Source: Streptomyces sp. ASQP_92 (GTDB lineage Bacteria; Actinomycetota; Actinomycetes; Streptomycetales; Streptomycetaceae). From it: DNA of 64,000 nt. Positions within the stretch are counted from its first letter, which is position 1; each line of letters starts with the position of its first letter. Shown one piece after another: positions 1 to 64,000 of the stretch. Position numbers and translations under genes: made by a program. The notes beneath the pieces were generated by a model, which saw only the letters and a program-made list of their open reading frames with translations, did no database searches and was not told where the DNA came from. The DNA lies in the NCBI RefSeq assembly GCF_025399895.1, contig NZ_JAODUA010000010.1, positions 1-64,000 on the forward strand. Direction: 5' to 3'.

Positions 1-39
1 GTAAGAAATTTACGGTCACGGTGCGGGGCTTTTTCGCGT

Positions 40-438
40 TCATGACTGAGCGGCAGACCGCGCTTTGCCGGCCTTCCGGAAATCGAGATAGGAAAGCCCC
101 AGGACCAGCACGGGGGCCACGATGCACATCAGTGTGACGCGGAGGGGCCCGTCGGTGAGAAGGACGATCAGGAGCACCACGGCGGCGCTGCCCACAAAAC
201 CGAAGAACTGCCGGTAGGAGGCGAAGCCCCCTGTGGGCGCGGGCCGGGTCGTCGGCGGCGTACTCACCTCATCGGGGCCGTCGTCTTCGTGCCACACGGC
301 GCGAGCCGGGTGGCTGCGGCCGTCGTGCCTGGCTTGCCGCCAAGCGAAGAACCAGCGACCCAGGACGTAGAAAACGATCACGCCCAGGTAGATCCACCAT
401 TCGACGGGATCGTCGGGTAATGAGCGAGCCAGTGTCAT
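40..438 (-). CDS. small membrane protein, function unknown
   Basis: I do not recognise a family. The product is about 132 residues with an N-terminal hydrophobic segment (around VEWWIYLGVIVFYVLGRWFF), a charged His/Asp/Glu-rich middle, and a second hydrophobic stretch near the C-terminus (SAAVVLLIVLL onwards, possibly two passes), so it is probably an integral membrane protein. The ATG at 438 is chosen because translation then begins just before the first membrane segment; an in-frame GTG at 480 would add 14 residues. It stands alone, convergent with nothing visible inside the window. Bases 1-39 before its stop show nothing I can interpret. Confidence 0.55.
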   Translation of the reverse strand: MTLARSLPDDPVEWWIYLGVIVFYVLGRWFFAWRQARHDGRSHPARAVWHEDDGPDEVSTPPTTRPAPTGGFASYRQFFGFVGSAAVVLLIVLLTDGPLRVTLMCIVAPVLVLGLSYLDFRKAGKARSAAQS

Positions 439-751
439 GCGCACCGTATGCCCCGACGACTGGGGAGTAGACGGTTCCACATGTGGTGCGAGCCATCGCC
501 GGACGCATCGGCATCGGCATCGGCGCCGGACGCACAGGCATCGGCACCGAGCTCAACTTCCGCGCAGACAGCCGGAGTTGGTGCTCTCGCCGTCCGGTCC
601 GTATGCGTATGCCAGGCCGGCCTTGGGCGGGGGAGTGGAGTCGTGGACCTTCGGTGAGGTACGACGAAGAGCGGGACCCAGTGGAACTGGATCCCGCTCT
701 CGAAGTTCGGCACTCGCGCTGATCAACCGCATGACCTGGGTTGAAGCGAAG

Positions 752-823
752 TGCCCCCGGCAGGATTCGAACCTGCGCACACGGCTCCGGAGGCCGTTGC
801 TCTATCCCCTGAGCTACGGGGGC
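752..823 (-). tRNA. tRNA-Arg (anticodon CCG)
   Basis: Read on the minus strand, the sequence starts GCCCCCGTAGCTC, has an anticodon stem-loop with CCG in the loop (GGCCT-CCGGAGCC context), a T-arm with GGTTCGAATCC, and a closing CGGGGGC with discriminator A, giving a full cloverleaf of 72 nt. The seven-base-pair acceptor stem is perfect. CCA is not encoded: the following bases read CTT. It decodes CGG, a frequent arginine codon in this GC-rich genome. Confidence 0.95.
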
Positions 824-969
824 GTGCGCCGCGTTCGGCGGCGACGGGTAGAACCCTACCAGCTCTGTCGGGGTGGCCGTGAACAGGTATTTCGGTCTCC
901 CCGGCGGCCCGCTTCCCCCGCGTGGGGTGGAAGTGGGGAAAACCCGGACGCGGCGCCCTCCTCGGACCT

Positions 970-980
970 AACCTCGAAGT
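970..980 (+). promoter_or_regulatory. -10 element for a leaderless start (TAACCT)
   Basis: TAACCT lies at 970-975, five bases before the GTG at 981, and no Shine-Dalgarno sequence is present. This spacing would put the transcription start at or next to the start codon. I cannot identify a convincing -35 box. Confidence 0.4.
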
Positions 981-1415
981 GTGTCAGGCGTGTCCGGTCG
1001 GGTCCTTGTGGTGGACGACAACAAGGTCATCCGGCAGTTGATCAGGGTCAACCTCGAGCTGGAGGGCTTCGAGGTCGTGACCGCGGCCGATGGTGCCGAA
1101 TGCCTGGAAGTCGTGCACCAGGTCAGCCCCGATGTGATCACGCTCGACGTGGTCATGCCCCGGCTCGACGGACTGCGTACGGCGGCTCGGCTGCGTTCGG
1201 ACCCGAGGACGAGCGGGCTGCCCGTCGCCATCATCAGTGCCTGCACCCAGTACGAGGTGGAGACCGGGCTCGCCTCCGGTGTCGACGCCTTTCTCGCGAA
1301 GCCCTTCGAGCCGGCGGAACTGGTCAGGCTCATACGGCAACTGCTGCACCGGGAGGCTCCGCCGTCCAGCGACGGCAGCAGGGAGTCCGGGCGGGCCGGC
1401 AGCACCCGGGGCTGA
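981..1415 (+). CDS. orphan single-domain response regulator
   Basis: A 144-residue CheY-like receiver with no output domain. The acidic pocket (VVDDN near residue 10), the phosphoacceptor region (ITLDVVMPRLDG, around residue 57) and the switch lysine (FLAKPFEP) are all present. After the receiver there is only a short Ser/Gly/Arg tail. No histidine kinase is adjacent, so the partner is unknown; it may act by protein-protein contact. The GTG start at 981 has no Shine-Dalgarno sequence but has a -10-like hexamer five bases upstream. It lies between the tRNA-Arg gene and nrtL. Confidence 0.85.
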   Translation: MSGVSGRVLVVDDNKVIRQLIRVNLELEGFEVVTAADGAECLEVVHQVSPDVITLDVVMPRLDGLRTAARLRSDPRTSGLPVAIISACTQYEVETGLASGVDAFLAKPFEPAELVRLIRQLLHREAPPSSDGSRESGRAGSTRG

Positions 1416-1504
1416 CCCCGCCCGTCCACCCGAGCCCGCCCGCCCCGCCTCCGCCCTCTGCCCGTATGGCGAAACCGGTTCGCGGAGGGACCCCCCCTCT
1501 CCCA

Positions 1505-1516
1505 TACGCTGGTCAC
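1505..1516 (+). promoter_or_regulatory. -10 element for leaderless nrtL (TACGCT)
   Basis: TACGCT at 1505-1510 is followed by six bases and then the GTG at 1517. There is no ribosome binding site. The arrangement matches that at glyA, tetR, marR and other genes in this window. Confidence 0.45.
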
Positions 1517-2551
1517 GTGACCCCCGCCGAGCTCTCCCGTACCGTCGCGCACGTCGTGCGTGGCGCGGTCGGCGAGGGCGCTCTGGGTGCGGTGGGTGAC
1601 GTGGTGCCCGAGGCCGTCAAGGTCGAGCGGCCCCGCCCCGGGGGCGCCGGCGACTACGCCAGCGGGATCGCTCTCAAGCTCGCCTCCGCGGCGGGGCTGC
1701 CTCCCCGCCAGGTGGCCGAGGTGCTGCGACAGCGGATCGCCGGGCGGCCCGGGATCGCCTCCGTCGAGATCAGCGGGCCCGGCTTCCTCAACATCACCCT
1801 TGACCGCGACGCCCAGTACGACCTCGTACGCCACATTCTCGAGTCGACGAGTGGGGTGGGTGCGGCGGGTGCGGGGAGGGTGACGTCCGGTCGCGCCCCT
1901 TATGGACACGGCGACGCCCTCCGCGGTGAAACCCACGAGTTCGTCGATGGCGTGGACGAGCGCGGGCGGGTCGTCGTCGAGGTCGTGGTGGGGCTGCTCC
2001 GGGCTCAGGGGGCGGTCGCGCGGGTCGTTCCGGGCGGGAGCGGGCGGAAGCTCGCCGTCGTGCCCTGTCCCGTGCCCCGGCTCGCCGAGCTCGTCGGGGT
2101 CGACGCGGCCCGCTGGGCCATGCTCAGGGCCGCCCGGCACGACCGGCCCCGTACCGACGTCGAGGAGTTGCTCGCCCAGCGGGAGAGCAACTCCCTGTTC
2201 CGGGTGCGGTACGCGTACTCCCGCAGCCGTGCCCTCACGCGCAACGCCCTGGAGTTGGGGTTCCGCTCCGAGGCCGGGCCCGTGCCCGAGGGGGGTGCGC
2301 TGCTCGGATTGTTGGGCGACCACCCCACCGTGCTCGAAGGCGCCGCCCGGCACCGGGCGCCCGACCGGCTGGCGCGGCACCTCGAAGCCGTCGCCGACGA
2401 ACTGCTGCGTCACCAGCACGCGGTGCTGCCGCGCGGCGACGAGAAACCCTCGGCCGCCCACCGCTCCCGGCTGGCCCTCGCCGAGGCCGCCGGGACGGTG
2501 CTGGCCGGTGGCCTGTCCCTGCTCGGCATCGACGCCCCCGAGTTTCTGTGA
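1517..2551 (+). CDS. nrtL: ArgS-related anticodon-binding protein NrtL
   Basis: A 344-residue protein that looks like an arginyl-tRNA synthetase stripped of its catalytic core. The N-terminal part (about 1-115) resembles the ArgRS N-terminal additional domain (GDYASGIALKLA, PGFLNITL), and the C-terminal half resembles the DALR anticodon-binding domain (RVRYAYSRSRAL, then a helical end). No HIGH or KMSKS motif can be found, and the length is well below a full ArgRS (about 580), so it should not charge tRNA. It lies directly upstream of lysA, an arrangement I recall as usual in Streptomyces. Its molecular role is not established to my knowledge; tRNA binding is an inference. The frame is open upstream, but the GTG at 1517 fits the domain start and a leaderless promoter. 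Confidence 0.82.
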   Translation: MTPAELSRTVAHVVRGAVGEGALGAVGDVVPEAVKVERPRPGGAGDYASGIALKLASAAGLPPRQVAEVLRQRIAGRPGIASVEISGPGFLNITLDRDAQYDLVRHILESTSGVGAAGAGRVTSGRAPYGHGDALRGETHEFVDGVDERGRVVVEVVVGLLRAQGAVARVVPGGSGRKLAVVPCPVPRLAELVGVDAARWAMLRAARHDRPRTDVEELLAQRESNSLFRVRYAYSRSRALTRNALELGFRSEAGPVPEGGALLGLLGDHPTVLEGAARHRAPDRLARHLEAVADELLRHQHAVLPRGDEKPSAAHRSRLALAEAAGTVLAGGLSLLGIDAPEFL

Positions 2552-2618
2552 CATGCGGCGACCCACACCGTCAGCCGCCGTCATGACCGCAGACGTGTAA
2601 GAGAAAGACGTACCGAAC

Positions 2619-4010
2619 ATGAGCCGATCCGCGCACCCCGCCGGACCCCGCCACGCCGACGTGCTGACCGAGGGGCACTACTCCGCGCCGCCCGCCGACC
2701 TCAACGCCCTCGATCCGAAGGTCTGGTCGAGCACCGTCGACCGCGGCGCGGACGGCGAGCTGACCGTCGGCGGGCTCCAAGTGACGCGCCTGGCCGAGGA
2801 GTTCGGCACGCCCGCCTACTTCCTCGACGAGTCCGACTTCCGCTCCCGGTGCCGTGCCTGGGCCGAGGCCTTCGGGCCGGGCGCCGACGTGTTCTACGCC
2901 GGGAAGGCCTTCCTGTCGCGGGCCGTCGTGCGCTGGCTGCACGAGGAGGGACTCAACCTCGACGTGTGCTCCGGCACCGAACTCGTCACCGCCCTCGACG
3001 CGGGAATGCCCGCCGAGCGCATCGCCTTCCACGGCAACAACAAGAGCGAGGCCGAGATCCGGCGGGCCGTCGAGGCCGGGGTCGGCCGGATCGTGCTCGA
3101 CTCGTTCCAGGAGATCGTGCGCGTCGCGCACATCGCCCGAGAGCTGGGCACCGTGCAGAAGGCCTTCCTCCGGGTCACCGTCGGCGTCGAGGCGCACACC
3201 CACGAGTTCATCGCCACCGCGCACGAGGACCAGAAGTTCGGCATCGCCCTCGCCGACGGCCAGGCCGCCGAGGCGGTGCGCCGCGCCCTCAGGCTCGACG
3301 GGCTCGAACTCGTCGGCATCCACTCGCACATCGGCTCGCAGATCTTCGACATGGCGGGCTTCGAGGTGTCCGCGCGCCGCGTCGTCCAACTGCTCGCCGA
3401 GGTGCGCGACGAGCACGGCGTCGAGCTGCCCGAGATCGACCTCGGCGGCGGGCTCGGCATCGCGTACACCTCCGACGACGACCCCCGCGAGCCGCACGAG
3501 ATCGCCAAGGCGCTGACCGAGATCGTCACGCGCGAGTGCGACGCGGCCGGCCTGCGCGTGCCCCGCATCTCCGTCGAGCCGGGCCGCGCGATCGTGGGGC
3601 CGACCGCCTTCACCCTGTACGAGGTCGGCACGATCAAGCCGCTCGAAGGGCTGCGGACGTATGTGAGTGTGGACGGCGGCATGTCCGACAACATCCGCAC
3701 CGCGCTGTACGACGCCGAGTACTCGGTCTCGCTCGTCTCGCGCACCTCCGACGCCGAGCCGATGCTGGTGAGGGTGGTCGGCAAGCACTGTGAGAGCGGC
3801 GACATCGTGGTCCGGGACGCGTTCCTGCCCGCCGACCTCGCGCCCGGTGATCTGATCGGGGTGCCGGCGACCGGCGCGTACTGCCGCTCCATGGCCAGCA
3901 ATTACAACCACGCGCTGCGCCCGCCGGTCGTCGCCGTACGGGATGGATCGGCGCGCGTGATCGTCCGGCGTGAGACGGAGGAAGATCTCCTGCGTCTCGA
4001 CGTCGGGTAG
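2619..4010 (+). CDS. lysA: diaminopimelate decarboxylase
   Basis: LysA decarboxylates meso-diaminopimelate to L-lysine, the last step of lysine synthesis, using PLP. The 463-residue protein has the fold-III alanine-racemase-like barrel: the PLP lysine is K96 in FYAGKAF, followed by the HGNNKS motif, HSHIGSQI, the glycine-rich GGGLGIAYT and EPGRAIV phosphate-binding motifs, and the C-terminal CESGD motif that supplies the catalytic cysteine. The length is typical of actinobacteria. It follows nrtL by 67 bases and precedes hom, placing lysine and threonine synthesis side by side on the shared aspartate pathway. The start at 2619 gives the usual N-terminal extension. Confidence 0.97.
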
Positions 4011-4031
4011 ATGAAATAGTTGTCTCAGGAT

Positions 4032-4060
4032 CCGGACCGAGGGCAGAAACCCCGGTCCGG
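4032..4060 (+). promoter_or_regulatory. hairpin in the lysA-hom gap
   Basis: CCGGACCG (4032-4039) and CGGTCCGG (4053-4060) form a perfect 8-bp stem, extended by a GG/CC pair inside the loop. No T run follows. It may end lysA transcription or fold in the hom leader; no threonine-rich leader peptide is visible. Confidence 0.5.
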
Positions 4061-4108
4061 TGAGTGAGACTGGTTCGCATTCCAGGTTTGAAGAGGAAAC
4101 GAGGTCGG

Positions 4109-5401
4109 ATGATGCGTACGCGTCCGCTGAAGGTGGCGCTGCTGGGCTGTGGAGTGGTCGGCTCAGAGGTGGCGCGCATCATGACGACGCACGCCGACGA
4201 CCTCGCGGCGCGCATCGGCGCCCCCGTCGAGCTCGCCGGGGTGGCCGTCCGCCGGCCCTCCAAGGTGCGTGAGGGCATCGACCCCGCCCTGGTCACCACC
4301 GACGCCACCGCCCTCGTGAAACGCGGCGACATCGACGTCGTCGTCGAGGTGATCGGCGGCATCGAGCCCGCCCGCACCCTCATCACCACCGCGTTCGAGC
4401 ACGGCGCCTCCGTCGTCTCCGCGAACAAGGCGCTGCTCGCCCAGGACGGGGCCGCTCTGCACGCCGCCGCCGTCGAGCACGGCCGGGACCTGTACTACGA
4501 GGCCGCCGTCGCCGGCGCGATCCCGCTGATCCGCCCGCTGCGCGAGTCGCTGGTCGGCGACAAGGTGAACCGCGTGCTCGGCATCGTCAACGGCACCACC
4601 AACTTCATCCTCGACAAGATGGACTCGACGGGCGCCGGCTACCAGGAGGCCCTCGACGAGGCCACCGCGCTCGGCTACGCCGAGGCCGACCCGACCGCCG
4701 ACGTCGAGGGCTTCGACGCCGCCGCCAAGGCCGCCATCCTCGCGGGGATCGCCTTCCACACCCGGGTCCGCCTCGACGACGTGTACCGCGAGGGCATGAC
4801 CGAGGTCACCTCCGCCGACTTCGCGTCGGCGCGCCAGATGGGCTGCACCATCAAACTGCTCGCGATCTGCGAGCGGGCGGCCGACAACGGTTCCGTGACC
4901 GCCCGGGTGCACCCCGCGATGATCCCGCTCGACCATCCGCTGGCCTCCGTGCGGGGCGCCTACAACGCGGTGTTCGTCGAGGCCGAGGCCGCCGGTCAGC
5001 TCATGTTCTACGGGCCCGGCGCGGGTGGCGCACCGACCGCCTCCGCCGTCCTCGGGGACCTCGTCGCGGTCTGCCGCAACAAGCTCGCGGGGGCCACCGG
5101 TCCCGGCGACTCGGCGTACACCCGGCTGCCGGTCAGTCCCATGGGCGATGTCGTCACCCGCTACCACATCAGCCTCGACGTGGCGGACAAACCGGGCGTG
5201 CTCGCCCAGGTGGCGACGGTCTTCGCCGAGCACGGGGTGTCCATCGACACCGTGCGGCAGTCCGGCAAGGACGGCGAGGCCTCCCTCGTCGTCGTCACTC
5301 ACCGCGCGGCCGACGCGGCCCTCACCGGGACCGTGGACGCCCTGCGCAAGCTCGACACCGTGCGTGGTGTCGCCAGCATCATGCGTGTTGAAGGGGAGTA
5401 A
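4109..5401 (+). CDS. hom: homoserine dehydrogenase
   Basis: Reduces aspartate semialdehyde to homoserine, the branch point to threonine and methionine. About 430 residues: an N-terminal Rossmann domain (LLGCGVVGSEVA), the catalytic core with NGTTNFIL and the ADPTADVEG motif, and a C-terminal ACT domain (about 350-430, DVADKPGVLAQVA) that commonly mediates threonine feedback inhibition. The ATG pair at 4109/4112 is preferred over the upstream in-frame start at 4064, because GAGG at 4101-4104 can serve as ribosome binding site and the conserved domain begins a few residues later. It precedes thrC by six bases, implying co-transcription. Confidence 0.96.
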   Translation: MMRTRPLKVALLGCGVVGSEVARIMTTHADDLAARIGAPVELAGVAVRRPSKVREGIDPALVTTDATALVKRGDIDVVVEVIGGIEPARTLITTAFEHGASVVSANKALLAQDGAALHAAAVEHGRDLYYEAAVAGAIPLIRPLRESLVGDKVNRVLGIVNGTTNFILDKMDSTGAGYQEALDEATALGYAEADPTADVEGFDAAAKAAILAGIAFHTRVRLDDVYREGMTEVTSADFASARQMGCTIKLLAICERAADNGSVTARVHPAMIPLDHPLASVRGAYNAVFVEAEAAGQLMFYGPGAGGAPTASAVLGDLVAVCRNKLAGATGPGDSAYTRLPVSPMGDVVTRYHISLDVADKPGVLAQVATVFAEHGVSIDTVRQSGKDGEASLVVVTHRAADAALTGTVDALRKLDTVRGVASIMRVEGE

Positions 5402-5407
5402 CCAGCA

Positions 5408-6466
5408 ATGACCCACCAGTGGCGCGGAATCATCGAGGAGTACCGGGACCGGCTCCCCGTCTCCGCTACGACGCCGGTCGTCAGCCTCCGCGAGGGCGGC
5501 ACGCCGCTCGTACCCGCGCAGGTGCTCTCCGAGCGCACGGGCTGCGAGGTCCACCTCAAGGTCGAGGGTGCCAACCCGACCGGGTCCTTCAAGGACCGCG
5601 GCATGACGATGGCGATCACCCGGGCCAAGGAGGAGGGCGCCAAGGCCGTCATCTGCGCCTCCACCGGCAACACCTCCGCCTCGGCCGCCGCCTACGCGGT
5701 GCGGGCCGGGATGGTGTGCGCGGTCCTCGTGCCGCAGGGCAAGATCGCGCTGGGCAAGATGGGCCAGGCGCTCATCCACGGCGCCAAGATCCTCCAGGTC
5801 GACGGCAACTTCGACGACTGCCTCACGCTGGCCCGCTCGCTCTCCGACAACTACCCGGTGGCGCTGGTCAATTCGGTCAACCCGGTGCGCATCGAGGGCC
5901 AGAAGACCGCCGCGTTCGAGATCGTGGACGCGCTGGGCGACGCCCCCGACATCCACGTCCTGCCCGTGGGCAACGCCGGCAACATCACGGCGTACTGGAA
6001 GGGCTACAGCGAGTACGCCGCCGACGGCGTCTCGACGCACCGCCCGCGCATGTGGGGCTTCCAGGCCTCGGGTTCGGCGCCGATCGTGCGCGGGGAGGTC
6101 GTCAAGGACCCCTCGACGATCGCCACCGCGATCCGTATCGGCAACCCGGCCTCGTGGCAGTTCGCGCTGGCCGCGCGGGACGAATCCGGGGGCTTCATCG
6201 ACGAAGTGACGGACCGTGAGATCCTGCGCGCCTACCGGCTGCTGGCCTCGCAGGAGGGCGTCTTCGTCGAGCCCGCCTCCGCGGCCTCGGTCGCCGGGCT
6301 GCTCAAGGCCGCCGAGCGCGGCCTCGTCGACCCGGGCCAGAAGATCGTCTGCACGGTGACCGGAAACGGCCTGAAGGACCCCGACTGGGCCGTCGCCGGA
6401 GCACCGCAGCCCGTCACCGTCCCGGTGGACGCGGCGGCCGCGGCCGAGCGCCTCGGTCTCGCGTAG
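5408..6466 (+). CDS. thrC: threonine synthase
   Basis: Converts O-phosphohomoserine to L-threonine with PLP. The 352-residue length fits the short bacterial form. The PLP lysine is K62 in [23 protein letters not shown] follows, and the phosphate-binding glycine loop is [10 protein letters not shown]. The gene begins six bases after hom, and the ATG sits behind a GGGGAG element overlapping the end of hom. A strong hairpin 18 bases after the stop separates it from thrB. Confidence 0.97.
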
Positions 6467-6483
6467 CGGCCGCTCGCTCGTCG

Positions 6484-6515
6484 CGTACGCGTCCCGCCCC
6501 GGTGGGACGCGTACG
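6484..6515 (+). terminator. terminator-like hairpin after thrC
   Basis: A perfect 12-bp inverted repeat, CGTACGCGTCCC and GGGACGCGTACG, with an 8-base loop, 18 bases after thrC. It lacks a T tract, as is common in Streptomyces. It suggests that thrB is at least partly transcribed separately from hom-thrC. Confidence 0.65.
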
Positions 6516-6612
6516 TAAAGCCGGACAAGCCCGCACGTAGGGGCACAGGGGGCTCGCGACACGCATCGTGCGCCTCCTGTGCGCCCTATGTCGCCGCGGA
6601 ACCTTCCTTCGA

Positions 6613-6618
6613 TAGGCT
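6613..6618 (+). promoter_or_regulatory. possible -10 box of the thrB promoter (TAGGCT)
   Basis: In the 277-base thrC-thrB gap, TAGGCT at 6613-6618 resembles a housekeeping -10 element and would give a leader of about 120 bases. I see no clear -35 box, so this is weak. The gap also holds a partly matching inverted repeat (around 6541 to 6588) of unknown role. Confidence 0.25.
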
Positions 6619-6743
6619 GTACCCAACCCGCCCCGCCGCATATGCCGTGGTGCAGTCGCCCACGTGGCCCTCGGGTGTTTTGTACGTCTCCGAAAACCTC
6701 GCAGCAGACCCCAGCAGCAGCCTCACAAGGAGTCATCAGAGCG

Positions 6744-7661
6744 ATGGCCGGTCCCGCATTCCGCGCCGCCGCCGTACGGGTGCGCGTCCCCGCCACCAGT
6801 GCCAACCTCGGCCCGGGCTTCGACTCCCTGGGCCTGTCACTGGGGCTCTACGACGACGTGGTCGTCCGCGTCGCCGACTCCGGCCTGGGCATCGACATCG
6901 CGGGCGAGGGCGCCGAGACGCTGCCCCGCGACGAGAGCCACCTCCTCGTACGGTCCCTGCGCACCGCGTTCGACCTGCTCGGCGGGCAGCCGCGCGGTCT
7001 TGAGGTCGTGTGCGCCAACCGCATCCCGCACGGCCGCGGCCTCGGCTCCTCCTCCGCCGCCATCTGCGCCGGCATCGTCGCCGCGCGCGCCGTGACCATA
7101 GGCGGCGACGCCCGCCTCGACGACGCGGCCCTGCTGGAGCTCGCGACCGAGATCGAGGGCCACCCCGACAACGTGGCCGCCTGTCTGCTCGGCGGTTTCA
7201 CGCTCTCCTGGATGGACGGCGGCTCGGCCCGCGCGATCAGGATGGATCCGGCGGACTCCGTCGTTCCGGTGGTCTTCGTGCCCGGCAAGGCGGTCCTGAC
7301 CGAGACGGCCCGCGGGCTCCTGCCGCGCACGGTCCCGCACGTCGACGCCGCGGCCAACGCCGGCCGGGCGGCCCTGCTCGTGGAGGCCCTGACCAGGCGC
7401 CCCGAGCTGCTGCTGGCCGCCACCGAGGACCGGCTCCACCAGGAGTACCGCGCGCCGGCCATGCCGGAGAGCGTGGCGCTGGTCAACCGGCTGCGCGCGG
7501 ACGGCGTCCCCGCGGTCATCTCCGGCGCGGGGCCGACCGTGCTCGCGCTGGTCGAGGAAGGTGCCGCCGACAAGGTCGCACGCCTGGCGGGGGAGGGGTG
7601 GGCCGCCAACCGGCTCGGCCTCGACGCCGCGGGTGCGAGCGTCCTGCCGCTCGGGTCGTAG
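6744..7661 (+). CDS. thrB: homoserine kinase
   Basis: Phosphorylates homoserine to O-phosphohomoserine, the substrate of ThrC. The 305-residue protein is a GHMP kinase: VRVPATSANLGPGFD at the N-terminus, the ATP-binding PHGRGLGSSSAA loop near residues 93-104, and a C-terminal SGAGPTVLAL motif. The frame is open to 6579, but the ATG at 6744 is preceded by AAGGAG (6727-6732), and the conserved domain starts eight residues in. It completes the threonine route started by hom and thrC, although separated from them by a hairpin and a long leader. Confidence 0.96.
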   Translation: MAGPAFRAAAVRVRVPATSANLGPGFDSLGLSLGLYDDVVVRVADSGLGIDIAGEGAETLPRDESHLLVRSLRTAFDLLGGQPRGLEVVCANRIPHGRGLGSSSAAICAGIVAARAVTIGGDARLDDAALLELATEIEGHPDNVAACLLGGFTLSWMDGGSARAIRMDPADSVVPVVFVPGKAVLTETARGLLPRTVPHVDAAANAGRAALLVEALTRRPELLLAATEDRLHQEYRAPAMPESVALVNRLRADGVPAVISGAGPTVLALVEEGAADKVARLAGEGWAANRLGLDAAGASVLPLGS

Positions 7662-7700
7662 ACGGGCGCGGGAAGCGCGGCTTGCCGGTGAACGAGAGGG

Positions 7701-7727
7701 GGAATGTTTGTTGGATCCGGTAGTGTT
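7701..7727 (+). promoter_or_regulatory. sigma-R-type promoter of rho
   Basis: GGAAT (7701-7705), 19 bases, then GTT (7725-7727) matches the consensus recalled for the Streptomyces disulfide-stress factor sigma-R (GGAAT-N18/19-GTT). A TAGTGT that could be a vegetative -10 overlaps its downstream half, so more than one sigma factor may read it. Transcription from here would leave a leader of about 330 bases. Confidence 0.5.
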
Positions 7728-7734
7728 AACCTCA

Positions 7735-8062
7735 AGTCTGCATCGGTCGTCTTCGTGGCGCGGTGCTTCGTGTCCCCTTCAGGGACCGCCTTTCTTCCGA
7801 GAGCCTCCCCAACTGCCTGCGCAGCCTGCCTGAGCAGTTTCGAGCACGCTCCGGAACCGGCACGACACCCCACGCTTTTTCCCGGCAGGGGCCGAGCAGG
7901 GGGATCTCGGGCCGGAACCCACGCACTTTTGTCTCTCCGCCGTACGCGGCGGACCACCGCCCCGGCACGATCAGTGGTCGAGAAGATCACGGGACGCAGC
8001 CGGACAGCACAACCGGTCGCCGAGCCAGACAGGCCGACGTCCGCTCCAGGGAAGGACCCTTC
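7735..8062 (+). other. long 5' leader of rho
   Basis: No gene can be supported between thrB and rho. The 400-base gap holds the promoter-like element at 7701-7727 and then about 330 bases of leader. It contains several C-rich unstructured stretches of the kind Rho itself might bind, for example around 7780-7870, and no strong terminator hairpin. Autoregulation of rho through its leader is known in other bacteria; here it is only an inference. Confidence 0.4.
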
Positions 8063-10168
8063 GTGAGCGACACCACCGATCTGATGGGCGTGACTGCCGA
8101 CAGCTCTGTCGACACCTCCGCGCCCGCCGCAGGTGCTGCCTCTGGCACCACCTCACGGCGCCGCCGCTCCGGCACCGGCCTCGACGGCATGGTCCTGGCC
8201 GAGCTGCAGCAGGTCGCGTCCGGCCTCGGCATCAGGGGCACCGCGCGCATGCGCAAGAGCCAGCTGATCGAGGTCATCAAGGAGGCGCAGGCCGGAGGCG
8301 GTTCCCCGGCCCCGGCCAAGAGCGCCGCGCCCGACGCCGAGGCCAAGCCGAAGCGCCGCGCCACCTCCAAGGCGCGTACGGGCGAGGAGGCCGCCGCGCC
8401 CGCCGCCGAGAAGCAGGCCGCGCAGCAGCAGATCGACATCCCCGGCCAGCCTTCCCCCAAGGTCTCCGACCAGGCCGCCGGCGACGAGCAGCCCGCGGGC
8501 GAGCGTCGCCGCCGCCGTGCCACCGCGCCGACCGGCAGCCCCGAGTCCGCGGCGGTCGAGACCGTCACCAAGACGGAGGTCAAGGCCGAGGTCAAGTCCG
8601 AGGGCCAGCAGCCCGAGGGCAGGGCCACCGAAGCGGTCGACACCGCCGAGGGCCGCCGGGAGCGCCGCGACCGCGGTGAGCGGGGCGAGCGCGGCGAGCG
8701 CCGGGACCGCCAGCGCGGTGACCGGGGGGAGCGCCAGACCCAGGACCGTAGCGACCGCGGCGACCGCGGTGACCGTGGAGAGCGCCAGGACCGCGACCGC
8801 GGTGACCGCGGTGAGCGCCGCGGCAAGGGCGACGACCAGCAGGGCGGCCAGCGCCAGCAGCGCCAGGGCGGCCAGCAGGGCCAGCAGCAGAACAACAACA
8901 ACGGCCCTCAGGACGACTTCGACGATGCTGACGGCCGTCGTGGCCGTCGCGGCCGCTACCGCGACCGGCGTGGCCGCCGCGGAGGCCGCGAGGAGTTCGG
9001 CGCGGAGCCGCAGGTCGCCGACGACGACGTCCTGATCCCCGTCGCGGGCATCCTCGACATCCTCGACAACTACGCGTTCATCCGGACCTCCGGCTACCTG
9101 CCGGGCCCGAACGACGTGTACGTCTCGCTGGCCCAGGTCCGCAAGAACGGTCTGCGCAAGGGTGACCACGTCACCGGTGCCGTCCGTCAGCCCAAGGACG
9201 GCGAGCGCCGCGAGAAGTTCAACGCCCTGGTGCGTCTGGACTCCTCCAACGGCATGGCGGCCGACTCGGGCCGCGGCCGCCCGGAGTTCAACAAGCTGAC
9301 CCCGCTCTACCCCCAGGACCGGCTCCGTCTGGAGACCGACCCGGGCATCCTGACCACGCGGATCATCGACCTCGTGTCGCCGATCGGCAAGGGGCAGCGA
9401 GGCCTGATCGTGGCCCCGCCGAAGACCGGCAAGACCATGATCATGCAGGCGGTCGCCAACGCGATCACCCACAACAACCCCGAGTGCCACCTGATGGTCG
9501 TCCTGGTCGACGAGCGTCCGGAAGAGGTCACCGACATGCAGCGGTCGGTGAAGGGCGAGGTCATCTCCTCGACCTTCGACCGTCCCGCCGAGGACCACAC
9601 CACCGTCGCCGAGCTGGCCATCGAGCGCGCCAAGCGTCTCGTCGAGCTCGGTCACGACGTGGTCGTGCTGCTCGACTCGATCACCCGCCTGGGCCGTGCG
9701 TACAACCTGGCGGCCCCGGCCTCCGGCCGCATCCTGTCCGGTGGTGTCGACTCGACGGCGCTCTACCCGCCGAAGCGCTTCTTCGGTGCGGCGCGCAACA
9801 TCGAGGACGGCGGCTCGCTGACCATCCTCGCCACCGCGCTCGTGGAGACCGGCTCGCGCATGGACGAGGTGATCTTCGAGGAGTTCAAGGGCACCGGCAA
9901 CATGGAGCTCAAGCTCGACCGCAAGCTCGCCGACAAGCGCATCTTCCCGGCGGTGGACGTGGACGCGTCCGGCACCCGTAAGGAAGAGATCCTGCTCGGC
10001 AGCGACGAGCTCGCGGTCGTCTGGAAGCTGCGCCGGGTGCTGCACGCCCTCGACCAGCAGCAGGCCATCGAGCTGCTCCTGGACAAGATGAAGCAGACGA
10101 AGTCGAACGCCGAGTTCCTGCTCCAGATCCAGAAGACGACGCCGGGGCCGGGCAACGGCAACGACTAG
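8063..10168 (+). CDS. rho: transcription termination factor Rho
   Basis: Hexameric RNA-dependent ATPase that ends transcription. The 701-residue protein is much longer than E. coli Rho (419) because of an actinobacterial insertion. Order: SAP-like helical domain (about 40-76, [13 protein letters not shown]), an Ala/Lys-rich linker, an Arg/Asp/Gly/Gln-rich low-complexity block (about 195-313, repeats such as [12 protein letters not shown]), the cold-shock-like RNA-binding domain (about 329-397), and the ATPase with Walker A PPKTGKTM near 452, the [10 protein letters not shown] motif and the [14 protein letters not shown] loop. The GTG at 8063 follows GGAAGGACC and gives the usual N-terminus; the frame runs open to 7763 without homologous sequence. 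It is followed by a very strong hairpin. Confidence 0.97.
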
Positions 10169-10194
10169 CAACTCCGGTTCCAGCAGGGCCACTT

Positions 10195-10232
10195 GAGAGC
10201 GCCCCCGGCACTTCGGTGCCGGGGGCGCTCTC
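10195..10232 (+). terminator. terminator of rho
   Basis: A perfect 17-bp stem (GAGAGCGCCCCCGGCAC and its complement) with a TTCG tetraloop, 26 bases after the rho stop. No long T run follows. The rest of the 343-base gap to the LCP gene (10233-10411) shows nothing I can name apart from the promoter-like element nearer the gene. Confidence 0.9.
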
Positions 10233-10411
10233 GTGTGCGCGGGCCCGGCGGCCTCCGGGTGGGCGCTGAGGCGTACGACACACGCCCCTCGGCGGACCGG
10301 CCCCCGTGCGAAAGCGGTGGCCCGGGTGAAGCCGCAGGTGAGAGCGGTGCGACGCGGGCCGGGCCGGGCGGCGGCCCCGCGCTGCTCTTAGGGCGTTCTT
10401 AGAACCCTGTG

Positions 10412-10438
10412 CAACCCTTCTTGGTGCTTCGACCGTCT
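10412..10438 (+). promoter_or_regulatory. ECF-type promoter upstream of the LCP gene
   Basis: CAACC (10412-10416), 17 bases, then CGTCT (10434-10438). This resembles promoters read by ECF sigma factors such as sigma-E, which controls cell-envelope genes in Streptomyces. It lies about 75 bases before the start of an envelope gene, which makes it plausible, but the match is short. Confidence 0.4.
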
Positions 10439-10511
10439 GACAAGTGTCGACAATCCGTACCCGCACATCGGGGTAGGGGGCATCGGAGGCACACCGGGAA
10501 CTGAGGAGACC

Positions 10512-11624
10512 ATGGCCGAGCAGGGCACACGCACCAGCCGAATACGCGGGGCGGGCAAGCGCCGCAAGCAGCCCAGCACGCGCCGTCGCGCCGTGCGGAT
10601 CGCCGCCTGGAGCGCGGCCGGCGTGGTGCTCGTCGGCGGGGCCGGCCTCGGCTATGTGTACTTCCAGCTCAACGGGAACCTCAAGGGCGTCGACATCAAC
10701 GCCCGGCTCGGCACCGACCGCCCCCAGAACGTCGACAACGGCTCGATGGACATCCTGGTCCTCGGCTCGGACTCGCGGGCCGGCGCCAACAAGGAGTACG
10801 GCGAGGACGAGGGCGGCGCCCGCTCCGACACGGCCATGGTGGTCCACGTCTACCAGGGCCACAAGACCGCCGGCGTCGTCTCCATCCCGCGCGACGCCCT
10901 GATCACCCGCCCCTCCTGCACCACGCAGGACGGCAGCAGGACCGACCCGGGCGCCCAGCGCCAGATGTTCAACACGGCGTACGAGGTCGGCGGCCCGGCC
11001 TGTGCCGTCAAGACCGTCGAGCAGATGTCCGGCATCCGCATGGACCACTACCTCGAGGTCGACTTCACCGGCTTCAAGAAGCTCATCGACGAGCTCGGCG
11101 GGGTGCCCGTCACCACCAACAAGCCGATCAAGGACGCCAAGAGCCACCTCGATCTGCCGGCCGGCCGGCACACCCTCGACGGGGAGCAGGCGCTCGGTCT
11201 CGTGCGGACCCGGCACGGCGTCGTCGGCGACGGCAGCGACCTCGGCCGCATCCAGCTCCAGCAGGCCTTCATCAAGGCACTGATCGGCCAGGTCGAGAGC
11301 GTCGGCGTGCTCAGCAACCCGGCCAAGCTGTACGGGCTCGCGAACGCCGCCACCAAGGCGATCACCACCGACACCGACCTCAACTCGGTCAACTCGCTCA
11401 TCGGGTTCGCGAGCGGCCTCAAGGGCCTGGACGCGGCCGACGTCAAGATGATCACGCTGCCGGTGCAGTACGACAAGCGCGACCCCAACCGCGTCAGCCC
11501 GCTGCCCGCACAGTCGCGGCAGGTCTGGGAGGCCCTGTCCAAGGACCAGCCGATCCCGGCGTCCGCGACCGCCGACTCGGCGGGCGACAAGGGCACCGCG
11601 GGCGGTTACGTCGCCGGTCAGTAG
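10512..11624 (+). CDS. LytR-CpsA-Psr family wall-polymer ligase
   Basis: LCP proteins transfer lipid-linked glycopolymers onto peptidoglycan outside the membrane. This 370-residue protein has a basic cytoplasmic N-terminus, one membrane segment (about 35-53, [14 protein letters not shown]), and an extracellular LCP domain. That domain carries [23 protein letters not shown], the arginine pair in [18 protein letters not shown] and the [20 protein letters not shown] signature with its basic residues. It ends in a short Ala/Gly-rich tail. The ATG follows CTGAGGAG. An ECF-type promoter-like sequence upstream would tie it to envelope stress. Confidence 0.92.
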
Positions 11625-11673
11625 GGGCGCGGCCCGGTGGAACGGGCGCCCTCGAAGGCCCTGGACCGGCCGG

Positions 11674-11699
11674 GGAATAGATGCGGGCGTACCCCGGTT
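11674..11699 (+). promoter_or_regulatory. sigma-R-type promoter of rpmE
   Basis: GGAAT (11674-11678), 18 bases, GTT (11697-11699): an exact match to the recalled sigma-R consensus. In S. coelicolor rpmE is a reported sigma-R target, so the site is probably functional here. It lies about 100 bases before the TTG start. Confidence 0.75.
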
Positions 11700-11802
11700 T
11701 TGGGAGATACGGCCAGTCCTGGCAGACTGGTACGTCGGCCCCGGTTCACGTATGCGCAATCCGCGCCTGCGACCCGGAGCCCTCCCGAACCTAGGAGACA
11801 CC

Positions 11803-12030
11803 TTGAAGCGCGACATCCACCCCGAGTACGTCGAGACCCAGGTCAGCTGCACCTGTGGCGCGGCTTTCACCACCCGTAGCACGATCGGCGGCGGCTCCAT
11901 CCGCGCCGAAATCTGCTCCGAGTGCCACCCGTTCTACACGGGCAAGCAGAAGATCATGGACACCGGTGGCCGTGTGGCCCGCTTCGAGGCCCGCTTCGGC
12001 AAGGCCGCTGCCGGCTCCGCCCAGAAGTAG
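11803..12030 (+). CDS. rpmE: ribosomal protein L31
   Basis: A 75-residue large-subunit protein of the zinc-containing (C+) type. The four zinc ligands are Cys16, Cys18, Cys38 and Cys41 (SCTCG ... [13 protein letters not shown]). The start is TTG at 11803, supported by TAGGAG at 11792-11797 and by the usual MKRDIHPEY beginning; an ATG at 11752 would add a non-conserved 17-residue extension. Thiol oxidation of L31 zinc ligands would make this gene a logical disulfide-stress target, which agrees with its sigma-R-type promoter. Confidence 0.96.
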
Positions 12031-12040
12031 CGAGCCCACT

Positions 12041-12086
12041 GCGCCGGTCCGCGGCGCCTCCTTCCCGGGGGCGCCGCGACCGGCGC
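12041..12086 (+). terminator. hairpin after rpmE
   Basis: GCGCCGGTCCGCGGCGCC pairs with GGCGCCGCGACCGGCGC with a single bulged base and a loop of about 11. It starts 11 bases after rpmE and ends 44 bases before prfA, so it probably ends or attenuates rpmE transcription. Confidence 0.75.
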
Positions 12087-12130
12087 TTTGCCGTCCAGTC
12101 CTACTTCTTCGTCTGAACCAGGAGTCACCG

Positions 12131-13210
12131 ATGTTCGAAGCGGTCGAGGATCTGATCGGCGAGCACGCCGACCTCGAGGCGAAGCTCGCCGACCCTTCGG
12201 TCCACGCCGACCAGGCCAACGCGCGCAAGCTGAGCAAGCGCTACGCCGAGCTGACGCCGATCGTCGGGACCTACCGCGCCTGGAAGCAGACGGGCGAGGA
12301 CATCGAGACGGGCCGTGAGTACGCGGCCGACGACCCCGACTTCGCCGCCGAGGTCAAGGACCTGATCGCGCAGCGCGAGCAGCTCACCGAGAAGCTCCGC
12401 CTGCTCCTGGTCCCGCGCGACCCCAGCGACGACAAGGACGTCCTCCTGGAGATCAAGGCGGGCGCGGGCGGCGACGAGTCGGCCCTGTTCGCCGGAGACC
12501 TCCTGCGCATGTATCTGCGCTACGCCGAGCGGGTCGGCTGGAAGACCGAGATCATCGACTCCACCGAGTCCGACCAGGGCGGCTACAAGGACGTCCAGGT
12601 CGCCGTGAAGACCAAGGGCGGCCAGGGCGCGACCGAGCCCGGCCAGGGCGTCTGGGCGCGGCTGAAGTACGAGGGCGGCGTGCACCGCGTGCAGCGCGTG
12701 CCCGCGACCGAGTCGCAGGGCCGCATCCACACCTCCGCCGCCGGCGTGCTGGTCACGCCCGAGGCCGAGGAGGTCGACGTCGAGATCAACATGAACGATC
12801 TGCGCATCGACGTGTACCGCTCCTCCGGCCCCGGCGGCCAGTCCGTCAACACCACCGACTCCGCCGTGCGCATCACGCACGTACCGACCGGTGTCGTCGC
12901 CTCCTGCCAGAACGAGAAGAGCCAGCTCCAGAACAAGGAGCAGGCCATGCGCATCCTGCGCTCGCGGCTCCTCGCCGCGGCCCAGGAGAAGGCCGAGGCC
13001 GAGGCCGCCGACGCCCGCCGCAGCCAGGTGCGCACCGTCGACCGCTCCGAGAAGATCCGGACGTACAACTTCCCGGAAAACCGCATCTCGGACCACCGGG
13101 TCGGCTTCAAGGCGTACAACTTGGACCAGGTGCTCGACGGCGACCTGGACGCGATGATCCAGGCCTGCGTCGACGCGGACTCCGCGGCCAAGCTCGCGGC
13201 CGCCCAGTAA
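12131..13210 (+). CDS. prfA: peptide chain release factor 1
   Basis: Releases finished proteins at UAA and UAG. The 359-residue product has the RF1 tripeptide anticodon PAT (in [10 protein letters not shown], near residue 190), which separates it from RF2, and the catalytic GGQ in [11 protein letters not shown] near residue 235. The ATG at 12131 follows AGGAG at the proper distance; upstream open frame is not conserved. It precedes prmC, whose product methylates the GGQ glutamine, a common and functionally sensible pairing. Confidence 0.97.
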
Positions 13211-13242
13211 TCACACCCCCGTACGACTGCCGGAGGACCAGC

Positions 13243-14124
13243 GTGCAGCAAAACACTGGGGGGCGCCCCCCAGGCCCCCGAAGCGTGCTGCTTGCCGAGG
13301 TGGCCCAGGCCACCCAGCGGCTGGCCGACGCCGGCGTGCCTTCCCCGCGCTTCGACGCGGAGGAGCTCGCCGCGCACATCCACGGGGTGAAGCGGGGAGA
13401 GCTGCACAACGTCAAGGACGCCGACTTCGACGCCCGCTACTGGGAGGCGATCGCCCGCCGCGAGGCCCGCGAACCGCTCCAGCACATCACCGGCCGCGCC
13501 TTCTTCCGCTACCTCGAACTCCACGTCGGGCCGGGGGTGTTCGTGCCCCGCCCGGAGACCGAGTCGGTGGTCGGCTGGGCCATAGACGCCGTCCGCGCGA
13601 TGGACGTCGTCGAGCCGCTCATCGTCGACCTGTGCACCGGCTCGGGCGCCATCGCGCTCGCCATGGCGCAGGAGGTGCCCCGCTCGCGCGTGCACGCCGT
13701 CGAGCTGTCCGAGGACGCCCTGGCGTGGACGCGGAAGAACGTCGAGGGGTCCCGCGTCGTTCTCCACCAGGGCGACGCGCTCACCGCGCTGCCCGAGCTG
13801 GACGGCCAGGTCGACCTGGTCATCTCCAACCCGCCGTACATCCCGCTCACCGAGTGGGAGTACGTCGCCCCCGAGGCGCGCGACCACGACCCCGAGCTCG
13901 CGCTGTTCTCCGGCGAGGACGGCCTCGACACCATCCGGGGCATCGAACGGACCGCGCACCGCCTCCTGCGGCCCGGTGGGCTCGTCGTCATCGAGCACGC
14001 CGACACCCAGGGCGGCCAAGTGCCGTGGATCTTCAACGAGGAGCAGGGGTGGACGGACGCGGCCGACCACCCCGACCTGAACAACCGCCCCCGCTTCGCC
14101 ACGGCCCGCAAGGCCACACCGTGA
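13243..14124 (+). CDS. prmC: release factor glutamine methyltransferase
   Basis: PrmC uses S-adenosylmethionine to methylate the glutamine of the RF1 GGQ loop. The 293-residue protein has an N-terminal helical domain (LLAEVAQATQRLADAG onward), the SAM-binding LIVDLCTGSGAIALAMA, and the catalytic NPPYIPL. The GTG at 13243 follows CGGAGGA. The first 14 codons are unusual: they run through a perfect 18-bp GC palindrome (13256-13273) and encode a Gly/Arg/Pro-rich leader before the conserved domain. Family members I recall start almost at LLAEVAQ, so the repeat may have been added to the 5' end. An alternative start is the GTG at 13285. Confidence 0.94.
   Translation: MQQNTGGRPPGPRSVLLAEVAQATQRLADAGVPSPRFDAEELAAHIHGVKRGELHNVKDADFDARYWEAIARREAREPLQHITGRAFFRYLELHVGPGVFVPRPETESVVGWAIDAVRAMDVVEPLIVDLCTGSGAIALAMAQEVPRSRVHAVELSEDALAWTRKNVEGSRVVLHQGDALTALPELDGQVDLVISNPPYIPLTEWEYVAPEARDHDPELALFSGEDGLDTIRGIERTAHRLLRPGGLVVIEHADTQGGQVPWIFNEEQGWTDAADHPDLNNRPRFATARKATP
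13256..13273. repeat. CTGGGGGGCGCCCCCCAG palindrome in prmC
   Basis: A perfect 18-bp palindrome at codons 5-11 of prmC, followed by GCCCCCG. It belongs to the same family as the hairpins at 21845, 26957, 34795 and 34872 (CTGGGG, short loop, CCCCAG, then ACCCC or similar). Only 13 bases from the start codon, it could hide the translation start in mRNA structure. Confidence 0.7.
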
Positions 14125-14170
14125 TCCGCGTGAACACCCAGACCGTGTATGTGTACGAGGAGGCCCGCTA

Positions 14171-14818
14171 ATGGCTCGGCGATACGACTGCAACGACGCG
14201 ACCGACCGCACGACCGGTCTGCGCGAAGCCGCGTCCGCCGTCCGCCGCGGCGAGCTCGTGGTGCTGCCGACCGACACCGTGTACGGGATCGGCGCCGACG
14301 CGTTCAGCTCGCAGGCCGTCAGTGATCTGCTGGACGCCAAGGGCCGCGGCCGCAACATGCCCACGCCCGTGCTCATCGGCTCGCCGAACACCCTGCACGG
14401 CCTGGTCACCGACTTCACCGAGCAGGCCTGGGAGCTCGTCGACGCGTTCTGGCCGGGCGCCCTCACCCTGGTCACGCGCCACCAGCCGTCCCTTCAGTGG
14501 GACCTCGGCGACACCCGGGGCACCGTCGCGATCCGGATGCCGCTGCACCCGGTCGCCATCGAGCTGCTCAACGAGGTCGGCCCGATGGCCGTGTCCTCCG
14601 CCAACCTCACCGGCCACCCCTCGCCCGAGGACTGCGACGCGGCCCAGGGCATGCTCGGCGACTCCGTCTCCGTGTACCTGGACGGCGGCCCGACGCCGGG
14701 CATCGTCCCGTCGTCGATCGTGGACGTGACCGGCAAGGTCCCGGTGCTGCTGCGCGCCGGCGCGCTCGACGCGGACGAGCTGCGCAAGGTGGTACCCGAC
14801 CTCGAGGTGGCCAATTGA
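14171..14818 (+). CDS. L-threonylcarbamoyladenylate synthase (Sua5/YrdC)
   Basis: Makes threonylcarbamoyl-AMP from threonine, bicarbonate and ATP, the first step of the t6A modification of ANN-decoding tRNAs. The 215-residue protein is a YrdC domain without the C-terminal Sua5 domain. Visible motifs are ELVVLPTDTVYGIGADAF, GRGRNMPTPVLIG, FWPGALTLV, VAIRMPLHP and SSANLTGHPSP. The ATG follows GAGGAGG. It sits 46 bases after prmC and overlaps the next gene by four bases, so prfA-prmC-sua5 and the phosphatase-like gene look like one operon for translation-related functions. Confidence 0.93.
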   Translation: MARRYDCNDATDRTTGLREAASAVRRGELVVLPTDTVYGIGADAFSSQAVSDLLDAKGRGRNMPTPVLIGSPNTLHGLVTDFTEQAWELVDAFWPGALTLVTRHQPSLQWDLGDTRGTVAIRMPLHPVAIELLNEVGPMAVSSANLTGHPSPEDCDAAQGMLGDSVSVYLDGGPTPGIVPSSIVDVTGKVPVLLRAGALDADELRKVVPDLEVAN

Positions 14819-15465
14819 CCGCCCCTGAGGGGCGTGGCATAGGCACGGTCCACCCCGCGGTGGACTCGTTCCGCATCCTCCACGTCAGCACCGGCAACGT
14901 CTGCCGCTCGCCCATCACCGAGCGGCTGACCCGCCATGCCCTGAGCGACCGGCTCGGGGACCCGTTCTCGGGCGGCCTCATCGTGGAGAGCGCCGGCACC
15001 TGGGGGCACGAGGGCGCTCCGATGGAGGCCAACGCGGCCGCCGTCCTCGCCGACTTCGGCGCCGACGCGACCGGCTTCACCGGGCGCGAGCTCCTCGACG
15101 AACACGTCATCACCGCCGACCTGGTCCTGACCGCGACCCGCGACCACCGGGCCCAGGTCATCTCCATGGGCCACTCGGCGGGCCTGCGCACCTTCACCCT
15201 GAAGGAGTTCACCCGGCTCGTACGGGCCATAGACCCGGCCACCCTGCCCGACCCGCTCCAGGAGGGCATGGTCGAGCGTGCCAGAGCGCTGGTGCGGGCC
15301 GCGGCCGCGCTGCGCGGCTGGCTGCTCGCCCCCAGCGCCGAGGCCGACGAGGTCAACGACCCCTACGGCGCCCCCATCACGTTCTTCCGCTCCATCGGCG
15401 ACGAGATCAACCAGGCGCTCGACCCGGTCGTCACCGCGCTGACGGGCGTGCCGACCCACCACTGA
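14815..15465 (+). CDS. low-molecular-weight phosphatase-like protein lacking the nucleophile
   Basis: The fold is that of low-molecular-weight protein-tyrosine phosphatases, but the P-loop reads VSTGNVCRSPITE. In active enzymes the loop is C-x-G-N-x-C-R-S, and here serine occupies the place of the first, nucleophilic cysteine. The Arg-Ser end of the loop, a central SAGTWGHEG region and a later LPDPLQEG segment resembling the acid loop are kept. It may therefore bind phosphate or phosphoproteins without hydrolysing them. The TTG at 14815 overlaps the sua5 stop (TTGA), implying coupling; the GTG at 14860 is an alternative. About 216 residues. Confidence 0.78.
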   Translation: MTAPEGRGIGTVHPAVDSFRILHVSTGNVCRSPITERLTRHALSDRLGDPFSGGLIVESAGTWGHEGAPMEANAAAVLADFGADATGFTGRELLDEHVITADLVLTATRDHRAQVISMGHSAGLRTFTLKEFTRLVRAIDPATLPDPLQEGMVERARALVRAAAALRGWLLAPSAEADEVNDPYGAPITFFRSIGDEINQALDPVVTALTGVPTHH

Positions 15466-15519
15466 CCCCACCCGGGGGTATCGACTCCCGCACGCCGGGC
15501 GGCCCCGGCGGCCGAGGCC

Positions 15520-15531
15520 TACGCTGAAGTC
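15520..15531 (+). promoter_or_regulatory. -10 element for leaderless glyA (TACGCT)
   Basis: TACGCT at 15520-15525, six bases, then ATG at 15532; no ribosome binding site. This is the same hexamer and spacing as before nrtL. Confidence 0.45.
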
Positions 15532-16770
15532 ATGCCGGTCATCTCCGCGGAAAGCGCCCAACTCGCGGGGTCCGACGCCCTCAGGCGCCAGGACCCCGAA
15601 ATGGCCGACGTGCTCCTCGGCGAGGCCGAGCGCCAGGCCACCTCGCTCCAGTTGATCGCCGCCGAGAACTTCAGCTCCCCGGCGGTGCGTGCCGCGCTCG
15701 GCTCCCACCTCGGCAACAAGTACGCCGAGGGATATCCGGGCGCGCGCCACCACGGAGGGTGCGAAGTCGTCGACGTGGCCGAACGCATCGCCGTCGACCG
15801 CGCCAAGGCCCTCTTCGGGGCCGCCCACGCCAACGTCCAGACGCATTCGGGGACTTCGGCGGTACTGGCGGCCTACGCGGCGCTCCTGAAGCCCGGAGAC
15901 ACCGTTCTGGCGATGGGCCTCCCCTACGGCGGACACCTCACGCACGGCTCGCCCGCCAACTTCTCGGGGCGCTGGTTCGACTTCGTCGGGTACGGGGTCG
16001 AGCGGGACACCGGGCTCATCGACTACGGCGAGGTGTGGGACCTGGCGGCCGAGCACCGGCCCAAGGCGATCGTGTGCGGTTCGATCGCCTACCCCCGCCA
16101 CCCGGACTACCGGGCCTTCCGCGAGATCGCCGAAGACGTGGGCGCCTACCTCATCGCGGACGCCGCGCACCCCATCGGCCTGGTCGCCGGGGGAGCGGCA
16201 CCGAGCCCGGTGCCGTACGCCGACATCGTGTGCGCCACCACCCACAAGGTGCTGCGCGGCCCGCGCGGCGGGATGATCCTGTGCGGCGCCGACCTCGCCT
16301 CCCGCGTCGACCGGGCCGTCTTCCCCTTCACCCAGGGCGGCGCCCAGATGCACACCATCGCCGCCAAGGCCGTCGCCTTCGGCGAGGCGTCCACTCCCGG
16401 GTTCACGGCGTACGCCCATCAGGTGGTCGCCAACGCGCGCACGCTCGCCGAGGGGCTGCTCACCGAGGGGTTCGGCGTCTTCACCGGCGGCACCGACACC
16501 CATCTGGTGCTCGCCGACCCTTCTCCGTTCGGCGTCGACGGCCGCACCGCGCGCGGCCGTCTCGCCGGCGCCGGCATCGTCCTGGACTCCTGCGCCCTGC
16601 CGCACGCGGACGCCCGCGGCATCCGGCTCGGCATCGCCGCCGTCACCACCCAGGGCATGCGGGAGACGGAAATGGCCAGAATCGCGGTGCTGTTCGCGAT
16701 GGCGATGCGAGAGGATCCCAGGGCGCGGGCGGCGGTGAGGGAACTGGCGGAAAGGTTCCCCCCTCCCTGA
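15532..16770 (+). CDS. glyA: serine hydroxymethyltransferase
   Basis: Interconverts serine and glycine with tetrahydrofolate, using PLP. The 412-residue protein has LQLIAAENF, NKYAEGYPGARHHGG and the PLP lysine K239 in TTHKVLRGPRGG. It differs from the standard enzyme in one place: the usual PHSGSQAN stretch reads THSGTSAV. The Tyr pair of the YYGG motif is also replaced by His-His. It is probably a second, divergent SHMT; the main glyA would then be elsewhere. It starts 66 bases after the phosphatase-like gene, apparently from its own leaderless promoter. Confidence 0.88.
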   Translation: MPVISAESAQLAGSDALRRQDPEMADVLLGEAERQATSLQLIAAENFSSPAVRAALGSHLGNKYAEGYPGARHHGGCEVVDVAERIAVDRAKALFGAAHANVQTHSGTSAVLAAYAALLKPGDTVLAMGLPYGGHLTHGSPANFSGRWFDFVGYGVERDTGLIDYGEVWDLAAEHRPKAIVCGSIAYPRHPDYRAFREIAEDVGAYLIADAAHPIGLVAGGAAPSPVPYADIVCATTHKVLRGPRGGMILCGADLASRVDRAVFPFTQGGAQMHTIAAKAVAFGEASTPGFTAYAHQVVANARTLAEGLLTEGFGVFTGGTDTHLVLADPSPFGVDGRTARGRLAGAGIVLDSCALPHADARGIRLGIAAVTTQGMRETEMARIAVLFAMAMREDPRARAAVRELAERFPPP

Positions 16771-16975
16771 GGGGCGGTTCCCCAGGATCCCCAGGAGAAG
16801 GGGAATACGGGATTCGGCGCATTCTCACAGGATTCGCATAACGGCAAAAATGCGGGCTTATCCGTGCTTTACCGGGGTAGCTGCAACCATCTGCCGGATC
16901 CGGATGTCCTCAACCACATGCACGCGAAGCTAGGGTGTGGGGCTGAGATGGCCAGCGATACCTCTGGGGCAGCCC

Positions 16976-18307
16976 GTGCGTGAATACCTGCTGACGCTCT
17001 GCGTCACGGCCGCGGTGACCTATCTGCTCACCGGGCCGGTGCGGAAGTTCGCCATCGCCGTCGGTGCGATGCCGGAGATCCGCGCGCGTGACGTGCACCG
17101 GGAACCGACGCCGAGACTCGGCGGCATCGCCATGTTCGGCGGCCTGTGCGCGGGACTGCTCGTCGCCGACCATCTCGACGGGCTCAACGGCGTCTTCAGC
17201 CAGTCCAACGAACCGAGGGCCCTGCTGTCCGGCGCCGCGCTGATCTGGCTGATCGGCGTCCTGGACGACAAGTTCGAGATCGACGCCCTGATCAAGCTCG
17301 GCGGCCAGATGATCGCCGCCGGCGTCATGGTCATGCAGGGTCTGACGATCCTGTGGCTGCCCATCCCCGGCATCGGCTCGGTCTCGCTGACCTCCTGGCA
17401 GGGCACCCTGCTCACGGTCGCGCTCGTCGTGATCACCATCAACGCGGTGAACTTCGTGGACGGCCTCGACGGCCTGGCCGCCGGCATGGTGTGCATCGCG
17501 TCGGCGGCGTTCTTCATGTACGCCTACCGGCTCTGGTACGGGTACGGAATCGAGGCGGCCGCCCCCGCCACCCTGTTCGCCGCCATCCTCATGGGGATGT
17601 GCCTGGGCTTCCTTCCGCACAACATGCACCCGGCCAGGATCTTCATGGGCGACTCGGGCTCGATGCTGATCGGGCTCGTCCTCGCGGCGGGCGCGATCTC
17701 CATCACGGGCCAGGTCGACCCCGACGCGATGAAGCTCAACTTCGGCGGCACCCGCGACGCGACCCACGCGATGCTGCCGGTCTTCATCCCGCTCCTGATG
17801 CCCTTGACGATCATCGCGATCCCGATGGCCGACCTGGTGCTCGCGATCGTCCGCAGGACCTGGAACGGGCAGTCGCCGTTCGCCGCCGACCGGGGGCATC
17901 TGCACCACCGGCTCCTGGAGATCGGGCACTCGCACAGCCGGGCGGTGCTGATCATGTACTTCTGGTCGGCGCTCATCGCCTTCGGCGCGGTCGCCTACTC
18001 GGTGCACTCCGCGTCGATGTGGATCGTGCTGCTGATCGTCGCGCTGAGCGCGGTGGGGCTCGTCCTCCTGCTGCTGCCGCGGTTCGCCCCGCGCACCCCG
18101 CGGTGGGCCGAGCGGTTCGTTCCGCCGCGCTACCGGCGCACCCGCGAGGAGCCGGAGACGGTGCACTCGCTCGCCCCCGAGGAGGGCGACGAGGTGCGCG
18201 GCGAGCGCGCCCCGGTGGCGGCCGGAGTCTCCGGCGTCAACGGAGCGACCGCGATCGGCCCCCGTTCGCGCTTCCCCGACCGACGTAAGACCGGTGCGTC
18301 GCGCTGA
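16976..18307 (+). CDS. undecaprenyl-phosphate sugar-1-phosphate transferase (WecA/MraY family)
   Basis: An integral membrane enzyme that moves a sugar-1-phosphate (probably GlcNAc-1-P) from UDP-sugar to undecaprenyl phosphate, starting a wall or envelope glycopolymer. About 443 residues with ten or eleven hydrophobic segments. Signature motifs are the first Asp-rich region (GVLDDKFEID), NAVNFVDGLDGLAAG, FMGDSGSMLIG and the HLHHRL loop. It has a long charged cytoplasmic tail. The GTG at 16976 (VREYLLTLC) starts just before the first membrane helix; a GTG at 16937 would add 13 residues without similarity. A TAGGGT at 16931-16936 may be its -10 box. The LCP gene upstream could use its product. 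Confidence 0.9.
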   Translation: MREYLLTLCVTAAVTYLLTGPVRKFAIAVGAMPEIRARDVHREPTPRLGGIAMFGGLCAGLLVADHLDGLNGVFSQSNEPRALLSGAALIWLIGVLDDKFEIDALIKLGGQMIAAGVMVMQGLTILWLPIPGIGSVSLTSWQGTLLTVALVVITINAVNFVDGLDGLAAGMVCIASAAFFMYAYRLWYGYGIEAAAPATLFAAILMGMCLGFLPHNMHPARIFMGDSGSMLIGLVLAAGAISITGQVDPDAMKLNFGGTRDATHAMLPVFIPLLMPLTIIAIPMADLVLAIVRRTWNGQSPFAADRGHLHHRLLEIGHSHSRAVLIMYFWSALIAFGAVAYSVHSASMWIVLLIVALSAVGLVLLLLPRFAPRTPRWAERFVPPRYRRTREEPETVHSLAPEEGDEVRGERAPVAAGVSGVNGATAIGPRSRFPDRRKTGASR

Positions 18308-18465
18308 CGATTTGCCGCGTCCAAGCCCAATACCAGACATCTCGCCGCCCGTTGTGCACAAACGCGCGGCACCACTCTCAAGTGTGATGGGCAGCACACT
18401 TCCATGGTAAAGACCTCATCAAATAGTTTGTGATACGGTTCACGAGACCCGGCGCCAGAGCCGAA

Positions 18466-18485
18466 GGACCGTAGTGCGACGGTCC
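18466..18485 (+). promoter_or_regulatory. inverted repeat in the atp operon leader
   Basis: The 264-base gap before atpI holds GGACCG-N8-CGGTCC (18466-18485), an AT-richer patch at about 18410-18450 (CATCAAATAGTTTGTGATACG), and a TACGCT at 18517-18522 that could be a -10 box. The atp promoter must lie here, but I cannot fix a complete -35/-10 pair. Confidence 0.35.
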
Positions 18486-18571
18486 GTTGGCCCGAGGGAC
18501 CAACTCGGCCCGGGCTTACGCTCGTCCATGACGACACCACTTTGCCCCCACCAGCAAGCGGAGCTGCCGCC

Positions 18572-19009
18572 ATGCCGTCCAACGACGCACGCACTCTTCT
18601 CCCCACCGCCCTACCCACCGCTGCCGCGGGCGCTGTTGCGACCCTCGTGAGCGGTGTGGTCGCGGGCGGCAAGGGAGCGGTGGGTGCCATCGTCGCGACG
18701 CTGGTCGTGATCCTCTTCATGGGCATCGGACTCGTCGTCCTGGAGCGCACTGCCAAATCGCTTCCGCATCTGTTCCAGGCCATGGGACTGATGCTGTACA
18801 CCGCGCAGTTGCTCCTGCTCTTCATCTTTGTCGCGGTCTTCAAGAACACGACGCTGTTCAACCCGAAATGCTTTGCGGCAACCCTTGTGGCGCTGACCCT
18901 CGTCTGGATCGGCGCGCAGGCGCGTGCGCACATGAAGGCGAAGATCCTCTACGTCGAACCGGACACCGCCAAGGGCGACAAGCCCGAAAAGACGGGGCCG
19001 TCGTCGTGA
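18572..19009 (+). CDS. atpI: ATP synthase protein I
   Basis: A 145-residue membrane protein at the head of the ATP synthase operon. AtpI is thought to help assemble the c-ring and is not part of the final enzyme. Four hydrophobic segments are visible (LPTAAAGAVATLVSGVV, AIVATLVVILFMGIGLVV, LMLYTAQLLLLFIFVAVF, CFAATLVALTLVWIG), followed by a charged tail. The ATG at 18572 has GGAG eight bases upstream; an in-frame ATG-like start at 18542 would add ten residues. It is identified mainly by position and topology, since AtpI sequences diverge. It is separated from atpB by 225 bases. Confidence 0.82.
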   Translation: MPSNDARTLLPTALPTAAAGAVATLVSGVVAGGKGAVGAIVATLVVILFMGIGLVVLERTAKSLPHLFQAMGLMLYTAQLLLLFIFVAVFKNTTLFNPKCFAATLVALTLVWIGAQARAHMKAKILYVEPDTAKGDKPEKTGPSS

Positions 19010-19234
19010 GAGGTAGGGCCGGAATAAATGCGAGTTCAGGACCCTGCTATCGTCCGGTGCCAACTGCGGCACTGCGGGCGCGGGCATCTGAGCTGACGCC
19101 TGCTCAATCGCGAGGCTTGATGCCCGACCGCCGCCCCATCATCCGAAACACCAGTCCAGTGCCGAACCGCGGCTGCGCGCCGCGCCGACACAACGAGGTT
19201 GCCGTACCTATGCGCCACGCTGAAGGAGCCCGCG

Positions 19235-20369
<1,135 letters not shown>

Positions 20370-20408
20370 GACGAACCACGACCAGACCGACCGACGAAAG
20401 GCACTGAT

Positions 20409-20957
20409 GTGAACCTCACCATGGTTCAGCTGGCGGCCGAGGGCAAGGAAAACCCCCTCGTTCCGCCGTGGCCTGAGCTCGTCATCGGCCTCATCGCCTT
20501 CGTCATCGTCTTCGGCTTCCTCGCCAAGAAGCTCCTCCCGAACATCAACAAGGTTCTGGACGAGCGTCGCGAGGCCATCGAAGGCGGGATGGAGAAGGCC
20601 GAGGCCGCTCAGACCGAGGCCCAGAGCGTCCTTGAGCAGTACAAGGCGCAGCTCGCCGAGGCCCGCCACGAGGCTGCGCGCCTGCGCCAGGAGGCGACCG
20701 AGCAGGGCGCCGCGCTCATCCAGGAGATGAGGGCGGAAGGCCAGCGGCAGCGTGAGGAGATCATCGCTGCCGGCCACGCCCAGATCGAGGCCGACCGCAA
20801 GGCCGCCGCGCACTCGCTCCGTCAGGACGTGGGCAAGCTGGCGACCGACCTGGCCGGCAAGCTGGTCGGCGAGTCCCTCGAGGACCACGCCCGCCAGAGC
20901 CGCACCATCGACCGTTTCCTCGGCGAGCTCGAGGAGAAGGCCGAGGCCGTCCGATGA
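20409..20957 (+). CDS. atpF: ATP synthase F0 subunit b
   Basis: The peripheral stalk subunit. 182 residues: one N-terminal membrane helix (about 18-38, LVIGLIAFVIVFGFLAKKLL) and then a long charged coiled coil (ERREAIEGGMEKAEAAQTEA and on) that binds subunit delta. The GTG at 20409 follows GAAAGG; the ATG at 20421 is an alternative. It overlaps atpH by four bases (ATGA), implying translational coupling. Confidence 0.95.
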   Translation: MNLTMVQLAAEGKENPLVPPWPELVIGLIAFVIVFGFLAKKLLPNINKVLDERREAIEGGMEKAEAAQTEAQSVLEQYKAQLAEARHEAARLRQEATEQGAALIQEMRAEGQRQREEIIAAGHAQIEADRKAAAHSLRQDVGKLATDLAGKLVGESLEDHARQSRTIDRFLGELEEKAEAVR

Positions 20958-21769
20958 ACGGTGCGAGCCGCGAGGCACTGGCCGCCGCACGCGAGCGTCT
21001 CGACGCGCTGATGGACAACACGTCCGTCGACGCGGCGAAGCTCGGCGACGAGCTGGCCGCCGTCACCACGCTGCTCGACCGCGAGGTCTCGCTGCGTCGG
21101 GTCCTGACCGACCCGGCGCAGGCCGGCGAGGCCAAGGCCGAGCTGGCCGGGCGTCTGCTCGGCGGCCAGGTGGGCGGCGAGACCGCCGACCTGGTGGCCG
21201 GCATGGTCCGCTCCCGCTGGTCGCAGTCGCGTGACCTGGTGGACTCGCTGGAAGAACTGGCGGCCACCGCCGACCTCACCGCCGCGCAGCAGTCGGGCGC
21301 GCTGGACGACGTCGAGGACGAGCTGTTCCGGTTCGGCCGCATCGTCACCTCCAGCACCGAACTGCGCTCCGCGCTCACCAGCCGCACCGCCACGGTCGCG
21401 GCCAAGAGCGAACTGCTGCGCAGCCTGCTGGGCGGCAGGGCCAACCCGGTCACCGAGCGTCTGGTCGCCCGTCTTGTGACCCGGCCGCGTGGACGTAGCT
21501 TGGAATCGGGACTCGAGTCCCTCTCCAAGCTCGCCGCGGGACGCCGGGACCGGATGGTCGCCGTGGTCACCTCGGCGGTACCGCTGACCGACCTCCAGAA
21601 GGCGCGCCTCGGCGCGGCTCTGGCGAAGATCTACGGCCGCCAGATGCACCTGAACCTCGACGTGGACCCCGAGGTCCTCGGCGGGATCTCGGTGCGCGTC
21701 GGCGACGAGGTCATCGAAGGCACCATCGCGGAGCGCCTCGAAGAGGCGAACCGGCGGCTGGCGCGCTGA
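20954..21769 (+). CDS. atpH: ATP synthase F1 subunit delta
   Basis: Connects the peripheral stalk to the top of F1. 271 residues, longer than the E. coli subunit (177), as is usual in actinobacteria. The C-terminal half carries the conserved core (VVTSAVPLTDLQKARLGAAL, YGRQMHLNLDVDPEVLGGI, GTIAERLEEANRRLA). Its start codon overlaps the end of atpF. A 139-base gap containing a repeat hairpin separates it from atpA. Confidence 0.94.
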   Translation: MNGASREALAAARERLDALMDNTSVDAAKLGDELAAVTTLLDREVSLRRVLTDPAQAGEAKAELAGRLLGGQVGGETADLVAGMVRSRWSQSRDLVDSLEELAATADLTAAQQSGALDDVEDELFRFGRIVTSSTELRSALTSRTATVAAKSELLRSLLGGRANPVTERLVARLVTRPRGRSLESGLESLSKLAAGRRDRMVAVVTSAVPLTDLQKARLGAALAKIYGRQMHLNLDVDPEVLGGISVRVGDEVIEGTIAERLEEANRRLAR

Positions 21770-21844
21770 CCTCACGGTCGGCACAGCAAGTGAATTAGCA
21801 ACACCAGCGGCCCGGTTGGGCCGTGCAGAAATTGCAGAAGATTC

Positions 21845-21862
21845 CTGGGGGTCGGCCCCCAG
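21845..21862. repeat. CTGGGGG...CCCCCAG hairpin between atpH and atpA
   Basis: CTGGGGG (21845-21851), loop TCGG, CCCCCAG (21856-21862), then ACCCCC. It has the same layout as the hairpins at prmC and in the intergenic repeat blocks of this window. It lies about 46 bases before the atpA start, inside the operon. Nothing else in the 139-base gap is recognisable except the atpA ribosome binding region (AAGGAG). Confidence 0.7.
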
Positions 21863-21908
21863 ACCCCCTTAGAAACTTCGGGCCCAACAAGGAGAGCAGG
21901 GAACCCAG

Positions 21909-23501
21909 ATGGCGGAGCTCACGATCCGGCCGGAGGAGATCCGGGACGCGCTGGAGACCTTTGTCCAGTCGTACCAGCCGGACGCGGCCTCGCGCGAGGA
22001 GGTCGGTACGGTCAGCGTTGCCGGCGACGGCATCGCGAAGGTCGAGGGTCTTCCCTCGGCCATGGCGAACGAGCTGCTGCGGTTCGAGGACGGAACCCTT
22101 GGTCTCGCCCTCAACCTCGAGGAGCGCGAGATCGGTGCGATCGTCCTCGGCGAGTTCAGCGGAATCGAAGAGGGCCAGCCGGTGCAGCGCACCGGTGAGG
22201 TGCTCTCGGTCGGCGTAGGCGAGGGTTACCTCGGCCGCGTCGTCGACCCGCTCGGCAACCCGATCGACGGCCTCGGCGAGATCGAGACCGACGGCCGCCG
22301 CGCCCTGGAGCTTCAGGCTCCGGGCGTCATGGTCCGTAAGTCGGTGCACGAGCCGATGGCGACCGGTTACAAGGCCGTCGACGCGATGGTGCCGATCGGC
22401 CGTGGCCAGCGTCAGCTGATCATTGGTGACCGTCAGACCGGCAAGACCGCTCTGGCCGTCGACACGATCATCAACCAGCGCGACAACTGGCGCTCGGGCG
22501 ACCCGAAGAAGCAGGTTCGCTGCATCTACGTCGCCATCGGCCAGAAGGGCTCGACCATCGCCTCCGTGCGTGGCGCCCTGGAAGAGGCCGGCGCGCTGGA
22601 GTACACGACGATCGTCGCCGCTCCCGCGTCCGACCCGGCCGGCTTCAAGTACCTTGCCCCGTACACCGGTTCGGCCATCGGCCAGCACTGGATGTACGAC
22701 GGCAAGCACGTCCTCATCATCTTCGACGACCTGTCGAAGCAGGCCGACGCCTACCGCGCCGTGTCCCTGCTGCTGCGCCGTCCGCCGGGCCGCGAGGCCT
22801 ACCCGGGCGACGTCTTCTACCTGCACTCGCGTCTGCTCGAGCGCTGCGCGAAGCTGTCGGACGAGATGGGCGCCGGTTCGATGACGGGTCTGCCGATCGT
22901 CGAGACCAAGGCGAACGACGTGTCGGCGTTCATCCCGACCAACGTCATCTCCATCACCGACGGCCAGTGCTTCCTGGAGTCGGACCTGTTCAACGCCGGT
23001 CAGCGCCCCGCCCTGAACGTCGGTATCTCCGTCTCCCGAGTCGGTGGTTCCGCGCAGCACAAGGCGATGCGCCAGGTGTCCGGCCGACTGCGTGTCGACC
23101 TCGCCCAGTACCGCGAGCTGGAGGCGTTCGCCGCCTTCGGTTCCGACCTGGACGCCGCCTCCAAGGCCTCCCTGGAGCGCGGTAAGCGCATGGTCGAGCT
23201 GCTGAAGCAGCCGCAGTACTCGCCGTACCCGGTCGAGGAGCAGGTCGTCTCCATCTGGGCCGGCACCACCGGCAAGATGGACGACGTGCCCGTCGAGGAC
23301 ATCCGCCGCTTCGAGGCCGAGCTGCTGGAGCACCTGCGCCGCGAGCGCAAGGAGCTCCTCACCTCGATCGCCGAGGGCGCCAAGATGTCGGACGACACGC
23401 TCCAGGCCGTGGGCGACGCCATCGCCGGCTTCAAGCGGCAGTTCGAGACCTCGGACGGCAAGCTCCTGGGCGACGACGCTCCGGTCAGCACCAGCAAGTG
23501 A
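21909..23501 (+). CDS. atpA: ATP synthase F1 subunit alpha
   Basis: The non-catalytic nucleotide-binding subunit of F1. 530 residues with the P-loop GDRQTGKTA near residue 175, the beta-barrel N-terminal domain ([14 protein letters not shown]), [14 protein letters not shown], and the [11 protein letters not shown] signature with its arginine. The ATG follows AAGGAGAGCAGGG. A preceding repeat hairpin separates the F0 genes and delta from this gene. Confidence 0.98.
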
Positions 23502-23524
23502 CGACGACGGAAGGGACCTGACTC

Positions 23525-25884
<2,360 letters not shown>

Positions 25885-25900
25885 CGCGCCCCACCGCGAA

Positions 25901-25925
25901 GAGGGGCGGGTGCGTCCCGCCCCTC
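25901..25925 (+). promoter_or_regulatory. hairpin between atpD and atpC
   Basis: GAGGGGCGGG (25901-25910), loop TGCGT, CCCGCCCCTC (25916-25925): a perfect 10-bp GC stem in the 110-base atpD-atpC gap. It could attenuate transcription into atpC, or stabilise the 3' end of a processed atpD message. The operon clearly continues with atpC. Confidence 0.6.
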
Positions 25926-25994
25926 TCCGCACGCCTACTAGAATTCGACCCAACACCCGGCCGAACCGCCGGGTGGTGACCCGAGGAGCCAACC

Positions 25995-26369
25995 TTGGCT
26001 ACTGAGCTGCACGTCGAGCTCGTCGCCGCGGACCGCAGCGTGTGGTCCGGCGAGGCCACCCTGGTCGTCGCGCGCACCACGTCCGGCGACATCGGCGTCA
26101 TGCCCGGTCACCAGCCGCTCCTTGGTGTGCTGGAGTCGGGCCCGGTGATGATCCGTACGAGCGAGGGCAGCACCGTCGTCGCGGCGGTGCACGGTGGATT
26201 CATCTCCTTCGCCGACAACAAGCTTTCGCTGCTCGCCGAGATCGCCGAGCTGGCGGACGAGATCGACGTCCAGCGTGCCGAGCGTGCGCTGGAGAGTGCG
26301 AAGTCGGAGTCGGACGCCGCCGCCGAGCGACGCGCCGATGTACGACTGCGTGCGGTGGCGGTGCGCTAG
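25995..26369 (+). CDS. atpC: ATP synthase F1 subunit epsilon
   Basis: The regulatory rotor subunit. 124 residues: N-terminal beta sandwich ([48 protein letters not shown]) and a short C-terminal helical pair. The start is TTG at 25995 after GAGGAGCC. It is the last gene of the atp operon and is followed by a strong hairpin. Confidence 0.95.
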
Positions 26370-26388
26370 CACCCCCGCCGGAGATTTC

Positions 26389-26438
26389 CCTCAGCCGCGG
26401 CTCGGTCCGGAATTTCCCGGAGCCGGTCGCGGCTGAGG
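26389..26438 (+). terminator. terminator of the atp operon
   Basis: CCTCAGCCGCG (26389-26399) and CGCGGCTGAGG (26428-26438) form a perfect 11-bp outer stem, and the loop folds into a second stem (GGCTC with GAGCC, TCCGG with CCGGA). It begins 20 bases after atpC. Confidence 0.85.
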
Positions 26439-26496
26439 CGATGCAGGCAGATTTTTCCGTTGCTGGATTACTGGTTGAGCGAGGAGGTCGGTGTAG

Positions 26497-26943
26497 ATGA
26501 CTCTCGCTCTGCTTGTGTGTGGCCTGGTCGTCGCGCTGGTACTGGTGGGACTCTTCGTCTTCGGTCTGCGCCGGCGGCTGATCCAGCGCTCGGGCGGGAC
26601 CTTCGACTGCAGTCTGCGCTGGGGCCTTCCGGAGACGCCGGACACCAGCGGCAAGGGCTGGGTCTACGGGGTGGCCCGCTACAACGGTGACCGGATCGAG
26701 TGGTTCCGCGTCTTCTCCTACGCGCCTCGGCCGCGACGCGTTCTGGAGCGTTCCGCCATCGACGTGGTGTCGCGGCGTCTGCCCGAGGGCGAGGAGGAGC
26801 TGGCGCTCCTGTCCGACGCGATCATCCTGGGGTGTACGCATCGGGGTACGCGCCTCGAGCTGGCGATGAGCGAGGACGCGCTGACCGGTTTCCTCGCCTG
26901 GCTGGAAGCGGCCCCGCCCGGCCAGCGGGTCAACGTGGCGTAG
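26497..26943 (+). CDS. DUF2550 membrane-anchored protein
   Basis: A 148-residue protein with one N-terminal membrane helix (LALLVCGLVVALVLVGLFVFGL) and a cytoplasmic domain (FDCSLRWGLPE, KGWVYGVARYNGDRIEWFRVFSY). It resembles the actinobacterial DUF2550 family, which is commonly found straight after the atp operon. Its function is unknown. The ATG follows GAGGAGG. A link to ATP synthase is suggested only by position. Confidence 0.85.
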   Translation: MTLALLVCGLVVALVLVGLFVFGLRRRLIQRSGGTFDCSLRWGLPETPDTSGKGWVYGVARYNGDRIEWFRVFSYAPRPRRVLERSAIDVVSRRLPEGEEELALLSDAIILGCTHRGTRLELAMSEDALTGFLAWLEAAPPGQRVNVA

Positions 26944-26956
26944 GCCCCCGGTGGCC

Positions 26957-27133
26957 CTGGGGCTCCGCCCCAGACCCCGTATCGCGCCTGAACGGCGCTC
27001 GTCCTCAATCGCCGGACGGGCTGAAATGCCCGATGCGGGCCAGCACCGGTCCTGCCAGGGGCGCGGGGAACTGCGCGAGAAGCGGGCACGGCCCGCACCG
27101 AAAAGCGGGTTTCAGGGGCGCGGGGAACTGCGC
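26957..27133. repeat. composite dispersed repeat, copy A
   Basis: The 302-base gap to the chitinase gene holds no gene. It consists of a CTGGGGCTCCGCCCCAG hairpin (26957-26973), a 54-base core (26994-27047) identical to 34908-34961, and two copies of the 19-mer GGGGCGCGGGGAACTGCGC (27058 and 27115, 57 apart). A decayed hairpin (CTGGG-TAA-CCCAG, 27179-27191) follows. Confidence 0.85.
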
Positions 27134-27193
27134 GAATGGCCAAGCGCGGTGGGCCGCGGGTGAAAGACGTTCCTGGGGCTGGGTAACCCAGAG

Positions 27194-27228
27194 ACCCCGG
27201 GGGCGGGGGACGGGCCCGCCTCCGGGGT
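27194..27228 (-). terminator. terminator of the chitinase gene
   Basis: ACCCCGGGGGCGGG (27194-27207) pairs with CCCGCCTCCGGGGT (27215-27228) with one mismatch. It lies 18 bases past the chitinase stop on the minus strand. Confidence 0.65.
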
Positions 27229-27245
27229 GCTGGGGTTGGCCCGGG

Positions 27246-29096
<1,851 letters not shown>

Positions 29097-29211
29097 GGCT
29101 GCTCCCGAGTGGTGCGACGGTGGTGGGGGTGGAACCCTGCTCCGTCCGGTGGGCGTGCCTTGAGCGCCAGGGACGGCGCGCCCACCACAGCAGTGTGCGG
29201 TGAGCGTAGAA

Positions 29212-29244
29212 AGGTCTGGACCAACCGTCAAGAGGTCCAGACCT
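29212..29244 (-). promoter_or_regulatory. DasR-like (dre) operators of the chitinase gene
   Basis: On the minus strand, AGGTCTGGACCT (29244-29233) and TGGTCCAGACCT (29223-29212) form a near-perfect 12-base direct repeat with 9 bases between. The second equals the repeat described in Streptomyces chitinase promoters, and both approximate the DasR site TGGTCTAGACCA. They lie about 120-150 bases before the start codon. GlcNAc-dependent control by DasR is inferred. Confidence 0.7.
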
Positions 29245-29261
29245 CCGGTGGAGGGGACGGC

Positions 29262-29906
29262 TCAGATCCCCAACTCCCTTGCCAGCACGGCCGCTTGGGC
29301 TCTGCTGCGCAGCTCCAGCTTGCCGAGCAGCCTGCTGACATGGGTCTTCACGGTGGCCTCCGCCATGTCCAGGCGGCCGGCGATCTCCGCGTTGGACAGC
29401 CCGAGACCCAGACAGGAGAGCACCTCGCCCTCGCGCCGGGTGAGCGCGTCCAGGGCCGCCGGGCGCCGCGGCGCCGCGGGGCGCGGCGAGGAGGCGAACT
29501 CCGCGATGAGGCGGCGCGTGACGGCCGGGGCGATCAGGCCCTCGCCGCGCGCCACCGTCCGTACCGCCTCGATCAGATCCCTCGCTTCGGTGCTCTTGAG
29601 CAGGAAGCCCGCGGCGCCCGCGCGCAGCGCGCCGAACACGTACTCGTCCAGGTCGAAGGTGGTCAGGACCAGCACGTCGGCGAGGTGCTCGGCGACCACG
29701 GCCGCGGTGGCCGAGACCCCGTCCAGCCTGGGCATCTGGATGTCCATCAGGACCAGGTCCGGGCGCAGTTCGCGGGCGAGCGCGACCGCCTGCTCGCCGT
29801 CCGCGGCCTCCCCGACCACCTCGATGTCCGGGGCGCTGGAGAGGATCAGGACGAGCCCGGCCCGCACGGCCGACTGGTCCTCGGCGACCAGGATCCGGAT
29901 CGTCAC
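29262..29906 (-). CDS. NarL/LuxR-type response regulator
   Basis: 214 residues: a receiver domain (VAEDQ near the start, phosphoacceptor Asp in LVLMDIQMPRLDG, lysine in FLLKSTEARD) and a C-terminal LuxR helix-turn-helix (LTRREGEVLSCLGLGLSNAEIAGRL, ATVKTHVSRLLGKL). It activates or represses unknown targets when phosphorylated by the kinase encoded just upstream. The GTG at 29906 overlaps the kinase stop by four bases (GTGA), so the two are translationally coupled. The open frame to 30098 runs inside the kinase gene and is not used. It might regulate the adjacent chitinase gene, but nothing in the sequence proves this. Confidence 0.92.
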   Translation of the reverse strand: MTIRILVAEDQSAVRAGLVLILSSAPDIEVVGEAADGEQAVALARELRPDLVLMDIQMPRLDGVSATAAVVAEHLADVLVLTTFDLDEYVFGALRAGAAGFLLKSTEARDLIEAVRTVARGEGLIAPAVTRRLIAEFASSPRPAAPRRPAALDALTRREGEVLSCLGLGLSNAEIAGRLDMAEATVKTHVSRLLGKLELRSRAQAAVLARELGI

Positions 29907-31159
29907 GTCCTCAAGTTCCTTTCTTCTGCGGGCAGTTGAGCCTCCACCCGCCACATCCGGCTGCCGTCCGGCGCCGTTACGGGGCCCGCGGTGAAGGTGC
30001 CGTCGAGCAGTTCGGTCCGCTCGCGCATCCCGATGATCCCGGCCCCCGAACCCGGCGCGCGCGGTCCCGGCCGGTCGCCGTGGGGGCTGGTGACGCACAC
30101 GGCCAGCAGCCCGTCCACGCGGGAGAGGGCGACCTCCACGGTGCCGGGCGTCGCGTGCTTGAGCGCGTTGGTGAGGGACTCCTGCACGATCCGGTACGCC
30201 GCGAGCTCCACCGGGGCCGGCAGCGGCCCGGTCCCGGCGCGCCGGTCGTCGAGCGTGAAGCCGAGCCCGCTGTCGGCGCCGTTGGTACGGGCCTGGGCGA
30301 CCAGCGCGTCGAGGCCGGACAGGGTGGGCGCCGCGGTCGGCTCGTCACGGCCGCCGGTGTCGCGCAGCAGACCGATGAGCCGGCGCATCTCGGCGAGCCC
30401 GTCCACGCTGTTCTCGCGGATCACCGACAGCGCCTGGCGGGTGGTCGCCGGATCGTCCAGGGAGAGCGCGGCCGTGGAGTGGATGGCGATCGCCGAGAGG
30501 TGGTTGGCCACCATGTCGTGCAGCTCGCGGGCCATCCGCGCGCGCTCGGCGACCACGGCCTGGCTGCGGTCCATCTCGGCGAGCAGGGCGGTCTGTTCGG
30601 CCCGCAGCCGGGCGCTGTCGGCGGCGTCCCGGTGGTGGCGCACCAGGGCACCGGTGGTCGCGGGCGCGAACGTGATCAGCCCGGTCACCACGCCGATGAG
30701 CAGTGCCTCCGGCTGCTGGAACCAGGCGTAGAACCCGATCGTCATGCCGACCGTGACGATCCCGGTCGTCACCGGGATGCGGCGCGCGGCGGCCGGGGTG
30801 CCGTAGACGACGGCCGCGTAGACGAGGTCGGTGAACATCACGACCGTCGCCAGGCTGCCCCGGGTGAACTGGTCGAGGACCAGCAGGCAGGTGCCGAGGG
30901 CCAGCGCGGGTTGCGGGGCGGTGCGGCGCAGCAGCTCCAGGGCGGCCGTCCCCACCAGCGGCAGCAGCACCCAGGCGCCGGGCAGCGAGCGGCCGCCCTG
31001 GGTGTGCAGCCCGACGGCCCACAGCACCAGCCCGCTGAGCAGGCCGCCCACGGCGATGAGGACGTCGTCGCGGTGCGGGCGGGAGGTCGGGGTCACGTAC
31101 TCATCCAACACGGCCGCCCGGGCGGGGGCCTCCCCACCCCGGCCGAGGCGGGACTGCAT
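29903..31159 (-). CDS. sensor histidine kinase (HisKA_3 type)
   Basis: About 418 residues with five or six N-terminal membrane segments (VLIAVGGLLSGLVLWAVGL, WVLLPLVGTAALELL and others) and no large extracellular loop. It has the dimerisation box MARELHDMVANHLSAIA with the phosphorylated histidine and a C-terminal ATPase (YRIVQESLTNALKHA, GSGAGIIGMRERTELL). This is the NarX/DesK-like class that pairs with LuxR-type regulators, as here. The ATG at 31159 is tentative, since no clear ribosome binding site precedes it; GTG codons 20-26 residues downstream are alternatives. The signal sensed is unknown; lack of a sensor domain suggests membrane-state sensing. Confidence 0.88.
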   Translation of the reverse strand: MQSRLGRGGEAPARAAVLDEYVTPTSRPHRDDVLIAVGGLLSGLVLWAVGLHTQGGRSLPGAWVLLPLVGTAALELLRRTAPQPALALGTCLLVLDQFTRGSLATVVMFTDLVYAAVVYGTPAAARRIPVTTGIVTVGMTIGFYAWFQQPEALLIGVVTGLITFAPATTGALVRHHRDAADSARLRAEQTALLAEMDRSQAVVAERARMARELHDMVANHLSAIAIHSTAALSLDDPATTRQALSVIRENSVDGLAEMRRLIGLLRDTGGRDEPTAAPTLSGLDALVAQARTNGADSGLGFTLDDRRAGTGPLPAPVELAAYRIVQESLTNALKHATPGTVEVALSRVDGLLAVCVTSPHGDRPGPRAPGSGAGIIGMRERTELLDGTFTAGPVTAPDGSRMWRVEAQLPAEERNLRT

Positions 31160-31246
31160 CGAAGGATGCAGTCCTCTTTCGTCACTGACGACGACGCCCG
31201 GACGCCGGGCGCGGGCGAGCCTTGAGGAGTACGAGAGGAGACCACC

Positions 31247-31894
31247 GTGATCGTCGCTTTGATCATCGCCTGTGAGGTCGGCTTCTGGGTCCTGCTCGCC
31301 CTCGGCCTCGCCCTGCGTTACGTCGTCGGCATGCGCAGGACGAGCGTGGCGGTCCTGCTGTGCGAGCCGCTCCTGGAAGTCGTGCTGCTCGTGGTGACCG
31401 CCATCGATCTGAAGAACGGCGCACAGCCGGACTGGAAGCACGGCCTGGCCGCCGTCTACATCGGCTTCTCGGTCGTGATGGGCCACGATCTCGTCACCCG
31501 CGTCGACGCCTGGGTCGCGTACCGCTTCGCCGGCGGCCCGAGGCCCGCCCGGGCGCCGCGGGGCGGGGCGGCGAGGACGGCGTACGAGTGGCGGGTGGCG
31601 GGCCGCTTCACCGGCGCCGCGCTGCTCGCGATCGCCCTGCTCCAGGCCGCGATCTGGTACGTCGGCGGCGACGGCGCCACCGACTCGCTGCGGGCATGGC
31701 AGAGCAGGATGCTGGTGGTGATCGGCATCAACCTGATCATCGCGCTGAGCTACACGCTGTTCCCGAAGAAGGCCGAGGAGGCGAAGGGGTCGCCCTCGGT
31801 GCTCGACCGGCTCCTCAAGCCGCCGGCGGATCGCACCGGACAGGACACGCCCGGTCGGCACACAGGGGAGGACCGTACGCTGACCCGGCGGTAG
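31247..31894 (+). CDS. integral membrane protein, function unknown
   Basis: 215 residues with about four hydrophobic segments (VALIIACEVGFWVLLALGLAL, VAVLLCEPLLEVVLLVVTAI, AALLAIALLQAAIWYV, MLVVIGINLIIALSYTLF) and a polar, Pro/Arg-rich C-terminal tail. I do not recognise a named family. The GTG follows GAGGAGA. It is transcribed away from the histidine kinase and lies 23 bases before the OmpR-type regulator, so it may belong to that two-component operon as a membrane partner. Confidence 0.75.
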   Translation: MIVALIIACEVGFWVLLALGLALRYVVGMRRTSVAVLLCEPLLEVVLLVVTAIDLKNGAQPDWKHGLAAVYIGFSVVMGHDLVTRVDAWVAYRFAGGPRPARAPRGGAARTAYEWRVAGRFTGAALLAIALLQAAIWYVGGDGATDSLRAWQSRMLVVIGINLIIALSYTLFPKKAEEAKGSPSVLDRLLKPPADRTGQDTPGRHTGEDRTLTRR

Positions 31895-31917
31895 CCGGAC
31901 GACGTGAGGGAGCGCGG

Positions 31918-32613
31918 ATGAGCGGGCCGAGCCGTGCCAAGGACGTGCTGGTCGTGGACGACGACGACGCGGTGCGCCGCTCCCTGCACCGCGGGCTCGG
32001 GCTGCACGGCTTCCGGGTCCGCACCGCCGACGGGGGACGGGCCGCGCTCGACGCCATCGAGCAGAGCCCGCCCGATGTGCTGGTCCTGGACGTGTCCATG
32101 CCCGGCATGAGCGGCATCGAGGTGTGCGCGGCGCTGCGCCGGTCCGGACACGATCTGCCCGTCCTGATGCTGTCGGCCCTGGACGAGACCGCCGACCGCA
32201 TCGCCGGACTCCAGGCGGGCGGCGACGACTACCTGGTCAAGCCGTTCGCCCTGGAGGAACTGGCGCTGCGGCTGAGCGCCCTGCTGCGCCGGCGGCCGCC
32301 CGGCCCGCACGACGTGGTCCGCGCCTGCGGCCTGGTCGTAGACCCGGCGGCCCGCACCGCCCACCGCGACGGACACCCCCTCGACCTCACCCGGCGCGAG
32401 TTCGCCCTGCTCGAAGTCCTGGCCCGCAACGCCGGACACGTACTGAGCCGCGACCAACTGCTCGAACGGGTCTGGGGGTACGACGTCGAGGTGCGCACCG
32501 ACGCCGTCGACACCTTCGTCAGCTATCTGCGCCGCAAGCTGGAGGCCGACGGCGCGTCCCGGCTCGTGCACACCGTGCGGGGCGTGGGCTTCGTCCTGAG
32601 GGAACGGCCGTGA
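31918..32613 (+). CDS. OmpR-type response regulator
   Basis: 231 residues. The receiver (VVDDDDAVRRSL, phosphoacceptor near Asp58 in VLVLDVSMPGMSG, lysine in YLVKPFALEEL) is followed by a winged-helix DNA-binding domain (LDLTRREFALLEVLARNAG, LSRDQLLERVWGYD, VDTFVSYLRRKLE). The ATG at 31918 begins after a GAGGGAG sequence. It overlaps the next gene, its histidine kinase, by four bases. Targets are unknown; the two exported proteins immediately downstream of the kinase are likely candidates. Confidence 0.94.
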   Translation: MSGPSRAKDVLVVDDDDAVRRSLHRGLGLHGFRVRTADGGRAALDAIEQSPPDVLVLDVSMPGMSGIEVCAALRRSGHDLPVLMLSALDETADRIAGLQAGGDDYLVKPFALEELALRLSALLRRRPPGPHDVVRACGLVVDPAARTAHRDGHPLDLTRREFALLEVLARNAGHVLSRDQLLERVWGYDVEVRTDAVDTFVSYLRRKLEADGASRLVHTVRGVGFVLRERP

Positions 32614-34070
32614 AGCTCTCCACCCGGATCGCGCTCGCCGTCGGCGTCACCGTCCCGCTCCTGGTGCTGGCCTGCGGCGGCCTGCTGCTCGCCCTGGTCG
32701 CCCGCGATCTGCACCGCGCGGAGGACAGCCACCTCAAGGCCCGCGCGGCCGCGATCGCCCCGGACGCCCGTACCCTGCTGCGCGCCGCCGCCAACGATCG
32801 GCCGACCGCCGAGGAGAACCGCCAACGCAGGCTGTTCAACGCCGCGTTGGACGTCGGCGTACGGCTCACCGGCCCCGACGAAACCTACAGCGGCGGACCC
32901 CAGCCCGGCCCCTCGGTGGCGCTGCCCGCGCCCGGCGGAGGGCCGGTCACCGTGCGGGGCGCCGGGCGCGGCTGGCGGGCGTACGCGCTGCCGCTCACGG
33001 GGCCTCAGGTCTCCGGCACGCTGTGGGTGTTCGCGCCGGACACCGCGAGCCGCGCCCAACTCGCCCTGGTGCGCGGGCGGGTGGCGACCACGGCGCTGCT
33101 CGCCGCCCCGCTGTCCGCGCTGCTCGCCTGGGCCATCGCGAACGGGGCGACCCGCCCGCTGGGCCGGCTGCGCAAGGCGGCGGCCGGGCTCGACCCGAGG
33201 ACGACGTCGGTACGTCTGGAACACCGCCCGACCCGGATCGTCGAGGTGGACGAGCTGGCCGCCACCCTCGGCACGGTCCTGGCCCGCTACGACGAGCAGG
33301 CCGCCCGCACCGCCGAGGCCCTGGACACCGCCCGCTCCTTCTCCGCGGCCGCCTCGCACGAACTGCGCAACCCGCTGATGAGCATCGGCACCAACCTCGA
33401 CGTCCTGGCCCACCCGGGGCTCCCGGACGGCGAGCGCGCCGAGGTCGTCGAGGAGCTGCGGCGCGAGCACCGGCGGCTGCTCGGGATGCTGGTGGCCCTG
33501 CGCGAGCTGGGGCGCGGCGATCTGGTGGAGGCCGACGCGTTCCACCCGCTCGACGTGGCGGAGGTCGCCGACGCCGCGGTCGCCGAGGCGCGACGGCGCG
33601 CCCCGGACGCCGAGATCGCCCTGAACGCGCGGGCCGCGCCGGTGCACGGCTGGGAGCCCGGCGTCCGCATCCTGCTCGACAACCTCATCGGCAACGCGCT
33701 CACGCACGGCAGGGACGGGGCGGGGCGGGCCGAGGTCGCGGTCACCGTGGCCCGTGACGGCGACCAGGTGCTGGTCACCGTCGACGACCGGGGGCCGGGC
33801 ATCACACCCGCCGACCGTCAGGAGGTGTTCCGCCGCTTCCACCGGGGGCCCGCCAGTACGGGCTCCGGGCTCGGGCTCACCCTGGTCGCCCAGCAGGCTG
33901 CGCTGCACCGCGGCACCGTCGAACTCGGCGAGGGGCCGGGCGGGACGGGTACCCGCTGTACGGTGCGGCTGCCCGTCAGGGGGCCGGAGGGGAGTCAACT
34001 CCCGCTCCGGCGGGACTGGTTGACGGTCACGGCGGGGCGGTCACAGAGTTCCCACAAAGAGCCGTCCTAG
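32610..34070 (+). CDS. sensor histidine kinase (OmpR partner)
   Basis: 486 residues. An N-terminal membrane helix (about 5-35), an extracellular domain of about 115 residues, a second membrane helix (about 150-180, TTALLAAPLSALLAWAIANG), a HAMP-like linker, the H-box FSAAASHELRNPLMSIG with the phosphorylated histidine near residue 250, and a C-terminal ATPase with an N-box (LLDNLIGNALTHG), DDRGPGI and a GSGLGLTL motif. The GTG at 32610 overlaps the regulator stop (GTGA). It has a typical periplasm-sensing layout; the ligand is unknown. Confidence 0.93.
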   Translation: MKLSTRIALAVGVTVPLLVLACGGLLLALVARDLHRAEDSHLKARAAAIAPDARTLLRAAANDRPTAEENRQRRLFNAALDVGVRLTGPDETYSGGPQPGPSVALPAPGGGPVTVRGAGRGWRAYALPLTGPQVSGTLWVFAPDTASRAQLALVRGRVATTALLAAPLSALLAWAIANGATRPLGRLRKAAAGLDPRTTSVRLEHRPTRIVEVDELAATLGTVLARYDEQAARTAEALDTARSFSAAASHELRNPLMSIGTNLDVLAHPGLPDGERAEVVEELRREHRRLLGMLVALRELGRGDLVEADAFHPLDVAEVADAAVAEARRRAPDAEIALNARAAPVHGWEPGVRILLDNLIGNALTHGRDGAGRAEVAVTVARDGDQVLVTVDDRGPGITPADRQEVFRRFHRGPASTGSGLGLTLVAQQAALHRGTVELGEGPGGTGTRCTVRLPVRGPEGSQLPLRRDWLTVTAGRSQSSHKEPS

Positions 34071-34114
34071 CGTGCGGGCGTATCGGACACCCGTACCTCA
34101 GGGAGGCATCTGCC

Positions 34115-34534
34115 ATGCGCAACGCCATCATCCGCCGCCGTCGCCGTCTCGCGGCGGCCGCCCTCGCCGCGACGGCCGTGCTGACCGTCACCGCGCCCAG
34201 CGCCTTCGCCGACTCTTCGCCGTCGCCCGCCGCCACGGCGAAGGCGCCCACGGGCGACGGCGCCAAGGGCATCTGCAAGCGCGAACCCAAGACCGAGAAG
34301 CACCTCGAACGCGCCCTGAACCGCCTCGGCGGGGGAGCGGGCACGGTGGGCTCCGTGGCCCGGCTGCAACAGCGGGTGGACGACGCGAAGAAGGAGGGCC
34401 ACACCGCGATCGCGACCTACCTCGACCACCGGCTCACCTACCGCAAGGGCCTGGTGACGACGCTCCAGCAGCGGCAGAAGGACCTCAAGGACGTGGCCTC
34501 CTGGTGCGCGGCCAACGACAACGGGAAGAAGTGA
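34115..34534 (+). CDS. small secreted protein, function unknown
   Basis: 139 residues with a clear signal peptide: several N-terminal arginines, a hydrophobic AAAALAATAVLTV core and a likely cut after SAFA near residue 32. The Arg-rich start is typical of Streptomyces exported proteins. The mature part is about 105 residues, helical and charged, with two cysteines (in GICKREP and SWCAAND) that could form a disulfide bond. I do not recognise a family. It follows the kinase by 44 bases with its own GGGAGG site, and its stop overlaps the next start. Confidence 0.75.
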   Translation: MRNAIIRRRRRLAAAALAATAVLTVTAPSAFADSSPSPAATAKAPTGDGAKGICKREPKTEKHLERALNRLGGGAGTVGSVARLQQRVDDAKKEGHTAIATYLDHRLTYRKGLVTTLQQRQKDLKDVASWCAANDNGKK

Positions 34535-34734
34535 TGCGTGCGGGGGGTGTGGGGCCGGCCATCGCGGCGGTGGCCCTGGCGGGCGGGCTCGTGACGGGCT
34601 GTACGCACTCCCATGCGGCGGGGTCTTCGGGGTCTTCGGAGTCGTCGGGAACGGAGCGGCAGATGGGGGAGAGGGTGTCCGACGCGGAGTCCGCGGCAGC
34701 GGCGGCCGACACGGACGCGGCGGGCTCCCCCTGA
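34534..34734 (+). CDS. small putative lipoprotein
   Basis: 66 residues. An N-terminal hydrophobic segment ends in the lipobox-like LVTGC (Cys near residue 23), followed by a Ser/Gly/Glu/Ala-rich low-complexity tail. The ATG shares one base with the stop of the preceding secreted-protein gene, arguing for coupled expression. No family is recognised; the coding potential rests on the lipobox, the overlap and a plausible codon bias. Confidence 0.6.
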   Translation: MRAGGVGPAIAAVALAGGLVTGCTHSHAAGSSGSSESSGTERQMGERVSDAESAAAAADTDAAGSP

Positions 34735-34744
34735 CCCGGGGCGC

Positions 34745-34894
34745 GTTTTCCCACCCACCCGCCCGTGCGGCAGGGTCGGTCGGTTCCGGCCCCCCTGGGG
34801 CTCCGCCCCAGACCCCGGGGTGTTTTCCCACCCACCCGCCCGTGCGGCGGGGTCGGTCGGTTCCGGCCCTCCTGGGGCTCCGCCCCAGACCCCG
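34745..34894. repeat. 77-bp tandem duplication carrying CTGGGG hairpins
   Basis: Two near-identical copies (34745-34821 and 34822 to about 34894) of a unit beginning GTTTTCCCACCCACCC and ending in the hairpin CTGGGGCTCCGCCCCAG (at 34795 and 34872). They differ at only a few positions, so the duplication is recent. This is the first part of the 529-base gene-free gap from 34735 to 35263. Confidence 0.85.
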
Positions 34895-34990
34895 TTCGCG
34901 CCTTAAGGGCGCTCGTCCTCAATCGCCGGACGGGCTGAAATGCCCGATGCGGGCCAGCACCAGTGCCGTTAGGGGCGCGGGGAACTGCGC
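34872..34990. repeat. composite dispersed repeat, copy B
   Basis: The hairpin at 34872-34888, a 54-base core at 34908-34961 that is identical to 26994-27047, and the first 19-mer GGGGCGCGGGGAACTGCGC at 34972. The order is the same as in copy A next to the chitinase gene, so the whole block spread as a unit. Confidence 0.85.
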
Positions 34991-35214
34991 GAAAAGCGAC
35001 CACGGCCCGCAGGGTCGAGAGGGGTTAGGGGCGCGGGGAACTGCGCGAGGAGCGTCCACGACCCGCAGTCCGAAGCGGGTTCAGGGGCGCGGGGAACTGC
35101 GCGAGAAGCGACCACGACCCGCAGGCTGAAGCGGGTTCAGGGGCGCGGGGAACTGCGCGAGAAGCGACCACGACCCGCAGGCTGAAGCGGGTTCAGGGGC
35201 GCGGGGAACTGCGC
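34972..35214. repeat. tandem array of a 56-bp repeat
   Basis: Five copies of GGGGCGCGGGGAACTGCGC start at 34972, 35028, 35084, 35140 and 35196, exactly 56 bases apart. The 37 bases between copies are also similar (CGACCCGCAG, GAAGCGGGTTCA), the last two units being almost identical. This is a tandem repeat rather than a CRISPR array. Bases 35215-35263 hold an A run and C-rich sequence without a clear feature. Confidence 0.9.
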
Positions 35215-35263
35215 AAAAAAGGGCCCCCGGGAGATGCCCCCCGAACGTGCGGCCCCCCGAGCC

Positions 35264-35836
35264 TTACCTCTCCCCACCCGGGACCCACAACACATCCCCC
35301 ACCCCCTTGTTCGCCGAACGGGCCAGGATGAACAGCAGGTCGGAGAGGCGGTTGAGGTAGGTCGCCGTCAGGGGGTTCATGACGGGGGCGTGGGCCTCAA
35401 GGGCCGCCCACGTCGAGCGTTCCGCGCGCCGCACCACCGTGCACGCCTGGTGCAGCAGCGCCGCGCCGGGCGTGCCGCCCGGCAGGATGAAGCTGCGCAG
35501 CTTCTCCAGGTCCTCCAGGAAGTGGTCGCAGTCCGCCTCCAGCTTGTCGACGTAGGACTGCTCCACCCGCAGCGGCGGGTACTCCGGGTTCTCGACGACC
35601 GGCGTCGCGAGGTCCGCGCCGACGTCGAAGAGGTCGTTCTGGACCCGGACGAGGACCTTCACGACCTCCTCGGGGAGCTGCCCGAGCGCGATGGCCGTGC
35701 CGATGACCGCGTTGGCCTCGTTGGCGTCGGCGTACGCCGCGATCCGCAGATCGGTCTTGGCGGTCCGGCTCATGTCGCCGAGGGCGGTGGTGCCCTGGTC
35801 GCCGGTGCGGGTGTAGATGCGCGTCAGATTGACCAT
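35264..35836 (-). CDS. PduO-type ATP:cob(I)alamin adenosyltransferase
   Basis: Transfers adenosyl from ATP to cob(I)alamin, making coenzyme B12 for mutases such as methylmalonyl-CoA mutase. The 190-residue protein has the ATP-binding N-terminus IYTRTGDQGTT, DLRIAAYADANEANA, the middle VQNDLFDVGADLATP, and the C-terminal signature RRAERS and NRLSDLLFILAR. The ATG at 35836 lacks a ribosome binding site and has TACTCT six bases upstream, within the end of the preceding permease gene region, so it appears to be read from its own leaderless promoter. A methylmalonyl-CoA epimerase and MeaB at 55-58 kb would be functional partners. Confidence 0.93.
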   Translation of the reverse strand: MVNLTRIYTRTGDQGTTALGDMSRTAKTDLRIAAYADANEANAVIGTAIALGQLPEEVVKVLVRVQNDLFDVGADLATPVVENPEYPPLRVEQSYVDKLEADCDHFLEDLEKLRSFILPGGTPGAALLHQACTVVRRAERSTWAALEAHAPVMNPLTATYLNRLSDLLFILARSANKGVGDVLWVPGGER

Positions 35837-35848
35837 GCCGCCAGAGTA
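35837..35848 (-). promoter_or_regulatory. -10 element for leaderless adenosyltransferase gene (TACTCT)
   Basis: On the minus strand TACTCT (35848-35843) is followed by six bases and the ATG at 35836. A TTCCGG at a 16-base spacing might be the -35 box. Confidence 0.45.
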
Positions 35849-35849
35849 G

Positions 35850-36611
35850 TTACGCTCCGGCCGTCCGGAAGACGCGTGTGCCCACCGTCACGGCGAGCGC
35901 CGCGAATCCCGCCGCCACCAGGGCCCCGTACAGCATGGTCGTGGTGGCGTACGAGCCGAGATAGGCGTCCCGTACCGCGTCCACCAGATAGCGGAACGGC
36001 ATGAGGTGGGACAGGACGTCCAGCCAGGTCGGCGCGAGCGTCATGGGCAGCATCAGGCCGGACAGCAGCATCGACGGCATCGCCAGGGCGTTGACCGCCG
36101 GACCGAACCCCTGCGGGGTGCGCACCTTCATGGCGAGCGCGTAGGACAGGGAGGCCAGCGACAGGGTCAGCAGCGCCACGAAGGCGAAGCCGATCAGCAC
36201 CCCCGCGAGCGGCGCGCGCAGGCCCATGACCAGGGCGGCCAGGACGAGCAGCACCGCCTGGAAGACGAACAGGGCGGAGTCCCGCAGGACGCGGCCCAGC
36301 AGCAGCGCCAGGCGTGAGACGGGGGTGACGCGCATGCGCTCCACCACGCCCCAGTTGTTCTCGATGATGATCGCGAATCCCGCGAACGAGGCGCCGAACA
36401 GGGCGAGTTGGAGCAGCAGGCCGGGCACCAGGACCTGCCAGGAGCTGCCGTGCGAGCCCAGCGGCATACCCGTCAGGAGCGGGCCGAAGAAGAACAGGTA
36501 GAGCAGCGGCATCAGCACGCCGAAGAGGATCTGGAACTTGGAGCGCAGGGTCGCGCGGGCGTACCTGCCGAAGATGAGGGCGGTGTCGCTGAGCAGGGGC
36601 GGGATGGTCAC
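35850..36611 (-). CDS. ABC-2 type exporter permease
   Basis: About 253 residues with six hydrophobic segments and the ABC-2 signature region (LNALAMPSMLLSGLMLPMTLAPTWL). The family moves drugs, lipids or polymers outward. The GTG at 36611 overlaps the stop of the ATPase gene (GTGA), so the pair is coupled; a longer frame reaching 37160 lies inside the ATPase gene and is not used. Substrate unknown, but layout and the divergent TetR regulator suggest a DrrAB-like drug efflux pump. Confidence 0.9.
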   Translation of the reverse strand: MTIPPLLSDTALIFGRYARATLRSKFQILFGVLMPLLYLFFFGPLLTGMPLGSHGSSWQVLVPGLLLQLALFGASFAGFAIIIENNWGVVERMRVTPVSRLALLLGRVLRDSALFVFQAVLLVLAALVMGLRAPLAGVLIGFAFVALLTLSLASLSYALAMKVRTPQGFGPAVNALAMPSMLLSGLMLPMTLAPTWLDVLSHLMPFRYLVDAVRDAYLGSYATTTMLYGALVAAGFAALAVTVGTRVFRTAGA

Positions 36612-37402
36612 GGGGCGTCCTGGAGGGCTACGGGGGCGGAGTCCTGCGGGGTGATGGTGCGTCCGGTGATGGCGAGGAAGGCCTCCTGGAGCGAGGCGCC
36701 GGGGCCGCTCGCGTACCGGGTCTTGAGGTCGGCCGGGGTGCCCTCGGCCACGATCACGCCCCGGTCGACGATCACCAGACGGTCGGCGAGGGCGTCGGCC
36801 TCGTCGAGGTAGTGGGTGGTGAGGAAGACGGTGGTGCCGTGCTCCGCGCGGATCCGGCGGACCAGGTCCCACAGGTCGGCGCGGCTGCCCGGGTCGAGCC
36901 CGGTGGTCGGCTCGTCGAGGAAGAGCACGGCCGGCCGGTGGGTGAGGCCCATCGCGATGTCGAGCCGCCGGCGCTGGCCACCGGAGAGCGTGGCCGTGGT
37001 GCGTTCCAGGAGGTCGCCGAGCCCGAGGTCGGCCGCCAACTCCTCGGCGCGCAGGGCGGCTTGGGACTTGGTGAGCCGGTAGAGGCGGCCCTGGGTGACC
37101 AGTTCCTCGCGTACCGAGATGGTGGGGTCGACGCCGCCCGACTGGGCCACGTAACCGCACGCCCGCCGCACCCCGGCCGGGTCGCGCAGCAGATCGTGGC
37201 CGGCCACCGTCGCGGCGCCGCCGGTCGGCGCGAGCAGGGTGGTGAGCATGCGCAGGGTCGTGGTCTTGCCCGCGCCGTTGGGGCCGAGGAGGCCGAGGAT
37301 CTCGCCGGCCCGGACGGTCAGGTCGATGCCGCGTACTGCTTCGACCGGTCCGGCCCTGCCCGGGAAGGTCCGGGCGAGCCCGGCCGTGCTGATGATTGCC
37401 AT
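36608..37402 (-). CDS. ABC exporter ATPase (DrrA-like)
   Basis: 264 residues: Walker A GPNGAGKTTT, Q-loop, signature LSGGQRRRLDIAMGL, Walker B VLFLDEPTTGLDP, switch His in FLTTHYLDEAD. It drives the permease encoded next. The ATG follows CTGGGGTC, and the promoter region overlaps a palindrome shared with the divergent tetR gene, so TetR-mediated repression is likely. Confidence 0.94.
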   Translation of the reverse strand: MAIISTAGLARTFPGRAGPVEAVRGIDLTVRAGEILGLLGPNGAGKTTTLRMLTTLLAPTGGAATVAGHDLLRDPAGVRRACGYVAQSGGVDPTISVREELVTQGRLYRLTKSQAALRAEELAADLGLGDLLERTTATLSGGQRRRLDIAMGLTHRPAVLFLDEPTTGLDPGSRADLWDLVRRIRAEHGTTVFLTTHYLDEADALADRLVIVDRGVIVAEGTPADLKTRYASGPGASLQEAFLAITGRTITPQDSAPVALQDAP

Positions 37403-37421
37403 GACCCCAGAAAAACAGAGT

Positions 37422-37456
37422 CGCTTAAATTTTGCAACGGCACCAAAATTAAAGCG
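37422..37456. promoter_or_regulatory. TetR operator palindrome
   Basis: CGCTTAAATTTTG (37422-37434) and CAAAATTAAAGCG (37444-37456) are inverted repeats with one mismatch and a 9-base spacer. The site is strikingly AT rich for this genome. Its right arm overlaps a TTAAAG (37449-37454) that stands 18 bases before TACTCT (37473-37478), a plausible -35/-10 pair for tetR, so binding would block both divergent promoters. Confidence 0.8.
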
Positions 37457-37484
37457 TGTGCACGGGATCGCCTACTCTGATGCC

Positions 37485-38126
37485 ATGGCAGAAGGGCTCA
37501 GGGAGCGCAAGAAGCGCGAGACGCGGCAGCGGATCTCGGACCTGGCCACCGGGCTCTTCATGGAGCGCGGCTTCGAGGCGGTCACGATCGCCGAGATCGC
37601 CGAGGTGGCCGACGTCTCGGTGAACACCGTCTACAACTACTTCCCCGCCAAGGAGGACCTGTTCCTCGACCGCAGCCGGGGCATCGTCGACCGGCTCTCG
37701 CGCTGGGTGCGCGGCCGCGACGAAGGGGAGTCGGCCGCCGGGGCGGTCCTGCGCGAGCTGCGCGCGGAGGTCGAGTCGGTGTCGCCGCGCGTCGGCCTGA
37801 TGGAGGGCTACAGCCGGTTCATGGCCGTCATCCACGAATCGCCCTCGCTCAAGGCCCGGCTGTGGGCGGTGGGCCAGGAGGTCCTGGAGAACCTGGACGC
37901 GACCCTGCGCGACGAGGTCGGCGCGCCCCCCGAAGAAGCGCTGCCCTCGCTGGTGGCCGGTCAGCTCAGCTGGGTCCACCAGACGGCCATGGGCGCCATC
38001 AGCCGCGAGATGATGGCGGGCCGCGACCCCAAGGTCGTCTCCCGAGAGGTGCTCGTCCTGATCGACGAGATGGAGGGGCTCCTGGGGGACAAGGTGCTCA
38101 ACTACGCCGTACGGGGCGCCCGCTGA
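37485..38126 (+). CDS. TetR-family repressor
   Basis: 213 residues. The N-terminal helix-turn-helix is clear (ERKKRETRQRISDLATGLF, VTIAEIAEVADVSVNTVYNYF, PAKEDLF); the C-terminal ligand-binding domain is not assigned to a known subfamily. It is divergent from the ABC exporter genes and shares a palindromic operator with them, so it probably represses the pump and itself until a ligand binds. The ATG at 37485 lies six bases after TACTCT, with no ribosome binding site, consistent with a leaderless mRNA. The open frame upstream to 37239 lies in the ATPase gene. Confidence 0.92.
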   Translation: MAEGLRERKKRETRQRISDLATGLFMERGFEAVTIAEIAEVADVSVNTVYNYFPAKEDLFLDRSRGIVDRLSRWVRGRDEGESAAGAVLRELRAEVESVSPRVGLMEGYSRFMAVIHESPSLKARLWAVGQEVLENLDATLRDEVGAPPEEALPSLVAGQLSWVHQTAMGAISREMMAGRDPKVVSREVLVLIDEMEGLLGDKVLNYAVRGAR

Positions 38127-38260
38127 GACCCACCTCACGCCGCCGGTGTGATGTCCGTCATCCGAGACGTGACGCGTATTACTTAGCACTCCCAGAAGGC
38201 CTCCCGGCCGATAGCCTCCGCCAAGAAGGCTTGGGTGGAAACCTGTTGGAGGGAAGTGTC

Positions 38261-39109
38261 GTGGCCAGGAAGCTCGCCGTCATCGGAGCCGGACTCATGG
38301 GGTCCGGTATCGCGCAGGTCTCGGCCCAGGCGGGCTGGGACGTCGTGCTGCGCGACGTCACCGACGAGGCCCTCACCCGGGGCACCGACGGCATCAAGGC
38401 CTCGTACGACCGGTTCGTGAGCAAGGGGAAGCTGGCCGCCGAGGACGCCGAGGCCGCGCTCGCCCGCATCACCACCACCACCGATCTGGACGCCGCCGCC
38501 GACGTCGACATCGTCGTCGAGGCCGTCTTCGAGAAGCTGGAGGTCAAGCACGAGATCTTCCGCACGCTCGACAAGATCGTGCGCCCGGAGACCGTGCTCG
38601 CCTCCAACACCTCCGCCATCCCGATCACCAAGATCGCGGCGGCCACCGAGCACCCCGAGCGGGTCGTCGGCGTCCACTTCTTCTCGCCGGTCCCGATGAT
38701 GCAGCTCTGCGAGCTGGTGCGCGGCTACAAGACCAGCGACGAAACCCTGGCCGCCGCGCGGGAGTTCGCCGAGTCCGTCGGCAAGACCTGCATCGTCGTC
38801 AACCGCGACGTGGCCGGCTTCGTCACCACCCGCCTCATCTCGGCGCTCGTCGTCGAGGCCGCGAAGCTGTACGAGTCGGGCGTGGCCAGCGCCGAGGACA
38901 TCGACCTCGCCTGCAAGCTGGGCTTCGGCCACGCGATGGGCCCGCTCGCCACCGCCGACCTCACCGGCGTGGACATCCTGCTGCACGCCACCAGCAACAT
39001 CTACACGGAGTCCCAGGACGAGAAGTTCGCCCCGCCGGAGCTGATGCGCCGGATGGTGGACGCGGGTGACATCGGTCGCAAGAGCGGGCAGGGCTTCTAC
39101 AAGCACTGA
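38261..39109 (+). CDS. 3-hydroxybutyryl-CoA dehydrogenase
   Basis: Reduces acetoacetyl-CoA to 3-hydroxybutyryl-CoA with NAD(P)H, linking to butyryl-CoA and ethylmalonyl-CoA metabolism. 282 residues: Rossmann motif VIGAGLMGSGIAQ, the SNTSAIPI and HFFSPVPMMQL motifs with the catalytic His, and a C-terminal helical domain ending GRKSGQGFYKH. The GTG at 38261 follows TTGGAGGGAAG; the longer open frame from 37862 overlaps tetR. An acetoacetyl-CoA thiolase is encoded at 55575, supplying the substrate. Confidence 0.94.
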   Translation: MARKLAVIGAGLMGSGIAQVSAQAGWDVVLRDVTDEALTRGTDGIKASYDRFVSKGKLAAEDAEAALARITTTTDLDAAADVDIVVEAVFEKLEVKHEIFRTLDKIVRPETVLASNTSAIPITKIAAATEHPERVVGVHFFSPVPMMQLCELVRGYKTSDETLAAAREFAESVGKTCIVVNRDVAGFVTTRLISALVVEAAKLYESGVASAEDIDLACKLGFGHAMGPLATADLTGVDILLHATSNIYTESQDEKFAPPELMRRMVDAGDIGRKSGQGFYKH

Positions 39110-39244
39110 ACCGCCGACCGCCCGAGACCTCACCCCCAGGGGTGAATTAGGTATCGGTTGGCTCACGGGCGGCAACTTCTGCGGCCGTCGGGCAGTCAGT
39201 TGTTGAGTCGGTTGTCGAAAAGCCAAGCACTCTCGGGAGCGCAT

Positions 39245-39568
39245 ATGCACATCAGGGGCGACCACGTCGAGCTGGTCGTCGGGGGCCGCCTCGACGTCCG
39301 CAGCGCGGCGGACGCCCGTACGGCCCTGCACTCGGCGGTCGACGACGGGGCCGGTGACCTCGTGCTCGACCTCACCGAACTGGACTCGTGGGACGCCACC
39401 GGACTCGGCGTCATCATGGGAGCCCACCGCCGGGCCGGCCGGTGCGGTCGCCGCCTCGTGCTGCGCGGCGTGCCGCCGCAGATGCAGCGCCTCCTGGTCG
39501 CCACCCGGCTGCACCGCATCCTCGCCATCGAGGGCGGCATCGTGGCCGAGGCCCTGCCGCGCGTCTAG
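39245..39568 (+). CDS. STAS-domain protein (anti-sigma antagonist type)
   Basis: 107 residues covering one STAS domain: VVGGRLDVRSAADARTAL, then VLDLTELDSWDATGLGVI, where the Ser or Thr phosphorylated in SpoIIAA-like proteins would lie, followed by GAHRRAGRCGRRLVLRG. Such proteins bind anti-sigma factors in a phosphorylation-controlled way. No anti-sigma factor or sigma gene is adjacent; the next gene is a large membrane NTPase, which might be a partner. The ATG follows GGGAG. Confidence 0.85.
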   Translation: MHIRGDHVELVVGGRLDVRSAADARTALHSAVDDGAGDLVLDLTELDSWDATGLGVIMGAHRRAGRCGRRLVLRGVPPQMQRLLVATRLHRILAIEGGIVAEALPRV

Positions 39569-39766
39569 GGAAGGCCCGTCCGGGAGTTGTCCGGACAGGA
39601 GTGCGGTAAACGGACTCCGCGCACAATCCTCACGAGACCGTGACGTCTTGGGCGGGGCGGCACCCCGCCTGTTCGTAGATACTGTCCGGAGTCTAGGGTT
39701 CGGCTTCCCGCCGATCGACGAACCCACACGGCGGGGACCGGACCAGAAGCGACAGCGAAGAGCGAA

Positions 39767-39801
39767 GTGCGTAAGGGCCGGGAGGGGCAATCCTTACGCA
39801 C
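39767..39801 (+). promoter_or_regulatory. stem-loop before the STAND-like gene
   Basis: GTGCGTAAGG (39767-39776) and CCTTACGCAC (39792-39801) are a perfect 10-bp inverted repeat with a 15-base spacer, ending 23 bases before the ATG. It could be an operator or a structure in the mRNA leader. The remaining gap from 39569 to 39766 also holds TTGTCCGGACAG (around 39587), partly palindromic. Confidence 0.55.
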
Positions 39802-39824
39802 CACGCATCTGGGGGGCTTTCACC

Positions 39825-42392
39825 ATGGACCCGAAGAGCCGGGGACCGGAAGAGTTCAACCATGCCGACGACTCCGTCGGCGTTGCGGGCGCACACGCGG
39901 AACCGGGCGCCGGACCGCAGCGCTCCGCACGCGACAAGGAGCCCGCGGCCCCCGAGTTCGCCCAGCGCGCGGCCGGCCTCGCGCGCACCGTCCAGCTCGT
40001 CGCGGGCGACTTCCTCCTGACGGTCAATCCGGTCGACGGCAGCGAGATCGAGAACTGCCCGCCGGGCGAGATACCCGGCCGCCCGGTACGGCGCACCGCC
40101 GCCGAGCGGGCCGAGAGCGAACGGGCCGCCCGGCCGCCGCTGCCGCCCGGCCTGATGACACCCGCCCCCGCCCTGCTCGAACGGGCGGAGGAACGCGCCC
40201 GGTTGGTGCGCCTCCTGGGCCGTGGCCGCTCCGTGCGGCTCACCGGGCCCGCGGGCGCCGGACGCAGCGCCCTGCTCGACGCCGTCGCCGGCGACTGCGC
40301 CGAACTCGCGCCCGACGGCGTCGTACGCCTCTCGGGCCACCGTCGCGGCCCCGCCGAGCTCCTGCACGAGCTGTACGCCACCGTCTTCCGCACGCCCCTG
40401 TACCGGCCCGACCGGCCCACCCTGCTCGACCGCGTCCACGAGATCGGCGCCGTCGTCGTCCTCGACGACCTCGAGTTCGGCGGGGCCGCCCTCGAAGAGC
40501 TGCTCATGGCCACGCCCGAGTGCGCCTATGTGCTCGCCGCGACCCCCGACACCCCCGCGCCGCACCCCGACTCGCACGTCGAAGAGGTCTTCCTCGCGGG
40601 CCTCGGCCGCAACGCCTCGCTCGAACTCCTGGAGCAGGCCGTCGACCGGCCGCTCACCGACGAGGAGGCCAACTGGGCGGGCGACCTCTGGTTCGAGTCC
40701 GAGGGTCTTCCGCTGCGCTTCGTCCAGGCCGGCGCCCTGCTGCGCCAGCGCGACCGCCTCCGGGGCGAGGGCACCTCGCGCGACGCGTACGGCTTCCCGG
40801 TCGACGAGCCCGCGGACGCGTCGGTGTTCTCGGGCGAGGGCCGCGAGATTCCGCTGCCCACGCTCGGCGAGGGCGCGGCCCCCGCGGCCCTGCTCGCCTC
40901 CCGGCTGAGCGAGGCCGCCCGCGCCACCCTGCGCTTCGCCGTCGCGCTCGGCGGTGAGGTGCCGCACCAGGCGCATCTGCCCGCGCTCATCGGCGACACC
41001 CACGCGGACGCCGCCCTCGGCGAACTCCTCGACAGCGGGCTCTTGTCCCCGGTCGGCTCCCGCTACCGGCTCGCCGCGGGTGTCCTCACGCAGCTGGAGA
41101 GCACCGGTTACGCCGCCGACGCGGGGGAGCGCGCCCACTCCTCCGCCCAGCACTACACCTGGTGGACCGGCCACCCCTCGGTCACCCCCGAGCGGGCCGC
41201 GGCCGAGGCCGACGCGGTGCTCGCCGCGATGAGCGCGCTCGTGCCGGGCGACCAGGACGAGCACCCCGCCACCGCCGTCAAGCTGGCCCGCACCGCCGCG
41301 CCCGTCTTCGCCGCGGGACTGCACTGGGGTGCCTGGGAGCGGAGTCTGCGGGTCGGGTCCGAGGCGGCCCGGCTGACCGGCGAGGTCGCCGAAGAGGCGT
41401 ACTTCCACCACGAGTTGGGTGTCCTCGCGCTGTGCAACGGCGGCCTGGACCGGGCCCGCGCCGAGCTGGAGGCCTCCATCGCGCTGCGCGGCGCGCTCTC
41501 CGACAAGCGCGGCACCGTCGCCGGACGCCGGGCGCTCGCCCTGGTCGAGGACTGCGCGGGCGGCCTCACCGTGGCGGGCCGCACCCCCGTCGGCGAAGAG
41601 GTGCCCGCCGCCCGCCACGAGGAGTCCCAGTCGCAACCCGGGACCGTCCCCGCAGCGGCGGTGACCGCCCAACTCCCGGACTACGGCGCCCCGTTGATCA
41701 CCCGACGTGACACCCCGGTCGGCGGCGCCATGCCCTCCGCCCGGCGGCGCACGGTGTTCGGCGGTGCCCGGCGCAACCTCGTCGCGGCCGGAGCGGGGGC
41801 GCTGCTCGCCGCGGTGCTCGGCACCGTGGTCACCCTGGGCGCGACCTCCAACGACAACAGCGACGGCGGCGGCGGTGGCGTCAAGCAGCATCAGCCCGCC
41901 GACGAGGGCGGCTCCGACGGTGGCCCGGACGCCGGCTCCGACAACTCCGGCCCCGGAGCCACCCCCGGCGACGGCAAGGGCGGCGGCCCCGCGAGCCCGA
42001 GCAGGCCGGGCACCACCGGCAGGCCCGGCACCTCGGGTCAGCCCGTCCCCGGCACCAGCGGCAGCCCGGTCCCGGGCCATTCCTCCACCGGACCGTCGAC
42101 GCCGGGCACCCCCAAGCCGTCCACCTCGGGCCAGGCCTCGCCGTCGGGCAAGCCGTCGCACTCGGGCAAGCCCACGCCCACCAGCTCGGGCTCGACCTCG
42201 CCGTCGCCCTCGGGGTCGACATCGCCCGGGCCCTCGGCCTCGCCGAGCAGTGGCGGCAGCGGCCCGCCGCCTTCCACGAAGGCCCCGCCGCCCTCCACCA
42301 AGGCACCGCCGCCTTCCAGCAGCGCCTCCACCTCCCCGACGTCCAGCGCGCAGGCAGGATCCAAGCCGCCGTCGCCGTCGACCAGCTCGTAG
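39825..42392 (+). CDS. membrane-anchored STAND-like NTPase with extracellular tail
   Basis: 855 residues in three parts. The cytoplasmic part has an NTPase domain with a P-loop GPAGAGRSAL (141-150), in which arginine replaces the usual lysine, and a Walker B with two aspartates (AVVVLDDLEF, about 209-218), then a helical region with a TPR-like stretch (ELGVLALCNGGLDRARAELE). One membrane helix follows at about 650-672 (preceded by RRRTVFGGARRN). The last 180 residues are Gly/Ser/Pro/Thr rich with repeats such as PPPSTKA and should lie outside the cell, perhaps threading the wall. I recall syntenic S. coelicolor proteins annotated only as ATP/GTP-binding. Role unknown; signalling across the membrane is an inference. 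The ATG at 39825 begins the conserved part. Confidence 0.82.
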   Translation: MDPKSRGPEEFNHADDSVGVAGAHAEPGAGPQRSARDKEPAAPEFAQRAAGLARTVQLVAGDFLLTVNPVDGSEIENCPPGEIPGRPVRRTAAERAESERAARPPLPPGLMTPAPALLERAEERARLVRLLGRGRSVRLTGPAGAGRSALLDAVAGDCAELAPDGVVRLSGHRRGPAELLHELYATVFRTPLYRPDRPTLLDRVHEIGAVVVLDDLEFGGAALEELLMATPECAYVLAATPDTPAPHPDSHVEEVFLAGLGRNASLELLEQAVDRPLTDEEANWAGDLWFESEGLPLRFVQAGALLRQRDRLRGEGTSRDAYGFPVDEPADASVFSGEGREIPLPTLGEGAAPAALLASRLSEAARATLRFAVALGGEVPHQAHLPALIGDTHADAALGELLDSGLLSPVGSRYRLAAGVLTQLESTGYAADAGERAHSSAQHYTWWTGHPSVTPERAAAEADAVLAAMSALVPGDQDEHPATAVKLARTAAPVFAAGLHWGAWERSLRVGSEAARLTGEVAEEAYFHHELGVLALCNGGLDRARAELEASIALRGALSDKRGTVAGRRALALVEDCAGGLTVAGRTPVGEEVPAARHEESQSQPGTVPAAAVTAQLPDYGAPLITRRDTPVGGAMPSARRRTVFGGARRNLVAAGAGALLAAVLGTVVTLGATSNDNSDGGGGGVKQHQPADEGGSDGGPDAGSDNSGPGATPGDGKGGGPASPSRPGTTGRPGTSGQPVPGTSGSPVPGHSSTGPSTPGTPKPSTSGQASPSGKPSHSGKPTPTSSGSTSPSPSGSTSPGPSASPSSGGSGPPPSTKAPPPSTKAPPPSSSASTSPTSSAQAGSKPPSPSTSS

Positions 42393-42410
42393 AACAGTGG
42401 CAGCACACAC

Positions 42411-42446
42411 GAGAAGGGGCCCGCAGCACTCTGCGGGCCCCTTCTC
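42411..42446. terminator. bidirectional terminator between the STAND-like gene and nucS
   Basis: A perfect 16-bp stem (GAGAAGGGGCCCGCAG and its complement) with loop CACT lies between two convergent genes, 19 bases after one stop and 32 bases from the other. Confidence 0.92.
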
Positions 42447-42477
42447 GTACGTCACCGCGGCCGTCGCGGTCCCGGGG

Positions 42478-43149
42478 TCAGAACAGCCGGAGCTTGTCGT
42501 CCTCGATGCCGCGCAGGGCGTTGTAGTCGAGCACCACACAGTTGATGCCGCGGTCGGTGGCGAGCACCCGGGCCTGGGGCTTGATCTCCTGGGCCGCGAA
42601 CAGGCCCTGGACCGGCGCGAGGTGCGGGTCGCGGTTGAGCAGCTCCAGATAGCGGGTGAGCTGCTCGACACCGTCGATCTCGCCGCGCCGCTTGATCTCG
42701 ATGGCGACGGTCCTGCCGTCACCGTCCCGGCACAGGATGTCCACCGGGCCGATGGCCGTGGGATATTCGCGGCGGATGAGGGTGTAGCCCTCGCCGAGGG
42801 TGTCGATGCGGTCGGCGAGCAGTTCCTGGAGGTGCGCTTCCACGCCGTCCTTGATCAGGCCAGGGTCCACGCCGAGTTCGTGCGAGGAGTCGTGGATGAC
42901 CTCCTCCATCGTGATGATGAGCTTCTCGCCCGCCTTGTTGATGACGGTCCAGACGCCCTCGTCGTCCCCCGAGCCCTCCTTGAGGGTGCACGGCGGCGAC
43001 ATCCAGTTCAGGGGCTTGTAGGCCCGGTCGTCAGCGTGGATGGAGACGCTGCCGTCCGCCTTCACCAGGATGAGACGGGGGGCGGAGGGCAGGTGGGCGG
43101 TGAGCCGGCCCGCGTAGTCGACGGAGCAGCGGGCGATGACGAGACGCAT
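42478..43149 (-). CDS. nucS: mismatch endonuclease NucS (EndoMS)
   Basis: Cuts DNA at mismatches and provides mismatch repair in actinobacteria, which lack MutS-MutL. 223 residues: an N-terminal beta domain ([26 protein letters not shown]) and a C-terminal restriction-like nuclease core with the D...E-x-K residues in [22 protein letters not shown]. The last residues DDKLRLF look like a beta-clamp binding peptide, as reported for NucS. The ATG at 43149 is chosen; a TTG at 43158 gives three more residues. A TAGCGT eight bases upstream may be the -10 box of a nearly leaderless mRNA. Confidence 0.95.
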
Positions 43150-43377
43150 GGGGCGCAACGCTACTCGAATCCCCCCGCCGAACGCGATTCGCCCAGGAGT
43201 GCACTGTTCGTTATTGGCCGGTTACGTGCCAAGTACCTGCCACTAGCCGGACATCGCGCCTACCGTGGACGCGGGAGGTTGTCGGCCGCGCACGCTGCGT
43301 TGTGGAAAGAGACGGCCGTCATCGTCCCCTTCCCTGCCCGTAAGGCCCCGCTCCCCGGGGTCGCGAGAGGAGAAACC

Positions 43378-43770
43378 ATGTCGCTCGACGTCTCACCGGC
43401 CCTACTCGAACAGGCCGAGCGAGGCGAGGTCGACGAAGCTGCCTTCGTCGACTGCGTCCGGACCTCCCTGCCCTACGCGTGGGAGATGATCAGCTCTCTG
43501 GTGGCCCAGCTGAAGGTCGACGGCGGTACGTTCGCCGACAACCAGACGCCACCGCCGGACGAGCAGGCCCGCGGCCAGCTGCTGCGGGCTCTTGCGAGTG
43601 ACGCCATACGCGGTGCGCTCCAGCGGCACTTCGGTGTCCGTCTGGCGTTCCAGAACTGCCACCGTGTCGCGGTGTTCCCTCTGGACCCCTCCTCCGATGA
43701 GCGGCTGGCCCGCTTCACCTCGATCAGGGGTCAACTCCTCAACCAGTCTCCGGAGCTTCGGGACTGCTGA
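43378..43770 (+). CDS. SCO5389-family protein, function unknown
   Basis: 130 residues, soluble, with no recognisable catalytic motif. Visible features are VDEAAFVDCVRTSLPYAW, a polar QTPPPDEQARGQ linker, and a C-terminal RHFGVRLAFQNCHRVAVFPL region. I recall this as a conserved Streptomyces family named after SCO5389. The ATG follows AGAGGAGAA. It is divergent from nucS with a 228-base gap and stands alone. It could be a regulatory or developmental protein, but the sequence does not say. Confidence 0.75.
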   Translation: MSLDVSPALLEQAERGEVDEAAFVDCVRTSLPYAWEMISSLVAQLKVDGGTFADNQTPPPDEQARGQLLRALASDAIRGALQRHFGVRLAFQNCHRVAVFPLDPSSDERLARFTSIRGQLLNQSPELRDC

Positions 43771-43817
43771 GTCTTCGCTGCCGCTCCGCGTCGCGGGAGG
43801 TGCAACTGACGCGGGGC

Positions 43818-43841
43818 GGCGGCCACTTGGCGACGGCCGCC
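43818..43841. terminator. weak hairpin after the SCO5389-family gene
   Basis: GGCGGCC (43818-43824) and GGCCGCC (43835-43841) with a 10-base loop lie between two convergent genes. It is only a 7-bp stem, so the assignment is tentative. Confidence 0.4.
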
Positions 43842-43885
43842 CGGGTGCCGGGCCCGGGTCCGGCGTCCCGGCCCCGCTTGGGGGG

Positions 43886-44923
43886 CTACGTCAGCAGGGG
43901 CAGCACCTCGGTGCCGAGCCTGCGTACATTCTCCTCCGTGGCGGCCAGGTCGCCCGATCCCTCGACCAGCAGGGCGAAGCGGGTGATGCCGGTGCGCTCC
44001 GACGTGGCGGCCAGCCGGTCCGCCGCCAGCCGCGGGGTGCCCACCGGGTGCAGGCGGCACAGCAGTTCGGTGTACGCCACCGGGTCGCGCATCGCGCGAT
44101 GGCGGCCGTCGACCGTCACATGGGCGTCGAGCCCCTGCTTGAGCCAGCCCGGCATCGACTTCACCAGGGTTTCCGCGGCCTCGGCCCGGCGGTCGGCGAT
44201 CTGGGCGACCCCGGCCGACACATGGCCCGCCGCCATGACCTTCTCCGGCGCGTGCCCCGCCGCGAGCGCCTCCTTGCGCCACAGTGCGACCATCCCAGCC
44301 TTGTCCTCGTCGCCGCAGTGCATCCCGAGCAGCATCGGAAGACCGCGCTCCGCGGCCAGCTTCACGCTCTTCGGCGAGGTGCACGCCACGATCACCTCCG
44401 GACAGTCGTCCTCGGGGCCGCCGTCCAGGATCTCGGCGGGCCGCGGCACGACCGGCACCTCCCGGAAGGGGAATCGTTCCCCAAGGCCGGCGACCCGGGG
44501 CTCGCGCAGCCAGCGCAGGAGCAGGTCGAGCGATTCCGGGAAGCCGTGCTCGTACGCCGCGAGGCCCGCGCCGAACACCTCCAGGTCGACCCAGGGCCCG
44601 CCGCGCCCCACGCCGAGCGTGAACCGCCCGCCCGAGGTGAGGTGCAGCAGCGCGGCCTGCTCGCCGAGCGTGACCGGATGCGCGGTCGGCAGCACGGAGA
44701 CCGCGGTGCCGACCCTGATCCGCCGGGTGCGCCCGAGCAGGAGCGCCGCCAGTGTCACGGCGGACGGGCATACCCCGTACGGTACGAAGTGGTGTTCGGC
44801 CAGCCACACCGAGTCGAGTCCGGCCTCCTCGGCCACCTCGGCGGACCTGACCGCTCGGTGGAGCGTTTCTCCCTGCCCCTGGCCCGGAAACTGGGCTGCC
44901 AGTACAAAAGTGCCCACACGCAT
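43886..44923 (-). CDS. luciferase-like (LLM class) flavin oxidoreductase
   Basis: 345 residues of the bacterial luciferase fold, which uses FMN or F420. Visible motifs are AEEAGLDSVWLAEHHFVPYG, a typical LLM stretch, RIRVGTAVSVLPTAHPV, and GRFTLGVGRGGPWVD. The substrate is unknown; such enzymes act in monooxygenation or in F420-dependent reductions in actinobacteria. The ATG at 44923 has AAGGAGG about ten bases upstream; the frame runs open to 45406 without conserved sequence. It is convergent with the SCO5389-family gene. Confidence 0.88.
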   Translation of the reverse strand: MRVGTFVLAAQFPGQGQGETLHRAVRSAEVAEEAGLDSVWLAEHHFVPYGVCPSAVTLAALLLGRTRRIRVGTAVSVLPTAHPVTLGEQAALLHLTSGGRFTLGVGRGGPWVDLEVFGAGLAAYEHGFPESLDLLLRWLREPRVAGLGERFPFREVPVVPRPAEILDGGPEDDCPEVIVACTSPKSVKLAAERGLPMLLGMHCGDEDKAGMVALWRKEALAAGHAPEKVMAAGHVSAGVAQIADRRAEAAETLVKSMPGWLKQGLDAHVTVDGRHRAMRDPVAYTELLCRLHPVGTPRLAADRLAATSERTGITRFALLVEGSGDLAATEENVRRLGTEVLPLLT

Positions 44924-45148
44924 CGCCTTCTGCCTCCTTGCGGCCGACGCGGCTCTCCCCCTCTTACTGGCAGGAACGTCTGACAAGTGCCAAAGGCACG
45001 GCCCATCGCCAACTTCTTGCGATTGTCCGCTAAGAGTCCCTCGAACGGGTGATGCCGCGGCCGTCGAAACTCCCTGCCAGGACGGGTACCCGGACCGCGT
45101 GGGCCTAGGCTGGACGGAAACGTCCGGCCCGCCCCATGAGGTGTCTAC

Positions 45149-45478
45149 GTGTCCCCGCGCCGCAACCGCCCCAAGGGCGGCGAGAAGCCGACCGAGTCCG
45201 AGAGCAGGACCGGCGGCGACCGCTTCGGCCTCCAGGGCACCGAGTACTGGCAGGGCGAGGAGTGGTCGATCCGGCACGTGGCGGGCGCCAGCGCGGCCGG
45301 CAAGCGCTACCGCTGCCCCGGCTGCGACCAGGAGATCCCCTCCGGCGCCCCGCACCTGGTGGCCTGGCCCGAGTACGGGGGCGTCGACGAGCGCCGCCAC
45401 TGGCACAAGGCGTGCTGGAACGCGAAGGACCGCCGCACCACGAGGGTGCAGCGGTCCAGGAACGCGCCGAGGTACTGA
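45149..45478 (+). CDS. small zinc-ribbon-like protein, function unknown
   Basis: 109 residues, basic, with a basic unstructured N-terminus (RRNRPKGGEKP) and a likely zinc site: CPGCDQEI and, about 27 residues later, HWHKACW, resembling a treble-clef or HNH-like CxxC...HxxxC arrangement. No HNH catalytic motif is complete. It probably binds nucleic acid, by inference from charge and the zinc site. The GTG follows ATGAGGTG. It is convergent with the ABC transporter operon with only 18 bases between. Confidence 0.75.
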   Translation: MSPRRNRPKGGEKPTESESRTGGDRFGLQGTEYWQGEEWSIRHVAGASAAGKRYRCPGCDQEIPSGAPHLVAWPEYGGVDERRHWHKACWNAKDRRTTRVQRSRNAPRY

Positions 45479-45496
45479 ACGTCCGCGTGAACGGCG

Positions 45497-46366
45497 TTAC
45501 ACGTCACGCGAGTTGAGCGAGAGGAACGCGCCGCCGAGCGCGACGGCGGTGATCCCGGTGATGATCCACAGCGGGTCCCAGCCACTCGGACCCGTCTCCG
45601 AGATCGTGGCGCCGTAGAACACCCCGAGCTGGCTCGGGATCGAGTACTCCATGAGGAAGTCGCGCACTCCGCTCAGGGACTCGGTGAACATGAACAGGGC
45701 GAGCACCAGGGGCAGCAGTACGACGCCGATCATGATCGTGATCGAGCCCGCGGAGTGCCGGATCAGCGCGCCGACCGCCAGCGAGAGCAGCCCGATCATC
45801 GCGACATAGAGGCCGACGCCCACCGTGGCGCGCAGCCATTCGTCGGCGCTCGGCGTCGGAGCGTCCGGCACCAGCGCGGTCTGGATGACCGCGACCAGGG
45901 CGGTTCCCACCGTGACGATGACGAACGCGAGCAGGAAGAAGACGACCGACTTGGCCGCCAGGATCCGGGCCCGGCTCGGGCAGGCCGTCAGGGTCGTACG
46001 GATCATGCCGGTGCCGTACTCGGACGCGATGGTCAGGACGCCCAGCGTGATCACGCAGATCTGGCCGAGCAGCACCCCGTAGAAGCCCAGGACGAGCACC
46101 GAGGTGGTGCCCATATCGGGGTTGCTGGCGCGCACGGCGAAGCCGGCGAGCAGGCCGAGGCCGAGCAGGAGCACGATCAGCACACCCAGCGTCCACATGG
46201 TGGAACGCACCGACCGGATCTTGGTCCACTCGGAGGCGAGCGCGTCGCCGAAGGTGGCCCGGCGCACCGCGATCGGCGAGGTGTACGTGCCGAGTTGGGG
46301 ACCCGGCGCCTGAGGGTGCTGCTGCGGGTGCGGCGGCTGGTGCTGCTGCTGGTAGGGGGTGGTCAT
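45497..46366 (-). CDS. ABC-2 type permease, pair 1
   Basis: 289 residues: a Gln/Pro/His-rich cytoplasmic N-terminus, then six membrane segments. The start of the conserved part, ALASEWTKIRSVRSTMWTLG, is the hallmark of this actinobacterial permease type and recurs in pair 2 (SEWTKIRTVSSTTWTL). The ATG at 46366 overlaps the ATPase stop (ATGA). Substrate unknown. Confidence 0.9.
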   Translation of the reverse strand: MTTPYQQQHQPPHPQQHPQAPGPQLGTYTSPIAVRRATFGDALASEWTKIRSVRSTMWTLGVLIVLLLGLGLLAGFAVRASNPDMGTTSVLVLGFYGVLLGQICVITLGVLTIASEYGTGMIRTTLTACPSRARILAAKSVVFFLLAFVIVTVGTALVAVIQTALVPDAPTPSADEWLRATVGVGLYVAMIGLLSLAVGALIRHSAGSITIMIGVVLLPLVLALFMFTESLSGVRDFLMEYSIPSQLGVFYGATISETGPSGWDPLWIITGITAVALGGAFLSLNSRDV

Positions 46367-47523
46367 CGGGCGTCCTCGGGCTTGGTCGGGGCGGCAGGCC
46401 CGGCCGGGGCCTGCGGAACCGGGGGAGCGGCGGGCGGCTGCGGGGCCGGCGGGGCCGGCTGGGCGGGGGCTGCGGCGGGAGCGGCCGCGTACGGGTTCTG
46501 GCCGGGCGGCGGCGGGGCGTACCAGCCCTGCTGCGGCACCTCGGGGACGACCGGCGGCAAGGCGTACCCGGGCGGCATGGCGGGCTGGAGGCCGGCCTTC
46601 TGGTCGTCCGTCGAGCGGTAGTCGACCGCGCCCTGCGTCATCCGCATGTACGCCTCTTCGAGGGAGGCCTGGTGCGGGGAGAGCTCCCACAGCCGTACGT
46701 CGGCCTCGTGGGCCACGTCGCTGATGCGGGGCAGGGGCAGACCGAGGACGCGCAGGGCGCCGTCCGGCTCGGACATGACCTGGCCGCCCGCCTCGGTCAG
46801 CGCGGCCGTCAGCTTCTCGCGCTGGGCCGGGTCCGTGCCGGGGGTGCGCACCCGGGCGAAGTCGGCGGAGTTGTGCGAGATGAAGGCGGTGATGGGCATG
46901 TCGGCGAGGAGCTGGCCGCGGCCGATCACGATGAGGTGGTCCGCCGTCAGCGCCATCTCGCTCATCAGGTGCGAGGAGACGAAGACCGTACGGCCCTCGG
47001 CGGCCAGCTGCTTCATCAGGTTGCGCACCCACAGGATGCCCTCGGGGTCGAGGCCGTTGACCGGCTCGTCGAAGAGCAGGACCTGGGGGTCCCCGAGCAG
47101 CGCCGCCGCGATGCCGAGCCGCTGGCCCATGCCGAGCGAGAACCCCTTGGAGCGCCGCTTGGCGACCTCCTGGAGGCCGACCACGCCGAGCACCTCGTCG
47201 ACCCGCCGGGCCGGGATGCCGGAGAGCTGGGCGAGCGAGAGCAGGTGGTTGCGGGCGCTGCGGCCGCCGTGCACCGCCTTGGCGTCGAGCAGCGCACCGA
47301 CCTGGCGCGGGGCGTTGGGCAGCTCGCGGAAGGGGTGGCCGCCGATCGTCACATGGCCGGCGGTCGGCTGGTCGAGGCCGAGGATCATCCGCATGGTCGT
47401 GGACTTGCCGGAGCCGTTGGGGCCCAGGAATCCGGTGACCGTGCCCGGTCGCACCTGAAAGGAAAGGTTGTGCACGGCTGTCTTGGCGCCATAGCGCTTC
47501 GTCAGGCCGACTGCCTCGATCAT
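46363..47523 (-). CDS. ABC transporter ATPase with Pro-rich tail, pair 1
   Basis: 386 residues. The first 300 form an ATPase: Walker A GPNGSGKST, signature FSLGMGQRLGIA, Walker B VLLFDEPVNGLDP, switch VSSHLMSEM. The C-terminal 85 residues are Pro/Ala/Gly/Gln rich (for example GWYAPPPPGQNPYAA) and absent from most relatives. It is a clear paralogue of the ATPase at 48447, sharing MIE-x-x-GLTKRYG and most motifs. Substrate unknown; lipid or peptide export is possible. The ATG follows CTGGAGA. Confidence 0.92.
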   Translation of the reverse strand: MIEAVGLTKRYGAKTAVHNLSFQVRPGTVTGFLGPNGSGKSTTMRMILGLDQPTAGHVTIGGHPFRELPNAPRQVGALLDAKAVHGGRSARNHLLSLAQLSGIPARRVDEVLGVVGLQEVAKRRSKGFSLGMGQRLGIAAALLGDPQVLLFDEPVNGLDPEGILWVRNLMKQLAAEGRTVFVSSHLMSEMALTADHLIVIGRGQLLADMPITAFISHNSADFARVRTPGTDPAQREKLTAALTEAGGQVMSEPDGALRVLGLPLPRISDVAHEADVRLWELSPHQASLEEAYMRMTQGAVDYRSTDDQKAGLQPAMPPGYALPPVVPEVPQQGWYAPPPPGQNPYAAAPAAAPAQPAPPAPQPPAAPPVPQAPAGPAAPTKPEDAR

Positions 47524-47663
47524 TCTCCAGCCCCATCGACGGTTTGGGTCGTCGGGGCGGTGTCCGGCGTGCGGCCGGCATGCCCCCGTATGAGTGAGGA
47601 GCTTATCCAGGCCTTGACGGTTCCGGCTAAGTCGTGACGTTCGTCCCTCGTGTCACATGCGCC

Positions 47664-48443
47664 TCAGGCGTCCCGCTTCTTCAGGACGAGCAGGCCGCCG
47701 GCGACCGCCGCCACCACCCACAGCGCCATGATGCCCAGACCGCCCCAGGGCCCGTACGGCGCCGGGTCACTGTTCATGGCGTCCGGGACCACCTGCATGA
47801 TCTGCGAGCCGGCCCGGTCGGGGAAGTAGCGGGCCACGTTCTTGGCGCCCGGCACCGCGGACAGGATCTGCGAGATCAGGAAGAAGAACGGCATCAGGAT
47901 GCCGAGCGACAGCATCGAACTGCGCAGCATCGCCGCCACCCCCATCGAGAACAGCGCGATCAGGGCCATGTAGAGCCCGGCGCCGACGACGGCGCGCAGC
48001 ACGTTGGGCGCGCCGATGGTGGTGCGGTGCGAGCCGAGCAGCGCCTGCCCCAGGAAGAACGACAGGAAGCTGGTCACCATGCCCACCACCAGGGCGAGCA
48101 GCGTGGCCACGGTGAGCTTGGAGAGCAGGAACGTGGCGCGCCGCGGCACGGCGGCCAGCGAGGAGCGGATCATGCCCGAGCTGTACTCGGTGCCGACGAC
48201 CAGGACCCCGAAGACGACCATCGCCAACTGGCCGAGGACCATCCCGTAGAAGCTGTTGAGCGTCGGGTCGAAGGTCAGCTTCTCCGCCGGCGAGAGGTCG
48301 TCGAACTGCGACTTCATCAGCGCGCAGAGCGCCGCGCTGATCGCCACCGTAACGATGAGCGCGCAGGCCAGTGTCCAGGTCGTCGAGGAGACCGTACGGA
48401 TCTTGGTCCACTCGGACTTGAGGACCGCGGGTGCCGATGCCAT
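47664..48443 (-). CDS. ABC-2 type permease, pair 2
   Basis: 259 residues, six membrane segments, with the SEWTKIRTV start motif of this family. It lies three bases after the pair-2 ATPase. Compared with pair 1 it lacks the Gln/Pro-rich N-terminal extension. The 140-base gap to pair 1 downstream shows no strong terminator. Confidence 0.91.
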   Translation of the reverse strand: MASAPAVLKSEWTKIRTVSSTTWTLACALIVTVAISAALCALMKSQFDDLSPAEKLTFDPTLNSFYGMVLGQLAMVVFGVLVVGTEYSSGMIRSSLAAVPRRATFLLSKLTVATLLALVVGMVTSFLSFFLGQALLGSHRTTIGAPNVLRAVVGAGLYMALIALFSMGVAAMLRSSMLSLGILMPFFFLISQILSAVPGAKNVARYFPDRAGSQIMQVVPDAMNSDPAPYGPWGGLGIMALWVVAAVAGGLLVLKKRDA

Positions 48444-48446
48444 CGT

Positions 48447-49445
48447 TCAGATCCCCTTGTCCTGGTCGTGCGCGCCCCAGTTCGGTGCCTGCCGGCCCTC
48501 GCCCCGTCCGGGCGGGGCGAGCGGCCGGTCGGGGGCGGGGGCGCCGTGCGCGTGGTATTCCACCGAACCCGCCGTCATCTGCATGAACGCCTCTTCGAGG
48601 GAGGCCTGCTGGCCGGAGAGTTCATGCAGGACGAGCTGGTGCTGGGCGGCCAGTTCGCCGAGCGACTCGATCCTGCCGTTGTCGATTTCGATGGCGCCGT
48701 CCCCGGTCTGCGTGAACGCGATCCCGGCCTGCTCCAGCACATCCAGAAGCCGTTCCCACTGCGGTGAACGCAGCCGTACGAAACTCCGGGAGTTCTCGCG
48801 GATGAAATCGGCCATCGATGTATCGGCGAGCAGTCGGCCCTGCCCGATAACGATCAAGTGGTCGGCGGTGAGCGCCATTTCGCTCATCAGGTGAGACGAA
48901 ACGAAGATCGTTCGTCCTTCACCGGCGAGCTGCTTCATGAGATTGCGGATCCAGTGAATTCCCTCGGGGTCCAGACCATTGACGGGTTCGTCGAACATCA
49001 GGATCTCGGGATCGCCCAGCAGCGCCGAGGCGATTCCCAGCCGCTGTCCCATACCCAGCGAGAAGCCCTTCGCCTTCTTCTTCGCCACCGCCGTCAGACC
49101 CACCGTGTCCAGGACCTCCGAGACCCGCGAGGCCGGGATCCGGTTGGACTGGGCAAGACACAGGAGGTTGTTGTACGCGGTGCGGCCGCCGTGCATCGCC
49201 TTGGCGTCGAGCAGCGCCCCGATGTACTTGAGCGGCTCCGCCAGTTCGCGGTAGTGCTTCCCGTCGATGCGTACCGTGCCGCTGGTCGGGTTGTCCAGAT
49301 CGAGCAGCATGCGCATGGTGGTCGACTTGCCGGCCCCGTTGGGTCCCAGGAAACCCGTCACCACACCGGGTCTGACCTGGAACGACAGATGGTCGACGGC
49401 GACCTTGCTGCCATAGCGCTTGGTGAGGCCCTCCAGCTCAATCAT
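48447..49445 (-). CDS. ABC transporter ATPase, pair 2
   Basis: 332 residues: Walker A GPNGAGKST, signature FSLGMGQRLGIA, Walker B ILMFDEPVNGLDP. It has a shorter tail than its paralogue and a few lower-GC codons in the middle part (about 48660-49080) than in the pair-1 gene, by eye. The ATG at 49445 lacks a ribosome binding site; TAGCGT stands six bases upstream, suggesting a leaderless mRNA and the promoter of the four-gene cluster. Confidence 0.93.
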   Translation of the reverse strand: MIELEGLTKRYGSKVAVDHLSFQVRPGVVTGFLGPNGAGKSTTMRMLLDLDNPTSGTVRIDGKHYRELAEPLKYIGALLDAKAMHGGRTAYNNLLCLAQSNRIPASRVSEVLDTVGLTAVAKKKAKGFSLGMGQRLGIASALLGDPEILMFDEPVNGLDPEGIHWIRNLMKQLAGEGRTIFVSSHLMSEMALTADHLIVIGQGRLLADTSMADFIRENSRSFVRLRSPQWERLLDVLEQAGIAFTQTGDGAIEIDNGRIESLGELAAQHQLVLHELSGQQASLEEAFMQMTAGSVEYHAHGAPAPDRPLAPPGRGEGRQAPNWGAHDQDKGI

Positions 49446-49457
49446 GCGGCCACGCTA
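49446..49457 (-). promoter_or_regulatory. -10 element for leaderless ABC gene (TAGCGT)
   Basis: TAGCGT (49457-49452 on the minus strand), six bases, then ATG at 49445. It lies next to the filP terminator, so transcription restarts here. Confidence 0.45.
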
Positions 49458-49467
49458 CGGGCGCACA

Positions 49468-49499
49468 AAGCCCCCCGCCACCGGAATGGCAGGGGGCTT
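49468..49499 (-). terminator. terminator of filP
   Basis: AAGCCCCCCGCCA (49468-49480) pairs with TGGCAGGGGGCTT (49487-49499) with one mismatch and a 6-base loop. On the minus strand it follows filP by about 40 bases. Confidence 0.85.
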
Positions 49500-49540
49500 C
49501 GCGAGATTCTTCCGCAGCCCACGGGGGAGGGGCTGCGGGA

Positions 49541-50479
49541 CTAGCGGGACTGCTGAGCCGGAACGCCACGCGAGACGGGCTCGTCGTCGACCGGGGAACC
49601 GGCGGCGGCCACGGCCGCACCGGTCAGCGTCGCCAGCATCTCGCGGACGTTGGTGAGCTGCGCGTTGATCGAGTCGCGGCGGTTGGTGAGGGCCGCCAGC
49701 TCGCGCTCGGATTCCGAACGGATGCGGTCCGCCTTGGCGTTGGCGTCGGCCACGATGTCCTCGGCCTGGCGCTGCGCCGTCTCCACCGTCTGGCGCGCCC
49801 GGCGCTCGGCGTCCGTACGCAGCTTCTCGGCCTCCAGGCGGAGCTGCTCCGCGCGGTGCTCGATCTCCGCGAGGCGCTTCTCGGCCTTGGCCTGACGCGA
49901 CGCCAGGTCGCGCTCCGACTGCTCGCGACGCTTGGCGAGGTTGGTCTCGAAGTCCGCGGCGGCCTGGGCGGCCTTGGCGCGGGTCTCCTCGAAGAGCGCG
50001 TCCGCCTCCTCGCGCTTGGACTGCGCGTCCTTCTGCGCCTCGGAGCGCAGCGTGGAGGCGTCACCCTTCGCCTTCTCGACGATGCGGACGCCCTCGTCCT
50101 CGGCCTTCGCCTTGCGCTCGGACGCGAACGACTCGGCATCGTTGCGCACCTGCTGGGCGGCCGACTCGGCCAGCTCACGGTGCTGCTCGGCGGCGCGGCG
50201 GGCCTCCTCGCGCAGGTCCTTCGCCTCTTCCTCGGCGAGCCGCAGGATCTTCTCGACCCGCGCACCCAGACCCGCGTACGACGGCTCCGCGTCGTTCACC
50301 TGGGCCTGGGCGTTCTGCGTTTCGAGGTGGAGCTCCTCGATGCGCTTTTCCAGAGAAGTGATCCGTGCCAGAGCACTGTCACGGTCGGCGACGAGCTTGG
50401 TAATGCGGTCATCCACCTGACCGCGGTCGTAACCACGCCGCACTAGCTCGAAGCCGAAGGGGGAGGAAGTGTCGCTCAT
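49541..50479 (-). CDS. filP: coiled-coil scaffold protein FilP
   Basis: FilP forms intermediate-filament-like networks behind the hyphal tip and works with DivIVA and Scy in polar growth. 312 residues, almost wholly a charged coiled coil with Ala/Glu/Arg-rich repeats. The N-terminus FGFELVRRGYDRGQVDDRI resembles the DivIVA N-terminal motif. The C-terminus has LTNRRDSINAQLTNVREML, similar to the end of Scy (RRRQDINAEISRVQDVL). Length is close to the S. coelicolor protein as I recall it. It lies 114 bases downstream of scy on the same strand, the conserved arrangement, and is followed by a terminator. Confidence 0.94.
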   Translation of the reverse strand: MSDTSSPFGFELVRRGYDRGQVDDRITKLVADRDSALARITSLEKRIEELHLETQNAQAQVNDAEPSYAGLGARVEKILRLAEEEAKDLREEARRAAEQHRELAESAAQQVRNDAESFASERKAKAEDEGVRIVEKAKGDASTLRSEAQKDAQSKREEADALFEETRAKAAQAAADFETNLAKRREQSERDLASRQAKAEKRLAEIEHRAEQLRLEAEKLRTDAERRARQTVETAQRQAEDIVADANAKADRIRSESERELAALTNRRDSINAQLTNVREMLATLTGAAVAAAGSPVDDEPVSRGVPAQQSR

Positions 50480-50593
50480 GGGGTTCCTGTCGAATGAGAC
50501 CGGTGAGGTGATAGGGGGAATCCTAGGGGCCCAAGCGGCGTGTCATCGAGCGGATGCCCGTTTGATCTGGAGAATGTCCAGCCTTTTGAGTGG

Positions 50594-53500
50594 CTAGCCC
50601 TCCGAAGACTTGCCACTCGAACGTGTTGCCCCGGCCGCCGCGCCCGCCTTGACACCTGCGGAGGAACCGCCGCCGGACCCCGACTTGCCGCCCGCCGTCG
50701 GCGCCTCGAAGGATTCCAACGCCTCAAGTACGTCCTGGACACGGGAGATCTCGGCATTGATGTCCTGGCGCCGCCGAACCAGTTGGTCGAGTTCGCGCTT
50801 GCCCTCCTCGACGGTGCGGCGCGCTTCGGCCGCCGCGTCGTCACGCAGCTTGGTGGCCTCGCGGATCAGCTCCGCCTTCTTGGTCTCCGCCTCCTTGAGC
50901 AGCGCCTCCGCCTTCTTCACGGCGGCGATGCGCACCTTGCCCGCCTCGGAACCGGCGTCCGCCACCAGCGCCTTGGCCTTGGCCTCGGCCTCGGCGGCCT
51001 GCTCGGTCGCGGCCTTCACCAGCTTGTCGACGCGCTCGCCCGACGTCTTCATCTGCTCGGCGCTCTCGCGGCGGGCCCGGTCGTGCAGCTCCTCGATCTC
51101 GGCCTCGGTACGGGCGCGCACCTCCTCGGTGCGCTCCCTTATGGCGGTGGCGTCCGCGCGCGCACCGGCCAGCAGCTCGTCGGCGTCCGTACGGGCCTTC
51201 TCCACCAGGGAGTTGCCCTCGACCGTCGACTCGGCGACGATCCGCTCGGCCTCCTTGCGGGCCGCGCCGACCATCGTGTCGGCCTGCTCCTCGGCCTCGG
51301 TCGCGGCGCGCAGCGCCTCTTCCTGGGCCTTGTTGATGAGCTGGTCGGCCTGCTCGGCCGCGTCCGCCCGGCGCTTGGCGGCGGCGGTACGCGCCTCGTC
51401 GAGCAGCCGGTCGGCCTCCTCGCGGGCCTCGGTACGCGTCTTCTCCGCGGCCTGTTCGGCGCGGGACCGGTTCTTCTCGGCCTCCGCCCGGATCCGCTCG
51501 GCGGCCTGCTGCGCGGAGCCCACCGTCTCGGCGGCCTCGGCGCGCAGCCGCTCGGCCTCGCCACTCGCCTCCGCGATCAGCTGGTCCGCCTGGGTGGCGG
51601 CGTCGCTGCGGCGCTTGTCGGCCGCGCGGCGCGCCTCGTCGAGCAGTCGCTCGGCCTCGGCGCGGGCCTCGTTTATGGTCTGCTCGGCCTCGGCGGTGGC
51701 CGCGCCGAGCGTGGAGCCGGCCTCGGCGCGCGCCTCGGTGGTGACCAACTCGGCATACGCGTTGGCCTCGTTGGTGGTGCGCTCGGCGTCCGCCTGCGCC
51801 TGGCCGGTGACGCGCTCGGCCTGCTCGCGGGCGGCCGTGGTGACCTGCTCGGCCTCGGCGAGGGCCGCCGAAGTGACCCGCTCGGCCTCCGCACGCGCCT
51901 CGGCGCGCAGCGCGTCGGCCTCCGCCTGGCCCTCGGTGCGTACCTGCTGGGCCTCGCCGAGGAGCCGCTCCGCCTCCGCTGTCGACTCGGCGGCGAGCCG
52001 CTCGGCCTCCGCCGTCGCCTCGGTGACCAGGCGGTCGGCCTGGCTCGCGGCGTCGGAGCGGATGCGGTTGGCGTCCTCGCGCGCCTCGGCCCGGGTGCGG
52101 GCCGCGTCCTGCTCGGAGGAGGCCAGCGCGTCCGAGGCCTCGGTACGCATGCGCTGCGCGTACTCGGAGGCGTCCGAACGCGCCTTCTCCGCCTCGGCCA
52201 TGGCGTCCGTGACGGTCCGCTCGGCCAGCGCCTTGGCGGCCTCGGACTCCTCCTGGGCGCGGGTGCGGATCCGGCTCGCGTCCTCACCGGCCCGCTCGCG
52301 CTCGGCGTGCGCGTCGGCGCGGACCCGGTCCGCCTCCGCCTGCGCCTCGCTGGTGGTGCGCTCCGCCGTGTGCTCGGCGGCGCTGCGCAGCCCCGCGATC
52401 TCCTGCTCGGCCTCCTCGCGGAGCCCGGCGACGGAATCCCGTACGTCCTTGGCGGTCTGCTCGGCCGTCGACACCAGCTCGGTGGCGCGCCGGTCGGCCT
52501 CCTCGCCGAGCCGCTGCGCCTCGTTCTGGGCCTCCTCGACCCGCTTGCGGGCGGAGGCGAGCAGCTCCTCGCTCTGCTCACGGGCCTGGGCGCGCTCCGA
52601 ATCGGCTTCGGCACGCGCCGAGTTGAGGGTCTCCTCGGCCTCGCGGCGACGCCGGGCGGCCTCCTCCTGGGCGGCGGCCAGCGCCTCGGCGGCCTCGGTG
52701 CCGACGCGTTCGGCGGCGGCCGCGGCCTCCGCGCGCATCCGGTCGGCGGCCTCCTGCGCCTCGTACTTGAGCCGCTCGGCCTCCGCGGACGCCTCCGAGC
52801 GCAGCCGTACGGCCGCGTTCTCCGCCTCCGATCGGGCGGTCGAGGCATCGGCGGCGGCCTCGGTGCGCAGCCGCTCGGCCTCCTGCTCGGCCTGCGCCTG
52901 GAGCGTACGGATGCGCTCGGCGGCCTCCGTGCGGATCCGCTCGGTCTCCTCGGCGGCCTCGCGCCGGATCCGCTCGCCCTCGGCGCGGGCCTCGCTCAGG
53001 GCCTGCTCGGCGGCCGCGTGGCGCTGCTCGGCCTCGGCGTGCAGCCGGGTCAGTTCCTCGGCGGCCTCGGCCTGGCGCGCCGCTATCGCCCGCTCGGTCT
53101 CCTCGCGCAGACGGACGGCCGCGCCCTCGGCGTCCGCCGTGGTCTGCCCGGCCTGCTCCTCGGCCTCGGCGCGCATCCGCTCGGCCTCGGCGCGGGTGCG
53201 CTCCAAGGTCTCCTCGGCCTGCTTGCGCAGCGTGGTGGCCCGCTCCAGCGCCTCGTTCCGTACCCGCTCGGACTCGGTGCCCGCGGTGGTGCGCAGCTCG
53301 TCGGCGTCCGCCTTGGCCTTGGCGAGGAGTTCCTCGGCGGTCTTGGCCGCGCCCTCGATCTGCTGGACGGCCTCGCGCCGCGCCTCGCCCCGGATCCGCT
53401 CGCCCTCGGCGACCGCCTCGGCGCGCAACTGCTCGGCCTCGCCGCGCAGCCGGCGGGCCTCCTCCTGGAGCTCGACCGTTTTGGCCCGGTACTCCTTGGT

Positions 53501-54784
53501 GTCGTCCTTGGCCGCGCCCTTGAGCTCGTCGGCCTGCTCGGCCGCCTCGCCGCGCAGCCGCTCCGCCTCGGCCTCCGCCTCGCGCCGGATCCGCTCGGCC
53601 TCCTCGGACGCCTTGCGGGTGGTCTCCCGGGCGTCCTCGGACGCCTTGGTGAGCACCTCCTCGGCCGTACGGGCGGCCTTGGCGAGCTGGGCCGCGGTGT
53701 CCTCGGCGGCGCTGGTGCGCGCGGCCTCGGCGGCCTCGGTACGCAGCCGCTCCGCCTCCGCCTTCGCGTCCGCGAGCGCCTGCTCGGCCTCGGCCTTGAG
53801 GGTCTCGGACTCCTTGGTGGCCTCCGCGACCAGACGGGCGATCTCGGTCTTCGCGGTCCTGGTGCGCTGCTCGTTGGCGGACTCGGCGCTCGCCAACTGC
53901 TTGGCCGCGGCCTCCTTCGCCTCGGTGAGGGCCCGCTCGGCCTCGGCGCGCGCCTCGCGCAGCGCGGCCTCCGCCTCCTGCATCCGCTGCTCGGCGGCGC
54001 GGCTCAGCTCGGCGGCCTGCTGGCGCGCCTGGTCGGACTCGGCGGTGGTGGTCGTCCGCAGCCGCTCGGCGTGGGAGGTGGCCTCCTGGGCCTGGGTGGA
54101 GGCCGCGTTCAGGAGCCGCTCGGCGTCCTTGCGGGCGCGCAGCAGCGTCGCTTCGGCCTCGGCGCGGGCCGACTCCGCCTCGGAGCCCAGCCGTTGACGG
54201 GCCTCCTCGGCGATCCGGGTGGCCTCCGCGCGGGCCGCGGCGAGGGACTGCTCGGCCTCGGCGCGGGACTCCTCCATCAGGCGGCGGGCCTGCGCCTCGG
54301 TGCGGGCGCGCAGCTGCTCGGCCCACGCCACGTTCTCGTTGACGTGCGACTCGACGGTGGCCCGGCGCTCGGCCAGCTCCTGGTCCAGGCGCTGGCGGCG
54401 GCTGACGGCCTCGGCGTGCAACTCCGCCTGGAGACGCGCCTGGTGCTCGGCGTGCTCCTGGAGGATGCGCTGGGTCTGGGCGCGGGCGTCCCGCAGTTCG
54501 CGCTCGGCGTCGTTGCGCAACTGCTCGGCCTGCATCTGGGCGTTGCGGAGCAGCTGTTCGGCCTGGTAGCCGACGTTCGCCGTGTCGTAGGCGGGACGGG
54601 TCGCGAGATTGCGGCGCGCCTCGTGGAGCTTGGCGCGCAGCACTTCGACCTGGTAACCGAGATCCTCGGCGTGCTGAACGGCCTTCTCCCGCTCGGTCTT
54701 CAGCCGCTCCATCTCGGCCTCGAACCGCGAGAGGTGGTCGTCAGGCCGGTGGCTCTGGCTCTCCTGGCGTTCGTAGCCCCGCAC
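50594..54784 (-). CDS. scy: polarity scaffold protein Scy
   Basis: Scy organises the tip-organising centre of Streptomyces hyphae with DivIVA and FilP and sets branching. 1396 residues, slightly longer than the S. coelicolor protein as I recall it. After a short N-terminus (MRGYERQESQSHRPDDHLS) nearly the whole length is a coiled coil of repeats rich in AE-A-R-x-EAE. Long-coil proteins of this class have a reported 51-residue repeat, which could explain the internal similarity here. It ends in a Gly/Ser/Ala/Lys-rich tail. Start is GTG at 54784. The very regular codons produce long misleading open frames on the other strand. Confidence 0.94.
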   Translation of the reverse strand: MRGYERQESQSHRPDDHLSRFEAEMERLKTEREKAVQHAEDLGYQVEVLRAKLHEARRNLATRPAYDTANVGYQAEQLLRNAQMQAEQLRNDAERELRDARAQTQRILQEHAEHQARLQAELHAEAVSRRQRLDQELAERRATVESHVNENVAWAEQLRARTEAQARRLMEESRAEAEQSLAAARAEATRIAEEARQRLGSEAESARAEAEATLLRARKDAERLLNAASTQAQEATSHAERLRTTTTAESDQARQQAAELSRAAEQRMQEAEAALREARAEAERALTEAKEAAAKQLASAESANEQRTRTAKTEIARLVAEATKESETLKAEAEQALADAKAEAERLRTEAAEAARTSAAEDTAAQLAKAARTAEEVLTKASEDARETTRKASEEAERIRREAEAEAERLRGEAAEQADELKGAAKDDTKEYRAKTVELQEEARRLRGEAEQLRAEAVAEGERIRGEARREAVQQIEGAAKTAEELLAKAKADADELRTTAGTESERVRNEALERATTLRKQAEETLERTRAEAERMRAEAEEQAGQTTADAEGAAVRLREETERAIAARQAEAAEELTRLHAEAEQRHAAAEQALSEARAEGERIRREAAEETERIRTEAAERIRTLQAQAEQEAERLRTEAAADASTARSEAENAAVRLRSEASAEAERLKYEAQEAADRMRAEAAAAAERVGTEAAEALAAAQEEAARRRREAEETLNSARAEADSERAQAREQSEELLASARKRVEEAQNEAQRLGEEADRRATELVSTAEQTAKDVRDSVAGLREEAEQEIAGLRSAAEHTAERTTSEAQAEADRVRADAHAERERAGEDASRIRTRAQEESEAAKALAERTVTDAMAEAEKARSDASEYAQRMRTEASDALASSEQDAARTRAEAREDANRIRSDAASQADRLVTEATAEAERLAAESTAEAERLLGEAQQVRTEGQAEADALRAEARAEAERVTSAALAEAEQVTTAAREQAERVTGQAQADAERTTNEANAYAELVTTEARAEAGSTLGAATAEAEQTINEARAEAERLLDEARRAADKRRSDAATQADQLIAEASGEAERLRAEAAETVGSAQQAAERIRAEAEKNRSRAEQAAEKTRTEAREEADRLLDEARTAAAKRRADAAEQADQLINKAQEEALRAATEAEEQADTMVGAARKEAERIVAESTVEGNSLVEKARTDADELLAGARADATAIRERTEEVRARTEAEIEELHDRARRESAEQMKTSGERVDKLVKAATEQAAEAEAKAKALVADAGSEAGKVRIAAVKKAEALLKEAETKKAELIREATKLRDDAAAEARRTVEEGKRELDQLVRRRQDINAEISRVQDVLEALESFEAPTAGGKSGSGGGSSAGVKAGAAAGATRSSGKSSEG

Positions 54785-54984
54785 TGCGCGGTCCCATCCG
54801 TCCCCTGGTCGCGAACACTGCCCGTACGAGCGCCGTCCGACCGCGAGTGACAGCGGACGGGCCCCCGGTGAATGGTGTCAGATCAAAACAGGGGCGTGGG
54901 TCCCAGGCCCCGACCCGACCCCGGCCCGGAACCGCCCACTGTACCGGGCCGAGTATCCGGAGGTCCGGCCTCCACTGTGTGGGC

Positions 54985-55425
54985 TCAGTGGTCGTCTGCG
55001 CCCGTGGGTGCGGAAGTGACGAGTTCGGTGAGCACGCCGTGGCAGTCCTTGGGGTGCAGGAAGGTGATCTGCGAGCCCATCGAGCCGGTCCGCGGCTGGT
55101 CGTAGAGGACCCGTACGCCCTTGTCGCGGATGGCCTCGGAGTCGGCGGTGACGTCCCCGGTGCCGAAGGCGATGTGGTGGACACCCTCGCCGTTCTTGGC
55201 CAGCCACTTGCCGACCGCGGAGTCCTCGCGGGTGGGTTCGAGGAGCTGGAGGTAGGAGGCTCCGCCGTCGGAGGTCTCGTTGATCTTGAGCATGGCCTCG
55301 CGCACGCCCTGCTCTTCGTTGACCTCGGTGTGGAACACCTCGAATCCGTAGGTGGCACGGTAGAACTCGACGGTCCTGTCGAGGTCGAAACAGGCGATCC
55401 CGATGTGGTCGATTCGCGTCAGCAT
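54985..55425 (-). CDS. mce: methylmalonyl-CoA epimerase
   Basis: Interconverts (S)- and (R)-methylmalonyl-CoA, feeding methylmalonyl-CoA mutase or polyketide extender pools. 146 residues of the glyoxalase/VOC fold: LTRIDHIGIACFDLD with a metal-binding His, EGVHHIAFGTGDV with another, and the C-terminal LHPKDCHGVLTEL region with the metal Glu. The ATG follows CTGGAGG. It is divergent from the thiolase gene and upstream of scy on the same strand, about 200 bases away. Confidence 0.93.
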   Translation of the reverse strand: MLTRIDHIGIACFDLDRTVEFYRATYGFEVFHTEVNEEQGVREAMLKINETSDGGASYLQLLEPTREDSAVGKWLAKNGEGVHHIAFGTGDVTADSEAIRDKGVRVLYDQPRTGSMGSQITFLHPKDCHGVLTELVTSAPTGADDH

Positions 55426-55574
55426 GCCTCCAGTGCAGCGCTACCAGGGGCGGTTACGCAACGTGCGCGCCATCACACCGGCCGACCGGTGACGTGGGGC
55501 AGTACCGCTCAGTACATTCGACGCACTCGAAGTAAACCCTCGTTCACATCTCACCTCCCTAAGGGCCGTGCCTC

Positions 55575-56777
55575 ATGTCTGGAACGACCGGTACCACCTC
55601 AGTGATCGTCGCGGGCGCCCGTACGCCCATGGGCCGCCTGCTCGGCTCCCTCAAGTCCTTCTCCGGCGCGGACCTCGGCGGCTTCGCCATCAAGGCGGCA
55701 CTGGACCGGGCCGGCATCGGGGGCGACCAGGTGCAGTACGTGATCATGGGTCAGGTGCTCACGGGCGGGGCCGGCCAGATCCCCGCCCGCCAGGCCGCGG
55801 TCAAGGCCGGCATCCCGATGAACGTGCCCGCGCTCACCATCAACAAGGTCTGCCTGTCGGGCCTGGACGCGATCGCCCTCGCCGACCAGCTGATCCGCGC
55901 CGGTGAGTTCGACATCGTGGTCGCCGGCGGCCAGGAGTCCATGACCAACGCCCCGCACGTGCTGCCGAAGTCCCGCGAGGGCTTCAAGTACGGCGCGATC
56001 GAGATGCTCGACTCCATGGCGCACGACGGTCTGACCGACCCCTTCGAGTCCATCCCCATGGGTGAGTCGACGGAGAAGCACAACACCCGCCTCGGCATCG
56101 CCCGCGCCGAGCAGGACGAGATCGGCGCCCTCTCGCACCAGCGCGCCGCGACCGCGCAGAAGAACGGCATCTTCGAGGCCGAGATCACCCCGGTCGAGAT
56201 CCCGCAGCGCAAGGGCGGCCCGGTCCTGTTCGCCAAGGACGAGGGCATCCGCCCCGACACCACCGTGGAGACGCTCGGCGGACTGCGTCCGGCCTTCGCC
56301 AAGGACGGCACCATCACGGCCGGCACCTCCTCGCAGATCTCGGACGGCGCGGCCGCGGTCGTCGTCATGTCCAAGGCCAAGGCCGAGGAGCTCGGCCTGG
56401 AGTGGATCGCCGAGATCGGCGCCCACGGCAACGTGGCGGGCCCGGACAACTCGCTCCAGTCCCAGCCGTCGAACGCGATCAAGCACGCGGTCGGCAAGGA
56501 GGGCATCACGGTCGAGGACCTCGACCTGATCGAGATCAACGAGGCCTTCGCGGCGGTCGCCGTGCAGTCGATGAAGGACCTCGGGGTGTCCCCGGAAAAG
56601 GTGAACGTCAACGGCGGCGCCATCGCGCTCGGCCACCCCATCGGCATGTCCGGCGCCCGCGTCGTGCTGCACCTGGCCCTCGAACTGAAGCGCCGCGGCG
56701 GCGGTGTGGGCGCGGCGGCCCTGTGCGGCGGCGGCGGCCAGGGCGACGCCCTGATCGTGCGCGTCCCGGGTAAGTAG
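55575..56777 (+). CDS. acetyl-CoA C-acetyltransferase (thiolase)
   Basis: Condenses two acetyl-CoA into acetoacetyl-CoA, or the reverse. 400 residues: nucleophile Cys93 in [28 protein letters not shown] with the catalytic His, and the second Cys in [13 protein letters not shown]. The ATG at 55575 follows CTAAGGGC. It is divergent from mce across a 149-base gap and lies 54 bases before meaB, probably one transcript. It supplies the substrate for the dehydrogenase at 38261 and, with mce and meaB, the ethylmalonyl/methylmalonyl-CoA route. Confidence 0.95.
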
Positions 56778-56831
56778 TCCCGGAACGACCCCCTGATCCC
56801 TGCGGTGCGTACGCGACTGAACGGAGCGGCA

Positions 56832-57791
56832 ATGGTGGATGTCCCCGAACTGGTGGCCCAGGCCCGAGAAGGCCGGCCCCGGGCCGTCGCCCGGCTGATC
56901 TCGCTGGTCGAGGGAGCCTCCCCGCAGCTGCGCGAGGTCATGGCGGCGCTGGCCCCGCTGGCGGGCAACGCGTACGTCGTGGGGCTCACCGGCTCGCCCG
57001 GTGTCGGCAAGTCGACCTCCACCTCCGCCCTGGTCTCCGCCTACCGCAGGGCCGGGAAGCGGGTCGGCGTGCTCGCCGTCGACCCGTCCTCGCCCTTCTC
57101 GGGCGGGGCCCTGCTCGGCGACCGCGTCCGGATGTCGGACCACGCCTCCGACCCGGGCGTCTACATCCGCTCGATGGCGACCCGGGGCCACCTGGGCGGC
57201 CTCGCCTGGGCCGCGCCCCAGGCGATCCGGGTCCTGGACGCGGCGGGCTGCGAGGTGATCCTGGTCGAGACGGTGGGCGTGGGACAGTCCGAGGTGGAGA
57301 TCGCCTCCCAGGCCGACACCTCGGTGGTGCTGCTCGCGCCCGGCATGGGCGACGGCATCCAGGCGGCCAAGGCCGGCATCCTCGAAATCGGTGACGTGTA
57401 CGTCGTCAACAAGGCCGACCGGGACGGCGCGGACGCCACCGCCCGCGAGCTCAACCACATGCTGGGCCTGGGCGAATCGCGCGGCCCCGGCGACTGGCGG
57501 CCGCCCATCGTCAAGACGGTGGCCGCACGCGGCGAGGGCATCGACGAGGTCCTGGAGGCGCTGGAGAAGCACCACGCGTGGATGGCCGAGCACGGCGTCC
57601 TCGCGGAGCGCCGCCGGGCCCGCGCGGCCCGCGAGGTCGAGACCATCGCCGTCACCGCGCTGCGCGAGCGCATCGGCTCCCTGCACGGCGACCGCCGCCT
57701 GGACGCGCTGGCCCAGCGCATCGTGGACGGCGAGCTCGACCCGTACGCGGCCGCCGACGAGCTGGTGTCGAGCCTCACCGAGACCGCTTAG
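56832..57791 (+). CDS. meaB: methylmalonyl-CoA mutase chaperone GTPase MeaB
   Basis: A G3E GTPase that protects and reloads coenzyme B12 in methylmalonyl-CoA mutase. 319 residues: P-loop GSPGVGKS (54-61), switch region AVDPSSPFSGGALLGDRVRM, VETVGVGQSE, and base-recognition NKADRDGAD. A C-terminal dimerisation arm follows. The ATG at 56832 has GGAG six bases upstream; an in-frame start at 56805 adds nine residues. Mutase genes are not in this window. Confidence 0.95.
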   Translation: MVDVPELVAQAREGRPRAVARLISLVEGASPQLREVMAALAPLAGNAYVVGLTGSPGVGKSTSTSALVSAYRRAGKRVGVLAVDPSSPFSGGALLGDRVRMSDHASDPGVYIRSMATRGHLGGLAWAAPQAIRVLDAAGCEVILVETVGVGQSEVEIASQADTSVVLLAPGMGDGIQAAKAGILEIGDVYVVNKADRDGADATARELNHMLGLGESRGPGDWRPPIVKTVAARGEGIDEVLEALEKHHAWMAEHGVLAERRRARAAREVETIAVTALRERIGSLHGDRRLDALAQRIVDGELDPYAAADELVSSLTETA

Positions 57792-57803
57792 CCGCGTTCT
57801 CTC

Positions 57804-57850
57804 AACAGCCCCGGAAAATCCGCTCGTTGGGTGGGTACCGGGGCTGTTGG
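57804..57850 (+). terminator. hairpin after meaB
   Basis: CAACAGCCCCGG (57804-57815) and CCGGGGCTGTTG (57839-57850) form a perfect 12-bp stem with a 23-base loop, 12 bases after meaB. Confidence 0.75.
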
Positions 57851-57879
57851 CGTGCTGGGCATGCTCCTGCTCCGCGCGT

Positions 57880-58037
57880 AGGTGCCGCCCGTACCCGGGC
57901 CGGGGCGTGGGTCAACACCGCGGTGAACGCCGGGAGTTCGGGTGCCGGCGCCGCGGCGGGTCTGCTGGTGGGGAGGCGGCCCGTCGCCCTGTGCTTCGTG
58001 CTCGCGGGAGTGCCCGCGCCGTGTTCGGCGTTCGCCG
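57880..58037 (+). pseudogene. C-terminal remnant of an MFS transporter
   Basis: One frame translates as AWVNTAVNAGSSGAGAAAG, then LLVGRRPVALCFVLAGVPA, typical of the penultimate and last helices of drug-efflux MFS transporters. There is no upstream part: the frame enters from non-coding sequence and from another frame of meaB, and it runs into the end of marR. It is best read as the debris of an exporter gene next to its MarR regulator. The exact limits are uncertain. Confidence 0.5.
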
Positions 58038-58514
58038 TCAGATCTTTCCGCGGTGTCCGCGCAGATGCTCGGCGACCGGCCCGAGGGACTCGCGCAGATC
58101 GGCCAGCGCCTCGCTCGACAGCAGGTCGATGAAGTGGCGCCGGACGGACGCCACATGGTGCGGGGCGACCTTCTCCATGGTGTCCGTGCCCTGCTCGGTC
58201 AGGACGGCGTACAGCCCGCGCCGGTCAGACTCGCAGTTCTCGCGCCGGACCAGACCCGCGTTCTCCATGCGGGTGATCTGGTGCGAGAGGCGGCTCTTGG
58301 ACTGGAGGGTGGCGGCCGCGAGGTCGCTCATCCGCATCCGCTTGTCCGCCGACTCCGAGAGGTTCACCAGGATCTCGTAGTCGTTGTTGGTCAGGCCGAA
58401 CGGCTGCAGATCCTTCTCCAACTGGTACGTCAGCATCCTGTTGACGTCCAGATAGGTGCGCCAGGCGCACTGCTCGTCGTCGCTCAGCCAGTTCGTGGCC
58501 GTCTCGGTCTCCAT
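58038..58514 (-). CDS. MarR-family transcriptional regulator
   Basis: 158 residues. The winged helix is visible (LTNNDYEILVNLSES, RMSDLAAATLQSKSRLSHQI, MENAGLVRRENCESDRRGLYAVLTEQG). Such proteins usually repress an efflux pump or oxidoreductase and respond to phenolic ligands or oxidants. Its likely former target, an MFS transporter, survives only as a fragment downstream. The ATG at 58514 has TAGAAT exactly six bases upstream and no ribosome binding site, so the mRNA is probably leaderless. Confidence 0.91.
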   Translation of the reverse strand: METETATNWLSDDEQCAWRTYLDVNRMLTYQLEKDLQPFGLTNNDYEILVNLSESADKRMRMSDLAAATLQSKSRLSHQITRMENAGLVRRENCESDRRGLYAVLTEQGTDTMEKVAPHHVASVRRHFIDLLSSEALADLRESLGPVAEHLRGHRGKI

Positions 58515-58520
58515 ATGTGG

Positions 58521-58550
58521 ATTCTACCTAAGAAGTTGAATTCTGAACAA
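58521..58550 (-). promoter_or_regulatory. marR promoter (TTGTTC-N18-TAGAAT)
   Basis: On the minus strand TTGTTC (58550-58545), 18 bases, TAGAAT (58526-58521), six bases, then the marR ATG. This is the best housekeeping-like promoter in the window. The AT-rich spacer with partial dyad symmetry may hold the MarR operator. Confidence 0.65.
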
Positions 58551-58557
58551 AGTCCGG

Positions 58558-58642
58558 GAGTGTGACGCCCGGCACGTCGGGCGGTCGCGCATGGCGCGCG
58601 CACCGCCCGCCCCGAGGGGCTCAGACGTTCGACGTCACACTC
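58558..58642 (-). terminator. nested inverted repeats after the AIM24 genes
   Basis: Outer perfect 10-bp arms (GAGTGTGACG at 58558-58567, CGTCACACTC at 58633-58642) enclose an inner hairpin (CGGGCGGT 58578 to ACCGCCCG 58609). On the minus strand this follows the last AIM24 gene by 13 bases. Confidence 0.6.
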
Positions 58643-58655
58643 CGCAGACTACCGC

Positions 58656-59432
58656 TCACAGGCCGAAGCGACGCTGGAGGTCACCCAGCTGGCCGGGAAG
58701 GCGCGGTCCCGCCGCGGCCTGGCCCGGCCCGCCCTGGCCGCCGCCCGGCACCCCGGGCTCGTTGGCGACCTGCCCGGTCGCCTGCTCCGCCATGAGGACC
58801 TCGGTGGACTGGAGCAGCACCGTACCCGCCCCCACGAACTCGAACTGGTGCTCCTCGCCGGACGTTCCGCCGAGCCCGGTGAGTGACCGGATTCCGCCCA
58901 GGACGCCCGTCATGTACCCGTGGTCGTAGTGGTGACAGGGGGAGGGGCAGTCCGCCCAGCCGACCAGTGCCTGCGGGTCCACCCGGATCGGCGGCTCCAT
59001 GAAGACGACCGGACCGTTGGAGGCCGCGACGAACTTGCCGGTGCCGATCAGGGTCAAGAAGCCCGGCACGATCGACTGCTTCAGGGCCAGCGTGGGCTGG
59101 TAGGCCAGCAGGTTGCCGGAGCGGATCGTCAGATTGCCGTCGTCCAGGTCGTAGCTGTTGACGTCGAAGGCGCGGTCCGCGAGCAGCATCTTGCCGCTGC
59201 CGTCCGCCACCACCCAGTCGCTCGCGTGCAGCGGCGAGTGGAAGCTGGTGCGCAGCAGCCGGTCGAGCCGGCCGTGGCCGATGCCGTTGAACTCGATCCG
59301 CCCGTAGTAGGCGATCATCTTGCCCTTCTGCAGGAACCACTGGCTCGATTTGAGCTCCACGCAGAAGGTGTACTTGTTGACGTTGTCGTCGGACGGCAAC
59401 GAGTGGGGATCGAAGATCACCGGGGCGGTCAC
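58656..59432 (-). CDS. AIM24-family protein, third of three
   Basis: 258 residues. The core is the AIM24/TerD-like beta-rich domain, with WFLQKGKMIAYYG, DSGSGKMLLADRAFDV-like and LALKQSIVPGFLTLIGTGKF stretches, plus an extended C-terminal tail (Gly/Pro/Gln-rich, PGGGQGGPGQAA). The function of bacterial AIM24 proteins is not established; yeast Aim24 affects mitochondrial membranes. It overlaps the preceding gene (GTGA), so the three are one operon. Start is GTG at 59432. Confidence 0.85.
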   Translation of the reverse strand: MTAPVIFDPHSLPSDDNVNKYTFCVELKSSQWFLQKGKMIAYYGRIEFNGIGHGRLDRLLRTSFHSPLHASDWVVADGSGKMLLADRAFDVNSYDLDDGNLTIRSGNLLAYQPTLALKQSIVPGFLTLIGTGKFVAASNGPVVFMEPPIRVDPQALVGWADCPSPCHHYDHGYMTGVLGGIRSLTGLGGTSGEEHQFEFVGAGTVLLQSTEVLMAEQATGQVANEPGVPGGGQGGPGQAAAGPRLPGQLGDLQRRFGL

Positions 59433-60079
59433 AGCTTGTCCTCCGAGGCCTGTACGTACACCGAACCCTGGCCGGACAGTTCGAGCTGGAAGGCCTCGCC
59501 GGAGCCCCGGCCCACCATGTCGCGCCAGCCGAGCGCGGTCGAGAGCTTGTTGCGCACGTCGCCGTGGTGGGCGACGTAGGCCTGGGGGTCGACATGGACC
59601 GGGCGCTGCGGGGTGATCGGAAGCTCGATCACGCCGCCGTGTGCCATCACCGCGACCGCGCCGTGGCCCTTGAGGGTGGTGGTGAACAGGCCCTGGCCGG
59701 TCACCTGGCCGCGCACCATGCCCATCACGCCGCCCTGCGAGCCCATGAACATGGTGCCCTGCTGGAGGGTGCCGTCGAAGGCGAGCAGACGGTCGGCCTC
59801 GACGTACAGGGTGTCGCCCTGCAGGTTGATGACCTGGATGTGGTGGCCGCCGTGGCCGAACATCACGGTCCCGCTGCCCTCGACCGTCATCAGCGGGGTC
59901 GCCTCGTTGGCCACCCGGCGGCCGATCATCGACATCAAACCGCCCTGGCCGCCCTGGATGTTGGGGGTGAAGGACACCTCGCCCTTGTAGGCGAGCATCG
60001 CGCCGCGCTGGCTGAACATCTTCCGGCCGGGCTCCACCGTCGCCTCGACCATCTTCGAGTTGATCTCGCGGAAGGGCAT
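59429..60079 (-). CDS. AIM24-family protein, second of three
   Basis: 216 residues of the same beta-rich fold: GRKMFSQRGAMLAYKGEV, MTVEGSGTVMFGHGG, GQGLFTTTLKGHGAVAVMAHGG, and GSGEAFQLELSGQGSVYVQ at the end. About 35-40 percent identity by eye to the first protein, indicating gene duplication. The ATG at 60079 shares one base with the stop of the first gene, and its own stop overlaps the third start. Confidence 0.87.
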   Translation of the reverse strand: MPFREINSKMVEATVEPGRKMFSQRGAMLAYKGEVSFTPNIQGGQGGLMSMIGRRVANEATPLMTVEGSGTVMFGHGGHHIQVINLQGDTLYVEADRLLAFDGTLQQGTMFMGSQGGVMGMVRGQVTGQGLFTTTLKGHGAVAVMAHGGVIELPITPQRPVHVDPQAYVAHHGDVRNKLSTALGWRDMVGRGSGEAFQLELSGQGSVYVQASEDKL

Positions 60080-60717
60080 CAGACGTCCCCGCCGATCGTG
60101 TTGCGCTCGCTCGGCTGCACGTACACCAGGCCCTCGCCCTCGAACCGGATCTGGAACGCCTCGCCCGAGCCCTCGCCGAGGAAGGTGCGGAAGGTCACCC
60201 CGGACTGGAAGTGCTGCTGGAGGTTGCCCTGGTGCGCGATGTACGCGCCGGGGTCGACGGACAGCGGGTACTGGGCGCTGACCCGCAGCACCACGGCAGG
60301 CCCGTCCGACATGATCGCGGCCTGCCCGTGGCCCTCGATGGTCGTGGTGAACAGGCCGTTGCCCTGGCTCGCGCCCCGCAGGCCGGTGAAGGTGGTGCCG
60401 GTGCGCAGCCCGGCGTCGGTGGCGAGCAGATTGCTCGACTCGACGAAGAGCTTGTCGCCCTGGAGGCTGACGAGGTTGATCTCGCTCGCGCGGTCGGCGA
60501 AGTAGCACGTGCCGTGTCCCTTCACCTCCATCACGGTCATCTGTTCGCCGGTGAGGCGGCGGGTCACCATGCCGCGCAGACCCTCACCGCCGCCGGACAT
60601 CTTCTTGAACGCCATCTGGCCGTCGTAGGCGACCATCGAGCCGTTCTTCGCTTTCACTGCGTCGCCCGTCATGTCGACGGCGAGCACCTTGCTGCCCTGG
60701 AGTCGGAACATTGCCAC
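60079..60717 (-). CDS. AIM24-family protein, first of three
   Basis: 212 residues: KAKNGSMVAYDGQMAFKK, MEVKGHGTCYFADRASEINLV, NGLFTTTIEGHGQAAIM, GSGEAFQIRFEGEGLVYVQP. Start is GTG at 60717, because TAACGT lies six bases upstream on the minus strand and no ribosome binding site is present (ATG at 60711 is the alternative). It leads the three-gene operon. Confidence 0.87.
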   Translation of the reverse strand: MAMFRLQGSKVLAVDMTGDAVKAKNGSMVAYDGQMAFKKMSGGGEGLRGMVTRRLTGEQMTVMEVKGHGTCYFADRASEINLVSLQGDKLFVESSNLLATDAGLRTGTTFTGLRGASQGNGLFTTTIEGHGQAAIMSDGPAVVLRVSAQYPLSVDPGAYIAHQGNLQQHFQSGVTFRTFLGEGSGEAFQIRFEGEGLVYVQPSERNTIGGDV

Positions 60718-60729
60718 GGCCCGACGTTA
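60718..60729 (-). promoter_or_regulatory. -10 element for leaderless AIM24 operon (TAACGT)
   Basis: TAACGT (60729-60724, minus strand), six bases, GTG at 60717. Confidence 0.42.
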
Positions 60730-60784
60730 GCTGCCGGGGACCCGCCCCGACAGGGGCAAGGGTGCGATGTCAGAATGGGGAACG

Positions 60785-60804
60785 TTTGTGCATGCGTTCA
60801 CAAA
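60785..60804. promoter_or_regulatory. inverted repeat before the DUF3817 gene
   Basis: TTTGTG (60785-60790), 8 bases, CACAAA (60799-60804), between the divergent AIM24 operon and DUF3817 gene. It is operator-like; the binding protein is unknown. Confidence 0.4.
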
Positions 60805-60872
60805 GATCGCTGCCGAACGATCGCGCCTGACGATCACTGCCGCCCGCCCCTCCCAGCGAAGGTGCCCCGCCC

Positions 60873-61217
60873 GTGGACCTCAAGACAGCCTCCGCCCTGC
60901 ATCGACTCCGACTGATCTCGCTCCCCGAGGCCATCTCGTTCCCGATCCTGCTGGTGTGCTCCCTGCTCAAGCGCACCACCTCGTTCGACGGGGTCATGGT
61001 GATGGGCATGGTCCACGGCATCCTGTTCACGCTGTACGTGATCTTCTGGCTGGACGCGTGGAACCGCACCAAGTGGTCGGCGAAGACCGGCGTGCTCTAC
61101 TTCGTGCTCGCGGTGCTGCCCTTCGGCGGCTTCTACGCCGAGCGCAAGATCCGGCGCGAGCTGGACGACGCGGTGATCGCCACCCGCGCCCGCAAGGAAG
61201 GCGTGGTCAACGCGTGA
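60873..61217 (+). CDS. DUF3817 membrane protein
   Basis: 114 residues with three membrane segments ([59 protein letters not shown]), matching the actinobacterial DUF3817 family. Function unknown. The GTG follows GCGAAGG. It overlaps the next gene by four bases (GTGA), so the two are coupled. Confidence 0.85.
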
Positions 61218-61507
61218 TCGTCGCCTTCTCGGTCAGTCCGCTCGGCGTCGGTGAGGACGTGGGCGAGTACGTGGCGGACGCGGTCCGGGTGGTGCGCGAG
61301 TCGGGTCTGCCCAACCGCACGGACGCCATGTTCACCTCCATCGAGGGGGAGTGGGACGAGGTGATGGACGTCGTGAAGCGTGCGGTGGCCGCCGTCGAGG
61401 CCCGCTGCAACCGCGTCTCGCTCGTCCTCAAGGCGGACATCCGCCCCGGCGTCACGGACGGCCTGACGTCCAAGGTCGAGACGGTGGAGCGCCACCTGTC
61501 GGCCTGA
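61214..61507 (+). CDS. MTH1187-family thiamine-binding-like protein
   Basis: 97 residues of the DUF77/MTH1187 fold, a small ferredoxin-like protein some members of which bind thiamine or related ligands: [55 protein letters not shown]. The GTG at 61214 overlaps the DUF3817 stop, arguing that the two proteins act together, though how is unknown. A strong hairpin follows. Confidence 0.85.
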
Positions 61508-61537
61508 CCGGCCACCCCTGGACGACCGAACGCACCC

Positions 61538-61571
61538 GAGAGCCCCCGGCCCACCCCGGCCGGGGGCTCTC
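61538..61571 (+). terminator. terminator after the DUF3817/MTH1187 pair
   Basis: GAGAGCCCCCGGCC (61538-61551) and GGCCGGGGGCTCTC (61558-61571) form a perfect 14-bp stem with a 6-base loop. Confidence 0.88.
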
Positions 61572-61664
61572 GCGCGTCCGGAACCCGGCCGCAACCCGCC
61601 CGGAACCCGGGCGCGAGGGGCCGCTCCCGGCCACCAAAGCCGTCCACCGTAGAACCGCTCACTC

Positions 61665-61674
61665 GGAGTACTCC
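61665..61674. promoter_or_regulatory. GGAGTACTCC palindrome upstream of cslA-like gene
   Basis: A perfect 10-bp palindrome with partly symmetric flanks (ACT...AGT). It lies 30-90 bases before the candidate starts of the next gene, so it could be an operator. Confidence 0.35.
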
Positions 61675-61757
61675 AGTCGACACGCCGGGCTTTCTCCACT
61701 TTTGTGGGGATATCACCCCGTGCAAAAACCCTGCTCGACGACAAGCTGGAGGGCACC

Positions 61758-63524
61758 GTGCGTCCGGAGGGCTATGACTACGACACCCACAGCCGACTGG
61801 CCGGACCCCTGACAGAGCCGGGCGCCAAGCCCTACCGGGTCCAGTACCGGAGTCTGCTCTCCCAGGAACCGCACCGCATACGCGCCGTGCTCCTGATGAC
61901 CCTGGCCCCCATACTCACCGGCCTGCTCCTCGTCTATCTCGTCTGGCCCACCCACTGGGTCGAGCGCGAGGGCGGCGACCGCTGGCTGATCGACCTCGAC
62001 ATCGCGATGCTGGTGTCGATCGCTCTGATCGAGCTCTTCATGGTCGCCAACGTCGCCTCGGTGGCCCACGCCACGCTGGTCGCCCGCGACCCCGTCCCGG
62101 TCACCCCCGAAGAGGGCACCCGGGTCGCCTTCCTCACCACGTACGTACCGGGCAAGGAACCCATATCCATGGTGCGGGGAACCCTGGAGGCGGCCGTCCG
62201 GCTCACCCACACCGGGCCCCTGGACATCTGGCTCCTGGACGAGGGCGACGACGAACGGGCCAAGGCGCTCTGCGCGGAACTCGGCGTACGCCACTTCACC
62301 CGCAAGGGCGTCCCCGAGTGGAACCGCGAGAAGGGCGCCCACAAGGCCCGCACCAAGCACGGCAACTACAACGCGTGGATCGCGATGCACGGCGGCGGCT
62401 ACGACTTCTTCGCCTCCGTCGACACCGACCACGCCCCGCTCCCCAACTTCCTGGAGCGGATGATGGGTTACTTCCGCGACCCCGACGTCGCCTTCGTCGT
62501 CGGACCGCAGGTGTACGGGAACTACGACTCGCCGGTCACCAAGGCAGCCGAGTCCCAGCAGTTCCTCTTCCACGCGCTGATCCAGCGGGCCGGCAACCGC
62601 TACCGCGCCCCGATGTTCGTCGGCACCAACAACGTGGTGCGGATCGCGGCCCTGCGCCAGATCGGCGGCCTGTACGACTCGATCACCGAGGACATGGCCA
62701 CCGGCTTCGAACTGCACCGGCACAAGAACCCGAGGACAGGACACCACTGGCGCTCCGTGTACACCCCGGACGTGCTGGCCGTCGGCGAGGGCCCGGCCTC
62801 CTGGACCGACTTCTTCACCCAGCAGATGCGCTGGTCGCGCGGCACCTACGAGACGCTGTTCAAGCAGTACTGGAAGGCACCCTTCACCATGCCGCCCGGC
62901 CGGCTGCTCTCGTACACCCTGATGCTCGTGTACTACCCCATGACGGCCGTCAACTGGCTTCTGGGGATCGTGAGTTGCGTCCTCTTCCTCTGGTTCGGAG
63001 CCTCCGGCACCGAGGTCACCGCCTCCGTCTGGCTGATGCTCTACAGCGACGCGGCCGCCCTCCAGATCGGCCTGTACCTGTGGAACCGGCGGCACAACGT
63101 CTCGCCCCACGAACCCGAGGGCTCGGGCGGCCTCGCGGGCATGGGCATGTCGGCGCTCTCGGCGCCCATCTACCTCAAGTCGCTCGGCTCGGCCCTGCTG
63201 CGCACCCGCGGCCGGTTCGTCGTCACGCCCAAGGGCGGCCAGGCCAGCCCCGACCGGCTGTGGACCTTCCGGATCCATCTGTTCTGGGCGGCCGTGCTCG
63301 CCTGCTCGCTGGTCGCCTCCGTGCGCTACGGCCACACCCACGCCGCGATGCGCACCTGGGCCGTGCTCGCCCTGTGCATCGCGCTGGCCCCGGCGGCCAT
63401 CTGGGCCTGGACCGCGGTGCGCGCACGCGCGGCGACCCGCGGCACGGTGAAGCCCGCCGCCCCGCAGCCCAAGGCGACCGGTGAGGCGGAACCCGCCGTC
63501 GCCACGACGACAGGAGGGAACTGA
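61758..63524 (+). CDS. cslA: membrane glycan synthase, GT2 family (CslA-like)
   Basis: A processive beta-glycan synthase. 588 residues: two N-terminal membrane helices, a cytoplasmic GT2 domain with the D, DxD, TED and Q(Q/R)xRW motifs (LLDEGDDE, SVDTDHAP, ITEDMATGF, QQMRWSRG), then further membrane helices. In S. coelicolor CslA makes a tip polysaccharide with the copper oxidase GlxA, and the same partner type follows here. The GTG at 61758 is chosen because GGAGGG lies four bases before it; a GTG at 61704 would give 18 more residues but has no ribosome binding site. The position differs from the S. coelicolor locus as I recall it, so this could be a paralogue. Confidence 0.85.
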   Translation: MRPEGYDYDTHSRLAGPLTEPGAKPYRVQYRSLLSQEPHRIRAVLLMTLAPILTGLLLVYLVWPTHWVEREGGDRWLIDLDIAMLVSIALIELFMVANVASVAHATLVARDPVPVTPEEGTRVAFLTTYVPGKEPISMVRGTLEAAVRLTHTGPLDIWLLDEGDDERAKALCAELGVRHFTRKGVPEWNREKGAHKARTKHGNYNAWIAMHGGGYDFFASVDTDHAPLPNFLERMMGYFRDPDVAFVVGPQVYGNYDSPVTKAAESQQFLFHALIQRAGNRYRAPMFVGTNNVVRIAALRQIGGLYDSITEDMATGFELHRHKNPRTGHHWRSVYTPDVLAVGEGPASWTDFFTQQMRWSRGTYETLFKQYWKAPFTMPPGRLLSYTLMLVYYPMTAVNWLLGIVSCVLFLWFGASGTEVTASVWLMLYSDAAALQIGLYLWNRRHNVSPHEPEGSGGLAGMGMSALSAPIYLKSLGSALLRTRGRFVVTPKGGQASPDRLWTFRIHLFWAAVLACSLVASVRYGHTHAAMRTWAVLALCIALAPAAIWAWTAVRARAATRGTVKPAAPQPKATGEAEPAVATTTGGN

Positions 63525-63527
63525 GCC

Positions 63528-64000
63528 ATGCCCTTCCGGCCCTCGAAGAGGACGAAGAAGACCCTGCTGGGCGGCGGCGCCGTCGTGGTCCTCGCGGGGC
63601 TCAACGCACCCGCGGCCGTCTCCTTCGCCACCGCGCAGTACCACGCCTACGAGATCGCCCAGCCCGAGTACATGCGCCAGTACGGCGCCTGGCACGGCGT
63701 CGACATCCCCAAGGAGTACCGCACCAACGCCATCCACGCGGCGCTGCTGCACACCGGCAAGGTGCTCATCATCGCGGGCTCCGGCAACAAGCAGACCCAT
63801 TTCGACGCGGGCACCTTCGACACCGTGCTGTGGAACCCGAAGGACAACTCCTTCAAGAAGATCCCCACCCCCGAGGACTTTTTCTGCGGCGGCCACGCCC
63901 AGCTCCCGGACGGCAAGCTCCTGGTGGCGGGCGGAACGGCCCGCTACGAGGTCCTGGACGGCGAGGTGAAGCGGGCCGGCGGCGGCATGCGGGTCAAGAA
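63528..64000 (+). CDS. glxA: galactose-oxidase-like radical copper oxidase (GlxA-like), 5' part
   Basis: Only the first 157 residues lie in the window. After a basic N-terminus and one membrane segment (about 11-30, TLLGGGAVVVLAGLNAP), the sequence follows the GlxA N-terminus: QPEYMRQYGAW, NAIHAALLHTGKVLIIAGSGN, and DFFCGGHAQLPDGKLLVAGG, where Cys120 should form the thioether with the active-site tyrosine. GlxA is membrane bound and works with CslA in making or modifying the tip glycan. The ATG is three bases after the cslA-like stop, with GGAGGGAA. The rest, with the copper ligands, lies beyond the window. Confidence 0.85.
   Translation, partial: MPFRPSKRTKKTLLGGGAVVVLAGLNAPAAVSFATAQYHAYEIAQPEYMRQYGAWHGVDIPKEYRTNAIHAALLHTGKVLIIAGSGNKQTHFDAGTFDTVLWNPKDNSFKKIPTPEDFFCGGHAQLPDGKLLVAGGTARYEVLDGEVKRAGGGMRVK

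Follow-up and report, generated by a model that had tools for sequence, protein, structure and literature searches.

A candidate membrane-spanning STAND (NLR-like) NTPase of Streptomyces and the probably separate STAS gene beside it

Introduction

NLR-type switches are mostly regarded as intracellular sensors, and an MHD-type motif in the winged helix serves as a mark of the NB-ARC subfamily. An arginine at the lysine position of Walker A does not necessarily abolish hydrolysis. In SpoIIAA, a STAS-fold antagonist, the phosphorylated serine is Ser58. In bacteria, NLR proteins with the BASS amyloid motif and a BELL effector are described (Dyrka et al. 2020, as presented in PMC7889193 and PMC12261475).

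The DNA analyzed here (the window) comprises 64,000 nucleotides of Streptomyces sp. ASQP_92, positions 1 to 64,000 of contig NZ_JAODUA010000010.1, from a genome of 8.13 Mb in 81 contigs. The locus of interest encodes a STAS protein and a large NTPase. The S. coelicolor counterpart of the NTPase is presumably SCO5387, a number deduced from the adjoining DNA-repair gene nucS, SCO5388. The Streptomyces NTPase is apparently an unstudied membrane protein, with an architecture resembling that of switch proteins in animal and plant immunity: no paper on it was found in the accessible part of the literature; of SCO5386, SCO5387 and SCO5388, the available part of PMC5290159 has SCO5388 only, and SCO5387 was not found in the main text of the S. 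coelicolor glycoproteome (PMC6593405).

Results and Discussion

Gene organization and the NTPase core

An earlier sequence-only reading of this DNA had placed a STAS gene ahead of a gene for an 855-residue protein, and the open reading frames bear this out. The STAS-domain protein (107 aa; 39245-39568) is supported by Pfam, NCBIfam and alignments, and the NTPase gene (39825-42392; ATG at 39825, stop at 42392) by alignment and a structural model; all features given with coordinates here lie on the plus strand. The gene order is HBD (3-hydroxyacyl-CoA dehydrogenase-like), STAS, a 256-nt gap, the NTPase and, on the opposite strand, nucS, whose product matches the NCBIfam endonuclease NucS with 409 bits.

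The Arg-type P-loop and DD Walker B motif pointed out earlier are both present, as GPAGAGRS (residues 141-148, 40245-40268), which carries Arg instead of Lys, and as the strand VVVLDD (residues 210-215, 40452-40469). In alignments of 81 sequences, consisting of the window and 80 Streptomyces loci, R147, D214 and D215 are invariant. The Arg and DD are also kept in 35 of 36 class-drawn loci of the same genus, counted without the source genome of the window and without stretches fetched a second time; in the remaining locus, L133, that part is missing. A loss of the P-loop from most orthologues, named in the sequence-only reading as a possible refutation, is thus not what is seen, since the Arg form is retained in 81/81 aligned sequences and 35/35 class-drawn ones. 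For the window protein, Pfam and NCBIfam return P-loop matches only, all below the curated cut-offs, so it was fair to say that the family is annotated merely as ATP-binding. AAA_16 is matched at E 0.01 or better by 42 of the 44 NTPase members scanned.

An AlphaFold model built from 44 sequences has a mean pLDDT of 72.5 and a pTM of 0.70, with pLDDT below 50 at residues 1-53 and 581-690. It predicts a strand at 136-140, a helix from 147, a strand at 210-216 and TPR-like helices at 433-578 (41121-41558), the last of which, together with structural matches, agrees with the TPR-like region suspected before. Structure prediction, which the same reading had suggested, recovered a STAND fold: the closest match is Apaf-1 (Z 22.6, rmsd 4.2 over 401 residues; Foldseek E 2.8e-9), followed by the NB-ARC of NRC1 (Z 21.1), the STAND-TPR structure 6mfv (Z 20.1) and 8bob (Z 18.4). 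A GLPL stretch was read by eye at 294-297 ahead of the winged helix, and inspection of the invariant YRLAAG stretch (R415-L416-A417) revealed no MHD-type His; because it lacks an MHD-type motif, the protein is not filed as NB-ARC. The predicted P-loop NTPase fold, winged helix and helical repeats are those of a STAND protein, as is the acidic end of Walker B (DD in 81/81), whereas the Lys that is a general hallmark of Walker A is replaced by Arg throughout. The assignment as a STAND protein is firm insofar as it concerns the modeled fold and homology to Lys-bearing relatives, and carries no claim of catalysis.

The exchange of Lys for Arg bears on a rival explanation, in which Arg ended catalysis and the protein is a pseudo-NTPase scaffold that merely ties the wall to a cytoplasmic complex via its TPR region. 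We regard this as rather unlikely. It would fit the occurrence of Arg in 81/81 sequences as against Lys in the relatives L114-L117, as well as the missing MHD-type His in the YRLAAG stretch, but the P-loop glycines and the DD of Walker B are fully kept, which is what continued nucleotide binding would lead one to expect. In the membrane-spanning switch that we prefer, the Arg would probably leave slow or no hydrolysis, so that nucleotide binding, not turnover, would set the state of the NTPase.

Membrane helix and outside tail

The single membrane helix and the tail of some 180 residues outside, both claimed from the sequence before, hold up by hydropathy and composition in all 81 sequences. 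The top hydropathy window begins at residue 652, and the helix (residues 652-672, 41778-41840) would run from inside to outside; the 183 residues that follow (673-855, 41841-42389) form a tail of 76% Pro/Ser/Thr/Gly. In 81/81 sequences the C-terminal helix has a KD19 peak of at least 2.03, with more Arg/Lys before it than after it; the tail measures at least 151 residues, with a median P/S/T/G fraction of 0.67. The tail of L042 reaches 468 residues, probably through a frameshift or fusion. Since the model has pLDDT below 50 at residues 581-690, the helix and tail are argued from composition; the membrane topology is likely.

Conservation within Streptomyces

The 80 Streptomyces loci are the best 80 of 504 confirmed relatives, hence the closest. 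In 80/80 of them the STAS gene lies upstream of the NTPase gene, and NucS is encoded convergently in 79/80. An even class draw of 394 genomes, which may overlap these loci, gave an NTPase match in 40/40 same-genus genomes listed and a STAS match at E 1e-18 in 39/40; the exception is G340, in which the NTPase match sits at the end of a 5.6-kb contig. Both genes are on one contig and one strand in the 39/39 checkable genomes, with 114-1039 nt between the matches, and the NTPase match is in two pieces in G089, G234 and G371. The conserved linkage that had been proposed as a check is therefore found, in 80/80 loci and 39/39 checkable Streptomyces genomes. No other Streptomycetaceae genus occurs among the class-draw matches listed.

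Promoter-like block and leader of the NTPase gene

The gap between the two genes, 256 nt in the window, ranges from 108 to 367 nt in the 80 loci. An alignment of 81 intergenic regions delimits a conserved promoter-like block upstream of the NTPase gene (39617-39706), within which a -10-like TAGGGT (39694-39699) was recognized by eye and is conserved in the alignment. A scan for the sigma-70 consensus gave no site, so the promoter is argued from conservation and the TAGGGT read by eye. With this block and a gap of 108-367 nt, a two-gene operon was judged unlikely.

Between the block and the NTPase gene, alignment, folding and a covariance model point to a probable structured 5' leader (39738-39816). 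Its outer pairs join CC 39738-39739 with GG 39815-39816, a stem is formed by 39743-39751 and 39804-39812, and a hairpin by 39767-39776 and 39792-39801, with an apical GCC/GGC around GGGAGG. The leader adjoins the ATG and overlaps the G-rich ribosome-binding stretch (39811-39816), part of which the fold would hide.

No Rfam match up to E = 1 was found for the leader in 39000-42600. A covariance model was built from 62 leaders (alignment A2: the 81 intergenic regions minus 3 unrecognised, identical ones and those longer than 95 nt); it scores the window copy at E 3.1e-15 and, across the whole genome, one further place at chance level (E 0.63). Among the class-drawn orthologous loci, 35 include an upstream region; the leader was found in 29 of these, two of them weakly (L108 and L110), and was absent or not found in six (L111, L124-L127 and L132). 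In alignment A3, which consists of the 29 leaders plus 3 chance-level matches fitted to the covariance model, both-side changes occur at 8 of 20 pairs, a figure reached by 0/500 shuffles. Covariation in A2 is mixed, with 2 of 5 measures not above shuffles (43/500 and 229/500); RNAalifold on A2 gives only -4.6 kcal/mol and a hairpin in another register, and single-sequence folding gives a z-score of -1.93, with 9/200 shuffles equally good.

The STAS protein and its relation to the NTPase

The STAS protein matches Pfam STAS_2 (5.4e-16) and NCBIfam ant_ant_sig (58.0 bits; cut-off 53.45), and SpoIIAA chains are its best solved relatives (1tid best; 1th8). Its DATGLG loop aligns with DSSGLG, which puts Ala51 at the position of the phosphorylated serine of SpoIIAA; the best chain, 1tid, likewise has Ala there. 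Ala51 is invariant in 81/81 STAS sequences. Among 20 STAS matches in the window's own genome, 10 others are readable at this site and have Ser (6), Cys (2), Ala (1) and Phe (1, in a short alignment). The protein thus has the STAS domain of a phospho-switched antagonist but no phosphorylatable residue at the SpoIIAA serine position, and we file it as a STAS protein only; Thr52, beside Ala51, is a possible phosphorylation site.

Homologues in other genera were examined at 20 loci, fetched out of 42 matches. Their loops read DATGLG in 18, DASGLG in one and DVTGLG in one, so that the site is Ala in 19, Val in one and Ser in none, and 0/20 have an NTPase of the window's kind nearby at E 1e-5. These loci, lacking both Ser at the site and an adjoining NTPase, indicate a wider Ser-less STAS family; among the genomes examined, only in Streptomyces does the NTPase adjoin it. 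Some of the 20 stretches end at contig ends; HBD was found in eight and NucS in ten, and other neighbours by Pfam are an EPSP-synthase family enzyme (L171), methylmalonyl-CoA mutase with HBD (L172), an Na/H exchanger (L167) and TetR (L183). A functional link between the NTPase and NucS was also considered and rejected: the genes are convergent in 79/80 loci, yet NucS occurs in 10/20 of the other-genus STAS stretches without such an NTPase.

The sequence-only reading had cast the two proteins as a possible signaling pair, in which STAS would bind the STAND protein or carry its output, both forming one switch. They do adjoin on the same strand wherever placeable, and the STAS protein has, judged from its sequence, a SpoIIAA-type fold. 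Synteny within the genus extends over the entire HBD-STAS-NTPase-nucS block, HBD and nucS no less than the pair, so adjacency argues only weakly for a partnership. Against it also stand the separate promoter-like block and leader of the NTPase gene, the STAS homologues without such an NTPase at all 20 other-genus loci, the relatives and second NTPase copy without STAS (none like the window's was found beside L114-L118), and a far slower evolution of STAS, whose median identity across the 80 loci is 92.5% as opposed to 61.4% for the NTPase. A partnership therefore appears quite unlikely from these sequence comparisons; of the earlier proposal, the membrane STAND NTPase with an outside tail is supported, and its union with STAS in one system is not. 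Probably the STAS gene is both older and independent, and its product is not switched through the usual serine.

Distant relatives and the N-terminal element

Outside the genus, matches to the NTPase at E <1e-20 came from only 3 of 394 genomes (G362, G330 and G207; L114-L116), and some twenty other genomes match at 1e-9 to 1e-5, chiefly around the P-loop. Within the genus there are a paralogue (L117) and, in G317, a second copy that has diverged (L118); plasmids contributed one weak relative, P0004 in L081, matched by 11% of the query. With so few non-genus relatives, the wider family rests on these six proteins. The P-loop residue is Lys in L114-L117 and Arg in L118, and P0004 has GKT as read by eye. 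Their C-terminal KD19 peaks are 2.56 (L118), 2.51 (L116), 2.30 (L114), 2.09 (P0004), 1.83 (L117) and 1.61 (L115): four helices are clear, that of L117 is borderline and that of L115 at most weak. On the outer side, P0004 clearly bears an Ig-like domain, choice-of-anchor D (7.6e-17); L116 and L117 have sub-threshold Ig-like outer matches, and a Cys-bearing beta region of L114 and propeller-like repeats of L115, both recognized by eye, would lie outside as well.

A profile HMM of the Streptomyces NTPases aligns residues 54-85 with the N-terminus of L114 with good posterior values, and alignment A4 brings together the same N-terminal column set in seven proteins. Residues 54-77 of the window protein (RTVQLVAGDFLLTVNPVDGSEIEN; 39984-40055), a predicted beta element, are thus homologous to a GxVVxGxxN element of the relatives. 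Among 48 genes selected from the surroundings of the six relatives, seven carry the pattern G-x-[VMLI]-[VLI]-[VAS]-G-x-x-N, namely four STAND proteins at their N-termini (L114-L117) and three directly adjoining small genes (at L114, L115 and L117, not L116). A background of 9,473 open stretches, taken from the window, from the 80 loci and from the 20 other-genus loci, has no instance of it; since the pattern was derived from the motif-bearing sequences themselves, this count controls for specificity and is no blind test. Receptor and small-gene partner both read GPVVAG at L114 and GQVVVG at L117, as expected if such pairs recognize each other; at L115 they read GTMVVG and GQVVVG. The strict motif has no match in the window NTPase or its Streptomyces orthologues, nor was a small motif gene seen next to any of these proteins. 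TRADD-N and EAD systems (PMC8195603, PMC7159879) were considered for the small motif genes of the relatives, for which Pfam gave no match.

The small motif genes adjoining the distant relatives resemble NLR-effector pairs reported in PMC7889193 and, with the STAND fold, invite the idea of a conflict or defence protein, an NLR directed against phage as other bacterial STANDs are. We think this quite improbable for the window protein: the gene is found in 40/40 same-genus genomes at one syntenic place, unlike patchy defence genes, and its product has no PADLOC match at E 0.01.

Proposed role

The account towards which we lean slightly is that of a single-pass membrane STAND (NLR-like) switch, the headless Streptomyces member of an actinomycete receptor family, with STAS separate from it. 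Its architecture and relatives suggest an outside-in receptor. Through the tail and helix, the TPR part would be informed of the condition of the envelope or of the cell surface; such a signal would open a nucleotide-held closed form of the NTPase, which may then self-assemble in the plane of the membrane, and the N-terminal beta element would recruit a downstream protein. The sequence and model analysis brought up no signal, partner or output of the NTPase. In the wider actinomycete group of membrane STAND receptors, some members would have a folded head on the outside and, next door, a small gene sharing the N-terminal element. In Streptomyces one headless member would have become fixed in the chromosome, exchanged its Walker A Lys for Arg and obtained a promoter and a leader for itself.

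A broader picture is offered tentatively, and we consider it doubtful as a whole: actinomycetes would possess membrane-spanning NLR-like receptors with a surface head or wall-spanning stalk, a STAND part inside and a motif recruiting next-door small proteins by homotypic assembly, and Streptomyces would have a headless housekeeping sensor with an Arg P-loop, its translation set by its own RNA leader.

A vertically inherited membrane-spanning NLR-like switch in every drawn Streptomyces genome would join the cell surface directly to a STAND switch, and the Lys-to-Arg change in Walker A would offer a natural experiment on the need of a STAND protein for hydrolysis. Two further subjects, each a question of its own, deserve follow-up: the Ser-less STAS family and the leader.

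Comparison with known systems

Apaf-1/NB-ARC and STAND-TPR proteins (3sfz, 6mfv, 8bob) are the best structural matches and share the order of NTPase, winged helix and helical repeats predicted for the window protein, which differs in adding a C-terminal membrane helix and outside tail, in having Arg for the Walker A Lys with no MHD-type His seen, and in having no recognized N-terminal effector domain. The window STAS protein shares, by sequence, the fold and DxTGLG loop of the SpoIIAA/RsbV antagonists (1tid, 1th8), but it has Ala at the phosphorylated serine, and no kinase gene was noticed beside it. The distant relatives recall the BASS/BELL systems (PMC7889193, PMC12261475), without having the same layout, in having a short N-terminal motif in common with an adjacent small gene, a feature of three of them and not of the window protein; the motif is N-terminal in both proteins here, whereas it lies at the C-terminus of the effector there, and the receptors of the relatives are predicted from sequence to span the membrane.

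The gene for the membrane-anchored STAND NTPase is preceded by what is probably a structured leader RNA (window 39738-39816), which is without a match in Rfam and of which the genome holds a single strong copy. The stretch at window 39617-39693, strongly conserved and 5' of a -10-like TAGGGT, is possibly a regulator site.

Among the Streptomyces loci (the best 80 of 504 confirmed relatives), a NucS match is missing only in L016, whose contig extends about 2 kb beyond the matched NTPase part yet lacks such a match. The NTPase ORF that starts at L042:6001 encodes 1148 aa and has an atypical tail, which probably reflects a frameshift or a fusion. Genome G317 has a second, divergent NTPase copy with an Arg P-loop (contig C45, L118:1779-5120), beside which STAS, NucS and leader matches are all absent.

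Small genes adjoining membrane STAND relatives in two other-genus loci (L114:8651-8953 and L115:7678-8250) and a Streptomyces paralogue (L117:7965-8384) carry the N-terminal GxVVxGxxN motif of those relatives and have no Pfam match.

The STAS gene (window 39245-39568) belongs to a wider actinomycete family. In the fetched other-genus loci (L164-L183), a 3-hydroxyacyl-CoA dehydrogenase-like gene or NucS often lies near the STAS gene, and some have a gene for methylmalonyl-CoA mutase or for an enzyme of the EPSP-synthase family nearby; the family has Ala, once Val, in place of the Ser usually phosphorylated in SpoIIAA-type antagonists.
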